DNA from: Calditrichota bacterium
GTDB lineage: Bacteria > Zhuqueibacterota > Zhuqueibacteria > Thermofontimicrobiales > Thermofontimicrobiaceae
Assembly (NCBI GenBank): GCA_013152715.1
Contig: JAADFU010000125.1
Location: 1-64,000, forward strand
Length of the DNA stretch: 64,000 bases
Direction: 5' to 3'
Below, piece by piece: positions 1-64,000 of this stretch. The notes under the pieces were generated by a model. The model had not been told where the DNA came from and ran no database searches. It was given only the letters and a program-made list of their open reading frames with translations. Positions within the stretch are counted from its first letter, which is position 1. Every line of letters starts with the position of its first letter. Position numbers and translations under genes: made by a program.

Positions 1-374
1 GACATTTTCAAGTCAAGCGCTCCGTTCGCAGCAACTGCCAAAGCAGCAAATCCCGAAGCCGAAGATGCCAGCCCGGCGCCAGTGGGGAAATTGTTTTCGC
101 TTTCTACCCGGGCGAAAATCTTCATTCCTGCACGCTCGCGGAAAATATCCAGCAAACGGGAAACGCGTTCCGCAGGTTTGCCGGTAACTTCTCTGGAATT
201 AATGATTAGATGATCTCTGTCAAGATTCGGATCAAAATCAATCTTTGTCCGGGTGAACAGATTTTTTAACGTTACAGAAATCGACCCAACTGCCGGCAAA
301 TTGAGTTGGACGTCTCGCTTTCCCCAATATTTTACTAACGCGATATTTGCGTGAGCGATTGCTGTTGCTTGCAT
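1..374 (-). CDS. mvaD: Diphosphomevalonate decarboxylase, N-terminal part (cut by window edge)
   Basis: The first 124 codons of a GHMP-superfamily decarboxylase that makes isopentenyl diphosphate from mevalonate diphosphate. The N-terminus (MQATAIAHANIALVKYWGKR) is the family hallmark, and the glycine/serine phosphate loop FPTGAGLASSASGFAAL lies near residue 108. The ATG is at 374-372; the gene runs off the left edge, so the C-terminal half is not visible. The KYWGKR and SSASGF motifs are seen directly; the reaction is family knowledge. A bacterium using it would run the mevalonate rather than the MEP route, at least in part. Upstream, toward the antiporter gene, lies a palindromic repeat. 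Confidence 0.93.
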   Translation of the reverse strand, partial: MQATAIAHANIALVKYWGKRDVQLNLPAVGSISVTLKNLFTRTKIDFDPNLDRDHLIINSREVTGKPAERVSRLLDIFRERAGMKIFARVESENNFPTGAGLASSASGFAALAVAANGALDLKM

Positions 375-394
375 TTTTTTCTAATTTTATTTTA

Positions 395-472
395 ACCACC
401 AAGGCTCAAAGACACGAAGATTTTTTCTCTGTTACAAGATATTTTTCCTTTGAGTCTTTGTGTCTTGGTGGT
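395..472. repeat. Imperfect inverted repeat of the CACCAAGACACAAAGAC type
   Basis: Left arm 395-420 begins ACCACCAAGGCTCAAAGACA; the reverse complement of right arm 447-472 begins ACCACCAAGACACAAAGACT. About 21 of 26 positions match, around a 26-nt spacer. From memory, similar palindromes are scattered through genomes of several unrelated environmental phyla. It fills the gap between two minus-strand genes. A short reading frame across it (392-577) is only the repeat. Confidence 0.7.
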
Positions 473-554
473 AATTTTTTTAGAGTTTGTTTGCGAACAA
501 AAAACTATTGAAAAATAATAATGTTTCGCTTTAATTTTTATTTTCAAAAACCGA

Positions 555-1976
555 TCAACCGATCGTAAACAAACCAATTACAACGTAAAATATCACCGCC
601 AGACTCGCCGCTGTGAGCGCGTAAGGCAATTGAGTCCTGACATGATCTATCGGGTCACAGGCGGTTGCCATGGACGAAATTATTGTCGTATCCGAAATCG
701 GAGAACTGTGATCGCCGAAAACGCCGCCGCCCATGACAGCGCTGACCATCATCGGCAGATTAAGCCCAAGATTCAGCGCCAGCGGCACAGCGATAGGCAT
801 CATAATGGCGAACGTGCCCCACGACGTGCCTGTGGCAAAAGAAATGATACACGCCACGATGAAAACCATGGGAATGACAAGCACCGGGTGAATCGCGGCA
901 GTGGCAAGACCGGAAACGTAAGGACCTGTTCCCATGACTTTGCACGTGGCGCCCATGGAAAAGGCGAAAACCATCAGCAGTCCCATGGGAATCAAACCGC
1001 CCATGCCTTTCATCACCAGATCCAGCGACTCCTTCAAAGCAAAAATTCCCTGAATTTTGTAAATCACACCGCCGACAACAATGCCCGTCAACACTGCCCA
1101 GAAAACTGCCGTGGAACCGGAACCGTGAGTAATGTCGCCGTTGCCGGTGACGAGCAAGCCGATGGGAACCATGCTCACCATCGCTGCCAGCGGAAGAATC
1201 ATGTTGACGGCGCGCGGTTTCACGCCTTCTTTGATCGGCATGGCAATAGTTTCTTCGGAAACGAGCAATTGTGCGTCGTCTCGGATGACTTTGCCGGTTT
1301 CTCGCGCACGTTTTTCCGCTGCTGCCATGGGCCCGAAATCTTTTTTAGTGATAATAATGAACAAAACCAACGCAATGGTAAACATAGCGTAAAAATTTGT
1401 GGGGACGGCTTTCAGCACCGTAAAAAATGCATTATCGACTTGCTGCGCTACCAAGAGTCCCGTGAGTACCGCGCCCCAGCCGTTAAACGGAATCATCACG
1501 CACACCGGCGCCGAAGTGGAATGGGCAATGTAAGCCAATTTTTCGCGCGGCGCTTTGAAGCCATCGAAAATCGGTCTGCCGATCGCGCCGATGACCAGAT
1601 TAATCAAATTGCTCTCGATAAAAATAATCACGCCGACAACCCACAGCATCAAACTGGATGTGCGGCGATTTTTTGCCAGCCCTTTATTACGGATGAGATT
1701 AATAAATCCGGTCACGCCGCCGGAATGCTGCATCATGATGATCAACGCGCCGACCATCATGCTGAATAAAATGACTTTCGTATTTCCCGAATCTTTGAAA
1801 ACGTCAATAATCGCCTCCAGAGCGTCGCGCAATCCGACAAGCGGATTGAAGCCGTTCATTGCCGTCCAGCCGAGCCAGATGCCTAAAAACAGAGAAGGGT
1901 AGACCTGTTTGGTTAAAATTGCTAGCAAGATCGCCAGTAACGGGGGGAGTACAGAAATCCAGCCATAGGTATCCAA
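555..1976 (-). CDS. NhaC-family Na+/H+ antiporter or related organic-acid exchanger
   Basis: A 473-residue inner-membrane protein of about a dozen hydrophobic segments, matching the Na+/H+ antiporter family PF03553. Visible family motifs are GTSWGTFAIMMP (383-394) and GDHSSPISDTT (421-431), with FIESNLINL near 119. The start is a TTG at 1976, chosen because GAGGG lies seven bases upstream and no ATG is near. A good promoter sits about 50 bp upstream. It is transcribed alone, divergently from rfbB. The family includes sodium/proton antiporters and malate-lactate or arginine-type exchangers; the substrate cannot be told from sequence. Confidence 0.9.
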   Translation of the reverse strand: MDTYGWISVLPPLLAILLAILTKQVYPSLFLGIWLGWTAMNGFNPLVGLRDALEAIIDVFKDSGNTKVILFSMMVGALIIMMQHSGGVTGFINLIRNKGLAKNRRTSSLMLWVVGVIIFIESNLINLVIGAIGRPIFDGFKAPREKLAYIAHSTSAPVCVMIPFNGWGAVLTGLLVAQQVDNAFFTVLKAVPTNFYAMFTIALVLFIIITKKDFGPMAAAEKRARETGKVIRDDAQLLVSEETIAMPIKEGVKPRAVNMILPLAAMVSMVPIGLLVTGNGDITHGSGSTAVFWAVLTGIVVGGVIYKIQGIFALKESLDLVMKGMGGLIPMGLLMVFAFSMGATCKVMGTGPYVSGLATAAIHPVLVIPMVFIVACIISFATGTSWGTFAIMMPIAVPLALNLGLNLPMMVSAVMGGGVFGDHSSPISDTTIISSMATACDPIDHVRTQLPYALTAASLAVIFYVVIGLFTIG

Positions 1977-2026
1977 AATCAGTCCCTCATTATGTTTTTC
2001 AGATTTTGCCGTTAAATTTTGATTTC

Positions 2027-2055
2027 ATAATAACGAATTTATTGCAAAAATGCAA
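2027..2055 (-). promoter_or_regulatory. Sigma70-type promoter for the NhaC-family gene
   Basis: Read on the minus strand: TTGCAT (2055-2050), 17-bp spacer, TATTAT (2032-2027). Predicted start of transcription is near 2020, giving a leader of about 45 nt before the TTG codon. Confidence 0.6.
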
Positions 2056-2311
2056 GAAAATTCCTGAATTTTCAGGAACGAACTTCTGCAATTTTTAGGA
2101 AGCGCAGGTATTATTAGTCCAATTTAGCGTAATAATTCAGCCGCAGTGGGACAGAGTTCACAGAGAAAACCAATTTTTTGATTTATTCCTCAATCAAATA
2201 TTTTTAATAAGGCGCAACTAAAGCGGACATCTTTTTTTTAAATTAAAAAATATTCAGAACCCTTTGAAAGGTAGCAAGACGAATTATATCATTTTTTTGA
2301 CAATTAAATCA

Positions 2312-2340
2312 TTGACTTTTAATTATTTTTTTAATACATT
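2312..2340 (+). promoter_or_regulatory. Sigma70-type promoter for rfbB
   Basis: TTGACT (2312-2317), 17-bp spacer, TACATT (2335-2340); the start codon follows 50 bp downstream. Confidence 0.55.
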
Positions 2341-2390
2341 CAGGCTTGTTTTTCAGCATGTTAACCCCATGAAAAATAAGGGAAAATATC

Positions 2391-3395
2391 ATGGCAAAAT
2401 TTTTGGTTACCGGTGGGGCGGGTTTCATTGGCAGTAATTTTATTCATTATTTATTTGAAAAATATCCTGACGCCGAGGTTGTCAATCTGGATAAATTAAC
2501 TTACGCCGGGAACCTTGAGAATTTAAAAGACATTGAAAATAATCCGCGGTATCGATTTGTCAAGGGCGACATTTGTGATGCGAAAATTGTCGATCCCTTG
2601 ATTGAAGAGGCGGATCTTGTGGTTAATTTTGCCGCTGAGAGTCATGTGGATCGCTCAATTGGCGCGCCGGACGATTTCATTAAAACGGACATTTACGGGA
2701 CGTTTGTGCTGTTGGAAGCTGCCCGAAAATACGGCGTCAAAAAATTCATTCAGATTTCTACTGACGAGGTTTACGGCAGCATCGATGACGGCTCTTTCAA
2801 GGAAACTGACGCTTTGATGCCGTCCAGTCCCTATTCGGCGTCAAAAGCCGGTGCGGATCGGCTGGCATATTCCTATTTTGTCACTTACAAAGTGCCGGTA
2901 ATTATCACGCGCTGTTCCAACAATTACGGTCCGTATCAGTACCCGGAGAAATTAATTCCGCTGTTTGTGACTAATGCCATTGAGGACAAAAAATTGCCTA
3001 TTTATGGCGACGGGAAAAATGTGCGCGATTGGATTTACGTGATGGACCATTGCGATGCGATTGATTTTGTCATGTCCAACGGAAAAGACGGCGAAGTTTA
3101 CAATATCGGCGCCGGCAATGAACGCAACAACCTGGAAATTACCGAGATCATTCTTTCCACGCTGGACAAACCAAAAGAACTGATGACTTTTGTCAAAGAC
3201 AGGCCAGGCCACGACCGCCGCTATTCAGTGGATTGCAGCAAATTACACGCTGTGGGCTGGAAACCAAAACATTCGTTTCAGGAAGCGATGAAGCTCTCCA
3301 TTGAATGGTACAAAAACAACCGTCCCTGGTGGGAAAAAATCAAGAGCGGCAAATATTTGGAATATTACAAAAAACATTATCAAATTGAAGAATGA
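2391..3395 (+). CDS. rfbB: dTDP-glucose 4,6-dehydratase
   Basis: A 334-residue extended short-chain dehydrogenase that converts dTDP-glucose to dTDP-4-keto-6-deoxyglucose in the cytoplasm, the first committed step to rhamnose-type sugars. The NAD loop TGGAGFIGS is at 7-15, STDEVYG at 123-129 and the catalytic Y148xxxK152 in SSPYSASKAG. STDEVYG and a length near 330 favour RfbB over the sister UDP-glucose 4-epimerases, though CDP- or UDP-sugar dehydratases look similar. The ATG follows GGGAAAATATC. It leads a polysaccharide set with the dehydrogenase and sugar transferase downstream; no rfbA, rfbC or rfbD is in the window. Confidence 0.88.
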   Translation: MAKFLVTGGAGFIGSNFIHYLFEKYPDAEVVNLDKLTYAGNLENLKDIENNPRYRFVKGDICDAKIVDPLIEEADLVVNFAAESHVDRSIGAPDDFIKTDIYGTFVLLEAARKYGVKKFIQISTDEVYGSIDDGSFKETDALMPSSPYSASKAGADRLAYSYFVTYKVPVIITRCSNNYGPYQYPEKLIPLFVTNAIEDKKLPIYGDGKNVRDWIYVMDHCDAIDFVMSNGKDGEVYNIGAGNERNNLEITEIILSTLDKPKELMTFVKDRPGHDRRYSVDCSKLHAVGWKPKHSFQEAMKLSIEWYKNNRPWWEKIKSGKYLEYYKKHYQIEE

Positions 3396-3402
3396 AGTTT
3401 TA

Positions 3403-3516
3403 ATTCATAGTTTAGAGCTTGTAGTTAGGAGTGAATGAAGCTGTTTAATTGAACATAAAATTTTGAACTCCAAACCCAAAACTCTGAACTACAAACTATA
3501 AACAATGAACTCTAAC
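3403..3516. repeat. Low-complexity inverted repeat of AACTCC/AACTAC units
   Basis: Left part (about 3403-3431) carries ATAGTTTAGAGCTTGTAGTT and the right part (about 3465-3501) carries its loose complement, ending CTGAACTACAAACTAT. The arms pair imperfectly, with indels. It lies between rfbB and the sugar dehydrogenase gene. A shorter related string (GCTCGTAACTCGAAACTC) lies at 20452-20469. Confidence 0.4.
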
Positions 3517-3556
3517 AAAAAAGTCATGATGTACTAAATTAAAATGTGGAGAAGCT

Positions 3557-4900
3557 ATGGGATTACGAAAGAAAATTCAGGACAAAAGTGCAAAGATTGG
3601 CATCATCGGACTTGGTTATGTGGGATTACCTCTGGCAGTAGAATACGCCCTGAAAGGTTTTGACGTGACGGGCATCGATGTGGACGAGCGAAAGAAAAAA
3701 TCAATCGATCAGGGCAAAAATTACATTGAAGACATTACTCCGGACAAGTGGGACGCAGTAATGAAGGGCGGGCACTTTTCAGCAACAACGAACTACAATG
3801 ACATTCCCGATCTGGATGTCATTTACATTTGTGTGCCCACGCCATTTACTCCAAATAAAGATCCTAAAATTGATTATATCGTTGAATCAGCGGAAGGCGT
3901 TGCCAGCGGTCTGCGAAAAGATCAGTTGGTCATTTTAAAATCAACGACATTCCCGGAGACAACGGAGAAAGTTGTGCAGCCGATTTTGGAAAAGACCGGT
4001 TTGAAAGTCGGCGAAGATTTTTATCTGGCGTTTTCGCCGGAACGCATCGACCCGGGCAACAAAAATTTTACCACGGAAAATACGCCCATTGTCGTTGGCG
4101 GCGTCACTGAAAAATGTACTGAAATCGCAGAGTTTGCCATTTCCCGGATCGTCTCTCATGTGCACGTTGTCTCCAATCCCAGAGTCGCGGAAATGGAAAA
4201 ATTGCTGGAAAATATTTTCCGCAGCGTGAACATTGCGCTGGTGAATGAAATGGCGCGTCTGTGCGACCGCATGGGTGGCATTGACATCTGGGAAGTGATC
4301 GACGCCGCGGCCACCAAGCCGTTTGGTTTTATGCCTTTTTACCCTGGCCCCGGAATTGGCGGACATTGCATTTTGGTCGATCCTTACTATTTGGCTTGGA
4401 AAGCGCGCGAGTATGATTTCCACACTAAATTTATCGAGCTGGCTGCCGAAACAAATGAAGAAATGCCGTTTTATGTGGTCGGTAATATTCGCCGCGCGTT
4501 GGGAAACGTCAATTCATCCATTCAACGCGGCAAAGTGTTGATGCTGGGAATTTCTTTCAAAAAAGATGTCGACGACACGCGTAATTCTCCGGCGCTGAGA
4601 ATTATGGAATTACTCATGCAGCGCGGCGTGAAAGAATTGAATTACCACGATCCTTACGTTTCCGAAAAGAAAGTCGGAAATAAAGTTTTCAAATCAGTCC
4701 CGTTGACAAAAGAGACATTGCAGGGACACGACGTTGTTGTCATCACGGCTGACCATTCTGCTCTTGATCCCAAATTTATCGTGGAACACGCCCGGGCAAT
4801 TGTGGACACGCGTAATTTGACAAAATTTACCAAAAATGAACTCCACAAAATTGTTAAACTGGGTTCGGGACGCGGATTTTACACGGACATTAGCAAATAA
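3557..4900 (+). CDS. Nucleotide-sugar 6-dehydrogenase (UDP-GlcNAc / UDP-ManNAc dehydrogenase type)
   Basis: A 447-residue UDP-glucose/GDP-mannose dehydrogenase family enzyme that oxidises C6 of a UDP-sugar to a uronate with two NAD. The Rossmann loop GLGYVGLP is at 18-25, the middle-domain FSPERIDPGN at 159-168, and the thiol nucleophile is C271 in PGPGIGGHC. The sequence resembles the WbpA/TviB N-acetylhexosamine branch rather than UDP-glucose dehydrogenase; the substrate is inferred. The ATG follows GTGGAGAAGCT. It follows rfbB by 161 bp, and a hairpin terminator lies after it. It likely supplies uronic acid units for surface polysaccharide. Confidence 0.85.
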   Translation: MGLRKKIQDKSAKIGIIGLGYVGLPLAVEYALKGFDVTGIDVDERKKKSIDQGKNYIEDITPDKWDAVMKGGHFSATTNYNDIPDLDVIYICVPTPFTPNKDPKIDYIVESAEGVASGLRKDQLVILKSTTFPETTEKVVQPILEKTGLKVGEDFYLAFSPERIDPGNKNFTTENTPIVVGGVTEKCTEIAEFAISRIVSHVHVVSNPRVAEMEKLLENIFRSVNIALVNEMARLCDRMGGIDIWEVIDAAATKPFGFMPFYPGPGIGGHCILVDPYYLAWKAREYDFHTKFIELAAETNEEMPFYVVGNIRRALGNVNSSIQRGKVLMLGISFKKDVDDTRNSPALRIMELLMQRGVKELNYHDPYVSEKKVGNKVFKSVPLTKETLQGHDVVVITADHSALDPKFIVEHARAIVDTRNLTKFTKNELHKIVKLGSGRGFYTDISK

Positions 4901-4935
4901 AATCTGTTCGTCAAATGTTAGGGAATTGATAATTT

Positions 4936-4975
4936 TTAGCGGCGACGTGTGCTGATGCGTCGCCGTTGAATTTTA
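4936..4975 (+). terminator. Probable intrinsic terminator after the sugar dehydrogenase gene
   Basis: Perfect 8-bp stem CGGCGACG (4940-4947) / CGTCGCCG (4958-4965), 10-nt loop, followed by TTGAATTTTATT. The tail is T-rich but interrupted. Confidence 0.6.
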
Positions 4976-5168
4976 TTGCCGAGACAATTGAAGATTGTTG
5001 CAAGCCATAAAAAATTAAATAACTGGCTTGACAATTTGCCAGTTTGCCGTTGAACAAAAAGTTGTTGCATCAGTTAAATGTGAGGAAAAGCGGCTGTCAA
5101 AAGTCTGTTCTGGCAGGCGTTACGAAAATCTTTGAATCGAATTCACAGAAAAATTGTTCGTCTGATTT

Positions 5169-6569
5169 ATGCCAAAACCTATTGAGAAAATTCTCCTTTT
5201 CCTGAGCGATTTCATTGCCATCAATTTGACCTATGTCATCTGGGTCGTCTTCCGTCAGAACCTTGGTTTTTATGTGGAAAATGAGCTGGGGCAGAACATC
5301 GTCATGATGTTTGTCCTTTTCATTTTCTGGGCGCTGTTGTTTTTCTTTTTCGGCATGTATCGCTCGTGGTACGCCCAGTCGCGCTTCGATGAAATGGTGA
5401 CAGTTTTCAAAACAGTGACCATCGGCGCAGTTATCATTTTTCTGATCACTTTTGATCCCACCGTGGATCTGGAAAATCCGCCTTCGTGGAGTCGTATGAT
5501 CATCATTTCTTATTGGGCTATTTTATTTGTAGCCGTCAGCGCCGGGAGAATTTTTCTGCGTACGGTACAGCGGAAATTGCTGGAAAATGGCATTGGTCGC
5601 CGCAACACGCTCATCGTTGGCTGGAATTCAAAATCGCACGAGCTTTATCAGAAGCTAAAAAATGCGCCGGCTCTTGGCTACGAAGTGGTTGGCTTCATCT
5701 GCCATTCAAAAAAACACGTGGAAGAAAAGTTTGAAGCCACGACGGTTCTCGGTACGCTCAAAGATTTGCCGCGATTAGTTCGGCAGCGAAAAGTGGAAGT
5801 GCTCATCATCGCGGTAAAATCTGCCACGCCCAAACAGGTGATTAACATCATTTCCCGTTGTGACAATTTGCCGGTCAGTTTGAAAATTGTGCCTGACCTG
5901 TACGACATCGTCATGGGTTACGGCAGAACCAATCAAATTTACGGCATTCCGCTCATCGAAATAATGCCCCAGTTCATGCCGGAATGGGAAAAACGCGTCA
6001 AACGCGCCATCGACGTCGCGGTATCGTTGTTTGTCATCTTCGGATTTTTGCCGTTGTGGATTTTAGTGGCCATCGCCATCAAACTTGACTCACGCGGACC
6101 TATTTTTTTCAAACAAAAACGCGTGGGGCAGTACGAAAAGATTTTTCAAATTTACAAATTTCGCTCCATGAAATACAAAGCGGAAAAAGAGACCGGCCCT
6201 GTCTGGGCGAGCGAAGACGACCCGCGCATTACTTTTGTCGGTCGAATTTTGCGTAAGACGCGCATCGACGAAATTCCCCAGTTCATTAACATTTTGTTCA
6301 ATGACATGAGTCTCGTGGGCCCACGACCGGAGCGTCCCTATTTTGTCAAAAGATTAAAAAATGAAATTCCGCTTTATTCCAGAAGGCATCGCATGAAACC
6401 GGGGATTACCGGCTGGGCGCAAATCAAAGGCGGCTACGATGATTCCATCAAAAATGTGAAGAAAAAATTAGAATACGATCTTTATTACCTGGAAAATATG
6501 TCGCTGAGAATGGATTTGAAAATCATGATGCGAACCGTTTACACGATGATCGCCGTCAAAGGGCGATGA
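5169..6569 (+). CDS. Undecaprenyl-phosphate sugar phosphotransferase (WcaJ/WbaP type)
   Basis: A 466-residue polyprenyl glycosyl-phosphotransferase that starts glycan synthesis by moving a sugar-1-phosphate to undecaprenyl phosphate at the inner membrane. Four hydrophobic segments occupy about 10-135, a CoA-binding-like Rossmann domain about 140-260, a membrane-associated helix about 280-305, and the catalytic bacterial sugar transferase domain 275-466. Motifs seen: KRVGQYEKIFQIYKFRSM, DEIPQF and MSLVGPRPERP (380-390). No clear ribosome site precedes the ATG. With the two preceding genes it marks an exopolysaccharide or O-antigen pathway; the sugar is unknown. Confidence 0.88.
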   Translation: MPKPIEKILLFLSDFIAINLTYVIWVVFRQNLGFYVENELGQNIVMMFVLFIFWALLFFFFGMYRSWYAQSRFDEMVTVFKTVTIGAVIIFLITFDPTVDLENPPSWSRMIIISYWAILFVAVSAGRIFLRTVQRKLLENGIGRRNTLIVGWNSKSHELYQKLKNAPALGYEVVGFICHSKKHVEEKFEATTVLGTLKDLPRLVRQRKVEVLIIAVKSATPKQVINIISRCDNLPVSLKIVPDLYDIVMGYGRTNQIYGIPLIEIMPQFMPEWEKRVKRAIDVAVSLFVIFGFLPLWILVAIAIKLDSRGPIFFKQKRVGQYEKIFQIYKFRSMKYKAEKETGPVWASEDDPRITFVGRILRKTRIDEIPQFINILFNDMSLVGPRPERPYFVKRLKNEIPLYSRRHRMKPGITGWAQIKGGYDDSIKNVKKKLEYDLYYLENMSLRMDLKIMMRTVYTMIAVKGR

Positions 6570-6593
6570 AATTGGCTTTTGAAAAAATTTACA

Positions 6594-6622
6594 TTGACAT
6601 TTTGAAAAATTTCATTTATTTT
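6594..6622 (+). promoter_or_regulatory. Sigma70-type promoter for serS
   Basis: Consensus -35 TTGACA (6594-6599), 17-bp spacer, TATTTT (6617-6622). The leader would be about 40 nt, with no room for a T-box. Confidence 0.7.
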
Positions 6623-6668
6623 AGTGGATAATTTGAAAAGCTGAATTTACACACAAGAGGACGAATCG

Positions 6669-7937
6669 ATGCTGGATCTAAAATTTATTCGCAACAATCC
6701 CGATAAAGTTAAACAAGCCATAGAATTGAAAAATGACTACGCTGACATTGACAAACTGCTTGAATTGGATCAAAAACGGCGGCAGATTTTGACTGAAGTG
6801 GAAGCGCTGAAACACAAGCGCAATAAAGTTTCCGACGACATCGCTCAACTGAAACGCCAAAAACAGGACGCCGCAGATCTCATTCAGGAGATGAAAACAG
6901 TCTCTGTAAAAATTAAAGAGCTGGACGAAGAAGTCCGGCAACTGGAAGGGCAAATTCATGAAATTTTGATTCGCATCCCCAACGTGCCTCACGAGTCCGT
7001 GCCCATTGGCAAAGATGAAACCGCAAATGTAGAAATCAAGCGCTGGGGCGAGCTGCCGGAGATGGATTTTCAGCCGCTGCCCCATTGGGAAATCGGAGAA
7101 AAGTTGGGGATTCTCGACTTTCCCGGCGGATCGAAAGTTTCCGCTTCTTTTTTCATTAATTACGTCGGGCTGGGTGCGCGGTTACAGCGAGCTTTGATCG
7201 CATTTATGCTGGATTTGCACACGCAAAAACATGGCTACACAGAAGTCTATCCGCCGTTCATCGTCAACCGCGACAGCATGTTTGGCACGGGTCAGTTGCC
7301 CAAAATGGAAGAGGACATGTACCATATTCCGGAAGATGATTTGTTTCTCATTCCCACTGCCGAAGTGCCAGTGACCAATTTGCTCCGCGATAAGACTTTG
7401 ACGGCTGAACAACTACCGGTTTACTACACAGCTTACACGCCCTGTTTCCGCCGGGAAGCCGGGACTCACGGCAAAGATACGCGCGGGTTGATCAGAATTC
7501 ACCAATTCGACAAAGTGGAAATGGTCAAATTTGTCAAGCCGGAAGATTCGTACGATGAATTGGAAAAATTGCTGGGTAATGCCGAGGAAGTGCTGCAATT
7601 GTTGGAATTGCCCTATCGCGTGTTGAGTCTGTCCACCGGCGATCTGAGTTTTGCAGCGGCAAAATGTTACGACATCGAGGTCTGGGCAGCGGGAATCGGC
7701 AAATGGCTGGAAGTTTCCTCGTGCAGCAATTTTGAAGATTTTCAGGCGCGGCGCATGAAGATTCGTTTCAAACGGGATGCGAGCGCAAAACCCGAATTTG
7801 TGCACACGCTGAACGGATCCGGTCTGGCGCTTCCGCGAACGGTCATTGCAATTCTGGAAAATTACCAGACTGATGAAGGCACGGTCATTGTCCCTGATGT
7901 ATTACGAAAATATTTGGGAACCGAAGTCATTAAATGA
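6669..7937 (+). CDS. serS: Seryl-tRNA synthetase
   Basis: A 422-residue class II synthetase that charges tRNA-Ser and tRNA-Sec in the cytoplasm. An N-terminal long coiled-coil arm (about 25-100, rich in K, E and Q heptads) binds the long variable arm of tRNA-Ser. The catalytic core shows motif 2 [15 protein letters not shown] from C259 and motif 3 NGSGLALPR from N382. Length is normal for bacteria. The start [12 protein letters not shown] is the universal SerRS N-terminus and is preceded by GAGGACGAATCG. It has its own promoter and is not obviously linked to its neighbours. Confidence 0.98.
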
Positions 7938-8053
7938 TGGTTAAAACATTTCATATTGTCAAATATTTGCAGCTAATATGTTACCTGAAATATGTTGCAA
8001 AATCAGCACGGTAAATAAAATAATTTTAAGATCAACAAAAAAGAAGGAATGCG

Positions 8054-8437
8054 ATGAATAGGAGAATCTTAATCGGCACGATAATTGTCGTGATGGTCGT
8101 TGGCTATCTTTTTTGGTCCGGCATGAAAGACTCAGCGGTTTACTTTCACACCGTCGGTGAATTTTTTGACCGTCAGGAAGAATTAGCCGGAAAGGGCACG
8201 CGCGTCAACGGAGATCTGGTGCCTGATTCCATCAAATTTGACGCGGAAAATCTCATTCTCACCTTTCAAATTACCGATGGCGCAAAAGTTCTCAATGTTC
8301 GTTACCACGGAGTTGCGCCTGACACGTTTTCGGAGGCAGTCTCCGTTGTGGTCGCAGGGAAATACGTTGACGGCGTTTTTCAGGCGACGCAACTTATGAC
8401 CAAATGCCCGTCAAAATACGAAGCGAAAAAAAATTAG
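8054..8437 (+). CDS. ccmE: Cytochrome c maturation heme chaperone CcmE, Cys (CxxxY) type
   Basis: A 127-residue periplasmic heme chaperone with one N-terminal membrane anchor (about 5-22) and an OB-fold body (GKGTRVNGDLV, FQITDGAKVLNVRYHG). Classical CcmE binds heme through His in an HxxxY motif. Here the C-terminal motif is C118-P-S-K-Y122, the CxxxY variant known from Desulfovibrio and archaea, where the Ccm system works without CcmG and CcmH. It is the first gene of the local ccm set (ccmE, ccmF, unknown, ccmA, ccmB). The ATG follows AAGAAGGAATGCG. The family call is secure; the mechanism is inferred from the Cys-type systems. Confidence 0.93.
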   Translation: MNRRILIGTIIVVMVVGYLFWSGMKDSAVYFHTVGEFFDRQEELAGKGTRVNGDLVPDSIKFDAENLILTFQITDGAKVLNVRYHGVAPDTFSEAVSVVVAGKYVDGVFQATQLMTKCPSKYEAKKN

Positions 8438-8452
8438 CTCTTAAATTTGTTC

Positions 8453-8482
8453 AGACCCCGCATTTTCCATCAACGGGGTTAA
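8453..8482 (+). other. Weak hairpin between ccmE and ccmF
   Basis: A 6-bp stem ACCCCG (8455-8460) / CGGGGT (8474-8479) followed by TAATTTA. It may stabilise or attenuate the message rather than end it, since ccmF follows closely. Confidence 0.35.
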
Positions 8483-8531
8483 TTTATCTAATTTTGAACC
8501 ATAGCGAATCTATTTAATTGGGAGAATTAAT

Positions 8532-10541
8532 TTGCAGTTAGGATACATTTCTCTGCTGTTAGCTTTTGTGTCCACCGCTTTTACCCTTTGGGCATCAGCT
8601 ACCGGAATTCGTTTGAAAGATGAGTCTCTTATCCGCAAAGCGCGTCTATCGGTTTACGGACAATTTTTCTTTGTTTCAATTGCGGTCATTTTACTCATTT
8701 ACGCGCTGGTGACGCATAATTTCTCGCTGCGATATGTCGCGGAATACACAGATCGAAAGCTCCCGCTATTCTACGCATTTTCCGCATTGTGGGCGGGACA
8801 GGCAGGATCGCTGCTGTTTTGGACGTGGCTGTTGACTATTTTCAACGCTATTTTTGTCTTTAAAAATCGCCAGCGAAAGGAAGAATTACATCCCTACGTT
8901 TTTGCCATTACCAGCGTTGCAACTCTTTTCTTCCTCATTCTGGTAGTTTACTCGACAAATCCATTCGAGAAACTGCCGCACCCGCAAGCGGACGGTTTCG
9001 GGTTGAATCCGCTGCTGCAAAATTTTGCCATGATTTTTCATCCGCCGACGTTGTTTTTGGGTTTTGTTGGGTTCACAATTCCCTTTGCTTTTGCCTTGGC
9101 CGCGCTCATGAAAGGCGATCTTTCCAACAAGTGGCTCAATGAAAGCCGCAACTGGAGCCTTTTTGCCTGGATTTTTCTCACAGTGGGGAATTTGTTAGGC
9201 GCACAGTGGGCGTACGTTGAATTGGGCTGGGGCGGATACTGGGCGTGGGATCCGGTGGAAAATGCCTCACTGCTCCCCTGGCTCACGGGGACGGCATTGG
9301 TGCACTCCATCATGGCTCAACGCGCAAGAAATATGATGAAAGGCTGGAGCATTTCGTTGGCTGTGCTCACTTTTCTGCTGACTATTTTGGGCACCTTCAT
9401 CACTCGTAGCGGAATTATTTCTTCAGTGCACGCTTTTGAAAAATCCAATCTGGGCATATTATTCATTATTTTTATGTCAATCATCCTCATTGTCTTTCTG
9501 GCGTTGGTGATTTACCGCCGATCGTCTCTGAAATCCGAGGAGAAAATCTCTAATTTCCTGAGCCGCGAATTCATATTTCTGCTGTTAAACAGCGTCATGA
9601 TCATTCTGATGGTGACTATCCTTTGGGGAACGATGTATCCTGCTTTTACTGAGCTTTTTGTAGGACATCAAATCACGCTCGGCGAGCAATTTTTCAATAA
9701 AATTTCCATTCCCTTCGGCATCATTTTGCTTCTTTTGATTGCTATTTGCCCGCTGTTTCTCTGGCGCGAGACGCCCAAAAAGGCAATCCTTAAAAAATCG
9801 GCGTTTTTATCCGGGGCGACAATAATTTTCATGATACTGCTTTTTGTTTTAGGCATACGGCACATCGCTTCTCTGCTCACTCTTGGGGTGAGTTTTTTCG
9901 GCATCGTTGTTATTTTTACTGATTGGTTTCAAAATAGCGTCCGACTTCGAAATGACAAAAAAATCGGCTTCGCCAGGGCGCTGTGGGAACAATTAAGCCG
10001 GCACGTCCGCCGTTACGCTGCCTATCTCATTCACCTGGGCGTCATTTTGATTTTTATCGCCATCGTCGGCACCACTGCTTACAAGCAAGAAAAACAGGTC
10101 ACGATGAAAAAAGGCGATAGCACGACAATCGGGAAATACACGCTCACTTATGAAAACATATCTCAGAGTCATGACAAGGCAAAAGATATTCTTCTGGCGC
10201 ATCTATCTGTTTTCAAAAACGGGAAGAAACTCGGCGATTTGACTCCGCAAAGATTTTTTTATCGCTCCACCGTGCGCGAGACGCAAGTGAGCACCGAAGT
10301 GTCTCTCCGCTCCACTTTGCTGGAAGACCTTTACATTTCTCTGGCCAGTTTTCAGAAGGACGAATCAGCGACCTTTGTCATCATGATCAATCCCCTGCAA
10401 AACTGGATGTGGATCGGTGGCGGCTTGATGACGCTGGGAATCATTATCATTTTCATTGACATCCGCCGACGACGAAAATCCCAAACATCAACAGGAAAAA
10501 GCAAAAACAAAATCAACAAAAAGCAACTCAAGAAAAAATAA
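8532..10541 (+). CDS. ccmF: Cytochrome c heme lyase subunit CcmF
   Basis: A 669-residue polytopic membrane protein of the heme handling family that attaches heme to apocytochrome c. The tryptophan-rich periplasmic WWD signature is WGGYWAWDPVENASLLPWL, near residues 236-254. Many membrane segments are visible, with a periplasmic domain (about 515-620) before the last segment and a lysine-rich tail. Length suits CcmF rather than the shorter CcmC. The start is TTG at 8532 with TTGGGAG about six bases upstream. It acts with CcmE; no ccmG or ccmH is seen next to it. Confidence 0.95.
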   Translation: MQLGYISLLLAFVSTAFTLWASATGIRLKDESLIRKARLSVYGQFFFVSIAVILLIYALVTHNFSLRYVAEYTDRKLPLFYAFSALWAGQAGSLLFWTWLLTIFNAIFVFKNRQRKEELHPYVFAITSVATLFFLILVVYSTNPFEKLPHPQADGFGLNPLLQNFAMIFHPPTLFLGFVGFTIPFAFALAALMKGDLSNKWLNESRNWSLFAWIFLTVGNLLGAQWAYVELGWGGYWAWDPVENASLLPWLTGTALVHSIMAQRARNMMKGWSISLAVLTFLLTILGTFITRSGIISSVHAFEKSNLGILFIIFMSIILIVFLALVIYRRSSLKSEEKISNFLSREFIFLLLNSVMIILMVTILWGTMYPAFTELFVGHQITLGEQFFNKISIPFGIILLLLIAICPLFLWRETPKKAILKKSAFLSGATIIFMILLFVLGIRHIASLLTLGVSFFGIVVIFTDWFQNSVRLRNDKKIGFARALWEQLSRHVRRYAAYLIHLGVILIFIAIVGTTAYKQEKQVTMKKGDSTTIGKYTLTYENISQSHDKAKDILLAHLSVFKNGKKLGDLTPQRFFYRSTVRETQVSTEVSLRSTLLEDLYISLASFQKDESATFVIMINPLQNWMWIGGGLMTLGIIIIFIDIRRRRKSQTSTGKSKNKINKKQLKKK

Positions 10542-10570
10542 ATCTCGAAATTAAATTAATGGAATCAGCC

Positions 10571-11542
10571 ATGAAAACAAAATTAGCAATATTACTATCA
10601 TTTTTTCTTTTCGTCTTTGCCCTGTCATCGTACGCGCAAACTGGAAAAATATGGGGTTATGTATTCAACGGAAGCGAAGACAGTTCCCGAGTCGCTAATG
10701 CCAAAGTGGAGGTTTTGGTTTACAAAGGCCATCAACTCATCGATGATTCGTCTCATGTGGCGCAGACCGGCAGATCGGGCAAATTCACATTCTCGAATTT
10801 GAAAATCGACACGACGCTCATTTATTATCCGCGCACGAATTTTCATGACGTCATCTATTACGGCAATGGCGTTCGGATAAGCAAAGAAAACACAAAACAG
10901 CAGACGGATATTGTTGTCTATGACAGCACAACAGATAAGAGCCACATCAGCATCCAGATGGATCATATTTTTATTGAAGAAAAGGAAAAAGTAATCACGG
11001 TGCGCGAAATTCTTCTTTTGCAAAATACCGGGACAAAAACTTTCACAGGCTCCCCCCTGACTGAAGGCGGTCACTTTCACGTCTTCGAGTTTCCTTTGCC
11101 GGAAAAATTTGAAAACGTACAAATTCTCACGCCGCAGTCTCAGGGAAGCATGACCGTCGAAGGCAATATGTTGATAGATACCGGACTTTTTCCGCCGGGA
11201 ATGAGACAGTTGTCTTTTCAGTACGACGTTCCTAATCCGGGAAAATCCTGGCATTTTTCGCGCCCGATTACATTTCCGACGGGAAGCATAAATATTTTTC
11301 TGTCGCAGCCCGATTTGATCGTCGAAGGCCCGGGGATTGTTCCCATGGGTGATTTTCCCATTCGAGACGTCAGTTATCAGCGCTTTGCGGTGCAACACGT
11401 CATGCCTGGGATGCCGATGGAAATCACGCTGAAAAATTTATCCGCGAAATCAATAGACATTAAATGGATTGTGCTGGGAGCCGTTGTCCTGCTGCTTCTG
11501 ATCGGATTCGGCTACACCATGTTTAAAGCAGCAAAAAAATAA
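10571..11542 (+). CDS. Secreted membrane-anchored protein of unknown function inside the ccm cluster
   Basis: 323 residues. A signal peptide (MKTKLAILLSFFLFVFALSS, ending near YAQ) is followed by a carboxypeptidase-regulatory-like beta-sandwich (TGKIWGYVFNGSEDSSRVANAK... through about 110), a second beta-rich region, and a C-terminal membrane helix (WIVLGAVVLLLLIGFGYTMF) with a short basic tail. The body therefore lies in the periplasm. I prefer ATG 10571 over the in-frame ATG 10559 because the signal peptide starts there and GGAA precedes it. It sits 29 bp after ccmF and before ccmA, suggesting a role in cytochrome maturation, but nothing in the sequence names a reaction. Confidence 0.75.
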   Translation: MKTKLAILLSFFLFVFALSSYAQTGKIWGYVFNGSEDSSRVANAKVEVLVYKGHQLIDDSSHVAQTGRSGKFTFSNLKIDTTLIYYPRTNFHDVIYYGNGVRISKENTKQQTDIVVYDSTTDKSHISIQMDHIFIEEKEKVITVREILLLQNTGTKTFTGSPLTEGGHFHVFEFPLPEKFENVQILTPQSQGSMTVEGNMLIDTGLFPPGMRQLSFQYDVPNPGKSWHFSRPITFPTGSINIFLSQPDLIVEGPGIVPMGDFPIRDVSYQRFAVQHVMPGMPMEITLKNLSAKSIDIKWIVLGAVVLLLLIGFGYTMFKAAKK

Positions 11543-11558
11543 CGCAATAATGAGCAAC

Positions 11559-11597
11559 GGGCGGCAAGAACGAATTGTTTTCTGCTGCCCATTTTTT
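11559..11597 (+). terminator. Intrinsic terminator between the unknown gene and ccmA
   Basis: Stem GGGCGGCA (11559-11566) / TGCTGCCC (11583-11590) with one G-T pair, then ATTTTTTAT. It may reduce ccmA-ccmB transcription relative to the upstream genes. Confidence 0.65.
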
Positions 11598-11632
11598 ATG
11601 AAGAATATTTTTCATTTTTTACTCAAAAATAA

Positions 11633-12337
11633 ATGATTCGCATTGAAAAAATAACAAAAACTTTCGGTTCATTCTTTGCGCTGCGCGGAATTGATTGGGA
11701 AATTCGCCCAGGCGAATTCTGGGTTGTGGTCGGTCCTAACGGCGCTGGCAAAACCACGCTCATGAAAATTATCGCCACGCTGTCGCATCCCAGCAGTGGG
11801 AGTATTGCTCTGGGCGACACGGATTCGCGGAATAAAATTTCCACGCGGCGAAAAATCGGCTTTATCGGACATCAGAGTCTTTTGTACCCCAATCTAACGG
11901 CGGAAGAAAATTTGAAATTCTATGCCCGCATGTACCGATTGTCAGACGCGAACGAACGAATTCGCGCGCGGCTCACCCAGGTGGACCTGTCGGACAGAAA
12001 AGACGATCTGGTGCGAAATTTTTCCCGCGGCATGCAGCAGCGACTTACTATTGCCCGGGCGCTGCTTTCTGATCCGGAAATTATTTTGCTCGACGAGCCG
12101 TTCAGCGGATTGGATCAGCAGGGCATCGATTTGTTCAATGATTTACTGAAATCCCTCATCTCGCCGAAACGTATTATCATTTTGATCACACACAATCTGG
12201 CGCTCGGCTGGGAATTAGCCACACATTACGCAATGATGTCGCGCGGCAAAATTGTTGAAAAACAAATGCGCGGCGCCATTTCCTTCGCTGATTTCAAAGA
12301 TAGGTACCGAAAACTGACCGGGGGGGGTGAGGCGTGA
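11633..12337 (+). CDS. ccmA: Heme exporter ATP-binding protein CcmA
   Basis: A 234-residue ABC ATPase. Walker A GPNGAGKTT is near residue 34, the signature FSRGMQQRL near 128 and Walker B IILLDEPFSGLDQQG near 149. CcmA and CcmB form the transporter-like complex that uses ATP to release holo-CcmE from CcmC. The CcmA name rests on coupling to ccmB: the two genes overlap by four bases (12334-12337). No strong ribosome site is visible before ATG 11633. Confidence 0.88.
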   Translation: MIRIEKITKTFGSFFALRGIDWEIRPGEFWVVVGPNGAGKTTLMKIIATLSHPSSGSIALGDTDSRNKISTRRKIGFIGHQSLLYPNLTAEENLKFYARMYRLSDANERIRARLTQVDLSDRKDDLVRNFSRGMQQRLTIARALLSDPEIILLDEPFSGLDQQGIDLFNDLLKSLISPKRIIILITHNLALGWELATHYAMMSRGKIVEKQMRGAISFADFKDRYRKLTGGGEA

Positions 12338-13011
12338 AATCACTTTTCCCCATTCTGACCATTGCCTGGAAAGACGTACTCTCAGAGTTCCGCAGCAAAG
12401 AAATCCTGTCGTCCATGCTCATTTTTTGCCTCATTGTGGTGATTATTTTTAATTTCATGCTGGAACCGGGAAGCGCCCTCATTAAAGAAATGGTCGCCGG
12501 AATTCTTTGGATCGCCATCACCTTCGCCGGCATTTTGGGGCTCAACCGTTCCTTCATTTACGAAGTTGATCAGGGATGCTTGCTCGGACTTCTGCTCTGT
12601 CCCGTGGATCATTTTGTCATTTATTTCGGCAAGATGCTGGGCAATTTCCTTTTTATGATAATAATGGAAATTATTTTGGTTCCGCTCATGGTAGTGCTTT
12701 TCAATTTGTCCATTTTGTCAATTATTGCGCCTTTGAGCTTGATTTTGCTGCTGGGAACGCTGGGGTTTTCTGCTGTCGGCACGTTGCTTTCCGCTGTTTC
12801 GGTCAATACACGCGCTCGGGAAATTTTGCTTCCCATTCTGCTGTTTCCCGTTTCCGTGCCCATTCTCATGGCAGCCGTCAAATCTACCAATCATCTCCTG
12901 CAAAGCGGAGCGCTCTCCGAAGCTATTCCCTGGATAAAATTACTCATCGGTTTCGACATCATTTTTCTGACTGTCTCCTCTCTGCTGTTCGAATATGTGG
13001 TCGAAGATTAG
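12334..13011 (+). CDS. ccmB: Heme exporter membrane subunit CcmB
   Basis: A 225-residue protein with six predicted membrane helices, the usual size and pattern for CcmB. Recognisable family stretches are KDVLSEFRSKE near the N-terminus, the central GLNRSFIYEVDQGCLLGLLL and PVSVPILMAAV. It forms the permease part of the CcmA-CcmB complex. Translation is coupled to ccmA through an ATGA overlap, with GGGGGTGAGGC before the start. ccmC and ccmD are not downstream; the next gene is a PAS/HD-GYP regulator with its own promoter, so the cluster ends here. Confidence 0.9.
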   Translation: MKSLFPILTIAWKDVLSEFRSKEILSSMLIFCLIVVIIFNFMLEPGSALIKEMVAGILWIAITFAGILGLNRSFIYEVDQGCLLGLLLCPVDHFVIYFGKMLGNFLFMIIMEIILVPLMVVLFNLSILSIIAPLSLILLLGTLGFSAVGTLLSAVSVNTRAREILLPILLFPVSVPILMAAVKSTNHLLQSGALSEAIPWIKLLIGFDIIFLTVSSLLFEYVVED

Positions 13012-13063
13012 CGCACGAAAACTGGGTGTCACGAGCCATTTTCCCTCCATTTGAATTAATAAC

Positions 13064-13092
13064 TTGACTAATTAGTTGGTTTTATTTATATT
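13064..13092 (+). promoter_or_regulatory. Sigma70-type promoter for the PAS/HD-GYP gene
   Basis: TTGACT (13064-13069), 17-bp spacer, TATATT (13087-13092); start codon about 70 bp downstream. Confidence 0.65.
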
Positions 13093-13164
13093 GATAAAAG
13101 AAAATGACAGTGTTTGAAATTTGGAGAATCAAATTTTCTAAAATGATTTGAAAGAGATCGTTGA

Positions 13165-15396
13165 ATGAATAAAAAAGAAACAAAAACAATTTCCGACGAA
13201 GAGAAAAATTCACGTTTCGCTAAAATTGAAATTCACAAAAAAACAAGAACATCCCGCAGCACAACCCGCGCCGCTGAAATCGAAGAACGTTACCGACAAT
13301 TTGTGGAAAATTCCCTTGAAGGTTTGTTCATCGTGCAAAATAATCGCATCCGTTTTTGTAACCAACGATTGGCGGAAATTTTCGGGTACGCGGACAGTGC
13401 CGAGCTAATCGGCGCCGATATCAAAAATCTGGTGGCGCCGCAGGATTGGGAATTAGTGCAAACGAAAATTCAAAACCGTCTCTCCGGTCAAACTCAGCTA
13501 GTACATTACGAATTTTTAGGCGTGAGAAAAGACGGCGGATTTATTTCGCTGGAGACATTGGGATCGCGCATCATCTACCACGGGAAAGCCGCAATTCAGG
13601 GGGTCATTCGCGATATGACTCAACACAAGCAATCTCAATTTGCCTTGCAGCAAAGCGAAAAAAAATTCCGCTACCTGTTTGAAAGCTCGCCGGACGCTAT
13701 TTATGTGCTTAATGCGGAAGGCATTTTATTGGATGTAAACTTAGCTGCGTCTCTGCTGCACGAAATGGGCCGGTCTGAATTGCTCGATCGTCATTTTTTG
13801 GAATTTGTCCACCCGGAAGCTCGGGAACAGACACGCGAAGACTTTCCGGCTTTGCTCTCCGGCGAAATTAATTATTACGAAACATACGTTCGCACCGACA
13901 GCGAGCTGAAAGTGCCGGTTGAACTGCGCTCGCGTCGCGTTATTTTTTCCAGCGAAACTCACACCATGTTTTACGTTCGCGACATCAGCGACATCGTGAG
14001 CGTGGGCAGGAGCTTTATGGAGAGCCAGCGCGCTTTGTCCAATTTCATGAGCAATTTGCCCGGCATGGCGTATCGCTGTTTGAATGATAAAAAATACACT
14101 ATGAAATTTGTCAGCAACGGCAGCGCCGGGGTCACTGGCTATCCGCCGGAAGATTTTCTCGGCAACAAGCGTGTCGCTTACGCCGATTTGATTCTGCCTG
14201 AGTTTCGAGATTATGTTTGGCAGGAAATTCAGACGGCGGTTGCACAGCGCAAGCCATACCAGTTGGAATATCAAATTTTAGCCGCCAACAATGGCAAAAA
14301 ATGGGTCTGGGAACAGGGGAGAGGCGTATTTGACGGCGACAAATTGGTTGCGTTAGAGGGAATCATCCTTGACATCACGCAGCAAAAACAAGCGGCAATT
14401 GCGCTCCGCGAAAGCGAAAAACGGTTTCGGTCGTTGATTGAAAATGTGCCCAGTATTGCGGTCGTAGGCTACGACCCCGATCATCGCATTTTTTTCTGGA
14501 ACAAAGCGGCGGAACAATTTTTCGGGTTCTCTGCCGACGAAATTTTCAATCGGCCGCTGGAAGATGTGATTTTTCCGGAGAGTAACCGCGAAGAAATGAG
14601 GAAATCGATAGACGAGTGGCTCAAACAGGGAAAGACAATTTTGCCGGGCGAAACCAGTCTGCTCCGCAAAAATGGCTCCACCTTCGAGGCGCATTCCAGC
14701 CATGTGATGCTGCGCAACAGTCGGAATACTCCTGAATTGTACTGTCTGAACGTCGATTTGACAGAGTTGAATAAAACAAAAAAAGACTTGCAGCAAAGTC
14801 TGCACAAACTCAAACAAGCGCTGGACGGCACTATTCGCGCGCTCACGGCAGCGGTCGAAATGCGCGATCCGTACACCGCCGGTCATCAGGTCGGCGTAGC
14901 CAAATTGGCGTGCGCTATTGCCCGGGAACTAGGCTTGCCCGACGAGCAAATCGAAGGATTGCGCGTTGCCAGTCTCCTGCACGACATCGGGAACCTCAAT
15001 GTTCCGGCGGAAATTTTGAACAAACCAGGCCAACTGTCCGAAATCGAATACTCATTGCTCAAAACGCACCCAAAATTTGGCTATGAGATTCTTCGCACCA
15101 TCAGTTTTCCCTGGCCCATTGCAAATACTGTGCTGCAGCACCACGAACGTCTCGACGGTTCCGGCTACCCGCAAGGCCTGAAATCTGACGACATCATGCT
15201 GGAAGCGAAGATTATCGCCGTCGCCGATGTCGTGGAGCCGATGTCCTCGCACAGGCCGTACAGACCCGCGCTGGGAATCGACAAAGCGATTGAAGAAATT
15301 GAGTCCGGAAAAGGAAAGCGGTACGATGCGAAAATTGTCGATGCCTGCGTGCGGTTGATCCGGGAAAAAGGGTTCCGTTTTGATAATAATCACTGA
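13165..15396 (+). CDS. Four-PAS sensor with C-terminal HD-GYP phosphodiesterase domain
   Basis: 743 residues, no membrane segment, so cytoplasmic. Four PAS domains lie at about 42-155, 166-285, 290-412 and 420-540, each ending in a typical DIT or similar C-cap. A coiled linker (540-565) leads to an HD-GYP domain with catalytic H606-D607 in LLHDIG, H659-H660-E661 and the DGSGYP motif at 664-669. The intact GYP motif predicts hydrolysis of cyclic di-GMP. Signals sensed by PAS are unknown. It has its own promoter and no partner cyclase (GGDEF) anywhere in the window. Confidence 0.93.
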   Translation: MNKKETKTISDEEKNSRFAKIEIHKKTRTSRSTTRAAEIEERYRQFVENSLEGLFIVQNNRIRFCNQRLAEIFGYADSAELIGADIKNLVAPQDWELVQTKIQNRLSGQTQLVHYEFLGVRKDGGFISLETLGSRIIYHGKAAIQGVIRDMTQHKQSQFALQQSEKKFRYLFESSPDAIYVLNAEGILLDVNLAASLLHEMGRSELLDRHFLEFVHPEAREQTREDFPALLSGEINYYETYVRTDSELKVPVELRSRRVIFSSETHTMFYVRDISDIVSVGRSFMESQRALSNFMSNLPGMAYRCLNDKKYTMKFVSNGSAGVTGYPPEDFLGNKRVAYADLILPEFRDYVWQEIQTAVAQRKPYQLEYQILAANNGKKWVWEQGRGVFDGDKLVALEGIILDITQQKQAAIALRESEKRFRSLIENVPSIAVVGYDPDHRIFFWNKAAEQFFGFSADEIFNRPLEDVIFPESNREEMRKSIDEWLKQGKTILPGETSLLRKNGSTFEAHSSHVMLRNSRNTPELYCLNVDLTELNKTKKDLQQSLHKLKQALDGTIRALTAAVEMRDPYTAGHQVGVAKLACAIARELGLPDEQIEGLRVASLLHDIGNLNVPAEILNKPGQLSEIEYSLLKTHPKFGYEILRTISFPWPIANTVLQHHERLDGSGYPQGLKSDDIMLEAKIIAVADVVEPMSSHRPYRPALGIDKAIEEIESGKGKRYDAKIVDACVRLIREKGFRFDNNH

Positions 15397-15435
15397 TTTT
15401 AGCACAATTCGGTCTGACCAAAAGAAGGGAACATC

Positions 15436-16362
15436 ATGGCAGAAAATGACAGATGGGGATTCATCATTAATCCGGTTGCCGGAAACGGGTTTGCCGGCGA
15501 ATACGCTGCGACAGTTCAGGAAAAAATAAAACAGCGCTCGCTCGCGGCGCAAATTATTTTCACTGAAGGAAAAGGCCACGCCACAGAAATAGCCCAAAAT
15601 TTTTTAAAACAAAATATCAACCACATCATTGCCGTGGGCGGAGATGGCACCTTCAACGAAACAATTCAACCGCTTGTCGGCAGAACCAACGTTATTTTCG
15701 GCGCGATCTCCGCCGGAACGGGCAACGACTTCATTCACATTCTTGGTTTTTCTGATCATTTTACCGACGAGGATTGGGAAGCTTTCTGGCGTAAAAACAT
15801 TATCGCCATGGACGTCGGAAAATGCAACGACCGCTATTTTTTGAATGGCATGGGACTTGGATTTGACGCGCAAGTTGCTGTTGAAAATTACCAGCCGGAA
15901 GACGGCCAGTCTGCAAAAAAAGGAAGCAAAAACAAATATTTATGGCATATTTTGAAAACGCTGGTGACTTACCGCGAGCAAAAAATGACCATCCGGCACA
16001 ATGGCGAAGAAAAAATCAGCCACACATTTCTGAACACTATCGCTAACGGTCGCCGTTTAGCCGGGGGATTTTATCTGACGCCGACCGCCGTCGCCAACGA
16101 CAATTTTCTCGACGTCTGCCGCATGGAAAAACTTTCGTTACCCAAAAGATTGCAGAAACTCATCCGCGTGATGAAACAGACGCATCTGGACGATCCGGAA
16201 GTGGATTATTTTTTGACCAAAGAAATTTCCTTTGAATTTGAAAATGAAGCGCCGGCTCATCTCGACGGCGAACTCTATTTTAATTCGAAATTCAATGTCT
16301 CCATCAGACCTCAGACTTTGCGGGTAATTTACAATGCGAATGGGGCTCATTATTTTATGTAA
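15436..16362 (+). CDS. Diacylglycerol kinase-family lipid kinase (YegS/DgkB type)
   Basis: 308 residues. NPVAGNG (12-18) and the ATP-binding GGDGTFNE (68-75) followed by SAGTGNDF define the diacylglycerol kinase catalytic family (PF00781). Such enzymes phosphorylate diacylglycerol or related lipids at the inner face of the membrane. Length and the C-terminal beta-sandwich (ISFEFENEAPAHLDGEL) fit the soluble bacterial branch. The ATG follows AAGAAGGGAACATC, 39 bp after the HD-GYP gene; glgX follows after 17 bp, so a short operon is likely. Lipid specificity is not known. Confidence 0.88.
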   Translation: MAENDRWGFIINPVAGNGFAGEYAATVQEKIKQRSLAAQIIFTEGKGHATEIAQNFLKQNINHIIAVGGDGTFNETIQPLVGRTNVIFGAISAGTGNDFIHILGFSDHFTDEDWEAFWRKNIIAMDVGKCNDRYFLNGMGLGFDAQVAVENYQPEDGQSAKKGSKNKYLWHILKTLVTYREQKMTIRHNGEEKISHTFLNTIANGRRLAGGFYLTPTAVANDNFLDVCRMEKLSLPKRLQKLIRVMKQTHLDDPEVDYFLTKEISFEFENEAPAHLDGELYFNSKFNVSIRPQTLRVIYNANGAHYFM

Positions 16363-16379
16363 CAACAGAATCCTTTTTT

Positions 16380-18542
16380 ATGCCTGAAAAAATACAAACT
16401 TTCACTGACAAAAAAATAGCGAACGGCTTTGCTGAACCTCAGGGAGCCACAATTACCGAACAGGGCGTTAATTTTGCTGTTTATTCTCAATACGCGGAGC
16501 AGATTTTTTTACTCCTGTTCGACAAAGCCGATGCGCCGCCCACAGATATTATTTCCATGCCTGGCAAAACAAGCAATGTCTGGCACGTGCTGGTTCACGG
16601 CGTCAAACCAGGCCAGCTTTATGCGTTCAAAGCCACGGGAAAATACGATCCGAAAAACGGCTTTCGTTTTAACCCGCACAAATGTTTGCTCGATCCTTAC
16701 GCTCGTGCGATCACCGGAAAATTTGTCGATCAGCAGGGGTTGCTATTTGCTTTTGACACAGCATCCCACAAAAAAGATTTGCAAATGGACGAACGGGATA
16801 ACACTTTGCTCGTCCCCAAAGCTATTGTCACCGACGAAAATTTCGACTGGCAGATGGACAAACCGCCAGCGATTCCGTTCGAGGAACTGATCATCTACGA
16901 AGCGCATCTCAAAGGATTTACCGCGCACAAATCTTCGCAGGTCTCGCATCCCGGCACTTATCTGGGTTTCATTGAAAAAATTCCCCATCTGCAAAAATTA
17001 GGCGTTAATGCTGTGGAATTACTGCCCATTTTTGAATCTCACACGCAACATTGGCTGCGTCAAAAAAAATTGGTCAACTACTGGGGCTACGACAGCATCG
17101 GTTTTTTCGCGCCGGAATCATCATATTCCACTGACGAATATCCGGGCTGCCAGACGCGCGAATTTAAAATGTTGGTGCGGGAGTTGCACAAAGCAGGCAT
17201 CGAAGTGATTCTGGACGTGGTTTACAATCACACCGGCGAGGAAAACGAGTTGGGGCCAACGATTTGTTTCCGCGGCATCGACAACCAGACCTATTACGCG
17301 CTTGAAGGCCCTGCCAACGCACCCTATCGTTTTTACCGCAATAACGCCGGGACGGGGAATATTCTGAATATTGAAAATCCCCAGGCGCTGCGCTTTGTGC
17401 TTGATTCGTTGCGCTATTGGGTGAATGTAATGCACGTCGATGGCTTCCGCTTCGATCTGGCGACGATTCTGGGGTACCAAAAAGGGACTTTTCAGCCGCA
17501 CAGTCCCTTTTTTGAGAAAATTAAATCCGACCCTGCACTGAAAAATGTCAAACTCATTGCCGAGCCGTGGGATTTGACGACCTACCAATTGGGGAATTTT
17601 CCGCCAAAATGGGCGGAATGGAACGATAAATTCCGCGACACAGTCCGGCGCTTTGTCCGGGGAGACGAAGATCAAGTTCGTGATTTAGCTTATCGCATTT
17701 CCGGCTCCGAAGATATTTTTGGCAAGAAAAATTCGCCCTGTCACAGCATCAATTTTATCACGGCTCATGATGGTTTTACGCTACGCGATCTTTTTAGCTA
17801 CGAGAAGAAGCACAACGAAGCCAATGGCGAAAATAACCGCGACGGAATGGACGAAAATTTTTCCTGCAATTGCGGCGTCGAAGGCGTTGCTGACGATGCG
17901 GAAATTTTGGATCGGCGTAAACGCTTAGCGAAAAACGCTGTCTGTTGTCTGCTGTTTTCCATTGGCACGCCCATGATTTCCGGCGGCGATGAATTTTTTC
18001 GCACCCAGCGCGGCAACAATAACGCTTATTGTCAGGACAACGATTTGACTCATTTTGATTGGAATCTCTTGCAGCAATTTGCAGACATTTTTTCCTTCTT
18101 CCAAAAAGCCATTCGGTTTCGAAAACAAAATCCGATTTTCAGGAAAACGAATTTTTTCACCGGGCTGGATCACAACAAAAATCAGGTGCCGGACATCAAG
18201 TGGTACGATGAAAATCTGCACTCTCCCGATTGGAATGACCCGCAGCGGAAAATATTGTGCTATTTGATCGATGCCGGCGAAAGCAAATCAGCCACAGACG
18301 ACTATCTGCTATTTTTTATTTTGAACAGCGACAAGAAGGATTACGATGTAAAGATTCCTAATCTGAAAAACCACATCTGGCGGCGAGTAATTGACACCGG
18401 CAAAAATCCGGACGAAGAAATTATTATTGAACCGGAAAAACAGTTGGAGTGGCAAGCACCCCAATATCCGGTCCGAGGCCAAAGTGTTGTTGTGCTAAAA
18501 ACCCAGAAAACAGCGGTAGATTCGTCGTATTTTTTGGGTTGA
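16380..18542 (+). CDS. glgX: Glycogen debranching enzyme GlgX
   Basis: A 720-residue GH13 subfamily 11 protein that hydrolyses alpha-1,6 branches of phosphorylase-trimmed glycogen. An N-terminal CBM48-like domain covers about 20-115. The (beta/alpha)8 barrel shows DVVYNHTGE, nucleophile D359 in GFRFDLATIL, acid E395 in AEPWD and D464 in ITAHDGFT, plus GGDEFFRTQRGNNNAYCQDN, typical for GlgX/isoamylase. A C-terminal beta domain follows. It lies near a glucan phosphorylase gene (21766-23457), consistent with glycogen breakdown. TreX/isoamylase activity is an alternative. Confidence 0.93.
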   Translation: MPEKIQTFTDKKIANGFAEPQGATITEQGVNFAVYSQYAEQIFLLLFDKADAPPTDIISMPGKTSNVWHVLVHGVKPGQLYAFKATGKYDPKNGFRFNPHKCLLDPYARAITGKFVDQQGLLFAFDTASHKKDLQMDERDNTLLVPKAIVTDENFDWQMDKPPAIPFEELIIYEAHLKGFTAHKSSQVSHPGTYLGFIEKIPHLQKLGVNAVELLPIFESHTQHWLRQKKLVNYWGYDSIGFFAPESSYSTDEYPGCQTREFKMLVRELHKAGIEVILDVVYNHTGEENELGPTICFRGIDNQTYYALEGPANAPYRFYRNNAGTGNILNIENPQALRFVLDSLRYWVNVMHVDGFRFDLATILGYQKGTFQPHSPFFEKIKSDPALKNVKLIAEPWDLTTYQLGNFPPKWAEWNDKFRDTVRRFVRGDEDQVRDLAYRISGSEDIFGKKNSPCHSINFITAHDGFTLRDLFSYEKKHNEANGENNRDGMDENFSCNCGVEGVADDAEILDRRKRLAKNAVCCLLFSIGTPMISGGDEFFRTQRGNNNAYCQDNDLTHFDWNLLQQFADIFSFFQKAIRFRKQNPIFRKTNFFTGLDHNKNQVPDIKWYDENLHSPDWNDPQRKILCYLIDAGESKSATDDYLLFFILNSDKKDYDVKIPNLKNHIWRRVIDTGKNPDEEIIIEPEKQLEWQAPQYPVRGQSVVVLKTQKTAVDSSYFLG

Positions 18543-18571
18543 TCAGTGATTTGAAAATAGGGAAATGATCA

Positions 18572-18587
18572 TTGGACTAAAGTCCAA
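18572..18587. repeat. Short perfect palindrome TTGGACTAAAGTCCAA
   Basis: A 7-bp stem with an AA loop, 30 bp past glgX. There is no T tract, so it may be a small repeat element or an operator rather than a terminator. Confidence 0.4.
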
Positions 18588-18738
18588 CTGTCGAGTGGAG
18601 AGATTTCTCCGGAGCTGAAATTTGTGGCACTGAAACTTGAATTTGAACAAACCCTTATGAATTAAAATAACTTCCACGAGAATCATATCCCCGGCCAGAA
18701 CATATCCTAAATTTCGTCAGCACAAAATATTTTTCATA

Positions 18739-18767
18739 TTGCAAATAACAAAATTTTTTCGTATTTT
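18739..18767 (+). promoter_or_regulatory. Sigma70-type promoter for the beta-CASP nuclease gene
   Basis: TTGCAA (18739-18744), 17-bp spacer, TATTTT (18762-18767). Confidence 0.6.
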
Positions 18768-18830
18768 TAGGTTCGCATTTAATTTCGAGCGCGACAGACA
18801 CAGAAAAGAATCAAAAGGAACGGAGTGATT

Positions 18831-20237
18831 ATGTCTTTTAAAATCAGCTTTTTAGGTGCAGCAGAAAATGTCACGGGATCGCGTTATCTTGTCGAAGCGA
18901 ACAGCAAACGCATACTTATTGATTGTGGCCTTTATCAGGAACGTGATTTGCGGAGCCGCAACTGGGACCCGTTTCCGGTAGCGCCGGAGTCGATTGACAT
19001 GGTTCTATTGACGCACGCCCATCTGGATCACTGCGGTTATTTGCCCAAACTTGTCAAAGATGGATTTCAGGGAGATATTATTTCCACGCAAGCCAGCGCC
19101 GATATCGCAAAAATTGTGTTACTGGATTCGGCGCACATTCAAGTTGAAGATGCCAAATTCAAAGCCAAACGACACAAAAAAGAAGGCCGAAAAGGTCCGC
19201 ATCCGGAAGTGCCGCTGTACAACACTGAAGACGCCGAGGCGACTCTTCCTCTTTTTCAGCCAGTGGAATTGGAAACGGCGGTGCATTTGGGCGACGGATT
19301 TGAAGCGGTTTTTCACGAGGCAGGCCATATTTTGGGCTCCACAAGCATCGAACTTCGCATTCGCCAAAACGGCGCCACGCGCAAAATTATCTTTTCCGGT
19401 GACATCGGACGTTGGGGAACCCCGATTCTTGAAGATCCGACGCTTTTCACTGAATCCGATTACATCATCATGGAATCCACTTACGGCAATCGTCTTCATG
19501 ATGACCGATCGAGTATTACGAAATTGCTCGAAGACATCATCAATGACACTGACCGTCGCGGCGGGAATATCGTCATCCCCAGTTTTGCTGTGGAAAGATC
19601 ACAGGAAGTGATTTACTATCTCAACAATTTGCTCATGGAGAACAAAATTCCCCATCTGCTCATATTTCTCGACAGCCCGATGGCGATCAAGGTCACAAAA
19701 ATTTTCCGCGAGCATCCGGAGCTTTTCGACGATGAAATGCAAAAATTAATCAAAGAAGACGATTCGCCTTTCAATTTGCCGCGGCTGAAAATGACACGTA
19801 CAGTCGACGAATCCAAGGCAATTAACCACGTCAAAGGAACGGTGATCATCATCGCGGGTTCCGGCATGTGTACCGGCGGCCGCATCAAACATCACCTCTT
19901 AGCAAATATTTCCCGGCGCGAAAGCACAATCTTATTTGTCGGGTACCAGGCGGTCGGCACGCTGGGCAGACGAATTGTGGACGGCGATCAGGAAGTGAGG
20001 GTTTTGGGACAGTACTCTCAGGTTCGGGCCAAAGTAGTTCAGTTGCACGGCTTTTCGGCTCATGCCGATAAAAACGAATTGCTGCACTGGCTTTCCGGGT
20101 TAAAAAATCCGCCAAAGCAGCTTTTCATCACCCACGGCGAAGCGGAAGCAGCCCATGAATTTGCAAAAACAGTTCGCGAACAAAAAGGCTGGAACGTCTC
20201 TGTTCCCAAATTTCAGGACGAAGTCATACTGGATTGA
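18831..20237 (+). CDS. Metallo-beta-lactamase / beta-CASP RNA-processing nuclease
   Basis: 468 residues from ATG 18831, chosen over an in-frame GTG at 18825 because CGGAG lies five bases before the ATG. The zinc motif THAHLDHCG is at 61-69, a further metal ligand in HEAGHILGS, and the beta-CASP region contains ESTYGNR, SFAVERSQE and GSGMCTGGRIKHHL, ending with LHGFSAHAD. The order matches CPSF73-like bacterial proteins such as TTHA0252, zinc endo- or exoribonucleases of RNA maturation and decay. It is transcribed alone from its own promoter and followed by an intergenic repeat. Confidence 0.92.
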   Translation: MSFKISFLGAAENVTGSRYLVEANSKRILIDCGLYQERDLRSRNWDPFPVAPESIDMVLLTHAHLDHCGYLPKLVKDGFQGDIISTQASADIAKIVLLDSAHIQVEDAKFKAKRHKKEGRKGPHPEVPLYNTEDAEATLPLFQPVELETAVHLGDGFEAVFHEAGHILGSTSIELRIRQNGATRKIIFSGDIGRWGTPILEDPTLFTESDYIIMESTYGNRLHDDRSSITKLLEDIINDTDRRGGNIVIPSFAVERSQEVIYYLNNLLMENKIPHLLIFLDSPMAIKVTKIFREHPELFDDEMQKLIKEDDSPFNLPRLKMTRTVDESKAINHVKGTVIIIAGSGMCTGGRIKHHLLANISRRESTILFVGYQAVGTLGRRIVDGDQEVRVLGQYSQVRAKVVQLHGFSAHADKNELLHWLSGLKNPPKQLFITHGEAEAAHEFAKTVREQKGWNVSVPKFQDEVILD

Positions 20238-20297
20238 CAGAAAATATGCGGGCGCGTTCATCCAAAATTGCTGTTTTTTAAAGATGTCAAGGGAGCG

Positions 20298-20398
20298 ATT
20301 CCGAAAAGTTGGTAGATTGAGTAAGTAATAAATGTAAATCAAAACTGACGAAGCAGTTAACTCCTTATTTTTATGTTGTTAACACGACAACAAATTGT
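20298..20398 (+). repeat. Intergenic repeat family 1, copy 1 (about 100 bp)
   Basis: About 88 percent identical by eye to 32668-32768, including the block ATTGAGTAAGTAATAAATGT (20316-20335). Both copies hold the small hairpin AACTG/CAGTT with a variable 6-nt loop, then TTGTTAACAC. It lies after the beta-CASP gene. No coding potential. Confidence 0.8.
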
Positions 20399-20481
20399 AT
20401 TATTTTGCACTAAAACGTAATTTTATTTAAAGAATTGCACTTCCACTCAACAGCTCGTAACTCGAAACTCTTGTTTAGTTT

Positions 20482-21546
20482 ATGAACCAAAACAATAAAT
20501 CAGAAACCACTGCAACTCAGTTACAGCGGATTGAAGAAGTTTTGTCGGACAAAAAGCGCCTTCTGTGCGTTCTGCACAATTATCCCGATCCCGACGCTAT
20601 GGCGTCGACGATGGCGCTGTGTTACTTTGCCCGGGAAAAATTTGGTCTGCAAACGACGATTGCTTACGGCGGCTTCATTGGCAGGGCTGAAAATCTCGCC
20701 ATGATTCGCGAGCTGAAAATTCACCTCAAACAATTGAATCGGTTGCGCCTCGATCGCTACGACTGCATTGCCATGCTGGATACGCAGCCCGGCGCCGGGA
20801 ATAATTCTTTTCCGCCAGGTCAATTGTGTCATCTCGTTTTCGACCATCATCCGCTGCGGCGCAATTCAAATATCATTTACGCCATTGTCGATAACAATAT
20901 TGGTGCTTTGTCCACATTGTTTGTTGAATTGCTCACCGTCGCAGACATTCAAATTCCGACGAATCTGGCAACGGCGCTCTCTTACGCTATTCGCTCGGAG
21001 ACGCAGGATTTGGGACGCGAAACCAGCCAGCGCGACATCGATTCGTATCTTGAGGTTTATCCCAGAGCAAATGTGCGTAAATTGGCAAAAATTTCCCGAC
21101 CAAAACTGTCACGCTCCTACTTTGTGACGCTGGCGAAAACGCTGCACCGCACGATCAGTTACCGCCAGATTATTTGCGCTCACCTCGGCGAAATTAGCGC
21201 TCCCGAGATCGTCGGGGAAATGGCGGATTTGTTGCTGCGGCACAAGCGAATAAGTTGGAGTCTGTGCAGCGGACGTTTTCAGGGAGATTTGCATTTGTCG
21301 CTGCGGTCTTCAAACCCCAATGCCAGAGCCGGTAACATGATCCAGCGCATTGTCAACGATAAAAAAAATAGCGGAGGCCACGGCATGTTTGCCGGCGGGA
21401 AAATTTCTATCCAAAACATGACGGCCGAGGAGATTGTTGCCCTGGAAATGAAATTGTCCGACAAATTAGCGCGAAATTTGGGCTACAAAGCTGTTTCGTG
21501 GAATCCGGTTATTGGCGAGGATGAAGCCGAAAAATTATCTGAGTAG
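20482..21546 (+). CDS. DHH-family phosphoesterase (NrnA/RecJ-like)
   Basis: 354 residues. The N-terminal DHH domain shows HNYPDPDAMAS (32-41, motif I) and DHHPLR (121-126), the aspartate/histidine manganese centre. The C-terminal DHHA1 domain ends in GGHGMFAGGKIS, the substrate-binding glycines. Relatives degrade nanoRNA oligonucleotides, pAp or c-di-AMP/pGpG products; which one applies is not visible. The ATG has no obvious ribosome site. A REP-like hairpin and T run follow and probably serve as terminator. Proximity to an HD-GYP enzyme and a beta-CASP nuclease would fit a role in nucleotide turnover, but this is only context. Confidence 0.87.
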   Translation: MNQNNKSETTATQLQRIEEVLSDKKRLLCVLHNYPDPDAMASTMALCYFAREKFGLQTTIAYGGFIGRAENLAMIRELKIHLKQLNRLRLDRYDCIAMLDTQPGAGNNSFPPGQLCHLVFDHHPLRRNSNIIYAIVDNNIGALSTLFVELLTVADIQIPTNLATALSYAIRSETQDLGRETSQRDIDSYLEVYPRANVRKLAKISRPKLSRSYFVTLAKTLHRTISYRQIICAHLGEISAPEIVGEMADLLLRHKRISWSLCSGRFQGDLHLSLRSSNPNARAGNMIQRIVNDKKNSGGHGMFAGGKISIQNMTAEEIVALEMKLSDKLARNLGYKAVSWNPVIGEDEAEKLSE

Positions 21547-21560
21547 TTTTTGAAGTTAGA

Positions 21561-21598
21561 AGATGTACCTCACTTATAAAGTGGAGCACATCTTTTTT
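21561..21598 (+). repeat. REP-like hairpin A, also a likely terminator of the DHH gene
   Basis: Arms AGATGTACCTCACTT and AAGTGGAGCACATCT around TAA, then TTTTTTAT. It carries the same A-C mismatch in the stem as copies B, C and D (42072, 48080, 48143). Confidence 0.75.
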
Positions 21599-21623
21599 AT
21601 TGGAAATTTTCTGAAAATTTTTA

Positions 21624-21652
21624 TTGAACAAATCAATAAATTGTCGTATCTT
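21624..21652 (+). promoter_or_regulatory. Sigma70-type promoter for the glucan phosphorylase gene
   Basis: TTGAAC (21624-21629), 17-bp spacer, TATCTT (21647-21652). Confidence 0.5.
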
Positions 21653-21765
21653 TATGCGCTTGCGATGCGCCAGATGCCTGTTCGCAGCGCTAAATTTATT
21701 TTTCCAAATTTCATGTTCAGCAAAATAATAAAAAATTTAATAATAAAAAACCAGGAACCTATTTT

Positions 21766-23457
21766 ATGAAGAAAGAAAAAAAAGTCGCTTACTTCACCAT
21801 GGAAATCGCGCTGGATCCGGGAATGCCAACGTACAGCGGCGGACTTGGCGTGCTTGCCGGCGACACACTGCGATCCGCGGCGAATTTGAAAATTCCCATG
21901 GTGGCAGTCACTTTATTGCACCGGAAGGGTTATTTTTTTCAGAAACTCGACGAGAACGGAAATCAAATCGAAGAGCCTATTGACTGGCAAATCGACGATT
22001 ATTTGGAAGAATTGCCTGTTCGCGCACTTGTGACAATCGAGAATCGCCAAGTGCACATTCGCGCCTGGCGCTACAACGTCCAGGGATTTGCCGATCACTC
22101 GATTCCGGTTCTTTTTTTGGATTCGGACTTGGCGGAAAATTCTGAATTTGACCGTACGCTGACTCATTATTTGTACGGCGGCGATGAATATTATCGATTG
22201 TGTCAGGAAATTATTTTGGGCATTGGCGGCGTACGCATCTTGCGTGCGTTGGGCTACGATGAAATTATCCGCTTTCACATGAATGAGGGCCACGCCAGTC
22301 TGTTGGCAGTTGAATTGGTGAAAGAGTATTTTGACAATGAAAAATGCGATACTATTACGCCCAAAATAATCAAAAACATTCGCAAGCAATGCGTCTTTAC
22401 CACGCACACGCCGGTGCCGGCCGGTCACGACCAATTTCCGATTTCGTTAGTGGAGAAAGTTCTCAATCCGATAGAATTAAAAATTATCAAAGAACTTGAT
22501 TGCTGCGATAACAAGCTGAACATGACCCATCTGGCGCTGACTTTGAGCCATTACGTCAACGGCGTCGCCAAAAAACACGGCGAAGTATCACGGGAAATGT
22601 TCCCCAATTACGTTATTGACTCCATTACCAATGGCGTGAATGTCGCTTCCTGGGCGTCGAAATCAATGCAAAAATTATTTGACAAATACATTGCCGGCTG
22701 GCGCGAAGACAATTTCAGTTTGCGTTCCGCGTTGAGTATCCCCAATGAGGAAATCTGGCGAGCGCATCGAGCAGCAAAAGAGGAGCTGTTTCTTCACATC
22801 AGCGAGGAAATGAATGTCAATTTCGATTTGGATGTCCTGACTATCGGCTTTGCGCGTCGCGCTGCGGCGTACAAACGCGCTGATTTGATTTTTTCCGATC
22901 TGGAACGCTTATTTCACATTCATCGCAATGTTGGCGCGATTCAATTAATTTTTGCCGGAAAAGCCCACCCCAAGGACGAGAACGGAAAACAGCTCATCCG
23001 GCAATTATTTCAGGCGATCTCGAAAATTGAACCTGAGATCAGAGTTGTCTATCTGCCAAATTACGATATTGAACTGGGCAGGTTAATCACTTCCGGCGTG
23101 GACATCTGGCTCAACAATCCGATTCCTCCGCTGGAAGCGTCCGGCACCAGCGGCATGAAAGCGGCGCTCAACGGAGTGCCGTCGCTGAGCGTTTTAGACG
23201 GCTGGTGGATCGAAGGCTGCATCGAAAACGTGACCGGCTGGGCAATCGGAGATTTGCAGGCGATTTCGGATGACCAACGTCGCGCCAGAGATGCGGCTTC
23301 GCTTTACGATAAATTGGAGCGCGTCGTCGTCCCGACATATTACAACGATCGCGACAAATTCATTAATATCATGCGTCATGCCATCGCATTAAACGGGTCA
23401 TTTTTCACCACGCAGCGCATGATGATGCAGTATGTTTTGAAAGCATACTTCCTGTAA
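21766..23457 (+). CDS. glgP: Alpha-glucan phosphorylase (GT35, short bacterial type)
   Basis: A 563-residue PLP enzyme that removes glucose-1-phosphate from alpha-1,4-glucan ends. [11 protein letters not shown] lies at about 19-29, [10 protein letters not shown] in the middle and the PLP lysine is K465 in [11 protein letters not shown]. At 563 residues it belongs to the shorter bacterial/archaeal alpha-glucan phosphorylase branch rather than the 800-residue MalP/GlgP type. AGGAA precedes the ATG. GlgX, 3.2 kb upstream, would supply unbranched chains, so the two likely act in one glycogen breakdown route even though they are not one operon. Confidence 0.92.
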
Positions 23458-23467
23458 AATTTTTTGT

Positions 23468-23510
23468 CGGGGCGCAGTTTTTCACTGTTAATAGCGGCGC
23501 CCCGGTTTCT
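23468..23510 (+). terminator. Hairpin terminator after glgP
   Basis: Perfect 8-bp stem CGGGGCGC (23468-23475) / GCGCCCCG (23497-23504), followed by GTTTCT. Strong stem, weak T tail. Confidence 0.5.
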
Positions 23511-23613
23511 ACAATGTGAGAATTCTCTTCTGACAAGAATGCAATCGCGGCGGCAAGGCATAACTCCCAAAAATTGCGAAGACCATCTTTTTTGCTATTT
23601 TTTCATAAAATTA

Positions 23614-23642
23614 TTGACTTTTAAACGTTAATTTTCTATTTT
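23614..23642 (+). promoter_or_regulatory. Sigma70-type promoter for the sensor cluster
   Basis: TTGACT (23614-23619), 17-bp spacer, TATTTT (23637-23642). The first gene starts 268 bp downstream, so the transcript has a long leader. Confidence 0.6.
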
Positions 23643-23910
23643 GTGTTAAGGACAACGACAAAAAAGGGGCATTAAATTTTTCCGTCGTCTGAATTTAGCA
23701 AAAAAAGGCAAGAAGGTGCGTGTTCCGTAGCAATTGCCCCGATAAGCGGATGTATCGGGAATACGAAGAATCAGGGAGACAATTCTCCAAAGATCGTTCA
23801 CTTTCAATCAAAAATGCAAATGAGCAACAAGTATGATTTGCAGCGATACTTCGTGTAGCGGCAATGACCGACCCATTTAATCCATCTCAACTACAAAACG
23901 GCGTCTTTTT

Positions 23911-25200
23911 ATGAAAGAAACGGAAGAAAAAATATCAAAACGCGAGTCCGGCCTTTCCCGATATTTTTTAGTCGTATGGTTGATTTTATGGCTTTGTGCG
24001 GCATCTTTTTCTTTTCTTTTCGTATTTCACATGGTTAATTATGGCAACAAAAAAAATAGCGCTGCGTTTCAGCAAATTTTGCTACCTGAGATTAGGCACA
24101 CGCTCGTATGGCACGATTTTAAGCAATTGCGCGCGTTGCTTGATCATTTGCAACAAATGGGCGTGATCGATTATTTCGCAGTTTCAGTGGACTACTCGAA
24201 CTCGTCAATCAATTTTGCCTCCGAGCAAAACGCACCAGAAACGAAACAACTGCTTCAATTTCCGATTCGCTTTGTGCATAATGACGAGCAGGATCAAGCC
24301 ATCATCAGCGTTGGTTTGCACAATTATTCGTGGAAAAATTATCTCAGTGAAAATTACCGCGTTGCAATTCCGATTTTATTAGTGATGGGTTTGTTTCTCG
24401 GAATCCTTGTGTATCGTTTCGTTCAATTGTCGCTAATCAATCCCATTTTTCACAGCGGAAATGTTATTAAACAATTAATAACCGAAGACGTCGAATTGCC
24501 GCCGAAAAAAATTTCCGGCAGAACCTTTCTTTTTTCCAATCCCCAGGCACGCCAACTATCTGATAATTTATCCCATTTAGCCGAACGCCTCAAAACGTAC
24601 CGTCTTCGCGAACGAGCCGCTCAGCGTGAACTCGCTGAAACCGAGGAAAATTTTCGCTTACTGACAGAGACTGCGCTGGACATTATCCTCGTCCACGACG
24701 CGGAAGGGAATATCACCTACGTGAACGACGCCGGTCTCAAGCTCTGCGGCTACAGAAGGGAAGAAGCAATAACCAAAAAAATAACGGACTTCATTCCACA
24801 GAAATTTGTCAATGAAATTAATGAACGAAGCGAAAAAGGAATGAGAAGCAGCCGGCAAAAATACTTGTTCGAAATTGAATTTATCAATATCGACGGCGCG
24901 CGCATTCCCGTAGAAGTGAGTTCCTCTCCGATTTTTCGCGAGGGAAAACTTGACGGAGTCTTCATTGTGGCACGTGATATTTCAGAGCGTAAAAAAACGG
25001 AAAAAATGCTGGAAGCTTATCGGAATCACTTGCAGGAATTGGTGCAAAAACGTACCGCTGAATTAGAAGAAAAAAATAACGAACTGCAACGACTCAATAA
25101 ATTGTTTGTGGGTAGGGAGTTTCGCATCAAAGAATTAAAAGAAAAAGTGGTAATTTTGACGGAACAAATTAAGCGACTAACGCAGAAGATTGAATCGTGA
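23911..25200 (+). CDS. Membrane PAS sensor protein without output domain
   Basis: 429 residues. Membrane helix 1 is at about 20-45, a periplasmic sensing region at 46-148, helix 2 at 149-173 and a short HAMP-like linker to about 245. One PAS domain (about 245-365, ENFRLLTETALDIILVHDAE start, VARDISERK end) is followed by a long C-terminal coiled coil to the stop. There is no histidine kinase, GGDEF or effector domain, and the gene is not frameshifted at its end. It lies directly before a soluble multi-PAS kinase, so it may be a membrane input subunit that pairs by coiled coil. That pairing is inference. Confidence 0.8.
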   Translation: MKETEEKISKRESGLSRYFLVVWLILWLCAASFSFLFVFHMVNYGNKKNSAAFQQILLPEIRHTLVWHDFKQLRALLDHLQQMGVIDYFAVSVDYSNSSINFASEQNAPETKQLLQFPIRFVHNDEQDQAIISVGLHNYSWKNYLSENYRVAIPILLVMGLFLGILVYRFVQLSLINPIFHSGNVIKQLITEDVELPPKKISGRTFLFSNPQARQLSDNLSHLAERLKTYRLRERAAQRELAETEENFRLLTETALDIILVHDAEGNITYVNDAGLKLCGYRREEAITKKITDFIPQKFVNEINERSEKGMRSSRQKYLFEIEFINIDGARIPVEVSSSPIFREGKLDGVFIVARDISERKKTEKMLEAYRNHLQELVQKRTAELEEKNNELQRLNKLFVGREFRIKELKEKVVILTEQIKRLTQKIES

Positions 25201-25443
25201 AGAAATAGCCATTACAAAAAAATAATTCCATTTTCGGCCGGCGATGTGAGGCGATACAAATCGCATTTCCCGGAAATTTTTTCTTTTTGGCAGAAAGTCA
25301 ATTTTCGAACGGCAAATCAGGAATGTAATTCGCAACGAATTTAAATAGGCGCGACGGAAGCCGCACCCTTCAATGGAGCGCCAGCCAATGAGTTCGATCT
25401 TTGTGGATTTCTGAAATTTTGTCAAACTCTGAGAAAAAGAGCC

Positions 25444-28400
25444 ATGAAATCATCCGTAAATGATTTGCTTTCCTTGTTTGTAAAATTATCGCAAATGGAG
25501 GATACTGAACGCGTCATTGCCGCGTTTGTTAGCACGATCAATTCTTTTCACTCTGATTTTTCAATCACGTTTTGCCAGGAAGCTGACGGGACAAAAATTG
25601 ATTCGTTCATGCCCATCAAAACCGATCAGTCCTCTTTCGGATTTTTCCGAATTAACGGAGATGCCGCACAGATTTCCCCACAATTTCCCGCTTTGTTGAA
25701 AGACGCAGTACAGCTTCTCGCGAGCATTTTGCAAAAAATTGACGAGGAAAAATTGACAAAAAAGCGAACCAAACAAGTTCGCACCGATAAAATAAAATAC
25801 AATCAATTGATTCAATTAACCCGGGAAGGCATCTGGGTCATCGACGGGGAGGCAAAAACGACATTCGTCAATCCCAGCATGGCTGAAATGCTCGGTTACA
25901 AGCAGGAAGAAATGATTGGCAAACGCCTTTTTGATTTTACGGATGACGAACACGCTGCAATTCTTCGGGAAAAACTGGAGCGGCGCAAAAAAGAAATCAA
26001 AGGCCGACATGATTTTGAATTTCAAAAAAAAGATGGCAGCAAGCTGTTGGTGACATTGGACTACGCGCCAATTTTAGACGAAAAGGGAAACTATCAGGGA
26101 GCGATTGCCAGCGTCATTGACATTACTGAAAGAAAAAATATTGAAAATTCCTTATGGCTATCTGAAATAAGATTTCGGTTGTTTTTTGAAAATCAGGCGA
26201 ATTATTGTTACATGGTTTCGCCGGATGGAAAAATATTAGATGTCAATCAGACAGCTTGTCGGAGACTTGGTTACAGAAAAGAAGAGCTCGTCGGAAAACC
26301 GATTCTCTCGATTTATACTCCGAAAAGTAAACAAAAAGCCAGAGAGCTATTCGAAATATGGAGAAAAACCGGCGTTCTAAAAGATGAAGAGTTACAAATT
26401 CAAACAAAATCCGGAGAAAAAAGGTCTGTCATTCTAAACGTTAATTCGGTCACAGATGCAAATAACAAAATAATTCACTCCATTTCGGTACAGCAAGACA
26501 TTACCGAGCAAACTCAAATTCACCGAAACTTATTGAAATTAACGGTGTTAGCAGACACACTCACTGATTTTCCGCCGGATCAGGATATTTATGATTTCCT
26601 CGGTGAAAACGTACATGACCTCATTCAGTCCGGCATTGTCGTGATCAATCTTTTTGATTCGGAAAGCGTCGCTTTGCGCGTTCACGGTATCTTTGGTCTG
26701 TCGCCGTCGCTTCGCAAAAAAACCGAGCAAATTTTTGGCAAAAAGCTATCGGATTTTAATTTTTCAGATTTTTCACCAAAAGTTCTCGACGGATTTCGAA
26801 CAGGAAAATTAGTCACGCTCAAATGCGGCATGTACGATGCATTGATGAAACAAATTCCTGAAGAAGTGTGCAAAAAGGCAGAAGAGGTGTGCCAGATAAC
26901 AGGCGCCCACGTGGTCGGCATCCGCAAAAAAGATGTCATTTACGGTAACGTGACAATTTTTTCTTTTGCCAATTCTCTTCTGCTTAACGACATCATCGAA
27001 ACTTTCGTCAACCAGGTCGCGAATACCATCAGCCGTATCGAATCTGAAAAAGAGCTGAGAATTAGCCGACAGCGATTAGCATTGGCTCTGGAGAGTGCCG
27101 GAATTGGCCTCTGGGATCAGGATTTTGTGACCGGGAAAGTGTTTCGCAGTAAAGAATGGGCGGAAATGCTGGGTTATTCCCTCAAAGAAATCGAGAGCAG
27201 AATCGAGCCCTGGTACAACTTGATTCATCCTGATGATTTGAAAGAAGTGGAAAAAATCACTGAATTGCATGAATCAGGAAAAATACCGCACATTAAAATC
27301 GAACATCGCATGCGCGCCAAAGACGGTGAATGGCGCTGGATACAAAATTGGGGCAGAATTGTCGAGCGGGACAAAAAAGGGAGACCGCTGCGCGCAGTAG
27401 GAACTCATATTGACATCACAGAACGAAAACTCATCGAACTTGAGCTCCTGCAAAGCAAGACGCGGCTGGAGACTATTTTTGAAAATGCCCCGGTCGGAAT
27501 TTGGTTCATGAATGCCGATAACAGCGGATTTCGAGCGAATAAAAAATTTTATGAAATCACCGGCGAAAAGCCGAGCGGTCAACCAGACAAATATCCTACC
27601 GGCAAAGTTCATCCGGAAGATTACGATGAAATACTTAAAATTTTTTACCAGTCCATTGAGGGCAAAGCCACTTTTCACCGCCAATTTCGCTTGTTGCGTC
27701 CTGACGGAGAAGTGCGTCATGTACTGGGGCAAATTCTCCCGCAACGCACGCCAGAAGGCGAAACGCTGGGATTCATTGCGACCATCACCGACATCACCGA
27801 GCAATTGCAGGCACAAGTTGCTTTGCAAGAACGAGAGGCGACTTTGAGCAGCATTTTCCGCTCTGCGCCAATCGGCATCGGCTTGGTCAGCGACAGAGTT
27901 TTTCTGCAGGTGAATGACCATTTTTGTGAAATGGTAGGCTACGCGCGGGACGAACTGATCGGACAAAACGCGCGCATGATCTATCCCTCGCAAGAAGAAT
28001 TTGAAAGAGCCGGGAAAGAAAAATATGAGCAAATTCAACAGTCGGGGAAAGGTACCATTGAAACTCAGTTTCGAACCAAACAAGGGAAAATACTCGACGT
28101 GTTGATCAGTTCATCGGCGATTGACTTGTCCGATCTGGAAAAAGGCGTTACTTTTACTGTGATGGATATCACGGAAAGCAAGCGTGCGGAACGGGAATTA
28201 AGACAAAGCGAGCAACATTATCGGTCGCTTGTGGAAACTATTCCGGATATTGTGTTGATTTTTGATAAAAATTTCAGAATTCAGTTTGCCAGTCCTTCGC
28301 TGGAAAATCAGACCGGCTATTCGATCAGTGACATTGAAAAACATGACCGCGGATTAGAGTTTGTCTATTCCGATGATGCGCCGATAATAATAGAAAAAAT

Positions 28401-30561
28401 GAAAAATTTCGTCAAAAGCCCGTTAGATATTTCACTTCCGATCGAATTTCGGATTAAGGATAAAAGAGGAAAAATTCATTGGTATTCCTCGGTAGTTGCT
28501 CGCACCGAATTTTACGGCGAGCTTGCCTTTTTGCTGATTGCGCGCGACATTTCTGTCAACAAAGAAATTGAGATGAAACTCCGCGAGAGTGAGCGCCAGT
28601 TTGCCACTTTTATGGACGAGTTACCGGCCGGAGTTTTCATCAAAGATAAAAATAGTGTCATTCTTTATGTGAATAAATATATGACCGATGTATTTGATGC
28701 CAGACATTGGCTCGGAAAAGACTGTTACAAATTATTTCCCAAGCCCGTGAGTAACAAAATGCGTGCAGATGATTTGAAGACTCTGGCACAAGGATTGCTT
28801 CAGACGATTGAAACTCTCCCTGATAAAGAAGGGACACCGCGAATTTTTGAAACAAGAAAATTTGTTATCCAAAGGGAAACGGAAGAGCCCCTGATAGGCG
28901 GCGTTTCTATGGATATTACTGACAGAGTTCAATCTGAAGAGGCGCTGATCGCCAGCGAGCGCAAATATCGCGCCTTGTTCAGTTCGCTCAATGAAGGAGT
29001 TGCTCTGCACGAAATTATTTACGACAAAAGCGGCAAGGCAGTGGACTATCGTATTTTAGATGTCAATCCGGCGTTCGAAAAACTCATCGGAATTCCTAGG
29101 GATCAGGCGAATGGGGAATTAGCTTCAAAACTTTATCAAATGGAGCCGCCGCCGTTTCTCGCTGTCTATGCCCGCGTCTCCGAGACAAGAAAACCGCTTA
29201 TTTTCGAAAACTTTTTTGAAACAATGAGAAAACATTTCATCGTTGCTGTGTTTTCTCCGCAAAAAGGACAGTTTGCCACAGCATTTCTTGATATCACCGA
29301 GGCAAAAGAAGCGGAAAAGGCGCTGCGCGAAAACGAGGAGAGATTTCGTCTCATTGTGCAAAATATTCCGGTCATGGTGGATGCTTTCGATGAAAAGGAG
29401 AAAATCGTTTTTTGGAACAAGGAGTGTGAGCACGTGACAGGATTTTCCGCCAAGGAAATAGTTGGCAATCCCAATGCACTCAATCTGCTTTATCCTGACA
29501 AAAAATATCTCCATTCTTTGCTCAAAGAATGGAAAGAACGAAGAAACCAATTTTCTGGTTGGGAAATGACGCTCACAACTAAAAGTGGCGAAGAACGGGT
29601 CATTTCCTGGCATAATATTTCCGCAGAAGTTCCTATTCCTGGCTGGACTTCGTGGTCGATAGGTATTGATATTACTGAACAAAAACACGCCGAGGCTCAA
29701 GTAAAAAAATATACGGAAAATCTGGAAAAAATGGTCGCCGAGCGCACGCGCGAGTTGGAAGAAAAAACAAATAAATTAGAGGAATCCCAGAAAGCGCTGA
29801 CTTATTTACTGGAAGATGTCAATGAATCCCGTAATCAGTTTGAGAATCTAAATGTACGGTTGCAAGAAGCAAATCAGGATCTGGAGTCTTTTGCCTATTC
29901 TGTCTCTCACGATTTGCGCGCTCCGCTGCGCCATATCGATGGTTTTTCCCGAATGCTGCTGGAGCAATTTAAAGACAATTTGGAACAACCCGCGCAGCAT
30001 TATCTGGAAAACATCTCCGACGCGGCGCAGCAAATGGCACAATTAATAGAAAGTCTGTTGCAGTTCTCGCGCATGGGCCGCGTGAGCATGAATTTGAAAA
30101 AAGTGGCTATGAATGCGGTCATTAACAACGTTCTTGACAATTTGAAATTTGTAACGGAGCAACGAAAAATTAAATGGCAAATTGATCCATTGCCTGAACC
30201 AGAATGTGACGAAATGCTCATTCGTCAGGTCTGGGTAAATCTGATCAGCAATGCACTCAAGTTTACGCGACGCCGTCGCATTGCTAAAATCGAAATCTCC
30301 TGCCAGGAAGAAGCCGATCAATTTGTTTTTTCCATCAGAGATAACGGCGTTGGCTTTAACATGAAATTCGCGGACAAATTATTTGGCGTTTTTCAAAGAC
30401 TCCACAGCAAAAAAGATTTTGAGGGTATCGGAATCGGCCTCGCCAACGTCAAACGAATCGTTCAGCGACACGGCGGAAAAATTTGGGCACAGGCAAAAGT
30501 CAACAAGGGGGCGACATTTTATTTCACATTACCAAAAACAGGGAAAGGAAGCAGCGAATGA
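25444..30561 (+). CDS. Multi-PAS (about nine) and GAF sensor histidine kinase, 1705 residues
   Basis: A very long soluble kinase. After an N-terminal GAF-like piece (1-110), PAS domains lie at about 118-235 and 240-360, a GAF-like domain at 365-540, and seven more PAS domains between 545 and 1405, several with PAC ends such as DITERK. A coiled coil leads to HisKA with phospho-acceptor H1489 in SYSVSHDLRAPLRH and an HATPase domain with an N box near 1598 (NLISNALKF) and G boxes DNGVGF and GIGIGL. No membrane segment. The kinase core resembles phytochrome-type kinases that signal to Rcp1-like receivers, and exactly such a receiver overlaps its stop codon. Confidence 0.93.
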   Translation: MKSSVNDLLSLFVKLSQMEDTERVIAAFVSTINSFHSDFSITFCQEADGTKIDSFMPIKTDQSSFGFFRINGDAAQISPQFPALLKDAVQLLASILQKIDEEKLTKKRTKQVRTDKIKYNQLIQLTREGIWVIDGEAKTTFVNPSMAEMLGYKQEEMIGKRLFDFTDDEHAAILREKLERRKKEIKGRHDFEFQKKDGSKLLVTLDYAPILDEKGNYQGAIASVIDITERKNIENSLWLSEIRFRLFFENQANYCYMVSPDGKILDVNQTACRRLGYRKEELVGKPILSIYTPKSKQKARELFEIWRKTGVLKDEELQIQTKSGEKRSVILNVNSVTDANNKIIHSISVQQDITEQTQIHRNLLKLTVLADTLTDFPPDQDIYDFLGENVHDLIQSGIVVINLFDSESVALRVHGIFGLSPSLRKKTEQIFGKKLSDFNFSDFSPKVLDGFRTGKLVTLKCGMYDALMKQIPEEVCKKAEEVCQITGAHVVGIRKKDVIYGNVTIFSFANSLLLNDIIETFVNQVANTISRIESEKELRISRQRLALALESAGIGLWDQDFVTGKVFRSKEWAEMLGYSLKEIESRIEPWYNLIHPDDLKEVEKITELHESGKIPHIKIEHRMRAKDGEWRWIQNWGRIVERDKKGRPLRAVGTHIDITERKLIELELLQSKTRLETIFENAPVGIWFMNADNSGFRANKKFYEITGEKPSGQPDKYPTGKVHPEDYDEILKIFYQSIEGKATFHRQFRLLRPDGEVRHVLGQILPQRTPEGETLGFIATITDITEQLQAQVALQEREATLSSIFRSAPIGIGLVSDRVFLQVNDHFCEMVGYARDELIGQNARMIYPSQEEFERAGKEKYEQIQQSGKGTIETQFRTKQGKILDVLISSSAIDLSDLEKGVTFTVMDITESKRAERELRQSEQHYRSLVETIPDIVLIFDKNFRIQFASPSLENQTGYSISDIEKHDRGLEFVYSDDAPIIIEKMKNFVKSPLDISLPIEFRIKDKRGKIHWYSSVVARTEFYGELAFLLIARDISVNKEIEMKLRESERQFATFMDELPAGVFIKDKNSVILYVNKYMTDVFDARHWLGKDCYKLFPKPVSNKMRADDLKTLAQGLLQTIETLPDKEGTPRIFETRKFVIQRETEEPLIGGVSMDITDRVQSEEALIASERKYRALFSSLNEGVALHEIIYDKSGKAVDYRILDVNPAFEKLIGIPRDQANGELASKLYQMEPPPFLAVYARVSETRKPLIFENFFETMRKHFIVAVFSPQKGQFATAFLDITEAKEAEKALRENEERFRLIVQNIPVMVDAFDEKEKIVFWNKECEHVTGFSAKEIVGNPNALNLLYPDKKYLHSLLKEWKERRNQFSGWEMTLTTKSGEERVISWHNISAEVPIPGWTSWSIGIDITEQKHAEAQVKKYTENLEKMVAERTRELEEKTNKLEESQKALTYLLEDVNESRNQFENLNVRLQEANQDLESFAYSVSHDLRAPLRHIDGFSRMLLEQFKDNLEQPAQHYLENISDAAQQMAQLIESLLQFSRMGRVSMNLKKVAMNAVINNVLDNLKFVTEQRKIKWQIDPLPEPECDEMLIRQVWVNLISNALKFTRRRRIAKIEISCQEEADQFVFSIRDNGVGFNMKFADKLFGVFQRLHSKKDFEGIGIGLANVKRIVQRHGGKIWAQAKVNKGATFYFTLPKTGKGSSE

Positions 30562-30995
30562 CAGACTCCCCGAAAATTCTCCTCGCAGAAGACGACCAAA
30601 ATGACATTGAACTCACTCTCTCCGCTCTGGCGGAAGTGAGTGTGCCACGGCAAGAAATCGCTGTCGTTAATGATGGTGAAGAAGCTCTGCATTATCTTTT
30701 TCGTCGGGGGAAATTTAGCAAGCGGGATAAACAAAATCCGATTTTAATTTTGTTGGATATCAAAATGCCTAAAATTGATGGGCACGAAGTGCTGCGCGAA
30801 GTGAAAGCCCATCCCGAACTCAAACAAATACCGGTGGTTATGCTGACGTCTTCAGGAATGGAACGTGATATTAATAAAAGCTATTACTACGGCGTGAACG
30901 CTTACGTGGTTAAACCGGTCAATTTTTCCGAATTTCAACAGGCGGTAAGAATGCTGGGAGATTTTTGGATAAAGCTGAACAAAGTTTCCCAGTAG
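30558..30995 (+). CDS. Rcp1-like single-domain response regulator
   Basis: 145 residues, one receiver domain and no DNA-binding domain. Acidic pocket E11-D12-D13, phospho-acceptor D67 in LLDIKMPKIDG, LTSS and K119 in VVKPV. I start it at ATG 30558, which overlaps the kinase stop as ATGA and follows AAGGAAGCAGCGA; the frame is open further upstream but lies inside the kinase gene. Translational coupling marks it as the direct partner of the multi-PAS kinase. The output must be protein-protein contact, as for Rcp1 of cyanobacteria; the target is unknown. Confidence 0.93.
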   Translation: MTDSPKILLAEDDQNDIELTLSALAEVSVPRQEIAVVNDGEEALHYLFRRGKFSKRDKQNPILILLDIKMPKIDGHEVLREVKAHPELKQIPVVMLTSSGMERDINKSYYYGVNAYVVKPVNFSEFQQAVRMLGDFWIKLNKVSQ

Positions 30996-31145
30996 GATTC
31001 TGCGCCTTGGAATAAAAAATTAGTTGCATTTCTGCTGGTAAAGGTGCAAATTTATTTTTAATTTTGACGCTTCAGGGAAGGTAGCGCCGTAGCGCATCGT
31101 CGTCAGCATCAATCAATACTTTTTCGCGATTTTGCAATATTTTCA

Positions 31146-31174
31146 TTGACTCTTTCATCTTTTTTTTAAATATT
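31146..31174 (+). promoter_or_regulatory. Possible promoter for the receiver-PAS-kinase gene
   Basis: TTGACT (31146-31151), 17-bp spacer, AATATT (31169-31174). The -10 is poor, so the call is tentative. Confidence 0.35.
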
Positions 31175-31212
31175 AGTGATTGAGATTAACAGAGAAACGG
31201 GACCATTGACAA

Positions 31213-32625
31213 ATGAAAAAAAAAGTAAAAATCATTTATTTGGAAGATGAACTGAAAGATGTTGAATTAGTGGAGGCGCAATTTTTCAGCGAGAGATTTC
31301 CCTTTGCGCTCACTCACGTTGAAAATAAATCGGAACTGCTCGCCGGATTGAAGAAAAATGAGTACGATATTATTTTAATGGATTATTCGCTGCCGGCGTT
31401 TGACCCCTTTAAAACGATCACTGAATTGAAAAAATCCTATCCGGACACGCCGATCGTTATCATTTCCGGCACTATCGGAGAAGAACTGGCAATAGAAACG
31501 CTGAAATCCGGCGCCATTGACTATGTGCTCAAACATCGCCTTGCCAGATTAACGCCAGCCATTGAGCGGGCGCTGCAATTAGTCGAAGAAAGACAAAAAC
31601 GCCGTCTGGCGCAGGAAAAGCTCCGCATCAGCGAAGAGAAATATCGCTTGTTAGCGGAAAATGCTTCCGACATTATTTCAAAGTGTACTCGATTAGGGGA
31701 GTATTTGTACGTTTCCCCGTCAGCAAAAGAGATTACTGGTTATCAGGCTCATGAATTATTCGGAAAAATTTGCTACGATTTTGTGCATCCGGATGATTTG
31801 AATGACGTCAAAAACTCACATCAATCAGTTTTGGAGAAGGATGTGATTTCCTCTGTGGAGTATCGTTTTCGCTGCAAAGACGGTTCGTTTACCTGGGTAG
31901 AGACAAAGAGCAAGCAATTAAAACCGAATTCCGATTCTGCCGAGTTCTCGATCCTGTCTGTCACCCGAGACATTCGCGAAAGAAAAGCCTTTGAAGAACA
32001 ATTAAAAGCTTCACTCCGAGAAAAAGAGCTTTTGCTCAATGAAATTCATCATCGCGTGAAAAACAATCTGCAAATTATCTCCAGTCTGTTGAATTTGCAG
32101 GCGGCGAGAATTGACCAGCCAGAGGCAAAAGACGTCTTCCGGAAATCTGTTAGCCGAATTCGCACGTTAGCGCTCATTCACGAAAAATTGTACAAATCGG
32201 ACAACCTAGCGGAAATCAAATTTGTCGATTACGCCAAAAGTTTGGCGCGCGGTCTGTTTCTTGCCTATCATTCGCCAGAATCACCGGTATCGCTCGTGGT
32301 TGAAGGCGGTGACGCGCGGCTGGGGATCGACAAAGCTATCCCCAGCGGTCTGCTCATCAACGAATTAGTGACAAACTCGTTGAAATATGCTTTTCCCGAC
32401 AAAAGAGGCGGCACGATTCTGATTCGTTTCGAGGATTTGGGTGAATCCTATTCCCTCACCGTCGCCGATGACGGCGTGGGTTTGCCGGAAAATTTCCCTT
32501 TGGAAGAGACCATGGGTTCCCGTTTGCTCCGCGCTTTGACTGATCAATTGGAAGGAAAAATGGACATTGACCGCTCCCAAGGCGCGAAATTTGTCGTTAC
32601 TTTTCCCAAAAAATTTCAGCGGTGA
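31213..32625 (+). CDS. Receiver-PAS-histidine kinase (HisKA_2 type)
   Basis: 470 residues, cytoplasmic. An N-terminal receiver domain (1-125, phospho-acceptor D57 in ILMDYSLPAFDP) is followed by PAS (about 140-262, ending TRDIRERK) and a kinase core of the HisKA_2 class with H279/H280 in EIHHRVKNNLQIISSLL. The HATPase domain shows NELVTNSLKYAF and DDGVGLP. The receiver-first order suggests that a phosphoryl group from another kinase tunes this one. It follows the multi-PAS kinase and Rcp1-like receiver by 217 bp, so a relay among them is plausible. No DNA-binding partner is encoded nearby. Confidence 0.9.
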   Translation: MKKKVKIIYLEDELKDVELVEAQFFSERFPFALTHVENKSELLAGLKKNEYDIILMDYSLPAFDPFKTITELKKSYPDTPIVIISGTIGEELAIETLKSGAIDYVLKHRLARLTPAIERALQLVEERQKRRLAQEKLRISEEKYRLLAENASDIISKCTRLGEYLYVSPSAKEITGYQAHELFGKICYDFVHPDDLNDVKNSHQSVLEKDVISSVEYRFRCKDGSFTWVETKSKQLKPNSDSAEFSILSVTRDIRERKAFEEQLKASLREKELLLNEIHHRVKNNLQIISSLLNLQAARIDQPEAKDVFRKSVSRIRTLALIHEKLYKSDNLAEIKFVDYAKSLARGLFLAYHSPESPVSLVVEGGDARLGIDKAIPSGLLINELVTNSLKYAFPDKRGGTILIRFEDLGESYSLTVADDGVGLPENFPLEETMGSRLLRALTDQLEGKMDIDRSQGAKFVVTFPKKFQR

Positions 32626-32971
32626 GAGTTGTCTTCATTCACAAATTTCTTTTCGGGTTGGGGGGCAATTCCGAAAAGTTGCTAAATTGAGTAAGTAATA
32701 AATGTAAATTAAAACTGACAGGGCAGTTAACTACTTATTCTTTATTTTGTTAACACCACAAAAATTGTGGTGGTGGTTCAATTTTCCTTTGAATAATCAC
32801 TATGATTTGTCATGATGCTCAATTTTTGAAAATATTTTCCCTGACCATTTCGAATTCTGGCGGCTAATGAAACCCACAATTATTTCCAATCCAAATTAAA
32901 CTTTCCCCATTCCAAAGGCGTTGAATGTATTAACTGTTCACTAATTTGCACTGACAACACCAGAGAGGAAT
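32626..32971. other. 346-bp intergenic region with repeat family 1, copy 2
   Basis: Contains the repeat at 32668-32768. The rest (32769-32971) is AT-rich with no ORF. No convincing promoter was found for the VanZ-like gene, whose ATG at 32972 is preceded by AGAGAGGAAT. Confidence 0.45.
32668..32768 (+). repeat. Intergenic repeat family 1, copy 2 (about 100 bp)
   Basis: Partner of 20298-20398 in the same orientation. Both begin ATTCCGAAAAGTTG and run through TTGTTAACAC to AAATTGT. Most differences are single bases or fall in the loop of the AACTG/CAGTT hairpin. Both copies lie downstream of a plus-strand gene. Confidence 0.8.
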
Positions 32972-34522
32972 ATGGCTCAGCAAGTTTTGCGGCAAAATGA
33001 AGAAAACGCCCGCCAGAGAATTTTCGTCAGCGCCATTTTGTCTCTTGTCATTTTGTATTTGAGCCTGGTTTATTTGCTGACATTGTCGCCGTTTCGATTT
33101 TCCATGTTTTATTTCCAGCGGTACTTGCTTTTTCGCCGCGGCTATCTTTCCGCATTAGCGGGTACGACCAGTTTTCCAGACTTGACAATTAATTTGCTCA
33201 TGCTCGCTCCCATCGGTTTTTGGGCGGCGCTGTTGTTCAAAAATTCCGGCGTTGCCAATCGCTTCGCCATCATCGCCGCGACAGCGATCAGCTTCCTCAT
33301 CAGCGTGAGCGTCGAGACCTCACAGATGTTTTTGCCGCGCATAACGTCCACCATCGATGTCATCAACAATACCGTCGGCGGCTTTGGCGGCGCCATGTTG
33401 GCGATCCGTTTTCCCAGCGCGCCGATCAAAGATTTTGTGAGCCGTATCCGTACGCGTTCCCAAAAGTTTTTGCGAACGGGAGTTTTTTTGTACGCACTCA
33501 TTCTGACAGCCATTTTCCTTTTGCCGTCTCTGCTGAATACTTTTCGCAATTGGGACGACCAGTTTTACCTGCTCCTCGGAAACGAAGCCACGCGCGACAG
33601 GCCCTGGAAAGGTTCGATTTACGAGCTACAGATTTTTAATCGGTGTCTCGAAAGCCGTGAAATTGATCGTTTGATTGAGCAAAATGCGAAAACTTCTCCT
33701 GCTCAAACCGTATCGCCGCAACCTGTTTGTTCTTTTGATTTCAGCAAATTTCCCGTTAACAATCTGGCTGATTCAACCGGCGCGAGCGATCTGGTTATCG
33801 CTTCGCATTCTGCGCTGCGTCTGAACGCGCAAAAAAAATTTATTTCCATTAAAAATAATTCTCTGCTGAAGTCGAGAAAACCGGCAAAAAATTTGATTGA
33901 TCGGCTTCGTCGCGCCAATGAAATCACTGTGCTGATTACTTTTATGCCGACAACGCTCAATCAGTCAGGTCCGGCGCGAATTGTTTCTCTGTCCGCAGAT
34001 CCGGTCAGCCGAAATTTCACGTTAGGTCAGGTCAAAAATCGGTTGAATTTTCGCGTGCGCACGCCGCTGACCGGGAAGAATGGCTCGTTAGTAAGTCTGT
34101 TCAGCTCGCCTGTTTTGTCAGCCAATCACCCGCAAACCTTTGCCGTGACTTTCAATCGCGGAGAAATTCGCTTGTTTCGAAAAGGGAAATTGATCCGCCC
34201 CATGATTTACGATACCAGTTTTTACCTGCCGCTGCTGTTTGGTGTAAAAAATACAGGCCACATGTTAGTCGAAATTTGTTTTTTTCTGCTATTCCCTTTT
34301 GCCTGGTTTAGCCGCGGACTGTGGCGCGGATTTTTTCGGAAATACACACTGCTGCCGGTGCTCATTTTTTTGCCTTTTTTTCTTTCAACGCTTTTGAAAT
34401 ATTTTCTTTTCCACCATTCGCCGGATGTGATTTTGCTTGTGATTCACATCATCATTGTGCTTTTTGCCACGATCAGCGGCATGGCGCATGATATTTTGCT
34501 GGTGGTTTTTTGTCGGAAATGA
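32972..34522 (+). CDS. VanZ-like membrane protein with inserted LamG-like domain
   Basis: 516 residues. VanZ-like membrane domain at about 20-155 (FPDLTINLLMLAPIGF, SVETSQMFLPRITSTIDVIN), a further helix near 165-187, then a soluble beta-rich region (about 190-400) resembling a concanavalin/LamG fold (FDFSKFP, AVTFNRGEIRLFRKGKL), and three or four C-terminal helices (about 410-510). The soluble region should face the periplasm. VanZ relatives influence teicoplanin sensitivity, but most have no known role. A lectin-like insert would suit glycan binding at the cell surface; this is inference. The gene stands alone. Confidence 0.8.
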   Translation: MAQQVLRQNEENARQRIFVSAILSLVILYLSLVYLLTLSPFRFSMFYFQRYLLFRRGYLSALAGTTSFPDLTINLLMLAPIGFWAALLFKNSGVANRFAIIAATAISFLISVSVETSQMFLPRITSTIDVINNTVGGFGGAMLAIRFPSAPIKDFVSRIRTRSQKFLRTGVFLYALILTAIFLLPSLLNTFRNWDDQFYLLLGNEATRDRPWKGSIYELQIFNRCLESREIDRLIEQNAKTSPAQTVSPQPVCSFDFSKFPVNNLADSTGASDLVIASHSALRLNAQKKFISIKNNSLLKSRKPAKNLIDRLRRANEITVLITFMPTTLNQSGPARIVSLSADPVSRNFTLGQVKNRLNFRVRTPLTGKNGSLVSLFSSPVLSANHPQTFAVTFNRGEIRLFRKGKLIRPMIYDTSFYLPLLFGVKNTGHMLVEICFFLLFPFAWFSRGLWRGFFRKYTLLPVLIFLPFFLSTLLKYFLFHHSPDVILLVIHIIIVLFATISGMAHDILLVVFCRK

Positions 34523-34975
34523 CTATTAAATACCAATGACCAGTTAAATTTTACGATCAACTATTTTTGTTGAAATTAGGTTGTAGGGGACGCATATATG
34601 CATCCCCTACATTATTTTTAAACGTAATATTTACAAGAATATTTTTTAACTGGTCATTCATATTATTAAATAACTCACTAAAAGGACCAATTTTATCAAT
34701 CCAAAAATTGAACTAATTCATTCAAAAGTTTTAAAGCTTTAAAAGGATCACGTTAAAAATACGAACAAGTTCTGTGTATTTTTGCAACACCTGTGACTTT
34801 TGCCCCTGTGTCAATTTACAACAATGCTTTTTTGCCTCACGTTAACCTCTTGTTTTTTAATGTCAATTACCACCAACTTTTTAGGCACATGATTTGCCTC
34901 AATGAAACTGAACATTACCAGGCAATGCCGAATTTCAAATGACAATGCCCAATGACAATAAATCAGGAGAAAATC
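34523..34975. other. 453-bp intergenic region with a MITE-like element
   Basis: The element is at 34535-34658. The rest (34673-34975) is AT-rich with AATGACAAT-type low-complexity DNA just before the next start (34930-34960). No clear promoter or ORF. Confidence 0.45.
34535..34658. mobile_element. MITE-like element with 14-bp terminal inverted repeats
   Basis: Perfect terminal repeats AATGACCAGTTAAA (34535-34548) and TTTAACTGGTCATT (34645-34658). A central near-perfect palindrome, TGTAGGGGACGCATA with its complement, lies at 34582-34611 (14 of 15 pairs). The direct repeat TATTAAATA flanks it at 34524-34532 and 34664-34672, a possible target duplication with small gaps. No ORF inside. Confidence 0.55.
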
Positions 34976-37198
34976 ATGCAATCGTCACAGACCAAACAGA
35001 TCATTTTTTTGATTCTGCTTTTTTTCGCTTTTGTTTTGATTTTTGCGTTGCTCATTTATTCCTCAATCGCACAAGCGATGGCGATGGAGACTTTTTCTCA
35101 CGGCAAAAAGAAACTGATTCATTACCAAAAAGACGAAATGGAAATTCAGCAAGACGAAGTCATCGAGGCGGACATTGTCGCTGAATCCAGCAACCTAATC
35201 ATCGACGGCGCTCTGTATGGGGACATTGTCGCCATTCGCAGCGTGGTAAATTTGCAGCCCGGAGCAAAGATTTACGGTCACGTAATCTCTTTTGAGAGCG
35301 AAGTTGCCGCAGACAGCGGCGCTCAAATCGCCGGCGATCTTGTGCAGATCAAAAACGACAGCGCCAAAGTAATTGGCGGACGCACGCTTGTGGGTTACGG
35401 TTTCCCGCTAAATATTTTCATTTCAGACACGACCATCGCCGACACGGTGAACGTCAAAGGGGATATTTTGATCCTGAACCATGATCTGGAAATTGCCGGA
35501 CGAACCGAGGGCGACGTGTACCAGTTTTCTGGCACGACAAAAATTGACTCCAGCGGCGCGGTGGACGGCCATGTCGTCAATTATCTGGGACGAATTGATC
35601 TGGCAGACGAAGCGCTGGTGACCGGTAATGTTTTACAATTGAGCGAAGAGACGAAAATTGCGCAAGAGAATGAGACAAAAAATGACGATGAATTGCGGGA
35701 TAAAATTGAGAAACGCTATCTGGAGCGCGATGAAAAAAGCGACGTTTTTCGTTTCTGGGGCGACGTCTCCATTGAGCCCAATGAAATCATCCGCGGCGAC
35801 GTGGTCACAATCCGCGGCACAATCAATGTGCAAGGCGAAGTCGACGGCGACGTTGTTTCAGTGTTGGGAAGCGTGGATTTGGATTCTACAGCCTTGGTTT
35901 CCGGCGATGTCGTGAGCGTTGGCGGCAAAATTCATCGCCACAAAAATGCTCGCGTGGGCGGCGACATTGTGCAGACCAATATCACCGGCGTCAAAGTTGA
36001 CGACGGCGGTCAACATGTCAACGTCGGTGTCGGCGGCATTTCCGTCGGTCCCAAGCGCGGCTATGAGTGGGAGAAAAAATCGTGCAGGAAAAAACATCGC
36101 TATCGCTCTGAATTTGGAGATGAATCGTTCCTGTTTCGCTACAATCGCGTGGAGGGACTATTCTTGGGACTGAGAAAAGTGAAGAATCGCTACGAAGACA
36201 ACCGGGCGCTGTTCGACTTGTACGGAGACATTGGCTACGGTTTTGCCGGAAAACGCGCTTGCTACCAGCTCGGTCTGGAAAGGCGATTTTTAGGCAAATA
36301 CGGTCCCATCATTGGCGTGGAAACTCACGATTTCACCAAAACCGAAGACGAGTGGATCATGCCCACGTTTGAAAATTCGCTGGCGGCGATTTTGATTCGC
36401 GAAGATTTTCAGGATTTTTACCGCGAAGAGGGTTATTCTGTGTACGCGGATGTTGAAATTTCGGAAATTGCCACGCTGCACGCCGGCTATCATCACCAGA
36501 ATCACATCGGGCTGGGAAAAAAGACCAACTGGTCGATTTTTGGCGGCGACAAGAAATTTCGACCCAATCCCGCCATCGACGAATTAGAATACAACAGCGT
36601 CCGGGCGAGTCTGAAAATCGACACCCGCGACAGCTACAAATATCCGAACAAAGGGTGGTTTGTCTCTCTTTTCGCTGAATTCGCCGGCCCGGATTTCAAT
36701 GACGTGACTTCCGGCGTGGATTTCGACCGCTACATTGTGGATATCCGCCGCTACCAGCCGGTGACTTACGGCGAAAATTTGGATTTCCGCATTCGCGCCG
36801 GATCATCGCGCGGCGTTTTGCCGCGGCAATATTTGTTCGACGCTGGTGGTTTCTCTGCGCTGCGCGGCTATGAATTTAAAGAATTCGAAAATTGCAATCG
36901 CATGGTCGTCGCCAGTCTGGAATACCGACTTTACAACGACCACAATCCGATGAACGATGTGTTTGGGTTTACAGATTTCAATCTGATCCTTTTCGCGGAT
37001 GCCGGATATTTGTGGAACGTGAGCGATTCGCTCGATTACCATCAGGGCTACGACGATCTCGGCTGGGACGATCTGTACACATCGCTGGGTTTCGCCATCA
37101 GCAATGAGGAAGGAAACGTGCGACTAAATTTTGCCAAACGCATGGACGAAAAAGGCAAGCCGATGGTGGTGACTTTTCGTATTAATCGGCCTTTTTAA
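34976..37198 (+). CDS. Bactofilin-like beta-helix fused to Omp85-type outer-membrane barrel
   Basis: 740 residues from ATG 34976, chosen because AGGAGA lies five bases upstream; an earlier in-frame ATG (34952) lacks this. A signal peptide ends near AQAMA (residue 30). Residues 40-330 are rungs of polymer-forming (bactofilin-like) type: GDIVAIRS, GHVISFES, GDLVQIKN, GDVVTIRG, GDVVSVLGS, GDVVSVGGK. A long C-terminal beta-barrel (about 370-740) has NSVRASLKIDTRD, the LRGY motif (629-632) of Omp85 loop 6 and a terminal phenylalanine (INRPF), the barrel-assembly signal. No POTRA domains. The beta-helix should lie in the periplasm; function unknown. Confidence 0.82.
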   Translation: MQSSQTKQIIFLILLFFAFVLIFALLIYSSIAQAMAMETFSHGKKKLIHYQKDEMEIQQDEVIEADIVAESSNLIIDGALYGDIVAIRSVVNLQPGAKIYGHVISFESEVAADSGAQIAGDLVQIKNDSAKVIGGRTLVGYGFPLNIFISDTTIADTVNVKGDILILNHDLEIAGRTEGDVYQFSGTTKIDSSGAVDGHVVNYLGRIDLADEALVTGNVLQLSEETKIAQENETKNDDELRDKIEKRYLERDEKSDVFRFWGDVSIEPNEIIRGDVVTIRGTINVQGEVDGDVVSVLGSVDLDSTALVSGDVVSVGGKIHRHKNARVGGDIVQTNITGVKVDDGGQHVNVGVGGISVGPKRGYEWEKKSCRKKHRYRSEFGDESFLFRYNRVEGLFLGLRKVKNRYEDNRALFDLYGDIGYGFAGKRACYQLGLERRFLGKYGPIIGVETHDFTKTEDEWIMPTFENSLAAILIREDFQDFYREEGYSVYADVEISEIATLHAGYHHQNHIGLGKKTNWSIFGGDKKFRPNPAIDELEYNSVRASLKIDTRDSYKYPNKGWFVSLFAEFAGPDFNDVTSGVDFDRYIVDIRRYQPVTYGENLDFRIRAGSSRGVLPRQYLFDAGGFSALRGYEFKEFENCNRMVVASLEYRLYNDHNPMNDVFGFTDFNLILFADAGYLWNVSDSLDYHQGYDDLGWDDLYTSLGFAISNEEGNVRLNFAKRMDEKGKPMVVTFRINRPF

Positions 37199-37209
37199 GA
37201 ATTAATCTG

Positions 37210-37300
37210 AGATAGAACGCGGATGCACACGGATTTTGCCGATAGTCGCGGATTTGCTTATTTTTATCTGTGATACTGGTCAAATCCGCGTGCCGTAAAA
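37210..37300. repeat. Imperfect palindrome of the GAACGCGGAT...ATCCGCG type
   Basis: GAACGCGGATGCACACGGAT (37215-37234) and TCGCGGATTTGC (37246-37257) are answered by CAAATCCGCGTGCCGT (37281-37296) across TTTTTATCTGTGAT. From memory, comparable elements occur in genomes of distant environmental phyla. It fills the gap before the fucosidase gene. Confidence 0.6.
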
Positions 37301-37321
37301 AAAATTAGAGGAAAAACCTAC

Positions 37322-38812
37322 ATGATCAAAACAATCATTTCCTTGCAATTGTGCACATTGTTTTTTGTTTTGATTTTTCCAGGGAAAGCAAAGTCCCAAC
37401 ACGAAAATCAATACAAATACTACCCAGTTTCAGACAAGCTGGTCGCGGAGAAACTCGAACAATGGCAGGATGCGAAATTTGGCTTGTTGATGCACTGGGG
37501 AACTTACAGCCAATGGGGAATAGTTGAGTCGTGGTCGATTTGTCCGGAAGATTACGGCTGGTGCGCAAGGAAAAAAGGCTCGAATCCGCAGAACTATTTT
37601 GAGTACAAAAAAGAATACGAAGCTTTGATCAAAACTTTTAATCCGACAAAATTCAATCCGGAAAAATGGGCGCAGGCTGCCAAAGACGCGGGCATGAAAT
37701 ATGTCGTTTTTACGACCAAACATCACGACGGGTTTTGTCTCTGGGACACAAAAGAGACAGATTACAAAATTACAGGAAAGGACTGTCCTTTTCACAACGA
37801 TCCGCGCGCCGACGTGACAAAAGAAATTTTCAACGCTTTCCGCGACCAGGACTTTATGATCGGCGCATACTTTTCCAAACCGGACTGGCACAGTCCATTT
37901 TATTGGGCTCCCTATTTCCCGCCGCTGGATCGCAACGTAAATTATGACCCGGTGCTCTATCCTGAAAAATGGGAAAAATTTGTGCAATTCACGCACAACC
38001 AAATTTTGGAGTTGATGACAAACTACGGCAAAATCGATATTTTGTGGCTCGACGGCGGTTGGGTCGCGAAACAGAGCAAAGAGGAGATCAGAAAATATTA
38101 CGAAAGAGCAGCCCAAAAAACAAAATCCGGTTTTTTAAAACAGCGCATCGTGAATCAGGATATTCGTATGGACGAGTTGGTGAAAAAAGCGCGCGAGAAA
38201 CAGCCGGGACTGATTGTTGTTGACCGTGCCGTTCCTGGCCCCAATCAGAATTATTTGACACCGGAAAATGTCGTACCGCCCAAACCCATTCCTTATCCCT
38301 GGGAATCGTGCATCATCTCCGGCGGCGGCTGGTCTTACACTCCGAATGCAAAATATAAATCAGCCCGCGAACTTGTGCATTTACTGGTCGACATTGTCGC
38401 TAAGGGCGGAAATTTGCTGCTCAACATCGCTCCCGGTCCTGACGGAACTTGGCAGGCCGGCGCCTACAAAATGCTCGCAGGAATGAGCTCGTGGATGAAA
38501 GTGAACAGCGAAGCAATTTACGGAACGCGCGTCGTTGCGCCCTACAAGGACGGGAATGTCTGCTTCACAAAAAAGAAGAATAAAAACATCGTTTACGCGA
38601 TTTATCTACCGAAAGATGACGAGTCTGCGCCGCCGGCAAGGATTCATATAAAAAATATTCATCCGGCGGACAAAGCGGCAATTTTTCTGCTCGGTGTTAG
38701 GGAAAAGCTGACCTGGAAAAAAGTCGGTACTGGCTTCGTCGTGGAAATTCCCCAGTCGATTCGAAAAAATCCGCCGTGCGAGCAGGCCTGGGTTTTGAAA
38801 TTTAAAATCTGA
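37322..38812 (+). CDS. Alpha-L-fucosidase (GH29), secreted
   Basis: 496 residues. The signal peptide MIKTIISLQLCTLFFVLIFP is cleaved near KAKS. Family GH29 features: FGLLMHWGTYSQWG at the N-terminus, YVVFTTKHHDGFCLWDT, and the nucleophile D244 in IDILWLDGGW. LLNIAPGPDGTW marks the end of the barrel, with a small beta-sandwich after. It removes terminal L-fucose from glycans outside the cytoplasm. Length is normal. It is a single gene; the ribosome site is GAGGAAAAACCTAC. It fits a lifestyle of scavenging algal, plant or microbial polysaccharide. Confidence 0.92.
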   Translation: MIKTIISLQLCTLFFVLIFPGKAKSQHENQYKYYPVSDKLVAEKLEQWQDAKFGLLMHWGTYSQWGIVESWSICPEDYGWCARKKGSNPQNYFEYKKEYEALIKTFNPTKFNPEKWAQAAKDAGMKYVVFTTKHHDGFCLWDTKETDYKITGKDCPFHNDPRADVTKEIFNAFRDQDFMIGAYFSKPDWHSPFYWAPYFPPLDRNVNYDPVLYPEKWEKFVQFTHNQILELMTNYGKIDILWLDGGWVAKQSKEEIRKYYERAAQKTKSGFLKQRIVNQDIRMDELVKKAREKQPGLIVVDRAVPGPNQNYLTPENVVPPKPIPYPWESCIISGGGWSYTPNAKYKSARELVHLLVDIVAKGGNLLLNIAPGPDGTWQAGAYKMLAGMSSWMKVNSEAIYGTRVVAPYKDGNVCFTKKKNKNIVYAIYLPKDDESAPPARIHIKNIHPADKAAIFLLGVREKLTWKKVGTGFVVEIPQSIRKNPPCEQAWVLKFKI

Positions 38813-38938
38813 AGGTGAGAAGTTGGGCGCCATTTCAAAGATAACGCACAGTTGCGAAAAAACATTCCCTGCAAAAGTAACTTTTTCCTGATTTCCTCGT
38901 TAATAATACTAACTCTCTGGCGATACAACAAAATTTCC

Positions 38939-38967
38939 TTGACATCCATCGAAAAAATTTGTTAATT
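38939..38967 (+). promoter_or_regulatory. Sigma70-type promoter for the epimerase/DUF4097 operon
   Basis: TTGACA (38939-38944), 17-bp spacer, TTAATT (38962-38967). Confidence 0.55.
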
Positions 38968-39024
38968 ACAAACGCTGGAATGTGAAAAATTTGTAATAAT
39001 TAAAAAAAATAGAGGTGTGAAACG

Positions 39025-40095
39025 ATGGATGTTTTGATTATCGGCGGGACGCGATTTTTGGGGAAATATTTGACGGAGGCTTTGCTCAAAGGAAATCAAA
39101 ATGTAACTTTGCTTAATCGCGGCACGCGTCGCAACATTTTTCCTTTTTACGAGGACGTGGAATGGTTGATTTGCGACAGACAGGATGCGGATAAATTTCG
39201 TTCTTTGCTAAAAAATCGCCAGTTTGACGTGGTCATTGACACCAGCGCTTATTTTCCGTCAGATGCAGAACAGGTAGTAGAAATTTTTCGCGACAAGATC
39301 GCAAAATACATTTTTACCAGTTCCATGGCGGTTGCTCTGACAAAAGAATTTCGCGAACGCCAGCTCATGCCGATTCCCAATCGGAGACTTTTTGACACCG
39401 AACCGGGAAATAGCTACGCGTACAATAAAACGCTGATTGAAGAATACCTCACGGAACAATTTGACAAAAACGGATTTCCTTTTGTGTCGCTACGGCCGGC
39501 GGAAATTATGGGCCCCGGCGAAATGCGCGAATGGTATTACATCGACCGTCTCAAGCACGGCAGAGAAAAAATTCTCATTCCCGGTTCCGGCGAAAATCTT
39601 TTCCAGCCGGTTTACATCGATGATTTAGTACAGGCATTCTTGCTGGCGATTGTGAAAGAAAACGGCGTGGGAAAATGTTACAACATTGCCGGCGCAGAGG
39701 CTATCGGTCTCAATCAGTTCATTCGTTTGATTGCTGCGGCAATGGAAGAACGAGTAAAAATAATTAACATTCCTCATTCGATTTTTCGCGATTTGGTTTC
39801 GATAACATATTATTTTCCTTATGTTTACAAATACTCATTCGTAACCGACATCGAAAAAGCCAGACAGGAATTGGGCTATCAACCGGAAGTCGGGATTCGT
39901 CAGAGCATTCGGAAAATTTTAGCAAGCTGGCGTAAAGATTACACGCCAAAAGTGTCGCCGTTCAGCCCGAGAGGTGAATACGAATTGATGAGTTACGATC
40001 TGGAAGATATTTTCATCTCTGCCTGGGAATTGGAAACGAGTGAGTTGAAAGATCGGTTGCGTCAAAAATTGTTGGACAAAGGGTTGCTCATTTAA
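39025..40095 (+). CDS. NAD-dependent epimerase/dehydratase family protein
   Basis: 356 residues, extended short-chain dehydrogenase fold. The nucleotide loop is GGTRFLG (7-13), the variant seen in isoflavone-reductase-like and CSP41-like members rather than the classic GxxGxxG. The catalytic pair Y131xxxK135 lies in SYAYNK, with TSSMAVAL before it. A conserved FQPVYIDDLVQAFLLAI supports sugar-nucleotide or related substrates, but the reaction cannot be named. It has a good promoter and leads two DUF4097-like genes spaced 32 and 18 bp apart, so the three are probably one operon. Confidence 0.85.
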   Translation: MDVLIIGGTRFLGKYLTEALLKGNQNVTLLNRGTRRNIFPFYEDVEWLICDRQDADKFRSLLKNRQFDVVIDTSAYFPSDAEQVVEIFRDKIAKYIFTSSMAVALTKEFRERQLMPIPNRRLFDTEPGNSYAYNKTLIEEYLTEQFDKNGFPFVSLRPAEIMGPGEMREWYYIDRLKHGREKILIPGSGENLFQPVYIDDLVQAFLLAIVKENGVGKCYNIAGAEAIGLNQFIRLIAAAMEERVKIINIPHSIFRDLVSITYYFPYVYKYSFVTDIEKARQELGYQPEVGIRQSIRKILASWRKDYTPKVSPFSPRGEYELMSYDLEDIFISAWELETSELKDRLRQKLLDKGLLI

Positions 40096-40127
40096 TACAA
40101 ATTTTTCCGCCAATTAAGGAGGATGCG

Positions 40128-40973
40128 ATGCGCACAAAAATTATCTGCCTGATTGCGGTGTTGTTTTTTTCAACGCTACAGCTTTCAGCGCAGGACTTTC
40201 AATCCATTGAACGAAAAGTTGATGTCCCCAAAAATAAAACACTCAAACTGGTAATTCAAATCGACGCCGGAAAGGTTTTTGTCGAAAAACACAATCATTC
40301 GGCGCAGATAAGAATTGCCGGACGGATCAACAAAAAATTTGACGACCTGGAAATCGATTTTAATAAGAAAGACAATGAATTATCTGTTGCTCTCGATCAT
40401 GACAAGTGGCTGAAATCGACTAAAGATGAACAGTCTTCCACAGTTAAAATTTACCTGCCGGATGATATCGCTATTGAATTTTCCAGCGAAATGAAAGCCG
40501 GCAAAATCGACCTTGACGTCGGCGGATTGTCTCTGAAAAATTTCGAATTGCAAACCACCGCCGGCGAAGTCAACGTCGATTTCGCTGAGGCAAATCGTAT
40601 CGCCATGGAATTCCTCGACATTGACGTAAAAATCGGCTCCGCGAAATTGCAGCATCTGGGAAACGCGCGCTTTGAAGACGGTCGAATCAACGGCGGCATT
40701 GGCGAGTTGCAAATTGATTTTCGCGGTCAAGGAGGCAAATCCGCTCATGCGGACATCGACCTGGACATGGGCACCACCAAAGTCATTTTACCTCGCGACG
40801 TCGGGATCAAATTGCGCAGCACTACTTTTGGTTTTTTGACCAATCAAAACATCAGCCATGAGTTTGAAAAGCGCGGGCGCTATTATTTCAGTCAAAATTA
40901 CGACGAGCAAACTCGGACGCTTTCGCTGGCAATTCACAGCGGCGTCGGCGAATTGAATGTTCTTTTTCGATAA
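40128..40973 (+). CDS. Secreted DUF4097-like beta-helix protein
   Basis: 281 residues with a signal peptide (MRTKIICLIAVLFFSTLQLS, cut after SAQ). The rest is almost all short beta-strand repeats (KAGKIDLDVGGLSLKNFEL, TTAGEVNVDF, IDVKIGSAKL, GIGELQIDF), as in the toast-rack/DUF4097 putative adhesin family. It should be periplasmic or surface-exposed. The start is secure: AAGGAGG lies six bases upstream of the ATG. It is paired with the next gene, which has the same fold and a more regular repeat. Function of the family is unknown. Confidence 0.8.
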   Translation: MRTKIICLIAVLFFSTLQLSAQDFQSIERKVDVPKNKTLKLVIQIDAGKVFVEKHNHSAQIRIAGRINKKFDDLEIDFNKKDNELSVALDHDKWLKSTKDEQSSTVKIYLPDDIAIEFSSEMKAGKIDLDVGGLSLKNFELQTTAGEVNVDFAEANRIAMEFLDIDVKIGSAKLQHLGNARFEDGRINGGIGELQIDFRGQGGKSAHADIDLDMGTTKVILPRDVGIKLRSTTFGFLTNQNISHEFEKRGRYYFSQNYDEQTRTLSLAIHSGVGELNVLFR

Positions 40974-40991
40974 ATTATCGGGAGAAAAGCC

Positions 40992-41975
40992 ATGAAGAAA
41001 ATTATCATTCTGATCGCTGTTTCACTGCTGTCGACAGCAGTATTTGCCAGGGAAAAAGCGACACAAACCGAGCAAAAAACTTTTGCCATCGAGGCGGGTG
41101 CTGCCATTTCCATTTCCAACGAGGACGGGAATATCGAAGTCGATAGCTGGGACAAATCGGATATTCAAATTTCCTGGACAAAAATTGCCTACGGCAAAAG
41201 CAAGGAGATGGCTGAGAAAATACTCAAAGATACTGAGATCGACATTTTTCATTCGCTGCACACGCTGCGCGTAAAAGTCATCGAGCCCAGGCAGGAAAGG
41301 AATTTCAGCTTTTGGGATCTTTTCGACCCCGATACCTGGGCCAATTTCCCTCACTCGCCAGTGGTACATTTTCGTTTAATTGTTCCGCGGGATGTGAAAT
41401 TAAACCTGACGACCGACGAAGGAAAAATCGCGGTGAAAAATTGCAGCGGCTCGCTAACCGCTCAAGTGGACGAGGGCGATATTGACTGCGAAAATATTTC
41501 CGCCGAAAACATAAAACTGGTTAGCGACGAAGGCCACGTCACCTGTTCCGGTCTGAAAGCGACCGACGGAAAAATCACAATACGCACCGACGAGGGCGAT
41601 ATTCGCCTTGAGAATTCCTTTTCCGATCGGGCGTCCATTAAATGCGACGAAGGCAAAATTTACTGCGCTGAATTTTACGCCCGCCGCGCCACGATGACAA
41701 CGGACGAGGGAAATATCGAAATCTCGCTCGCTGAAAGAAAATTTGATTCCTACCGCCTGTACACAGACGAAGGAAATGTTACCATCTACTTTCCCGACGC
41801 TATTGGCTGTGAATTTGATATGAAAACGGAGGAAGGAAGAATCCGAAACGACTTCGGTTTAAAAATTTCCAAAATCGAAGACGGCCAACGGTGCCGACAA
41901 AGCATCGGCTCCCGACCAACGGCGCAAATGATTGTCAGCGTGTCGGAAGGGAATATTTATTTGCGGAAAAAGTGA
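40992..41975 (+). CDS. Secreted DUF4097-like protein with regular DEG repeats
   Basis: 327 residues. Signal peptide to about residue 19 (MKKIIILIAVSLLSTAVFA). From residue 36 it carries around ten beta rungs built on a DEG[KDNH][IV] core: EDGNIEV, DEGKIAV, DEGDIDC, DEGHVTC, DEGDIRL, DEGKIYC, DEGNIEI, DEGNVTI, EEGRIRN and SEGNIYL, mostly 18-20 residues apart. This predicts a parallel beta-helix with a ladder of Asp-Glu-Gly turns, a possible cation- or glycan-binding face. The ATG follows GGGAGAAAAGCC. It is the third gene of the epimerase operon. Function unknown. Confidence 0.8.
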   Translation: MKKIIILIAVSLLSTAVFAREKATQTEQKTFAIEAGAAISISNEDGNIEVDSWDKSDIQISWTKIAYGKSKEMAEKILKDTEIDIFHSLHTLRVKVIEPRQERNFSFWDLFDPDTWANFPHSPVVHFRLIVPRDVKLNLTTDEGKIAVKNCSGSLTAQVDEGDIDCENISAENIKLVSDEGHVTCSGLKATDGKITIRTDEGDIRLENSFSDRASIKCDEGKIYCAEFYARRATMTTDEGNIEISLAERKFDSYRLYTDEGNVTIYFPDAIGCEFDMKTEEGRIRNDFGLKISKIEDGQRCRQSIGSRPTAQMIVSVSEGNIYLRKK

Positions 41976-42071
41976 TTGCAACCGGTTGGTTTCTAATTTT
42001 CAAAGATAGGCATCAAAACTAAAAAATCTCTTTTTTGAATAAAAGTATCGGACAATTTTCATGGGAACACC

Positions 42072-42103
42072 AGATGTACCCACCTAAAAGGTGGACCACA
42101 TCT
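42072..42103 (+). repeat. REP-like hairpin B
   Basis: Arms AGATGTACCCACCT and AGGTGGACCACATCT with loop AAA. No T run follows, so it is a repeat rather than a terminator. It lies before the small membrane protein gene, and an upstream in-frame start (42091) falls inside it. Confidence 0.7.
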
Positions 42104-42189
42104 CGCTGCGTTTCGGTCGTTTGAGTTTCGTGCCCGACGGGAATTTAGATACTGGCATTTGGAATTTTTGCAGAATTTGGAGGAAAATC

Positions 42190-42789
42190 ATGAATACACC
42201 CACAAACAAAACAACCCCGGAAGTAACAGTCAATATCGCCAAATGGGTCAACGAAGGCTGGGACCTGGTTTTTGCAAATTTTTGGGAATTTATTATCATC
42301 ACCATCATTTACGTGGTCGTCGTTCTCGCGGCCTCATCCACGCTGTTGCTGAAATTTCTTTTCGCCGGGCCTTTGACCGTAGGCATTTACTATGTCATTT
42401 TTCAAAAAATGCGCGGCAAGCCCATGCAAATCGGAGACATCAGCCGCGGATTCAATTTTTTTGTCGCCGCCGTTCTCGCTGATTTGTTAATTTCGGTTTT
42501 CGTCTCGGTGGGATTTATTTTTCTTATCATTCCCGGAATCGTGCTGTCGGCGCTGTACATGTTCGCTTTTCCGCTAATTCTTGAAAAAAATCTGGATTTC
42601 TGGCAGGCGATGGAGACCAGTCGCAAAACAGTGCAGGCAAATATTTTTGAATTCAGCGTGTTCATGTTTTTGCTGTACATTCTTTTGTTTGTCGGATTGC
42701 TGCTACTCGGCGTCGGTTTTTTGATTGCATTGCCGATTACTTTTGCCGCAACAGCGGCGGCTTATCGGGATGTTTTTGGGTTGGAGTAA
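42190..42789 (+). CDS. Small polytopic membrane protein of unknown function
   Basis: 199 residues from ATG 42190, preceded by TTGGAGGAAAATC, which is better than in-frame starts upstream. About five hydrophobic segments (near 25-58, 95-120, 121-140, 155-180). The motif IPGIVLSALYMFAFPLILEK resembles the membrane domain of the DUF975 and glycerophosphodiesterase-associated families, often of unknown role. A short charged N-terminus precedes the first helix. A strong terminator follows. I cannot assign a function. Confidence 0.7.
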   Translation: MNTPTNKTTPEVTVNIAKWVNEGWDLVFANFWEFIIITIIYVVVVLAASSTLLLKFLFAGPLTVGIYYVIFQKMRGKPMQIGDISRGFNFFVAAVLADLLISVFVSVGFIFLIIPGIVLSALYMFAFPLILEKNLDFWQAMETSRKTVQANIFEFSVFMFLLYILLFVGLLLLGVGFLIALPITFAATAAAYRDVFGLE

Positions 42790-42807
42790 TTTCAGATGAA
42801 AGTTAAT

Positions 42808-42848
42808 GCCCGCAATTGATTTTTCCTCTTTGCGGGCTTATTTTATTT
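42808..42848 (+). terminator. Intrinsic terminator of the small membrane protein gene
   Basis: Perfect 8-bp stem GCCCGCAA (42808-42815) / TTGCGGGC (42830-42837), then TTATTTTATTT. It lies between convergent genes. Confidence 0.8.
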
Positions 42849-44177
42849 CTCACTCAAAAAATTTAGTTTCTTGCCTCTCGCTTTCCAGAGGAAATAAACC
42901 GGAACACCCAGCGCTAAAAATCCCAGACCGACCAGCGATTCCAACGGCTTTTCTGCCACAATGACGAACAAAAACCACAATTCAATAACGATGAAAACCA
43001 ATGGTGTGAACGGATACCCCGGCGTGCGGAATTTTGGCTTTTTGGATTTCATTTTTTTGCGGAACACAAAAATCGACACGGCAGTGAGCGCAAAAAAGAT
43101 GGCATCGGTAAAGACAACGTAGGAAATCAGATTTTCAAAAGTTCCCCAGAACAAAATCAGCACAATCGCCCACACCGATTGGAAAATGATGGCAAAGGCG
43201 GGCGTGCGAAACCTCGGATGAACCTCGGCGACTTTGGGGAAGAAAATTCCGTCTCTCGCCATGGCAAAATAGATGCGCGGCGCCGTCAGCGTGTAAATTC
43301 CGGCAGTGCCAAAAGTGGAAATGAAAATGGCCAGTGCAATCAAGCCGCCGCCGGCATGGCCGAGCACGCGCTCGACAGCGTCGGCTGCCACATGTCCGGA
43401 CGCAGCAATTTCAGCAGGCGAAAGCAAAAACAGGTAGGCGACGTTAGTCAATAAGTAAATTCCCGTGACCACGATGGCGCCGACAATCATCGCCCGGGCC
43501 ACGTCACGGCGCGGATTTTTTGCTTCTCCGGCGGCAAAAGTGACATGCTGCCAGCCGCCGCAGGACCAGATCACTCCGACCATTGCTACCGCCAATGCAA
43601 CGAATAGTTGCGATGGCGACTGTGTTGATATGAGAGAAAAATTTGTCGTGGACGCGGAGCCCATTCCGAAACCGACAGCGATCAATCCCACAATGCCGAT
43701 AATTTTCAACACTGTAAATAAATCGGAAAAAATCGCCCCGGCTTTGACGCCGATGACATTGATTGTCGTGAGAAGAAAAATGCCGCCAATCGCGGCTAAT
43801 TTCAGTCCTGTGCCATTCAGCGGTACGAAATAGCTGAAATAGGTGGAAAATGCGATACTCAACGCGGCGATTCCGCCGGTATTGACTACAAAAAAGTAAA
43901 CCCAACCGTACAAAAATCCAAACAAACCTCCGTAAGCCTTGACAAGATAGACGTAAACGCCGCCTGCTTGCGGCATCATGCTCGCTAATTCTGCATAGGT
44001 CAGCGCACCCGTTAGCGCCATGACGCCGCCGAGTACCCAGGCGAAAAGTATCCACGCCGGAGAAGGAAGCGCTTTGGCGATGAGCGACGGCGTCAAAAAA
44101 ATTCCGGACCCAATCACTGAACCAATGGCGATCATCGTCAGATCAAAGAACGTTAAATCTCGTTTCAGTCGCCCCAT
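42843..44177 (-). CDS. Amino acid permease (APC superfamily)
   Basis: 444 residues, about 12 membrane helices. The N-terminus DLTMIAIGSVIGSGIFLTPS is the APC signature binding the amino-acid backbone, followed by ALTYAELASMMPQAGGVYVYL. It resembles LAT-type exchangers and the serine/threonine or neutral amino acid group; substrate is unknown. GAGAGGATGGA precedes the ATG. A possible promoter (TTAAGA, 17 bp, TATTTT) lies upstream on the minus strand near 44205-44235. It may feed the amino-acid catabolic genes further on. Confidence 0.9.
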   Translation of the reverse strand: MGRLKRDLTFFDLTMIAIGSVIGSGIFLTPSLIAKALPSPAWILFAWVLGGVMALTGALTYAELASMMPQAGGVYVYLVKAYGGLFGFLYGWVYFFVVNTGGIAALSIAFSTYFSYFVPLNGTGLKLAAIGGIFLLTTINVIGVKAGAIFSDLFTVLKIIGIVGLIAVGFGMGSASTTNFSLISTQSPSQLFVALAVAMVGVIWSCGGWQHVTFAAGEAKNPRRDVARAMIVGAIVVTGIYLLTNVAYLFLLSPAEIAASGHVAADAVERVLGHAGGGLIALAIFISTFGTAGIYTLTAPRIYFAMARDGIFFPKVAEVHPRFRTPAFAIIFQSVWAIVLILFWGTFENLISYVVFTDAIFFALTAVSIFVFRKKMKSKKPKFRTPGYPFTPLVFIVIELWFLFVIVAEKPLESLVGLGFLALGVPVYFLWKARGKKLNFLSEK

Positions 44178-44297
44178 TCCATCCTCTCGACTTTTTTCAA
44201 AATAGCAAATTTTCGGCTCTGTCTTAAGTTGGCAAAAAAGAACAGGGGAAATTTACTATCTTGAAAGACGAAATATTTCGTGTTTTCATCGGAGCAG

Positions 44298-45026
44298 CTA
44301 TAAATTTCTCCCACAGCATTTTTTGTATTTTTTTCCGCTGCCACAGGGACAGGGGTCGTTTCTGCCGACTTTAGGCGTTTCGCGGTGATAAGTTTCCACT
44401 TTTGTTAAGCCGGGAAGTCCGTCTGATGCGGACATTTCCGCCGGCGTTTTGCCATCGAACATCGGGCGAGGCGTTTGCATCCATTGCTGTTGCAATTCGT
44501 CGATTTTTTTCGGATCGTTTATCGCGGTCATGTCTATTCCCTGCTCCTGGCACCAGAGAGCAAAATCGCTCAAAATTTTGCCCTGATCGCCCTGCAACAT
44601 CGTTTCCATCTGTTTGAGCATGCCGGAGTCCAGTTTTTCACCGGTCATCTGTTCCAGCGCCGGAGCGATTTCCTTCAAGTCGATGTCGCCGAAGTCGATT
44701 TTCTCCTGAGGAGTAGACTGGTCAATGGCAGAGACGCTGGGCTCGCTAATTACTTCAACTTCTTCGGCTGTTTCTTCTGGCTCTTCTTCAGGGGCGACGT
44801 ATTCACGAATTCCGGACAGAATTTTCACGGCTTTTTCGCGATCGAGATCAGCATCGTCCCGCTGCAACTGTTCGACAATCCAACTCACTTCTTCGCCGTC
44901 TTCCAACAGTTCCACAATATCGTCGGCTTCGAATTTTTTAATGGAAAATTGGTTGCAAAATTGCGCGAGGTCGGATTTTAACTGTTCCAGAGTTGGCTTC
45001 GCTTCCGGCAAATTCTGCAGGTTCAT
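44298..45026 (-). CDS. SEC-C zinc-motif protein
   Basis: 242 residues, soluble. The C-terminus is the SEC-C motif [19 protein letters not shown], which binds zinc and, in SecA, contacts SecB and ribosomes. The middle is acidic and low in complexity (about 80-105), and there is a helical region at 115-190. The body matches no named family I know. The start codon overlaps the lspA stop as ATGA, so it is co-translated with signal peptidase II. A role near protein export is suggested by both the motif and the coupling, but this is inferred. Confidence 0.82.
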
Positions 45027-45565
45027 AATTTTTCCTCTTCAATAATTCCCAATTCCGGTGATTCATCTTCATCATTTTTGAGCATAAAAATGCCCAGCAA
45101 AATAGCGCCGATGGTGATTAAAATATCCGCCACGTTGAACACCGGCCAGCTCCATTTGTTAAAATAGTGCAAATGAATAAAATCGATCACATAGCCGCGC
45201 ATGATGCGTTCAGAAATATTTCCGATGGCGCCCGAGAGAATGAACATCAACGCAATCAGCGGGAACAAAGTTCCTTTGCGAAATTTCCAGATAAGAGAAA
45301 TAAGAAAAATCATGGCGATTGAAGAAAGTCCGTAAATCAACCATTGCCGTATGCCAGTGTCCACAGATTGTAACATGCTGAAAGCGATAGCGGTATTTTC
45401 CGTGTAGTGCAATTCCAGATAGTTTTTGACGAGCTGAATCGGCGGCGCGTGATGCAGGTGAGATTTGGCTAACCATTTGGAGGACAAATCACAACTGGCT
45501 AAAAAGATTACAAACAGACTTAATATCAATATTCTCAGCTTGGGTCGAATCCTTGTTTGAATCAT
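45023..45565 (-). CDS. lspA: Lipoprotein signal peptidase (signal peptidase II)
   Basis: 180 residues with four membrane helices, the aspartyl protease that cleaves prolipoprotein signal peptides before the lipid-modified Cys. Conserved residues are seen: N116 and R120 in GAIGNISER, catalytic D128 in VIDFIH, and N144 and D147 in FNVAD. The Asp usually found two positions after GNx is Glu here (E119). The C-terminus has an extra acidic tail. The start follows AGGG, and a promoter (TTGATT, 17 bp, TAATTT) lies upstream. First gene of a pair with the SEC-C protein. Confidence 0.95.
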
Positions 45566-45608
45566 GTTTTTTCCCTGTTCTATAACATTTAATGCAAATT
45601 AATGATCT

Positions 45609-45637
45609 AAATTACTAAAAATTTTCCCAAAAATCAA
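45609..45637 (-). promoter_or_regulatory. Sigma70-type promoter for lspA
   Basis: Minus strand: TTGATT (45637-45632), 17-bp spacer, TAATTT (45614-45609); leader about 35 nt. Confidence 0.5.
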
Positions 45638-45797
45638 GAGTTCATTTTGCCATTTTTCCTTTGTTAATGAAACCCTTTTCCCGATCGTTCAATTTTGAAT
45701 TGCAATTCATGAGCCTGATTCATGCTCCCTTATTCGACCTGAAGAAAGCCCATCATGTCATTTTTTTTACCGAATTTCCTGCAAATCAATTTTTGAC

Positions 45798-45826
45798 TTG
45801 CAAAAAACATTTGTTTTTCTTATGTT
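45798..45826 (+). promoter_or_regulatory. Sigma70-type promoter for the DPP4-like peptidase gene
   Basis: TTGCAA (45798-45803), 17-bp spacer, TATGTT (45821-45826). An overlapping TTGACT (45793-45798) gives a 22-bp spacer and is less likely. Confidence 0.45.
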
Positions 45827-45858
45827 CTATGTGTTAAAAAATTTGAGGAGGAGTCGGA

Positions 45859-48072
45859 ATGCGTAAACGTTTTCTGTTATTTTTCAGTGTTATTCTTTCT
45901 ATTTCTTTTCTTTTCAATTTCCAAAATCTCTGGGGTCAAAAAAAGAAGCTCACTTATCAGCAGGTTTATCAACGCGGCGAGCCGCGATTGTTGGGATCGT
46001 TGCCGAGTATTCGCGGATGGGCGGACGATGCGCATTATTTGAAATACGATCGCGCCGATCGCAAAAAAGGTGTCTCCGCACGATTGGTGAAAGTCGATGT
46101 CAAAACGGGCAAGGACTCAGTCTTTTTCGATTACGGAAAATATAAAGACAAACTGCCGCGGGGATATTCCTTGCAAGGGGCTTCAGTGCACACAGATGAT
46201 TACACTGGTTTTATTTTTCAACGGAAAAATGATTTGTACTATTTTTCAACAAAAACTGGCAAATTTCGTCAGTTGACTGACAATCCGGCAGCGGAGAAAA
46301 ATCCGAAATTGTCGCCGGACGGAAAATGGGTCGCTTTCACGAGAGAGCACAATTTGTTCGCCATCGATTTGGAGACCGGGCTGGAACATCAGCTTACCGC
46401 CGACGGCTCGGATGTGGTTTACAATGGCTGGTCTTCCTGGGTTTATTACGAAGAAATTTTGGGACGCCCGACGCGCTATGCCGCTTTTTGGTGGTCGCCG
46501 AACAGCGAAATGATCGCTTTTTTGCGTTTTGACGACAGTCCTGTGCCGGAGTTTCCGCTGTTCCGCGCCGATGGCGTTCACGGCTCGCTGGAAATGGAGC
46601 ATTATCCCAAGGCCGGCGATCCCAATCCTGATGTGAAATTGGGCATTGTTAATTTGAAAGACAAAAAAACAGTTTGGGTTGACTCGCGCGGAGATTCGGA
46701 GCAGTACATTGCTTGGCCTTTCTGGACGCCGAACAGCAAGAAGTTGTTTTTTCAGTGGATGAATCGGGGGCAGAATGAGATTCGAATTTATTCGGCAAAT
46801 CCGGAAAGCGGGAAAATCACGCCAATTTATTCGGAAAAGCAATCGACGTGGGTAGAGTGGTTTGAAAATATTTATTTTTTCAAGGACAACAGCGGCTTTT
46901 TGCTCAGAACGGCAAAGGACGGCTGGTCTCATCTTTACTATTTTGACATGCTCGGACATTTGAAAAGGCGTCTCACAAAAGGGGAATTTACTGTCACGAG
47001 AATTTCTTTGGTGGACGAGGCAAACAAACGAATATTTTTCACCAGGACGCTCGGGAATAATCTGGAAACGCATCTTTATTGCGTTGGTTTGAACGGCAAA
47101 AATTTAAAACGGCTCACGAAGGCAAAGGGGACGCACCGCGTGAATGTTTCTCCGGGCGGGAGCTATTTCATTGACACGTACAGCAATATTGCCCAGCCGT
47201 CAAAAATGGAACTGTTTGATACCAACGGCAACTCGCTGAAACTTTTCGGGGATCGAAAATTGCCGATCATGGATGAGTACGATTTGGCAAAAACCGAACT
47301 GTTCACCATTCCCTCCGGCGATGGCTACGATTTGCCGGCGATGTGGTATTTGCCGCCTGATTTTGATAAAAATAAAAAATATCCTGTAATCATCAGCATT
47401 TACGGCGGGCCTGGCATGGGAACGGTCGCTGACAGATTTCCCTATTGGCTGGGCAACTATTTTCTCGCGCAAAACGGCATCATTGTCATGGCGGTAGATC
47501 ACCGCGGTTCGGGACATTTTGGCAAAAAAGGCGAGTGGCTCATGTACAGAAATTTAGGCAAATGGGAAATGCACGACTACATTGCTGCTGTGAAATGGCT
47601 GCGCCAGAAATCTTTCATCGATTCGACGCGCATCGGAATCACCGGCGGCAGTTACGGCGGCTACGTCACGTGCATGGCACTGACTTACGGCGCGGATTAT
47701 TTCACTCACGGAGTCGCACAATATTCTGTGACGGACTGGCGGCTGTACGATTCCATTTACACGGAGCGGTACATGGACACGCCCGAGGAAAATCCCGAAG
47801 GTTACAAATTCGGCTCTGTGCTCACGCACGCGGACAAATACAAAGGACATTTGCTGATCACGCACGGCACTATGGATGACAACGTACACATGCAGAACAC
47901 TATTCAGTTCATTAATTTGCTGGAAAATATGAACAAAGATTTTGAGTTGATGATTTATCCCGGCGCCAGACACGGAGTTGGCGGAATGAAGCGCAATCAC
48001 GCCAGTAGGGAAGCGTTGCAGTTTTGGTTTCGGAATTTTTTGGGGAAAGAATTGGAGATCCCTGCGGAGTAA
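45859..48072 (+). CDS. Secreted dipeptidyl peptidase IV-type serine peptidase (S9B)
   Basis: 737 residues. The signal peptide (MRKRFLLFFSVILSISFLFN) directs it to the periplasm or outside. An eight-bladed beta-propeller (about 30-470: KLSPDGKWVAF, FWWSPNSEMIAF, WPFWTPNSKKLFF) precedes an alpha/beta hydrolase with S598 in GGSYGGY, D673/D674 in HGTMDDNVH and H705 in GARHGVGG. FWWSPN and YEE (in WVYYEEIL) fit the S9B group, which removes X-Pro or X-Ala dipeptides. GAGGAGGAG precedes the ATG. Two REP-like hairpins follow the stop. Confidence 0.93.
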   Translation: MRKRFLLFFSVILSISFLFNFQNLWGQKKKLTYQQVYQRGEPRLLGSLPSIRGWADDAHYLKYDRADRKKGVSARLVKVDVKTGKDSVFFDYGKYKDKLPRGYSLQGASVHTDDYTGFIFQRKNDLYYFSTKTGKFRQLTDNPAAEKNPKLSPDGKWVAFTREHNLFAIDLETGLEHQLTADGSDVVYNGWSSWVYYEEILGRPTRYAAFWWSPNSEMIAFLRFDDSPVPEFPLFRADGVHGSLEMEHYPKAGDPNPDVKLGIVNLKDKKTVWVDSRGDSEQYIAWPFWTPNSKKLFFQWMNRGQNEIRIYSANPESGKITPIYSEKQSTWVEWFENIYFFKDNSGFLLRTAKDGWSHLYYFDMLGHLKRRLTKGEFTVTRISLVDEANKRIFFTRTLGNNLETHLYCVGLNGKNLKRLTKAKGTHRVNVSPGGSYFIDTYSNIAQPSKMELFDTNGNSLKLFGDRKLPIMDEYDLAKTELFTIPSGDGYDLPAMWYLPPDFDKNKKYPVIISIYGGPGMGTVADRFPYWLGNYFLAQNGIIVMAVDHRGSGHFGKKGEWLMYRNLGKWEMHDYIAAVKWLRQKSFIDSTRIGITGGSYGGYVTCMALTYGADYFTHGVAQYSVTDWRLYDSIYTERYMDTPEENPEGYKFGSVLTHADKYKGHLLITHGTMDDNVHMQNTIQFINLLENMNKDFELMIYPGARHGVGGMKRNHASREALQFWFRNFLGKELEIPAE

Positions 48073-48079
48073 TTACGCA

Positions 48080-48112
48080 AGCTGTGTTCCACCTTTAGGG
48101 TGGGGTACAGCT
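48080..48112 (-). repeat. REP-like hairpin C (inverted partner of D)
   Basis: 33 nt; its reverse complement begins AGCTGTACCCCACC and ends GGTGGAACACAGCT, the same pattern as copy D. Lies seven bases after the DPP4-like stop. Confidence 0.75.
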
Positions 48113-48142
48113 TTGATTTTGACGATTTTATCCTGACGAATA

Positions 48143-48175
48143 AGCTGTACTCCACTTGATAGGTGGAGCACAGCT
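48143..48175 (+). repeat. REP-like hairpin D
   Basis: 33 nt with arms AGCTGTACTCCACTT and AGGTGGAGCACAGCT. Together with C, 30 bp away in opposite orientation, it forms a REPIN-like inverted pair between two convergent genes. Confidence 0.75.
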
Positions 48176-48180
48176 TTGGT

Positions 48181-49314
48181 TTAATACATATCATTAAACG
48201 CTAACTGCGCTTCGACGACAGCGTTGCGCATCAAATCTTCGGCTTTGGCAGTTTCTCTGTTTTGCAAGTAATTCATCAGTTCCGGATAATCCATTTCCTG
48301 TGCTGCTTTTTCGCAGGCTTCCCAGCTTAAAATACTCCGCACGACGCGGTCAACCGCCTGATCCGCGTTATCGTAAGCGCGAGGCTGCATATCGTGGCCT
48401 TTCCAGCGCGCGTAGCCGGCTTGCTGAATGAGCCCGGCGATGGTGATATTCATGCCGTTGATTCGGGCGCCGTGATCGATGTCGTATTTTCCCGGTCCGC
48501 CTAAAATGATGCCGTCGTTGTAGCCCTGACTGTTGAGATGCATGTGTACCATGGCATCATTGTCCAATTCTTCGACGGTGTCATAAATATGATCCAGCCC
48601 GATCATTTCCGAATGTCCAAATTCTTTGTTGACGCCTTTTTTCTTGCGGCTGGTGCCGAACTCTTCTTCCAATTTTCGCCAGAATAAGATCGCGCTCGCC
48701 ACTGTGGGAATGAGCATCGCCGGATGGCCTTCGTTGGGTTTGGGTTCGAATCCAATGTACAATTTTCCGCCTTTTTTCTCTTCCCATTGACACAGGGAGG
48801 CGACGCTCTGTTTGAGATTGTTGTACATTTCGCGAATGCCGACAGTGGCAATGTCGTAGCCGTAGGATCCGTTCCATAGCACAAGTGTCGGGGCCAATTC
48901 TTCGTTCGGATGCCAGGCTTTTTTCAATGGCCCGTAGGCAATTTCCACGGTTTTCTGACCCAACTTTTCGGTCGCTTTTCTTTCTTTTTTGTCCAGCGAG
49001 GCGATGCCGCCGTAGGCAAAATGTGTGTGCGCACCGGGAGTAATCATTGCCAAATAGATGCCTGTCTCGCTCAGGGCATCGGCGACCGCTGCTGCATTTT
49101 CTTCATTGACTTCGGCGTCGTAATGCACTTCAAATCCCAACACGACGTGTTCCGGCAATCGCGGCACAATTTTGCTTTTTATCAAGCGAATAACTTCTTC
49201 AGTGGGAAGATTGGCCGCCGACCATTCGGGTCTGATGTCGGCTGGGACAAATCCGCCTTTTCCCGCATTAAATGTCCAACGACAAATACTGTGAAATGAT
49301 TTCTCTTCTGCCAT
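48181..49314 (-). CDS. Xylose isomerase-like TIM-barrel protein
   Basis: 377 residues from ATG 49314, preceded by GGAG with six-base spacing; an earlier in-frame TTG (49326) overlaps this ribosome site. Family traits are the N-terminal RWTFN, VLWNGSYGYD, the metal-ligand segment GFEPKPNEGHPA (classic XylA has EPKPNEP), GLDHIYD and HMHLNSQGYNDG. Overall divergence from true XylA is large, so substrate may be another aldose or ketose. It has its own promoter (49396-49424). Not linked to sugar transport or kinase genes. Confidence is high for the fold, moderate for isomerase activity. Confidence 0.82.
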   Translation of the reverse strand: MAEEKSFHSICRWTFNAGKGGFVPADIRPEWSAANLPTEEVIRLIKSKIVPRLPEHVVLGFEVHYDAEVNEENAAAVADALSETGIYLAMITPGAHTHFAYGGIASLDKKERKATEKLGQKTVEIAYGPLKKAWHPNEELAPTLVLWNGSYGYDIATVGIREMYNNLKQSVASLCQWEEKKGGKLYIGFEPKPNEGHPAMLIPTVASAILFWRKLEEEFGTSRKKKGVNKEFGHSEMIGLDHIYDTVEELDNDAMVHMHLNSQGYNDGIILGGPGKYDIDHGARINGMNITIAGLIQQAGYARWKGHDMQPRAYDNADQAVDRVVRSILSWEACEKAAQEMDYPELMNYLQNRETAKAEDLMRNAVVEAQLAFNDMY

Positions 49315-49792
49315 GTCTTTCTCCAACAGTTTTAATCCGTGACTCGAAAAAAATATATGCTTCTCCCATTAAATTTTTCGAATATCGTGAGCACAAAAAT
49401 AACCAGTAAAATGAATAAAAGCAAGTAAATTTATCATTAATTTGAAAAATCTGCCCGAATTTTAATACGCGCAGCGAGGGTAATTTGATGAATTTTGCAA
49501 GATCATTTTATTTTTGTTTTGCGTTTTGAATTCAGATTTTGGAAGATTGTACAATTTATTCTTTTGATTTAATTTGAGACTTTGCCCTTGAAATTTTCCA
49601 ATACTTCAAAGACGGATAAGTCAAAATTTTATTTTCTTGAGATTGCTTTTGGAAAATCAAAAAATTGGCAGTCTGACGAATCGGAACGGCGGACATCGTC
49701 GCGTGGAAAGGCAAAATAATTTTCAAAGTTGTCATTTCTCAAAATAGACACGCGCGGCTAATCGAAAGCTTGTGTGCCTGCTCGGGACGAAA
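49315..49792. other. 478-bp intergenic region between two minus-strand genes
   Basis: AT-rich. It carries the promoter at 49396-49424 for the isomerase-like gene and no other recognised site. Downstream of the CHASE kinase stop I see no strong hairpin. No ORF of merit. Confidence 0.5.
49396..49424 (-). promoter_or_regulatory. Sigma70-type promoter for the xylose isomerase-like gene
   Basis: Minus strand: TTGCTT (49424-49419), 17-bp spacer, TATTTT (49401-49396). Confidence 0.55.
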
Positions 49793-51667
49793 TTAGCTTG
49801 TCGGGAAAGAGATGATAAATTTTGTGCCGTCTTCCCGCTTTATTTCTATCTTTCCTTGAATCTGGTCGACGAGCGTGTGAATGAGCGACATGCCCAGAGA
49901 ATCAGATTCCTCGCCCTTAATATCATCCGGCAAACCGACTCCGTCGTCTTTGACGGACAACGTGACCATGTTCGTTTTTACGTCCAATGTCGCTGAAATG
50001 TGAAGGTTGCCGTTGTCTTTGTTTGGAAATGCGTGCTTCAAAGAATTCGACACGATTTCATTCAACAACAGCCCGAGAGAAATCGCGCGGTCGATCTCTA
50101 AATGGATCTTATCAGCTTGAATATGTGGAGTGACTTTTTCTGTTTGAGAATAGCTGTTAATCAATTCCCTGACGATTGTATGAATGTATTCGTGAAAGTC
50201 AATTTTAGCAAAATTTTTAGATTTGTACAGCCGCTCATGTACCAGGGCCATGGAACGAATGCGATTGCGATTGAGGCGAAAAATTTCCGCGGTTTTGCGG
50301 TCAGATATTTTTTTCGATTGCAGATAAAGCAAACTCATAACGACCTGGAGGTTGTTTTTTACGCGGTGGTGAATTTCTTTTAGCAAAAGTTCTTTCTCTT
50401 CAACGGAGCGCCGCAGTTGCATCTCTGCTTTGCGGCGTTGCGTCACGTCCCAAACAATGCCGCCGGTAATGGAAGTCGTCTCGTCTAATTGAATGGGAAA
50501 CTGAATGGTGTGGTAAATGCGCTCGTTGCCATTTTTGTCAGGAAGAGTTATCTCTTTCTCGGAGGTATCTGTGTTTGCGGCGGCATCGGGAGCGGATTGA
50601 AAAGATTTGGCAAAGGAGTCATTTTTCAGCGCCTCCGGCGATTGGTTCAACCATTGATCTGCGCCAAAATTGCGGATCAGAAATTGATTGGCGAAAGTAA
50701 AAAGGCCGTCCTGATTTTTGATGAAAACGCCCGCCGGCAGATGCGCCATGAAGGCTTGAAAACGGGTTTCGCTTTTTTTGATGTCGCGTCTGCTTTTGAG
50801 AGCGTATCGCAGAATATAACCGGTCGCCAACGCTAAAACTAATCCCCAAAAAAGCGCGATGAAATTGGCGCGGTAATAGCCAGGATTCAGGATTTTAGCC
50901 GATGGCGAGACGCACAATTTCCATGTTTTGTCCACAATGCGCAGAGGAGTCTCGGCGCGAAATTTTTCTGACATTTTTTCGAGATCGGGTGGATGGCGAT
51001 AAATGAGCAGGCCGCTGTTTTCGTAAATGGAAAAGCGGAATTTGTCACGCAGCGATTTCTCGCTGAAACATTGGTTGACAAGCGTGTCGATCACAAAAAC
51101 GCCGTTGATGAATCCGGCTAAATTTTTTTGTGAATCGTAAATGGGGAAATAGGCGGCAAATCCGCGCCCCCCTTGCAGCAAATCAATCGCCGGCGTGCGA
51201 ATCAATTTTCCGGTGTGCGCTGCTTTAAGGATCGCATCGGACACTCCCGGACTGGGGTGGTGGAGAAGGTTTTTATCGAGCGCCGCTTCGTTTCCTTTCA
51301 CAGGAACGATTCGGCGAATGGTGTAATCTCTGTCAACCCAGTTGATCGCCTGGAATCCGGGATAGAGATCAATGAATTTTTTTACGTCGGCGGCATATTT
51401 TTGAGGATTGTCTTTATATTCAAAATACCATTTCCCTCCTAAATGGTGCACGACCGAAAGTCTGGTGTTGATCCATGATTCCAATCGGGTTTTCATTTGT
51501 TCAGCAGTTACACGTGTCATTGCGCGAAGGCGATTATCTTCGGAGTTTCTGGCAAGCAGCCATAAAGTGACAATGATCGCAGCGATGAAAATGGTCAGTA
51601 CAGAGGCAAAAGCTGTTTCGCGGCTCAGCTTTATTTTTTGTTTTGATTTTAGCTGACTTTCATTCAT
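49793..51667 (-). CDS. CHASE-domain membrane sensor histidine kinase (HisKA_2 type)
   Basis: 624 residues. Membrane helix 1 at about 15-40, an extracytoplasmic CHASE-like domain at 50-270 (YPGFQAINWVDRDYTIRRIVP, GFAAYFPIY), helix 2 near 277-298, PAS at about 305-425, then a HisKA_2 core with LLKEIHHRVKNNLQVVMSLL and HATPase motifs NEIVSNSLKHAF and DDGVGLP. It is the membrane counterpart of the receiver-PAS-kinase at 31213, with the same catalytic class. AGGG precedes the ATG. It is transcribed from a perfect-consensus promoter. No response regulator is adjacent. Confidence 0.92.
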   Translation of the reverse strand: MNESQLKSKQKIKLSRETAFASVLTIFIAAIIVTLWLLARNSEDNRLRAMTRVTAEQMKTRLESWINTRLSVVHHLGGKWYFEYKDNPQKYAADVKKFIDLYPGFQAINWVDRDYTIRRIVPVKGNEAALDKNLLHHPSPGVSDAILKAAHTGKLIRTPAIDLLQGGRGFAAYFPIYDSQKNLAGFINGVFVIDTLVNQCFSEKSLRDKFRFSIYENSGLLIYRHPPDLEKMSEKFRAETPLRIVDKTWKLCVSPSAKILNPGYYRANFIALFWGLVLALATGYILRYALKSRRDIKKSETRFQAFMAHLPAGVFIKNQDGLFTFANQFLIRNFGADQWLNQSPEALKNDSFAKSFQSAPDAAANTDTSEKEITLPDKNGNERIYHTIQFPIQLDETTSITGGIVWDVTQRRKAEMQLRRSVEEKELLLKEIHHRVKNNLQVVMSLLYLQSKKISDRKTAEIFRLNRNRIRSMALVHERLYKSKNFAKIDFHEYIHTIVRELINSYSQTEKVTPHIQADKIHLEIDRAISLGLLLNEIVSNSLKHAFPNKDNGNLHISATLDVKTNMVTLSVKDDGVGLPDDIKGEESDSLGMSLIHTLVDQIQGKIEIKREDGTKFIISFPTS

Positions 51668-51775
51668 AAGTGGACCCTGTGTTGTTTAAAAATTCCAGTC
51701 GGGAAATTTATTGCATTGAAAAAAACATGCTGATAACTTTCAAAATATTAAAGGGCAAAAAGAATATTAGTCATT

Positions 51776-51804
51776 ATTATAAAAAAGTAAATTGAAAATG
51801 TCAA
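51776..51804 (-). promoter_or_regulatory. Perfect-consensus sigma70 promoter for the CHASE kinase
   Basis: Minus strand: TTGACA (51804-51799), 17-bp spacer, TATAAT (51781-51776), leader about 100 nt. The only site in the window matching both hexamers exactly. Confidence 0.8.
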
Positions 51805-51960
51805 TATTAAAATGAAAAATTTTAAAAACGTCATAATTTGAAAAAATGAACACGCTTGTGGCGTTTAATGTTTCTTTGAAACAATATGTGTTTGGAATCG
51901 TTAATATTGCTGTAAGTTTTTCAATTAAAAGATAACCGTAAATAAAAATTCGGAGGATTT

Positions 51961-54900
51961 ATGAAACAAAGAACCGTTCTGTTGTTGTTCGTTTTGCTTT
52001 TTGTTCCTCTGCTTCTATTTGCAACGGATGAAGCCAGGCTGCTCCGTTTTCCGGCAATTCACGGCAATCAAATCGTTTTCACTTACGCTGGTGATTTGTA
52101 CACTGTTCCCGCAGACGGCGGAATAGCTCGAAAGCTCACCACGCATGTGGGCATGGAACTTTTTCCACGATTTTCTCCTGACGGCAAATACATTGCTTTT
52201 ACGGGACAGTACGACGGAAACACAGAAGTTTATCTCATGCCCGCGGAAGGCGGCGTACCCAAAAGATTGACTTACACGGCAACACTGGGACGCGATGATG
52301 TTTCTGATCGCATGGGGCCCAATAATATCGTGATGGGCTGGAAACGTAACGGCAAAGAGATTGTTTTTCGTTCCCGCATGAAATCCTGGAACTCGTTCAA
52401 CGGCGAGCTTTTTCTCGTATCGACCGACGGGTCGATGCCGGAGCAAATTCCTGTCATTCGTGGCGGTTTTTGCTCATTTTCGCCTGATGATCAAAAAATG
52501 GCCTATAATAGAATATTTCGTGAATTCCGCACCTGGAAACGTTACCGCGGTGGCATGGCCGACGATGTCTGGATTTTTGATTTTAACACGAAAAAAATCG
52601 AAAACGTCACGAACAACAAGGCGCAGGACATCATTCCCATGTGGTACGGAAATAAGATTTACTTCCTTTCCGACCGTGGCGACTACCAGCGTATGAATCT
52701 CTACGTTTACGATTTGACCACGAAACAAACGAAACAATTAACCAATTTCACTGATTTTGATATTAAGTTTCCTTCTCTCGGAGACAATGCCATTGTTTTT
52801 GAATATGGCGGTTACATTTACAAATTTGATCTGGCGACAGAAAAAGCAAAAAAAGTACCTGTTTTCATTGATGAAGATATGGCGAAGAGCCGCACCGAAT
52901 TGAAGAACGTGAGTAAAAATATCACGAATTACGAAATTTCTCCGGACGGAAAACGCGCTCTTTTCGGCGCGCGCGGCGATGTTTTTACTGTTCCTGCCGA
53001 ACATGGCCCGACAAGAAATTTGACGCAGACGCCGGGAATTCACGACCGCGATTCCAAATGGTCGCCCGACGGCAAGTGGATCGCCTACATTTCCGATGCG
53101 ACCGGCGAGGACGAAATTTACATTGTTCCGCAAGACGGCAGCGGGAAAGCCACTCAGGTGACAACTGGCGGTGAAACTTACAAATATTCAATTTACTGGT
53201 CTCCGGACAGCAAAAAAATTCTCTGGTCGGATCGCCGGCAACGGCTGCGCTACGTGGATATTAGCTCGAAAACAATTTCGGAAGTGGCGCATTCGCCGGT
53301 GTGGGAAATTCGCGAGTACGCTTGGTCTCCGGACAGCAAGTGGATCACCTACACGCTTCCCGAAGAAAAAACTATGAATCGCATTTACATTTATTCGCTG
53401 AAGACAAAAAAATCTGTTCCGGTAACCGACGGCTGGTACAGTTCAGGCGCTCCGGCATTCAGCTCTGACGGCAAATATTTGTTTTTCACTTCAAATCGCG
53501 ACTTCAATCCAACTTACAGTTGGACGGAGTGGAACCACATTTACCAGGACATGGCGCGCGTCTATTTTCTCACGTTGAATAAGTCAGTGGAAAATCCTTT
53601 CAAGCCGAAAAGCGATGAAGTAACCATCAAGAAAGAAACTTCCAAAACAAAAAAATCTGACAAAGCAAAGAAAAATGACAAGAAAAAACCCGAATCTGTG
53701 ACGGTGAAAATCGATTTTGACGGCATCATGGAGCGGATTATTGCGTTGCCGATCAAGCCGGCTGGCTACAGATCGATTGCTGCCATTGGCAATAAAGTTT
53801 ATTACATGCGCCACGGCAGCAAAGATAACGGCAGCTTGCTGATGTTGTACGATCTGGAAAAACAGAAAGAAACGCAACTGGGAAAAATCGGCGGTTACGA
53901 AATTTCCGCGGATCACAAAAAAATGATCGTTTCTCAGAATCGCTCTTACGCAATCATTAATTTGCCGACGGGGAAAATCAAAATCGACAAAAAACTCAAC
54001 CTGTCTGACATGCAGGTGAAATTGAACAAGAAAAAAGAATGGGTGCAAATTTTCAACGAATGCTGGCGCCAGATGCGCGAGTATTTTTACGCGCCAAACA
54101 TGAATGGTGTGGATTGGAAAGGCATTCATGACAAATACCGACCGCTGGTCGATCACGTCAATCATCGCGTGGATTTGACGTACATCATCGGCGAAATGAT
54201 CGGAGAGTTGAGTTCCGGGCATACGTACGTTGGCGGCGGAGATTACACCAAAGCCAAACGCGTGAAAATGGGCCTCCTTGGCGCGCAGATTGTCCGCGAT
54301 GAGAAATCCGGATTTTACCAGATTAAGAAAATTTTGCGCGGTCAAAATTGGGACCGTTCGCTGCGATCTCCGCTGACAGAAGTCGGCGTCGATGTGTCCG
54401 ACGGCGATTTTATCCTCGCCGTGAATGGCAAGTCAACAAAGGAAATGAATAATTTTTACACCTCGTTAGTGAATACCGTCGGCAAGCAAGTGACGTTGAC
54501 GGTGAACAGCAAGCCAACTGTCACTGGCAGCAAAAAGATCGTGGTGAAACCGATTGGCAATGAGCTGGAATTGTACTATTTCAACTGGGTGCAAAATAAT
54601 ATCGAAAAAGTGAACAAAGCGACTGGCGGAAAAGTAGGCTACATCCACGTTCCCGACATGGGCGTGCACGGCTTGAACGAGTTTGTCAAATATTACTACC
54701 CGCAACTGAAGAAAAAAGCCCTGATCATCGACGTCCGCGGCAACGGCGGCGGCAATGTGTCGCCGATGTTGATCGAGCGGTTGCGTCGGGAAATTGTCAT
54801 GATCGATATTGCGCGCAACGGCGTTCCGGAAGTCGATCCCTCCGGCATGTTGTGGGGACCGAAGGTGTGTCTGATCGACGAATTTTCCGCTTCGGACGGC

Positions 54901-55248
54901 GATCTTTTCTCTTATCGTTTCAAAAAGCACAAATTGGGCAAACTGATCGGAAAACGCACCTGGGGCGGTGTCGTTGGTATTCGCGGCACTTTACCGTTAC
55001 TCGACGGCGGGACGTTGAATAAGCCGGAATTTTCGCGTTACGGTCTGGACGGAAAAACCTGGATCATCGAGGGCCACGGAGTTGATCCGGACATTTACGT
55101 GGACAATGATCCGTATCAGGAATTCATGGGCAACGACGCTCAACTCAATCGGGCGATCGAGGAAATCAAGAATGAACTGAAAACGCAGGAAAAAACCATC
55201 CCGCCAAAGCCGCCTTATCCGGACAAAGCGCCGAAAAAGGTGAGATAG
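51961..55248 (+). CDS. Tricorn-like protease (propeller, PDZ, tail-specific protease domain), secreted
   Basis: 1095 residues with a signal peptide (MKQRTVLLLFVLLFVPLLLF, cut near ATDEA). Two beta-propeller halves (about 20-540; RFSPDGKYIAFTG, KWSPDGKWIAYISD) are followed by a lysine-rich linker (558-588), a C1-like helical domain, a PDZ region (about 770-850) and the S41 catalytic domain with DVRGNGGGN and nucleophile S978 in EFSASDGD. Archaeal tricorn degrades peptides released by the proteasome; secreted bacterial forms probably process peptides in the periplasm. CGGAGGATTT precedes the ATG. Two terminators follow. Confidence 0.93.
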   Translation: MKQRTVLLLFVLLFVPLLLFATDEARLLRFPAIHGNQIVFTYAGDLYTVPADGGIARKLTTHVGMELFPRFSPDGKYIAFTGQYDGNTEVYLMPAEGGVPKRLTYTATLGRDDVSDRMGPNNIVMGWKRNGKEIVFRSRMKSWNSFNGELFLVSTDGSMPEQIPVIRGGFCSFSPDDQKMAYNRIFREFRTWKRYRGGMADDVWIFDFNTKKIENVTNNKAQDIIPMWYGNKIYFLSDRGDYQRMNLYVYDLTTKQTKQLTNFTDFDIKFPSLGDNAIVFEYGGYIYKFDLATEKAKKVPVFIDEDMAKSRTELKNVSKNITNYEISPDGKRALFGARGDVFTVPAEHGPTRNLTQTPGIHDRDSKWSPDGKWIAYISDATGEDEIYIVPQDGSGKATQVTTGGETYKYSIYWSPDSKKILWSDRRQRLRYVDISSKTISEVAHSPVWEIREYAWSPDSKWITYTLPEEKTMNRIYIYSLKTKKSVPVTDGWYSSGAPAFSSDGKYLFFTSNRDFNPTYSWTEWNHIYQDMARVYFLTLNKSVENPFKPKSDEVTIKKETSKTKKSDKAKKNDKKKPESVTVKIDFDGIMERIIALPIKPAGYRSIAAIGNKVYYMRHGSKDNGSLLMLYDLEKQKETQLGKIGGYEISADHKKMIVSQNRSYAIINLPTGKIKIDKKLNLSDMQVKLNKKKEWVQIFNECWRQMREYFYAPNMNGVDWKGIHDKYRPLVDHVNHRVDLTYIIGEMIGELSSGHTYVGGGDYTKAKRVKMGLLGAQIVRDEKSGFYQIKKILRGQNWDRSLRSPLTEVGVDVSDGDFILAVNGKSTKEMNNFYTSLVNTVGKQVTLTVNSKPTVTGSKKIVVKPIGNELELYYFNWVQNNIEKVNKATGGKVGYIHVPDMGVHGLNEFVKYYYPQLKKKALIIDVRGNGGGNVSPMLIERLRREIVMIDIARNGVPEVDPSGMLWGPKVCLIDEFSASDGDLFSYRFKKHKLGKLIGKRTWGGVVGIRGTLPLLDGGTLNKPEFSRYGLDGKTWIIEGHGVDPDIYVDNDPYQEFMGNDAQLNRAIEEIKNELKTQEKTIPPKPPYPDKAPKKVR

Positions 55249-55273
55249 CTTTAGTTCGCTGGAGGTTGAAAAC

Positions 55274-55314
55274 AAAAACGCGCATTTCCAATCATATCCA
55301 AGCGCGCGGTTTTT
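55274..55314 (+). terminator. First terminator after the tricorn-like gene
   Basis: AAAAAC-GCGC (55274-55283) pairs with GCGC and GTTTTT (55302-55314) across a small bulge. Confidence 0.5.
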
Positions 55315-55340
55315 CAATAAACAAGATTTTGCTCAAAAAA

Positions 55341-55385
55341 AAAGAGCTCCCATTGCGTTCAATTTTTCGCTGGGAGTTCTTTTTT
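55341..55385. terminator. Strong bidirectional terminator between convergent genes
   Basis: 12-bp stem AAAGAGCTCCCA (55341-55352) / TGGGAGTTCTTT (55371-55382), one G-T pair, T run to 55385. A-tract on the left gives a T run on the minus strand as well. Confidence 0.85.
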
Positions 55386-55460
55386 GCTAAAGGATATCGC
55401 CAGAGCGTTCGGATTAAGGATCCGTCCTCTGCAAAGAATCCTTTTCTCGCTCAAGCCTGC

Positions 55461-56573
55461 TTATCTGCTCATTACGCGGATTTCTTTTCCGTCAAGCGTA
55501 ATGAACTGTTTCATCAAATTTACCGTCAAACAAGAATGCGTCGGCAACACGGCTACCAAATCGCCGATGTTGGTTTTTTGGAAGAAATCATCATTGGTTT
55601 TGACGATGCCGTGTTCTTGTGACAGTGACGACACATAGCGGTCAGGATTAATTTTTCCCCAGCCATCCTTGTTCAATTCGACGACGTATCCGAAAATTCT
55701 TCGCCCTGAATTGTCGAAGACGTTTTCTTTGGAAAGATGAATTCCGCCGCCGAATATCACTAATTCTCCGCGATCCTCATGTTTGGCGACGACGGGACAC
55801 GCCAGCGCCACGGCAATTTGTTCTTCAGAGCAGGAGCCCAATAGCCATTGGCTGACGTCGAAAAACACAAAATTTCCCGGACGAATTTCATCCACGCCGA
55901 AAAAGGCTTCCGCAATGCTGCAGCCTGGCGTATCGCCGACGGAAATTTGCACTTTCTCGAAAGCAAAGCGTCTCAGTAAATCAGCGCAAGCCTGCATTCG
56001 TTCCTTTGTCTCTTGAAAAATTTTCCGGATTTCATCTCGGGAGCGAGCATGGTAAGTATGCCCGGCGTGAGTCAGCAATCCGGCAAATTTCAATTTTTCG
56101 CTGGTGCGGATTTGCTCGGCTAAATTCTTCAAGCGCCGATGGCTGTCCCAGGGAATGCCGGTGCGATGGTAACCGACGTCGATTTTGATCCAGACTGAGA
56201 CCGAGGATTGCAATTTTTGTTGAAGAAATGCCACCGTTTCCGGCGACTCGACGAGCAAATTCAGTTTGATTTGAGGCGCCAGTTCATTGAAGCCAGCGAT
56301 CTCGCGAATATTGGCCGGGAAAGCAATAGTGATATCATCCCAGCCATGTGCGGCAAAATATTGCGCCATCTCCACCGACGACACTGTGATTTCTTTTGTC
56401 CCATGTTGTCGAAACCACTCGCCAACTTCTGCGGATTGATGCGTTTTGAAATGAGGACGAAATCTGACACCGCTTTTTTTTGCCTTCTCCGCCATTTGAC
56501 GAATGTTTGCCGCGGCTCTTATTTGATCCAGAAGAAGAGTTGGTTTGTGAATGCGCTGAAAAATTTCTCTCAT
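55461..56573 (-). CDS. PLP-dependent D-threonine aldolase / D-serine dehydratase-like protein
   Basis: 370 residues, alanine-racemase N-terminal fold. The PLP lysine is K43 in RFRPHFKTHQ, the family pattern RPHxKTHK. The C-terminal domain (about 255-370) includes GGIHLS and VLPTHSCLTVNL, where metal-binding His and Cys residues sit in DSD1-type enzymes. Likely reactions are cleavage of D-threonine or dehydration of D-serine; the sequence does not separate them. It lies 93 bp after the aromatic amino acid decarboxylase gene on the same strand, so the two may be co-transcribed. Confidence 0.83.
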   Translation of the reverse strand: MREIFQRIHKPTLLLDQIRAAANIRQMAEKAKKSGVRFRPHFKTHQSAEVGEWFRQHGTKEITVSSVEMAQYFAAHGWDDITIAFPANIREIAGFNELAPQIKLNLLVESPETVAFLQQKLQSSVSVWIKIDVGYHRTGIPWDSHRRLKNLAEQIRTSEKLKFAGLLTHAGHTYHARSRDEIRKIFQETKERMQACADLLRRFAFEKVQISVGDTPGCSIAEAFFGVDEIRPGNFVFFDVSQWLLGSCSEEQIAVALACPVVAKHEDRGELVIFGGGIHLSKENVFDNSGRRIFGYVVELNKDGWGKINPDRYVSSLSQEHGIVKTNDDFFQKTNIGDLVAVLPTHSCLTVNLMKQFITLDGKEIRVMSR

Positions 56574-56666
56574 AAGCTCTCCGTCTTTGAAATGAAATAC
56601 TTTTCGCTGCGAACGTCTTTGTTTTTACGAACGGCAAAAGGGATAACCGCGAAAACCCATTGGTGG

Positions 56667-58127
56667 CTACAATGCGCGCGCTTGCCGTTGAATAATCTGC
56701 CAGGCCAGAAAGATGTCATCGCGCGTTGTTTTCAAATTCCCAATAGCCAACCGCAGCACAAATTTTCCTCTCAACTTTGTGTGCGACAGGAAAACTTCAC
56801 CCGTGGCGTTGATTTTTTCCAATAATTTTTCATTCAACTCATTCAACTGATCTTCTGCGAAAGACTGGGGATGAAAACGAAATGCGAGTGTGCTGAACGG
56901 CGTCGGCGCCGTCATTTCAAAATCAGGGTGATTGCTGATCGCTTTTGCCAGTTCCTGCGCCCACGCAATGTGTCGCTGAATAACCTGCTGAATTTTTTGC
57001 GTTCCGTACGCGCGAATGATCATCCACAATTTCAGGGCGCGAAACCTTCTGCCCAGCGCCACGCCGTAATCCATGTAATTTTTCACGTCAGCATCTTCTG
57101 CGGTGCGCAAATATTCCGGCACCAGGCTGAACGCCTGTTTGAGTATTTTCGGTTTCCGGCAAAAAAGCACGCTGCAATCAATAGGCGTGAAAAGCCACTT
57201 GTGCGGATTGACGATAATGGAATCCGCAAATTCCCAGCCGCGAAATTTTTCCTGATATTCCGGCAAAACCGCCGCCGCGCCGCCATAAGCCGCATCCACG
57301 TGAAACCAAATATCGTGACGCTGACAAATTTCCGCAATTTTCCCCACCGGATCAATGCTCGTCGTCGATGTCGTGCCAATCGTTGCGACTGCGCAAATTG
57401 GTTTTTTCCCTGCGGCAATATCTTGTTTTATTTTCTGCTCTAATTCTTGCACGTCCATTTCAAATCGCTCATTTGAACGAATTTTGCGCACGTTTTCCTG
57501 GCCGATACCAAGAATAATCGCCCCTTTTTCAATGGAAGAATGCGCCTGGTCAGAAGTGTAAACGGTTAGTGGCAGCAAATCTGTTCTGCCAGCCATGCCC
57601 TTTTCGCGAATGCGCAAATTAGCGTATTCCCGCGCCGCCGCCATGGCGCACATGCTGCCCACAGATGCCGTGTCATTAATCACGGCGTCAAATTCTTGCG
57701 GCAAACCGACCATTTGCCTGAGCCAATTCAATACCGCTTCTTCCAATTCTGTGGCCGACGGCGAAGTCTTCCAGAGCATGACGTTTACGTTCAGCGCCGC
57801 AGAAAGCAGCTCGCCGATGATTCCGGGCGCCGAGCCGGTAATGGAAAAATATGCAAAAAAACGCGGATGATTCCAGTGAGTAATCCCCGGCATGATAATT
57901 TTATCAAAATCTTCCAAAATTTCCGCCAGAGGTTCGCCATTTTCGGGCGGCGCAGTCGGCAATTGAGACTTCGTCTCGCCGGGTTTCGTTTTTGCCAGCA
58001 CAGGGTAGTTGCCAATATTTTTAAAATAATTCGCGATCCAGTCCAGCGCCGCGTCCGATGCTTTCAAGAATTCTTCAAGAGAGATTTCCGCTGATCCGTT
58101 CGCTGCAATTTGCTCATTTTCTGTCAT
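56667..58127 (-). CDS. Aromatic-L-amino-acid decarboxylase family protein (group II PLP)
   Basis: 486 residues. Features: THWNHPRFFAYF at 83-94, the PLP-stacking H196 in SDQAHSSIEKGA, GTTSTTSIDP at 251-260, HVDAAYGG at 276-283 and the Schiff-base lysine K310 in NPHKWLFTP. The layout is that of DOPA/tyrosine/tryptophan decarboxylases, with normal length. Some relatives are aldehyde synthases; the residues that divide these were not examined. GGAGACGAAAA precedes the ATG. A promoter with TTGACT and TATTTT lies just upstream. Confidence 0.9.
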   Translation of the reverse strand: MTENEQIAANGSAEISLEEFLKASDAALDWIANYFKNIGNYPVLAKTKPGETKSQLPTAPPENGEPLAEILEDFDKIIMPGITHWNHPRFFAYFSITGSAPGIIGELLSAALNVNVMLWKTSPSATELEEAVLNWLRQMVGLPQEFDAVINDTASVGSMCAMAAAREYANLRIREKGMAGRTDLLPLTVYTSDQAHSSIEKGAIILGIGQENVRKIRSNERFEMDVQELEQKIKQDIAAGKKPICAVATIGTTSTTSIDPVGKIAEICQRHDIWFHVDAAYGGAAAVLPEYQEKFRGWEFADSIIVNPHKWLFTPIDCSVLFCRKPKILKQAFSLVPEYLRTAEDADVKNYMDYGVALGRRFRALKLWMIIRAYGTQKIQQVIQRHIAWAQELAKAISNHPDFEMTAPTPFSTLAFRFHPQSFAEDQLNELNEKLLEKINATGEVFLSHTKLRGKFVLRLAIGNLKTTRDDIFLAWQIIQRQARAL

Positions 58128-58169
58128 TTTTTCGTCTCCTAAATATATTTTGCGCTATTAATGTCCTCT

Positions 58170-58198
58170 AAAATAATGGATTAAAATAACAAAGTCAA
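58170..58198 (-). promoter_or_regulatory. Sigma70-type promoter for the decarboxylase gene
   Basis: Minus strand: TTGACT (58198-58193), 17-bp spacer, TATTTT (58175-58170). Confidence 0.65.
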
Positions 58199-58417
58199 GC
58201 GACAAAATGAATTTTGCTATCTGTACAAGAAAAATAAATTCCTGTTTTAGAACTAAAAAATTCCAAATTCAATAGATTTGTGAAGGTTAAAGAAAAATGA
58301 TGGCTTTGTTGCATAAATTGGAGAAATTTCACACAGGAAGAAGCACACAATTTGCATCCCAAACAAACAAATGCGCCAGAGCGTGCATCCGGCAAAATTT
58401 CAATAGCCAAAGCAGAA

Positions 58418-58448
58418 AGATGTAGCCCACCGTTGGTGTCCTACATCT
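58418..58448. repeat. REP-like hairpin E (variant)
   Basis: 31 nt with arms AGATGTAGCCCACC and GGTGTCCTACATCT. It shares the ends and CCCACC core with copies A-D but is more symmetric and lacks the A-C mismatch. Confidence 0.55.
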
Positions 58449-58543
58449 TTATTTAATCGGGACAAATTTAGAATTCGGCGCGCGGCATTCGGAATTTTGA
58501 ATTTTTAAATAGCGCGTCCGATAATCAGTCGATCCTAAAATGA

Positions 58544-60595
58544 TTACTGCTGCAACTGAAATATTTTCTGCCACACGCGCGCTTCATTGGGAGCGTCGAT
58601 CAGAGATTTTTTGTAAGCAGAAAGCGCTTGTTTTTTTCTTCCGTTCTTCGCGAAAGAATCCCCCATGAGTTCATAAGTCACTTCGCTTCCCTTGCCGTGT
58701 GGGAAACGGGACGTCAAAACTTCAAATAAAGCCCGGTTTTCAGGAGAATCCTTGAAGCCTGTATATTTCAAACAAAGAGTCAGCAACGAGTTGTACGGCT
58801 CAACTTCGTTCTGGGAGACTGGCAGCAGGTTAGCGCTCTGCCGGAGTTTTTCTACGCAAAGAGAATATTTTTTTTGCTCGTACGAAAAAATTGCCTGCGC
58901 GAAAAACAAGTAGCTCTGCGAGACAGAATCCAACGGCGCGGCTTTCAGAAAACGGTCAATGGTAGACGAGCCAAGTTCAAATTGCCCCAAACGAGAATAC
59001 GGAACGATAAAACTCCACACCATTTCATCGTATTTTTGGGAATTTTTCGCAAAATAGTGAGAAGCGAAATTGGCAAATTGATCGATAACCGCGTTGGCTC
59101 TGTCGTTCATTCCTGATCGCTGCAAGGCAAGAATGCTGCGCACAAAAGCGCCGTCTACCAGGGCGTCGGTCAGTTTCTCCAATTTAACCGAATCCGGTTT
59201 GTCGGGCTGAAATAGCTCGTCAATACCGAAAAAGTTTTCCAAATCGCCAGTACGCAGATTTAACCCCCAGTATTGATTCAAGAAGTGGATGGCTTTTTCA
59301 TTTTTGCCTGTTGCCAGAAACTGATCTGCCGTGAGAAGATTTTCCTCAGTCGATTCCGGGAAAAAACGGACGTCGCCCAACGAATCGCTCACTGTCATCA
59401 AATAAACTTCTGACGCTAAAAAATTAGTCTTTGCAATCAAATAATACGCGCTTTTGCCCGAGACAGGATTTTCATTAATGCCAACCATGTTGTTTCCCAT
59501 TTTTTTGAAATTTTTTCCGTCAAAACAAATGAGTTGGTGCTTAATCTCTTTCCCAGTGATGATTTCATTTAATTCCTTTTCGTCCTTTCTCGTCCCTGAC
59601 AATTCTACCAGCGACTCCGGGTAACGAATGGTGAAATACAGTTTTCCCCGACTTTGCCAGCCAAAATATTGCTGCACATTGTCAAACGTCAATTTTACCG
59701 TCTGGTTTTTTTGTGCGTCCACAACGAAAATGTTTCTCTTGTCATCGTCAGACACGACACAAGCAATTTTTTGGCCGTCAGGCGACCAGTCTATTTGTTC
59801 AATTTTCTGTTTTGTTTGAAAAACTCTCTTTGGATTTTTGCACTGAATATCGGAAACGAAAATCTTGTTTTCTTCTGCCCCGCTTGTTTCATCCGAAATC
59901 GCAAAGCCAATTTGGTCTCCCTGCGGAGAAATTTTCAAAGCAAAGAGATTCTCCGTTCGATAAATTTGTGTGGGACGCGAGTCGTCGCTTTTTGTCGTCC
60001 AGATTCCGTTCGACCGGCGGTCAGATGCGCCCTCCACCGAAAAAAGTATCGACTTGTTTCGAGAAACCCAAACCGGCGAAATTTTTTGGCAACGTTTTTC
60101 AAAAATTATTTTTTTCGCTTCGCCAAAGGCGGAAATACTCAGTAGCCTCAATTTTCCGTTGCCCGTTTCTTCCACGAATAAAATTTGGTCATCCGGCGTT
60201 TCCCAGATCGGCGGAGATGTCGGCTGCAATGTTTTGTCGATTTTCCGCGCGGCAATTTTTCCGACAAACTGCGATTTTCCGCCTGCCATTTCATAAGTCC
60301 GGACTTCCAATTTCTCCTGCGCCGATTTAAGGTACATCAGAAATTTGCCATCGGCAGACCATCGGAGAAATTGCGCCGAACGGACTTTTTCGTCAATCGG
60401 AATTATTTTTTCATTGGTTTTGTCCGCTTTGCTGACGTAAATTTTATTTGTCTGCAAATTGACAAACGCCAGATATTTCCCGTCCGGCGACCAGGCAATT
60501 TCGTTTCCCGTGACCGTAATTTCGTTGCACGCCGTCAAATAAAAAACAGCCACGAAAACAAGAGCAATTATTTTAATCAAATTTTTATTTTTCAT
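58544..60595 (-). CDS. Lipoprotein with TolB-like beta-propeller and C-terminal TPR
   Basis: 683 residues. The signal ends in the lipobox LTAC (C23), so it is lipid-anchored in the envelope. Propeller blades at about 30-400 carry WSPDGKYLAF, WSADGKFLMY and WSPDGQKIACV. The second half (about 420-680) is alpha-helical with TPR-like units (AIHFLNQYWGLN, ALFEVLTSRFPHGKGSEVTYELMG, ALSAYKKSLIDAP). It resembles a fusion of TolB-type and CpoB/TPR-type modules. The start overlaps the preceding TPR gene by 11 bases, so they are coupled. It is the last gene of the sigma-factor operon. Exact function unknown. Confidence 0.82.
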   Translation of the reverse strand: MKNKNLIKIIALVFVAVFYLTACNEITVTGNEIAWSPDGKYLAFVNLQTNKIYVSKADKTNEKIIPIDEKVRSAQFLRWSADGKFLMYLKSAQEKLEVRTYEMAGGKSQFVGKIAARKIDKTLQPTSPPIWETPDDQILFVEETGNGKLRLLSISAFGEAKKIIFEKRCQKISPVWVSRNKSILFSVEGASDRRSNGIWTTKSDDSRPTQIYRTENLFALKISPQGDQIGFAISDETSGAEENKIFVSDIQCKNPKRVFQTKQKIEQIDWSPDGQKIACVVSDDDKRNIFVVDAQKNQTVKLTFDNVQQYFGWQSRGKLYFTIRYPESLVELSGTRKDEKELNEIITGKEIKHQLICFDGKNFKKMGNNMVGINENPVSGKSAYYLIAKTNFLASEVYLMTVSDSLGDVRFFPESTEENLLTADQFLATGKNEKAIHFLNQYWGLNLRTGDLENFFGIDELFQPDKPDSVKLEKLTDALVDGAFVRSILALQRSGMNDRANAVIDQFANFASHYFAKNSQKYDEMVWSFIVPYSRLGQFELGSSTIDRFLKAAPLDSVSQSYLFFAQAIFSYEQKKYSLCVEKLRQSANLLPVSQNEVEPYNSLLTLCLKYTGFKDSPENRALFEVLTSRFPHGKGSEVTYELMGDSFAKNGRKKQALSAYKKSLIDAPNEARVWQKIFQLQQ

Positions 60596-61292
60596 TTTCG
60601 AGCGTTCCTTTCTTCAAATCGTCAATGCGCGTTTTAGCGGCGTCAGACCATGTGCTTTGGGGATATTTGTCCGTCAATTTTTGATAAAATTTCACCGCTT
60701 CCGTCGAATCTTTAATTTCAAATTGGTAAATTTCAGCAATGCGGAAATAGATTTCGTCGCGCAATTGCTGTTGAGGGTAGGCATTCAAAAATTCCTGATA
60801 GGTAGAGATGGCGCTGTGTGGATTTTTCTTTGTCAGGAAAATTTTCGCTTGTTCCAGATAACTCTGTACCGCTTTTTCGTTTGAAGGGAAAAGCCCCCGC
60901 AGTTGCTGGAAAATTTCCACCGCGTCGTTCGGGCGGTCGAGATTTGTCTGGTAAATGTGAGCTAGATTGTAAAGACCGTTGGCGCAAAGCTCGCTTTCCG
61001 GATAATTTTGCACTAACTTTTGATAGTAGTCCGCGGCATCTTTGAAGTGGCCAAAGAGTTCATTCAACCGCGCTAATTTAAAACACGCTGTTGCCGCCGC
61101 CTCGCTTTCCGGGTAGGTGATGAGTATCTTTTCGTAATCATTCTTGCATTGGCTAATTTTTTCCGCGCAACTCAAAATGTCTCTTTCCAGGCTTTCCGCT
61201 TCTTTCAAAATGGCGTCCGGCGTCTCCTTGTGCTGGCAAAAAATAAAAAATATTGCCCCCAGCAGAACAAAAAAAATTGCTGTCTTTTTCAT
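60585..61292 (-). CDS. TPR envelope protein (BamD/CpoB-like)
   Basis: 235 residues. N-terminal signal (MKKTAIFFVLLGAIFFIFCQ) with a Cys at 19, but the residue before it is Phe, a poor lipobox, so lipidation is uncertain. Five or so tetratricopeptide units follow, several with the YPES motif (YEKILITYPESEAA, YYQKLVQNYPESEL, YQEFLNAYPQQQL, YQKLTDKYPQSTW), as in BamD, CpoB/YbgF and related periplasmic scaffolds. It sits between an anti-sigma factor and the propeller lipoprotein. Role inferred: scaffold in envelope assembly or sensing. Confidence 0.82.
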   Translation of the reverse strand: MKKTAIFFVLLGAIFFIFCQHKETPDAILKEAESLERDILSCAEKISQCKNDYEKILITYPESEAAATACFKLARLNELFGHFKDAADYYQKLVQNYPESELCANGLYNLAHIYQTNLDRPNDAVEIFQQLRGLFPSNEKAVQSYLEQAKIFLTKKNPHSAISTYQEFLNAYPQQQLRDEIYFRIAEIYQFEIKDSTEAVKFYQKLTDKYPQSTWSDAAKTRIDDLKKGTLENEK

Positions 61293-61343
61293 AATCGATT
61301 CCTTTTTGTTAATTTGATATTTTCTTAGCCAAACTCGTGGAAA

Positions 61344-61790
61344 CTAATCAGCAATATTTTTCAGTGCGCTAAATTGCGACGGATAATCCGGTTGATTTTC
61401 ACTTCCGAAAACAGAAGCTGTGGCGCGATAATCGTTCAGGTTTTCGGTCCAGGAACGGGAAAAAAATGTTCCCCGAACGAGGAAATCGAGCCCCAGAACA
61501 AGAATCAGCGTTGCCGCAATCGCTAAAATGAGTCTGCGCGTTTGTTGATTCCGATGAAAGTTTTTCCGCCTTGATCGGCGAAGTTTCTTTTGTAATTTTT
61601 CATCGAAATCGGCCGGCAAAGCGTCAAATTTCACCTGGTCCATGAGCCGAACGGTTTTCCGAAATTGCATTTCTGCCAAAAGGCAGCTTTCGCAGTGGCT
61701 CAGATGCCGGTGAATTTTTTTTACCTGTTCGGTATTTAGTTCACCGTAAATATATGCTGACAAATACCGTTGCACATCATCGCATTTCAT
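61344..61790 (-). CDS. Membrane anti-sigma factor with zinc-finger (ZAS) domain
   Basis: 148 residues from ATG 61790, with GAGG six bases upstream; an in-frame ATG at 61826 directly abuts the sigma stop but lacks a ribosome site. The zinc anti-sigma motif is C3 plus H29xxxC33xxC36 (HLSHCESC). A basic linker leads to one membrane helix near 88-105 (RRLILAIAATLILVLGLDFL), leaving about 40 residues outside. It should bind and inhibit the adjacent sigma factor until an envelope signal triggers release. No RseP-type protease is in the window. Confidence 0.87.
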   Translation of the reverse strand: MKCDDVQRYLSAYIYGELNTEQVKKIHRHLSHCESCLLAEMQFRKTVRLMDQVKFDALPADFDEKLQKKLRRSRRKNFHRNQQTRRLILAIAATLILVLGLDFLVRGTFFSRSWTENLNDYRATASVFGSENQPDYPSQFSALKNIAD

Positions 61791-61826
61791 GGTAAGCCTC
61801 ATTAAATTTGGTTGCGGGTTTTGCAT

Positions 61827-62414
61827 TTAAAATTCAAACCCAGCCTGATCGAGATAATTTTTTATTTTCAAAAGCGCGTGATGGACGCGAGATTTTACTG
61901 TGCCAATGGGGCAAGTCTGAATTTCAGCAATGTCGCGATAGGCCAGACCGTGATAATGACACAAAACAATCGCCTCGCGTTGATCTTCGGGCAATTGCCC
62001 GATGGCTTTTTTTAGCACTGATCGAATTTCTTTCTTTTCAAATATTTCCGCGGGATTTGAGGGATTCATTTCATCGCCGGCCGATTGTAGAGTTAAAAGT
62101 GAATCTGCTTCTTTTGACTCAGCCACCAGAGGCACGAATTGCCGTCCGTGATTTTTGCGAAAATGGTCAATGCAAATATTTTGCGCCATGCGCACTAACC
62201 ACGAGTAAAATTTTCCGCTATTTTTGTATTTGTTTGCTGAATTGTACAAACGGACAAAAACATCTTGCGTCAAATCGGCGGCTAACTCTCTATTTTTCGT
62301 TTTCATTAAAATGAATTGAAAAATCGCATATTTGTAACGTCCCACAAGTGCAGAAAAAGCAGCCTCGTCGCCGGAAAGAAATAATTGAACCAGTTTTTCA
62401 TCGCTGATTGTCAC
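61827..62414 (-). CDS. ECF-family RNA polymerase sigma factor
   Basis: 195 residues with region 2 (ALVGRYKYAIFQFILMKTKN, ADLTQDVFVRLYN, FYSWLVRMAQNICIDHFRK) and region 4 (IGQLPEDQREAIVLCHYHGL, AYRDIAEIQTCPIGTVKSRVH). I start it at GTG 62414, with GGGAG seven bases upstream; a frame-open TTG at 62468 lacks a ribosome site. It leads an operon of anti-sigma, TPR and propeller/TPR proteins. The sequence upstream could hold an autoregulated promoter. Likely controls envelope functions. Confidence 0.93.
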   Translation of the reverse strand: MTISDEKLVQLFLSGDEAAFSALVGRYKYAIFQFILMKTKNRELAADLTQDVFVRLYNSANKYKNSGKFYSWLVRMAQNICIDHFRKNHGRQFVPLVAESKEADSLLTLQSAGDEMNPSNPAEIFEKKEIRSVLKKAIGQLPEDQREAIVLCHYHGLAYRDIAEIQTCPIGTVKSRVHHALLKIKNYLDQAGFEF

Positions 62415-62441
62415 ATTGTTTCTCCCTTTCTCTAATATAAA

Positions 62442-62466
62442 CAACGTGAATTTTCTCAAATGGTTC
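62442..62466 (-). promoter_or_regulatory. Candidate ECF-type promoter of the sigma operon
   Basis: Minus strand: GAACC (62466-62462), 15 bp, CGTTG (62446-62442), 28 bp before the GTG start, similar to SigW/RpoE-type elements. A housekeeping alternative, TTGAGA with TATTAG and 16 bp, overlaps. Confidence 0.35.
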
Positions 62467-62472
62467 AATCAA

Positions 62473-62514
62473 AAATAAAAAAAACCAGGCACAAAAAACA
62501 CAAGCACCTGGTTT
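62473..62514 (-). terminator. Intrinsic terminator of trxB
   Basis: Minus strand stem AAACCAGG (62514-62507) / CCTGGTTT (62489-62482), then TTTTTTATTTTT. Ends trxB transcription before the sigma operon. Confidence 0.85.
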
Positions 62515-62540
62515 CAAATCACAAAAAATATTTTTCAGAA

Positions 62541-63485
62541 TCACATTTTTCCGGGGTAAGCCTTTCCTTCCATCTCTGCGAGAAATTTATCGGCTTCCAT
62601 TGCTGCGGCAGCGCCGGTGCCGGCAGAAGTGACTGCCTGGCGATAGATATTATCCTGCACGTCACCCGCCGCGTAAACCCCTGCGACGCTTGTCCGTTGT
62701 CTGCCGTCGGTTTTGATGATGCCGGTTGCGTCCAATTCGATTTGTCCCTCGAAAAGTTTGGTGTTCGGAATATGACCGATGAAGATAAAAACACCGTCGG
62801 TTTCGACAACCGACTCTTTTTCAGTCTTAACGTTTTTGACCTTGATGCCGGTCACGCCAGCTTTGTCATCGCCGACGATCTCGGTAGCGACTGAGTCCCA
62901 CACAAAATCAATTTTTTCGTTATTTTTCGCCCGCGTCTGCAAGCCAGCCTGGGCGCGCAGTCTGTCGCGTCGATGCACGATGGTCACGGAAGACGCGAAT
63001 TTCGTCAAAAACAGCGCTTCTTCTACCGCGCTGTCGCCTCCGCCAACGACCACCACTTTTTTCCCTCTGAAGAAAAACGCATCGCACGTGGCGCAGTAAG
63101 AAACGCCCCGTCCCACATATTCTTGCTCACCGGGAACATTTAATTTTCGCGGATCAGAACCTGTGGAAATGATAACGGTTCTGGCTTCGTACTCATTGTC
63201 GTAAGTTTTTATTTTTAATGGCTGCGCTGAAAAATCAACATCTGTAACTGTCTCAGTCACAATTCTGGCGCCGAATTTTTCCGCCTGATCGCGCATTTTT
63301 TCAAAAAGTTCAATCCCGGCGACTCCCTCCGGAAAGCCCGGAAAATTATCAATAGCGTCAGTGATGGTGATTTGTCCGCCTGGCGTATCTCCGGCTAAAA
63401 CCAATGGCTGCAATTCAGCGCGCGCCGCGTAAATGGCAGCGGACAATCCCGCCGGCCCGGTTCCGATAATAACCACATTCTCCAT
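62541..63485 (-). CDS. trxB: Thioredoxin reductase
   Basis: 314 residues from ATG 63485; AGGAG is 11 bases upstream, and an in-frame GTG at 63512 is possible. FAD loop GTGPAGLSAA at 8-17, redox pair C131-A-T-C134, NADPH loop VGGGDSAVEEA, and the C-terminal GVYAAGDVQD of flavoprotein disulfide reductases. It reduces thioredoxin with NADPH in the cytoplasm. The low-molecular-weight type and length are normal. Related ferredoxin-dependent enzymes cannot be excluded by eye, but the NADPH motif is intact. Confidence 0.93.
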   Translation of the reverse strand: MENVVIIGTGPAGLSAAIYAARAELQPLVLAGDTPGGQITITDAIDNFPGFPEGVAGIELFEKMRDQAEKFGARIVTETVTDVDFSAQPLKIKTYDNEYEARTVIISTGSDPRKLNVPGEQEYVGRGVSYCATCDAFFFRGKKVVVVGGGDSAVEEALFLTKFASSVTIVHRRDRLRAQAGLQTRAKNNEKIDFVWDSVATEIVGDDKAGVTGIKVKNVKTEKESVVETDGVFIFIGHIPNTKLFEGQIELDATGIIKTDGRQRTSVAGVYAAGDVQDNIYRQAVTSAGTGAAAAMEADKFLAEMEGKAYPGKM

Positions 63486-63553
63486 AACAACATCTTCTCC
63501 TAATTCGTTCACATTTTCTCGTTAAAAAATCAGAGGAGTTAGACGCCGACGAC

Positions 63554-64000
63554 TCAAAAAAGTTTCTGCAAATTGAGAGTAAATGCGCCGGAATAGCCAT
63601 CCATTTGAAAATTCATCCGAAAAGAGCTTTCTGCTTGTTTTTTTATGTTTTTGTTGTACACATGCGTCTGCCACACCGCATCAATGGCGCTAATCAAATG
63701 ATTTGCCAGAATACTGCCCAGAACCAGAACCGACCGATTTACGGCGCGGTCGCTGGCAATGCGCATCCGTTCGTAGCGCCGACGGTTGGCGTCAGAGTCC
63801 CAGTACCAAGAATAATCCGGGTCTGAGTACATTTTGTCGAAATGGCGCATTCGCTGCTGCGCATCGTTGTACTGATCCACATCGTCGTAAAGCCCTAAAT
63901 TGACAAAAAACTGCGACGGTTTTCCGTTGATGGAAGCGTTCGAATGATCCGCAGCGTAGGTTCGAGCGTCATTTTTTATCCATCTGCCATAGGTGCGAAA
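63554..64000 (-). CDS. DUF5683-like envelope protein, C-terminal part (cut by window edge)
   Basis: Open frame of 148 codons running in from the right edge with no start inside the window; a GTG at 63880 only mimics one. The end of the protein has YNDAQQRMRHFDKMYSDPDY, an acidic and aromatic charged stretch, then a membrane segment VLVLGSILANHLISAIDAVW and a beta-like tail (MNFQMDGYSGAFTLNLQKLF). This order (WDS, SDRAVNRS, then NHLISAIDA) resembles DUF5683-type proteins of FCB-group bacteria. Function is unknown. Confidence 0.7.
   Translation of the reverse strand, partial: FRTYGRWIKNDARTYAADHSNASINGKPSQFFVNLGLYDDVDQYNDAQQRMRHFDKMYSDPDYSWYWDSDANRRRYERMRIASDRAVNRSVLVLGSILANHLISAIDAVWQTHVYNKNIKKQAESSFRMNFQMDGYSGAFTLNLQKLF

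Follow-up and report, generated by a model that had tools for sequence, protein, structure and literature searches.

A bactofilin-type β-solenoid fused to a POTRA-less Omp85 barrel in the phylum KSB1: a candidate periplasmic docking rod

The bactofilin fold is best known from the inner cytoskeleton. In the classical autotransporter layout, an N-terminal right-handed β-helix is followed by a C-terminal barrel. Omp85 proteins that lack POTRA domains and carry other N-terminal domains constitute a documented group: the part of the 2014 survey considered here distinguishes ten subfamilies and mentions WD40, patatin, metallo, lipoprotein, noNterm, and POTRA types, with bactofilin not among the N-terminal types named in its subfamily section (PMC4104836). 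By the account in PMC11116518, at least one POTRA is present in the Omp85 proteins that have been studied. In the Omp85 protein PlpD, the N-terminal domain stays in the periplasm, and PlpD illustrates how this scaffold lends itself to reuse in other roles (PMC11116518). One study of toastrack proteins treats them as right-handed β-helices that build signalling complexes and predicts an intracellular location for them (PMC11237479). Described here is a protein in which a bactofilin-type solenoid and an Omp85-type barrel are joined in one reading frame. It is encoded in the window, which is the entire stretch of 64,000 nucleotides that was analyzed.

The frame, as read from the DNA, is open from 34952 to 37198 over 748 codons and lies on the forward strand, as do the gene parts and the two linked toastrack genes given below. 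The start at 34976 chosen in the first-pass annotation was upheld over the ATG at 34952, because a Shine-Dalgarno-like AGGAGA is positioned just 5' of 34976 and because several orthologues also start at the corresponding position (MQSxQ). From there the gene extends over 34976-37198, with its stop at 37198, and encodes 740 amino acids. Residue numbers employed throughout refer to the 748-residue frame. On the basis of the sequence and the orthologues, the hydrophobic segment with an AxA-type end at the N-terminus (34976-35083) is read as a signal peptide, and an AxA or AxG following a hydrophobic N-terminal stretch recurs among the orthologues. To judge from its length of about 20 residues, the stretch could also be an uncleaved anchor. 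A tether between the inner and outer membranes by way of such an anchor is disfavored, however: in barrel-only orthologues whose hydrophobic N-terminus is of comparable length, no more than about 40 residues precede the barrel.

The GD-type rungs noted in the first-pass annotation are borne out by profile searches. PF04519 (Bactofilin) matches residues 46-248, searched alone, with an E-value of 1.2e-10 and a score of 42 bits against a cut-off of 27.9. The same profile gives no match at E ≤ 1 to the full-length window protein, which is probably a filter effect of HMMER, because residues 46-248 and the family members do match. Indeed, 23 of the 27 family members (the window protein and 26 orthologues) are matched at E ≤ 1, the best at 6e-14, and several of them exceed the cut-off in two or three stretches each. 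Together these matches indicate that the rungs are more than a chance resemblance. The proposed β-helix stands as a bactofilin-type solenoid, but instead of forming a single long helix it is divided into three homologous modules of ~80 amino acids. M1 (residues 56-141, 35117-35374) and M2 (residues 153-232, 35408-35647) were delineated by PF04519, hhalign, and the strands predicted by AlphaFold2, and M3 (residues 263-345, 35738-35986), which is common to the class-level orthologues, by hhalign. The three are mutually homologous with hhalign probabilities of at least 99%, E-values of 5e-19 to 1e-21, and almost gap-free alignments. The GD-like motifs fall at positions 73/90/109/128, 170/187/206/225, and 282/299/318/337, such that the rung spacing of 17-19-19 residues is the same in all three modules.

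The structure prediction called for in the first-pass annotation yielded, for the N-terminal half, a β-solenoid. In the AlphaFold2 model, computed with three sequences, short strands run throughout, and the pLDDT is mostly 70-90 for M1-M2 and about 70-80 over much of M3. The M1-M2 stretch is followed by a linker (35648-35737), most of which is predicted, at low confidence, as a 24-residue α-helix, and then by M3. This model supports the assignment of the N-terminal region as a β-solenoid. A Foldseek comparison of the solenoid with the PDB returned mainly beta-helical proteins, including autotransporter passengers such as Ag43; the matches are weak, with a best E-value of 8e-4 and TM-scores below 0.45. 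The highest probability shown, 0.60, belongs to the bactofilin BacA (2n3d), again with weak E-values and TM-scores.

The C-terminal region (residues 391-748, 36122-37195) is a barrel domain of the Omp85 superfamily, as had been proposed. PF01103 (Omp85) matches residues 547-729 with an E-value of 1.2e-14 (55 bits, cut-off 24) as well as all 27 family members. PF04519 with residues 46-248 and PF01103 with the barrel both score above their cut-offs. In the Pfam scan, DUF5686 (PF18939) covers residues 389-549 of the window protein, and it matches the first half of the barrel in 26 of the 27 members; only profile positions of about 290-575 out of 669 are involved, and the N-terminal part of the profile is not matched. 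The barrel families matched in the 27 members at E ≤ 1 are Omp85, Omp85_2, ShlB, and DUF5686 only, and no autotransporter-type barrel profile was found among them at that threshold. An end-to-end but weak alignment relates the barrel profile to that of the BamA barrel encoded in the same genome (47% probability, E-value of 3e-5). A profile of the orthologues hits Omp85 proteins of known structure, with 9ccg at an E-value of 1.1e-11 and TamA and BamA more weakly. In the full-length AlphaFold2 model, likewise computed with three sequences, the region of the putative 16-strand barrel has a pLDDT of about 20, and no barrel fold was built. The counting of amphipathic strands was discarded as a barrel test when the POTRA region of BamA scored as high as barrels.

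The translated frame contains the IDTRD motif at residues 556-560 (36617-36631), the LRGY motif at residues 637-640 (36860-36871; 629-632 in the numbering of the first-pass annotation), which is the L6 signature, and the C-terminal phenylalanine, all as previously noted. The DxR is present in all 50 aligned orthologues. The L6 arginine is kept in 43 of the 50 and is a proline or a glutamine in the other seven, which argues against an obligatory BamA-like chemistry.

The absence of POTRA domains likewise held, in that none was matched at E ≤ 1 in any of the 27 family members; the genome does encode a different Omp85 protein in which PF07244 (POTRA) was detected. The broader statement that Omp85 proteins normally carry POTRA domains at this place is true of BamA, TamA, and FhaC, but must be tempered by the POTRA-less group described in the part of the survey considered here (PMC4104836). 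Given that documented group, the fusion adds a new type of N-terminus to the superfamily without breaking with it. As far as that part of the survey describes them, the noNterm and other non-POTRA Omp85/TpsB subfamilies are alike in their DxR and LRG barrel and in the lack of POTRA domains (PMC4104836). They differ in that the fusion has a bactofilin solenoid and in that some of its orthologues lack the L6 arginine. The PlpD-type patatin-Omp85 proteins also consist of an N-terminal domain and an Omp85 barrel, but the domain in PlpD is globular, periplasmic, and patatin-like, of the lipase type, whereas that of the window protein is a solenoid (PMC11116518). With bactofilins (PF04519) such as BacA the fusion shares module sequence and rung pattern, yet it has in addition an N-terminal signal-like segment and a C-terminal barrel. 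Judged from the sequence, these two additions speak against the cytoplasmic, membrane-associated location typical of bactofilins.

The genome encodes a separate canonical BamA. Within the genus the fusion protein shows 81% identity versus 92% for BamA, and its gene thus diverges faster. The ordinary bactofilin of the genome is a separate protein of 164 amino acids encoded beside ParB-like and peptidase-like genes. With nine Omp85 matches, the genome has a rich repertoire of such proteins. A barrel-only paralogue, with 32% identity and the L6 arginine replaced by valine, adjoins the gene for a one-POTRA Omp85 protein (contig C1, 11132-12187 and 12745-13602), and similar pairs of matches occur in many relatives. 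As read from their sequences, three more Omp85 proteins are preceded by TolB/WD40-like propeller repeats, with one of the genes located at 65508-66221 of the window's contig, just beyond the end of the window, and two others are patatin-like.

The distribution of the fusion was determined in 82 genomes of the uncultured phylum KSB1, on which the genome search was centered. Some match to the window protein, barrel paralogues included, exists in 76 of the 82, and the orthologous barrel gene is listed in 66. A solenoid and a barrel encoded in one frame were counted by hand in 43, so that the fusion, which the first-pass annotation had proposed to seek in related genomes, is a genuine single-gene architecture. 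In other classes the orthologues contain 408-508 amino acids and are barrel only. Members of the window protein's class have about 530-570 amino acids and one bactofilin module of ~80 residues, and members of its order have about 745-800 amino acids and three modules. In a tree calculated from the barrel only, the three-module order forms one clade (SH-aLRT of 97), and the other, barrel-only classes lie on one side (75). One family, f5, has no recognizable module and branches from within a set of relatives with one module. Probably the rod was added to a barrel that already existed. In the simplest history, one module would have been gained, multiplied in the window protein's order, and lost once in one family; since the root of the tree is uncertain, we infer the direction of these changes. 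Several near-complete genomes of the class are without the gene, and its function is therefore dispensable there. No relatives were found in viral contigs or plasmids.

Outside of barrel proteins, the module is matched best by a protein from three sister-class genomes consisting of a signal peptide, the module, and several transmembrane helices. In the two of the three that were scanned, the transmembrane part matched no Pfam family. This inner-membrane-type protein is a plausible relative of the module's donor, and its signal peptide and multiple transmembrane helices suggest an extracytoplasmic use of the module in this other setting as well. Proteins with "TVNGSI" solenoid repeats, secreted or lipoprotein-like, are weakly related to M3.

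The best functional clue, absent from the first-pass annotation, is a conserved linkage to secreted toastrack proteins. Around many of the orthologues the gene order is ileS, dksA-like, lspA, rluD, the fusion gene, a LiaF/DUF4097 toastrack gene, and a DUF4097 gene, with ileS, dksA, lspA, and rluD named from sequence rather than by family search. In the window, the toastrack gene is located at 40128-40973 (LiaF-like_C, PF09922, 6.5e-13; DUF4097, PF13349, 3.3e-6) and is separated from the fusion gene by fucosidase and epimerase genes. A second DUF4097 toastrack gene follows at 40992-41975 (PF13349, 7.4e-18), and that family was found at 21 of 41 loci. Of the 58 genomes with both genes, 45 have the toastrack gene on the same strand and no more than 3 kb downstream, and in 35 it is directly adjacent. 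The linkage persists in genomes without the solenoid and is therefore a property of the barrel. The N-termini of both window toastrack proteins resemble signal peptides, and the proteins would accordingly lie outside of the cytoplasm. The arrangement is reminiscent of two-partner secretion by FhaC/FhaB, in which the gene for an Omp85-family barrel also lies beside that for a secreted β-helix protein. Here, however, the barrel lacks POTRA domains, and the toastracks are short (about 280-330 amino acids) and match LiaF/DUF4097; no TPS domain was observed in the Pfam scan of the window toastrack proteins. Upstream, at 25444-30561, lies a gene for a sensor kinase-like protein of 1705 amino acids with many PAS-like repeats.

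We tentatively prefer, while stopping short of holding it probable, a reading in which the fusion protein is a periplasmic docking rod anchored in the outer membrane and working with the toastrack protein. A POTRA-less Omp85 barrel would have acquired an extracytoplasmic bactofilin module between its signal peptide and the barrel, and that module would later have been multiplied to three in the window protein's order. The protein would be secreted by Sec, and the barrel would reside in the outer membrane with the N-terminus in the periplasm, where PlpD keeps its N-terminal domain (PMC11116518), such that the solenoid may project towards the peptidoglycan as a stiff rod. The β-sheet faces or open ends of the rod might then serve to bind other proteins, above all the secreted toastrack β-helix protein encoded downstream, which gene order alone suggests as its binding partner, and the two may act in the upkeep or organization of the outer envelope. 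Because barrel and toastrack co-occur without the rod in the sister classes, the rod is best regarded as accessory, and it would have been added to a barrel-toastrack pair that is older.

Four other explanations were considered. The protein might be an insertase or translocon like BamA, TamA, or FhaC, with the solenoid replacing the POTRA domains and catching client strands by β-augmentation, and the toastracks may be its clients, as in two-partner secretion. The Omp85 barrel with its DxR and, mostly, its L6 LRG motif, the beta-helical secreted proteins encoded nearby, and the general Omp85 role in assembly or translocation given in the part of the survey considered here (PMC4104836) are in keeping with this idea. 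We nonetheless regard it as unlikely, although worthy of serious attention, in that the sister classes keep barrel and toastrack without any N-terminal domain and the gene diverges faster than that for BamA. Furthermore, the loss of the L6 arginine in seven of 50 orthologues, together with the separate canonical BamA, makes an obligatory insertase role less likely. Secretion in the manner of an autotransporter or a type Vd system, whereby a β-helix passenger would reach the cell surface through, or together with, the barrel, is a distinctly weaker candidate. The order of β-helix and barrel fits the classical layout and the PDB matches of the solenoid include passengers such as Ag43, but the barrel is of the Omp85 type, and a sister copy of the bactofilin module is carried by a protein of the inner-membrane type. 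PlpD, an Omp85 protein once thought to be of this kind, keeps its domain in the periplasm (PMC11116518).

A periplasmic cytoskeleton, in which solenoid ends would polymerize between molecules, as in the nucleotide-free polymers of bactofilins, or join the toastrack β-helices and thereby link barrels into filaments bound to the outer membrane, is more doubtful still. The presence of up to three tandem modules could be taken in its favor; the class-level orthologues, however, carry one short module, and the existing junction of M1 with M2 would leave their inner ends occupied. Finally, a sequencing or assembly error joining two genes, raised in the first-pass annotation as the possible undoing of the architecture, is ruled out by a fusion conserved in 43 of 82 genomes. 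With that same in-frame fusion and with significant profile matches for both halves, the chance that the protein reflects such an error or a low-complexity resemblance is negligible.

A literature search, incomplete in its coverage, returned no publication joining a bactofilin or polymer-forming cytoskeletal fold to an Omp85 or outer-membrane fusion. Within that coverage and the genomes searched, which are those of the phylum, the fusion is probably undescribed so far. It provides a new kind of N-terminal domain for the Omp85 superfamily and brings a fold of the cytoskeleton into the cell envelope. The series of barrel only, barrel with one module, barrel with three modules, and one loss constitutes a natural experiment on a POTRA-less Omp85 barrel, and the phylum-wide linkage to toastrack proteins supplies a concrete candidate partner. 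If such a periplasmic skeleton did exist, a cytoskeletal fold would have been transferred across the envelope to a position beneath the outer membrane.
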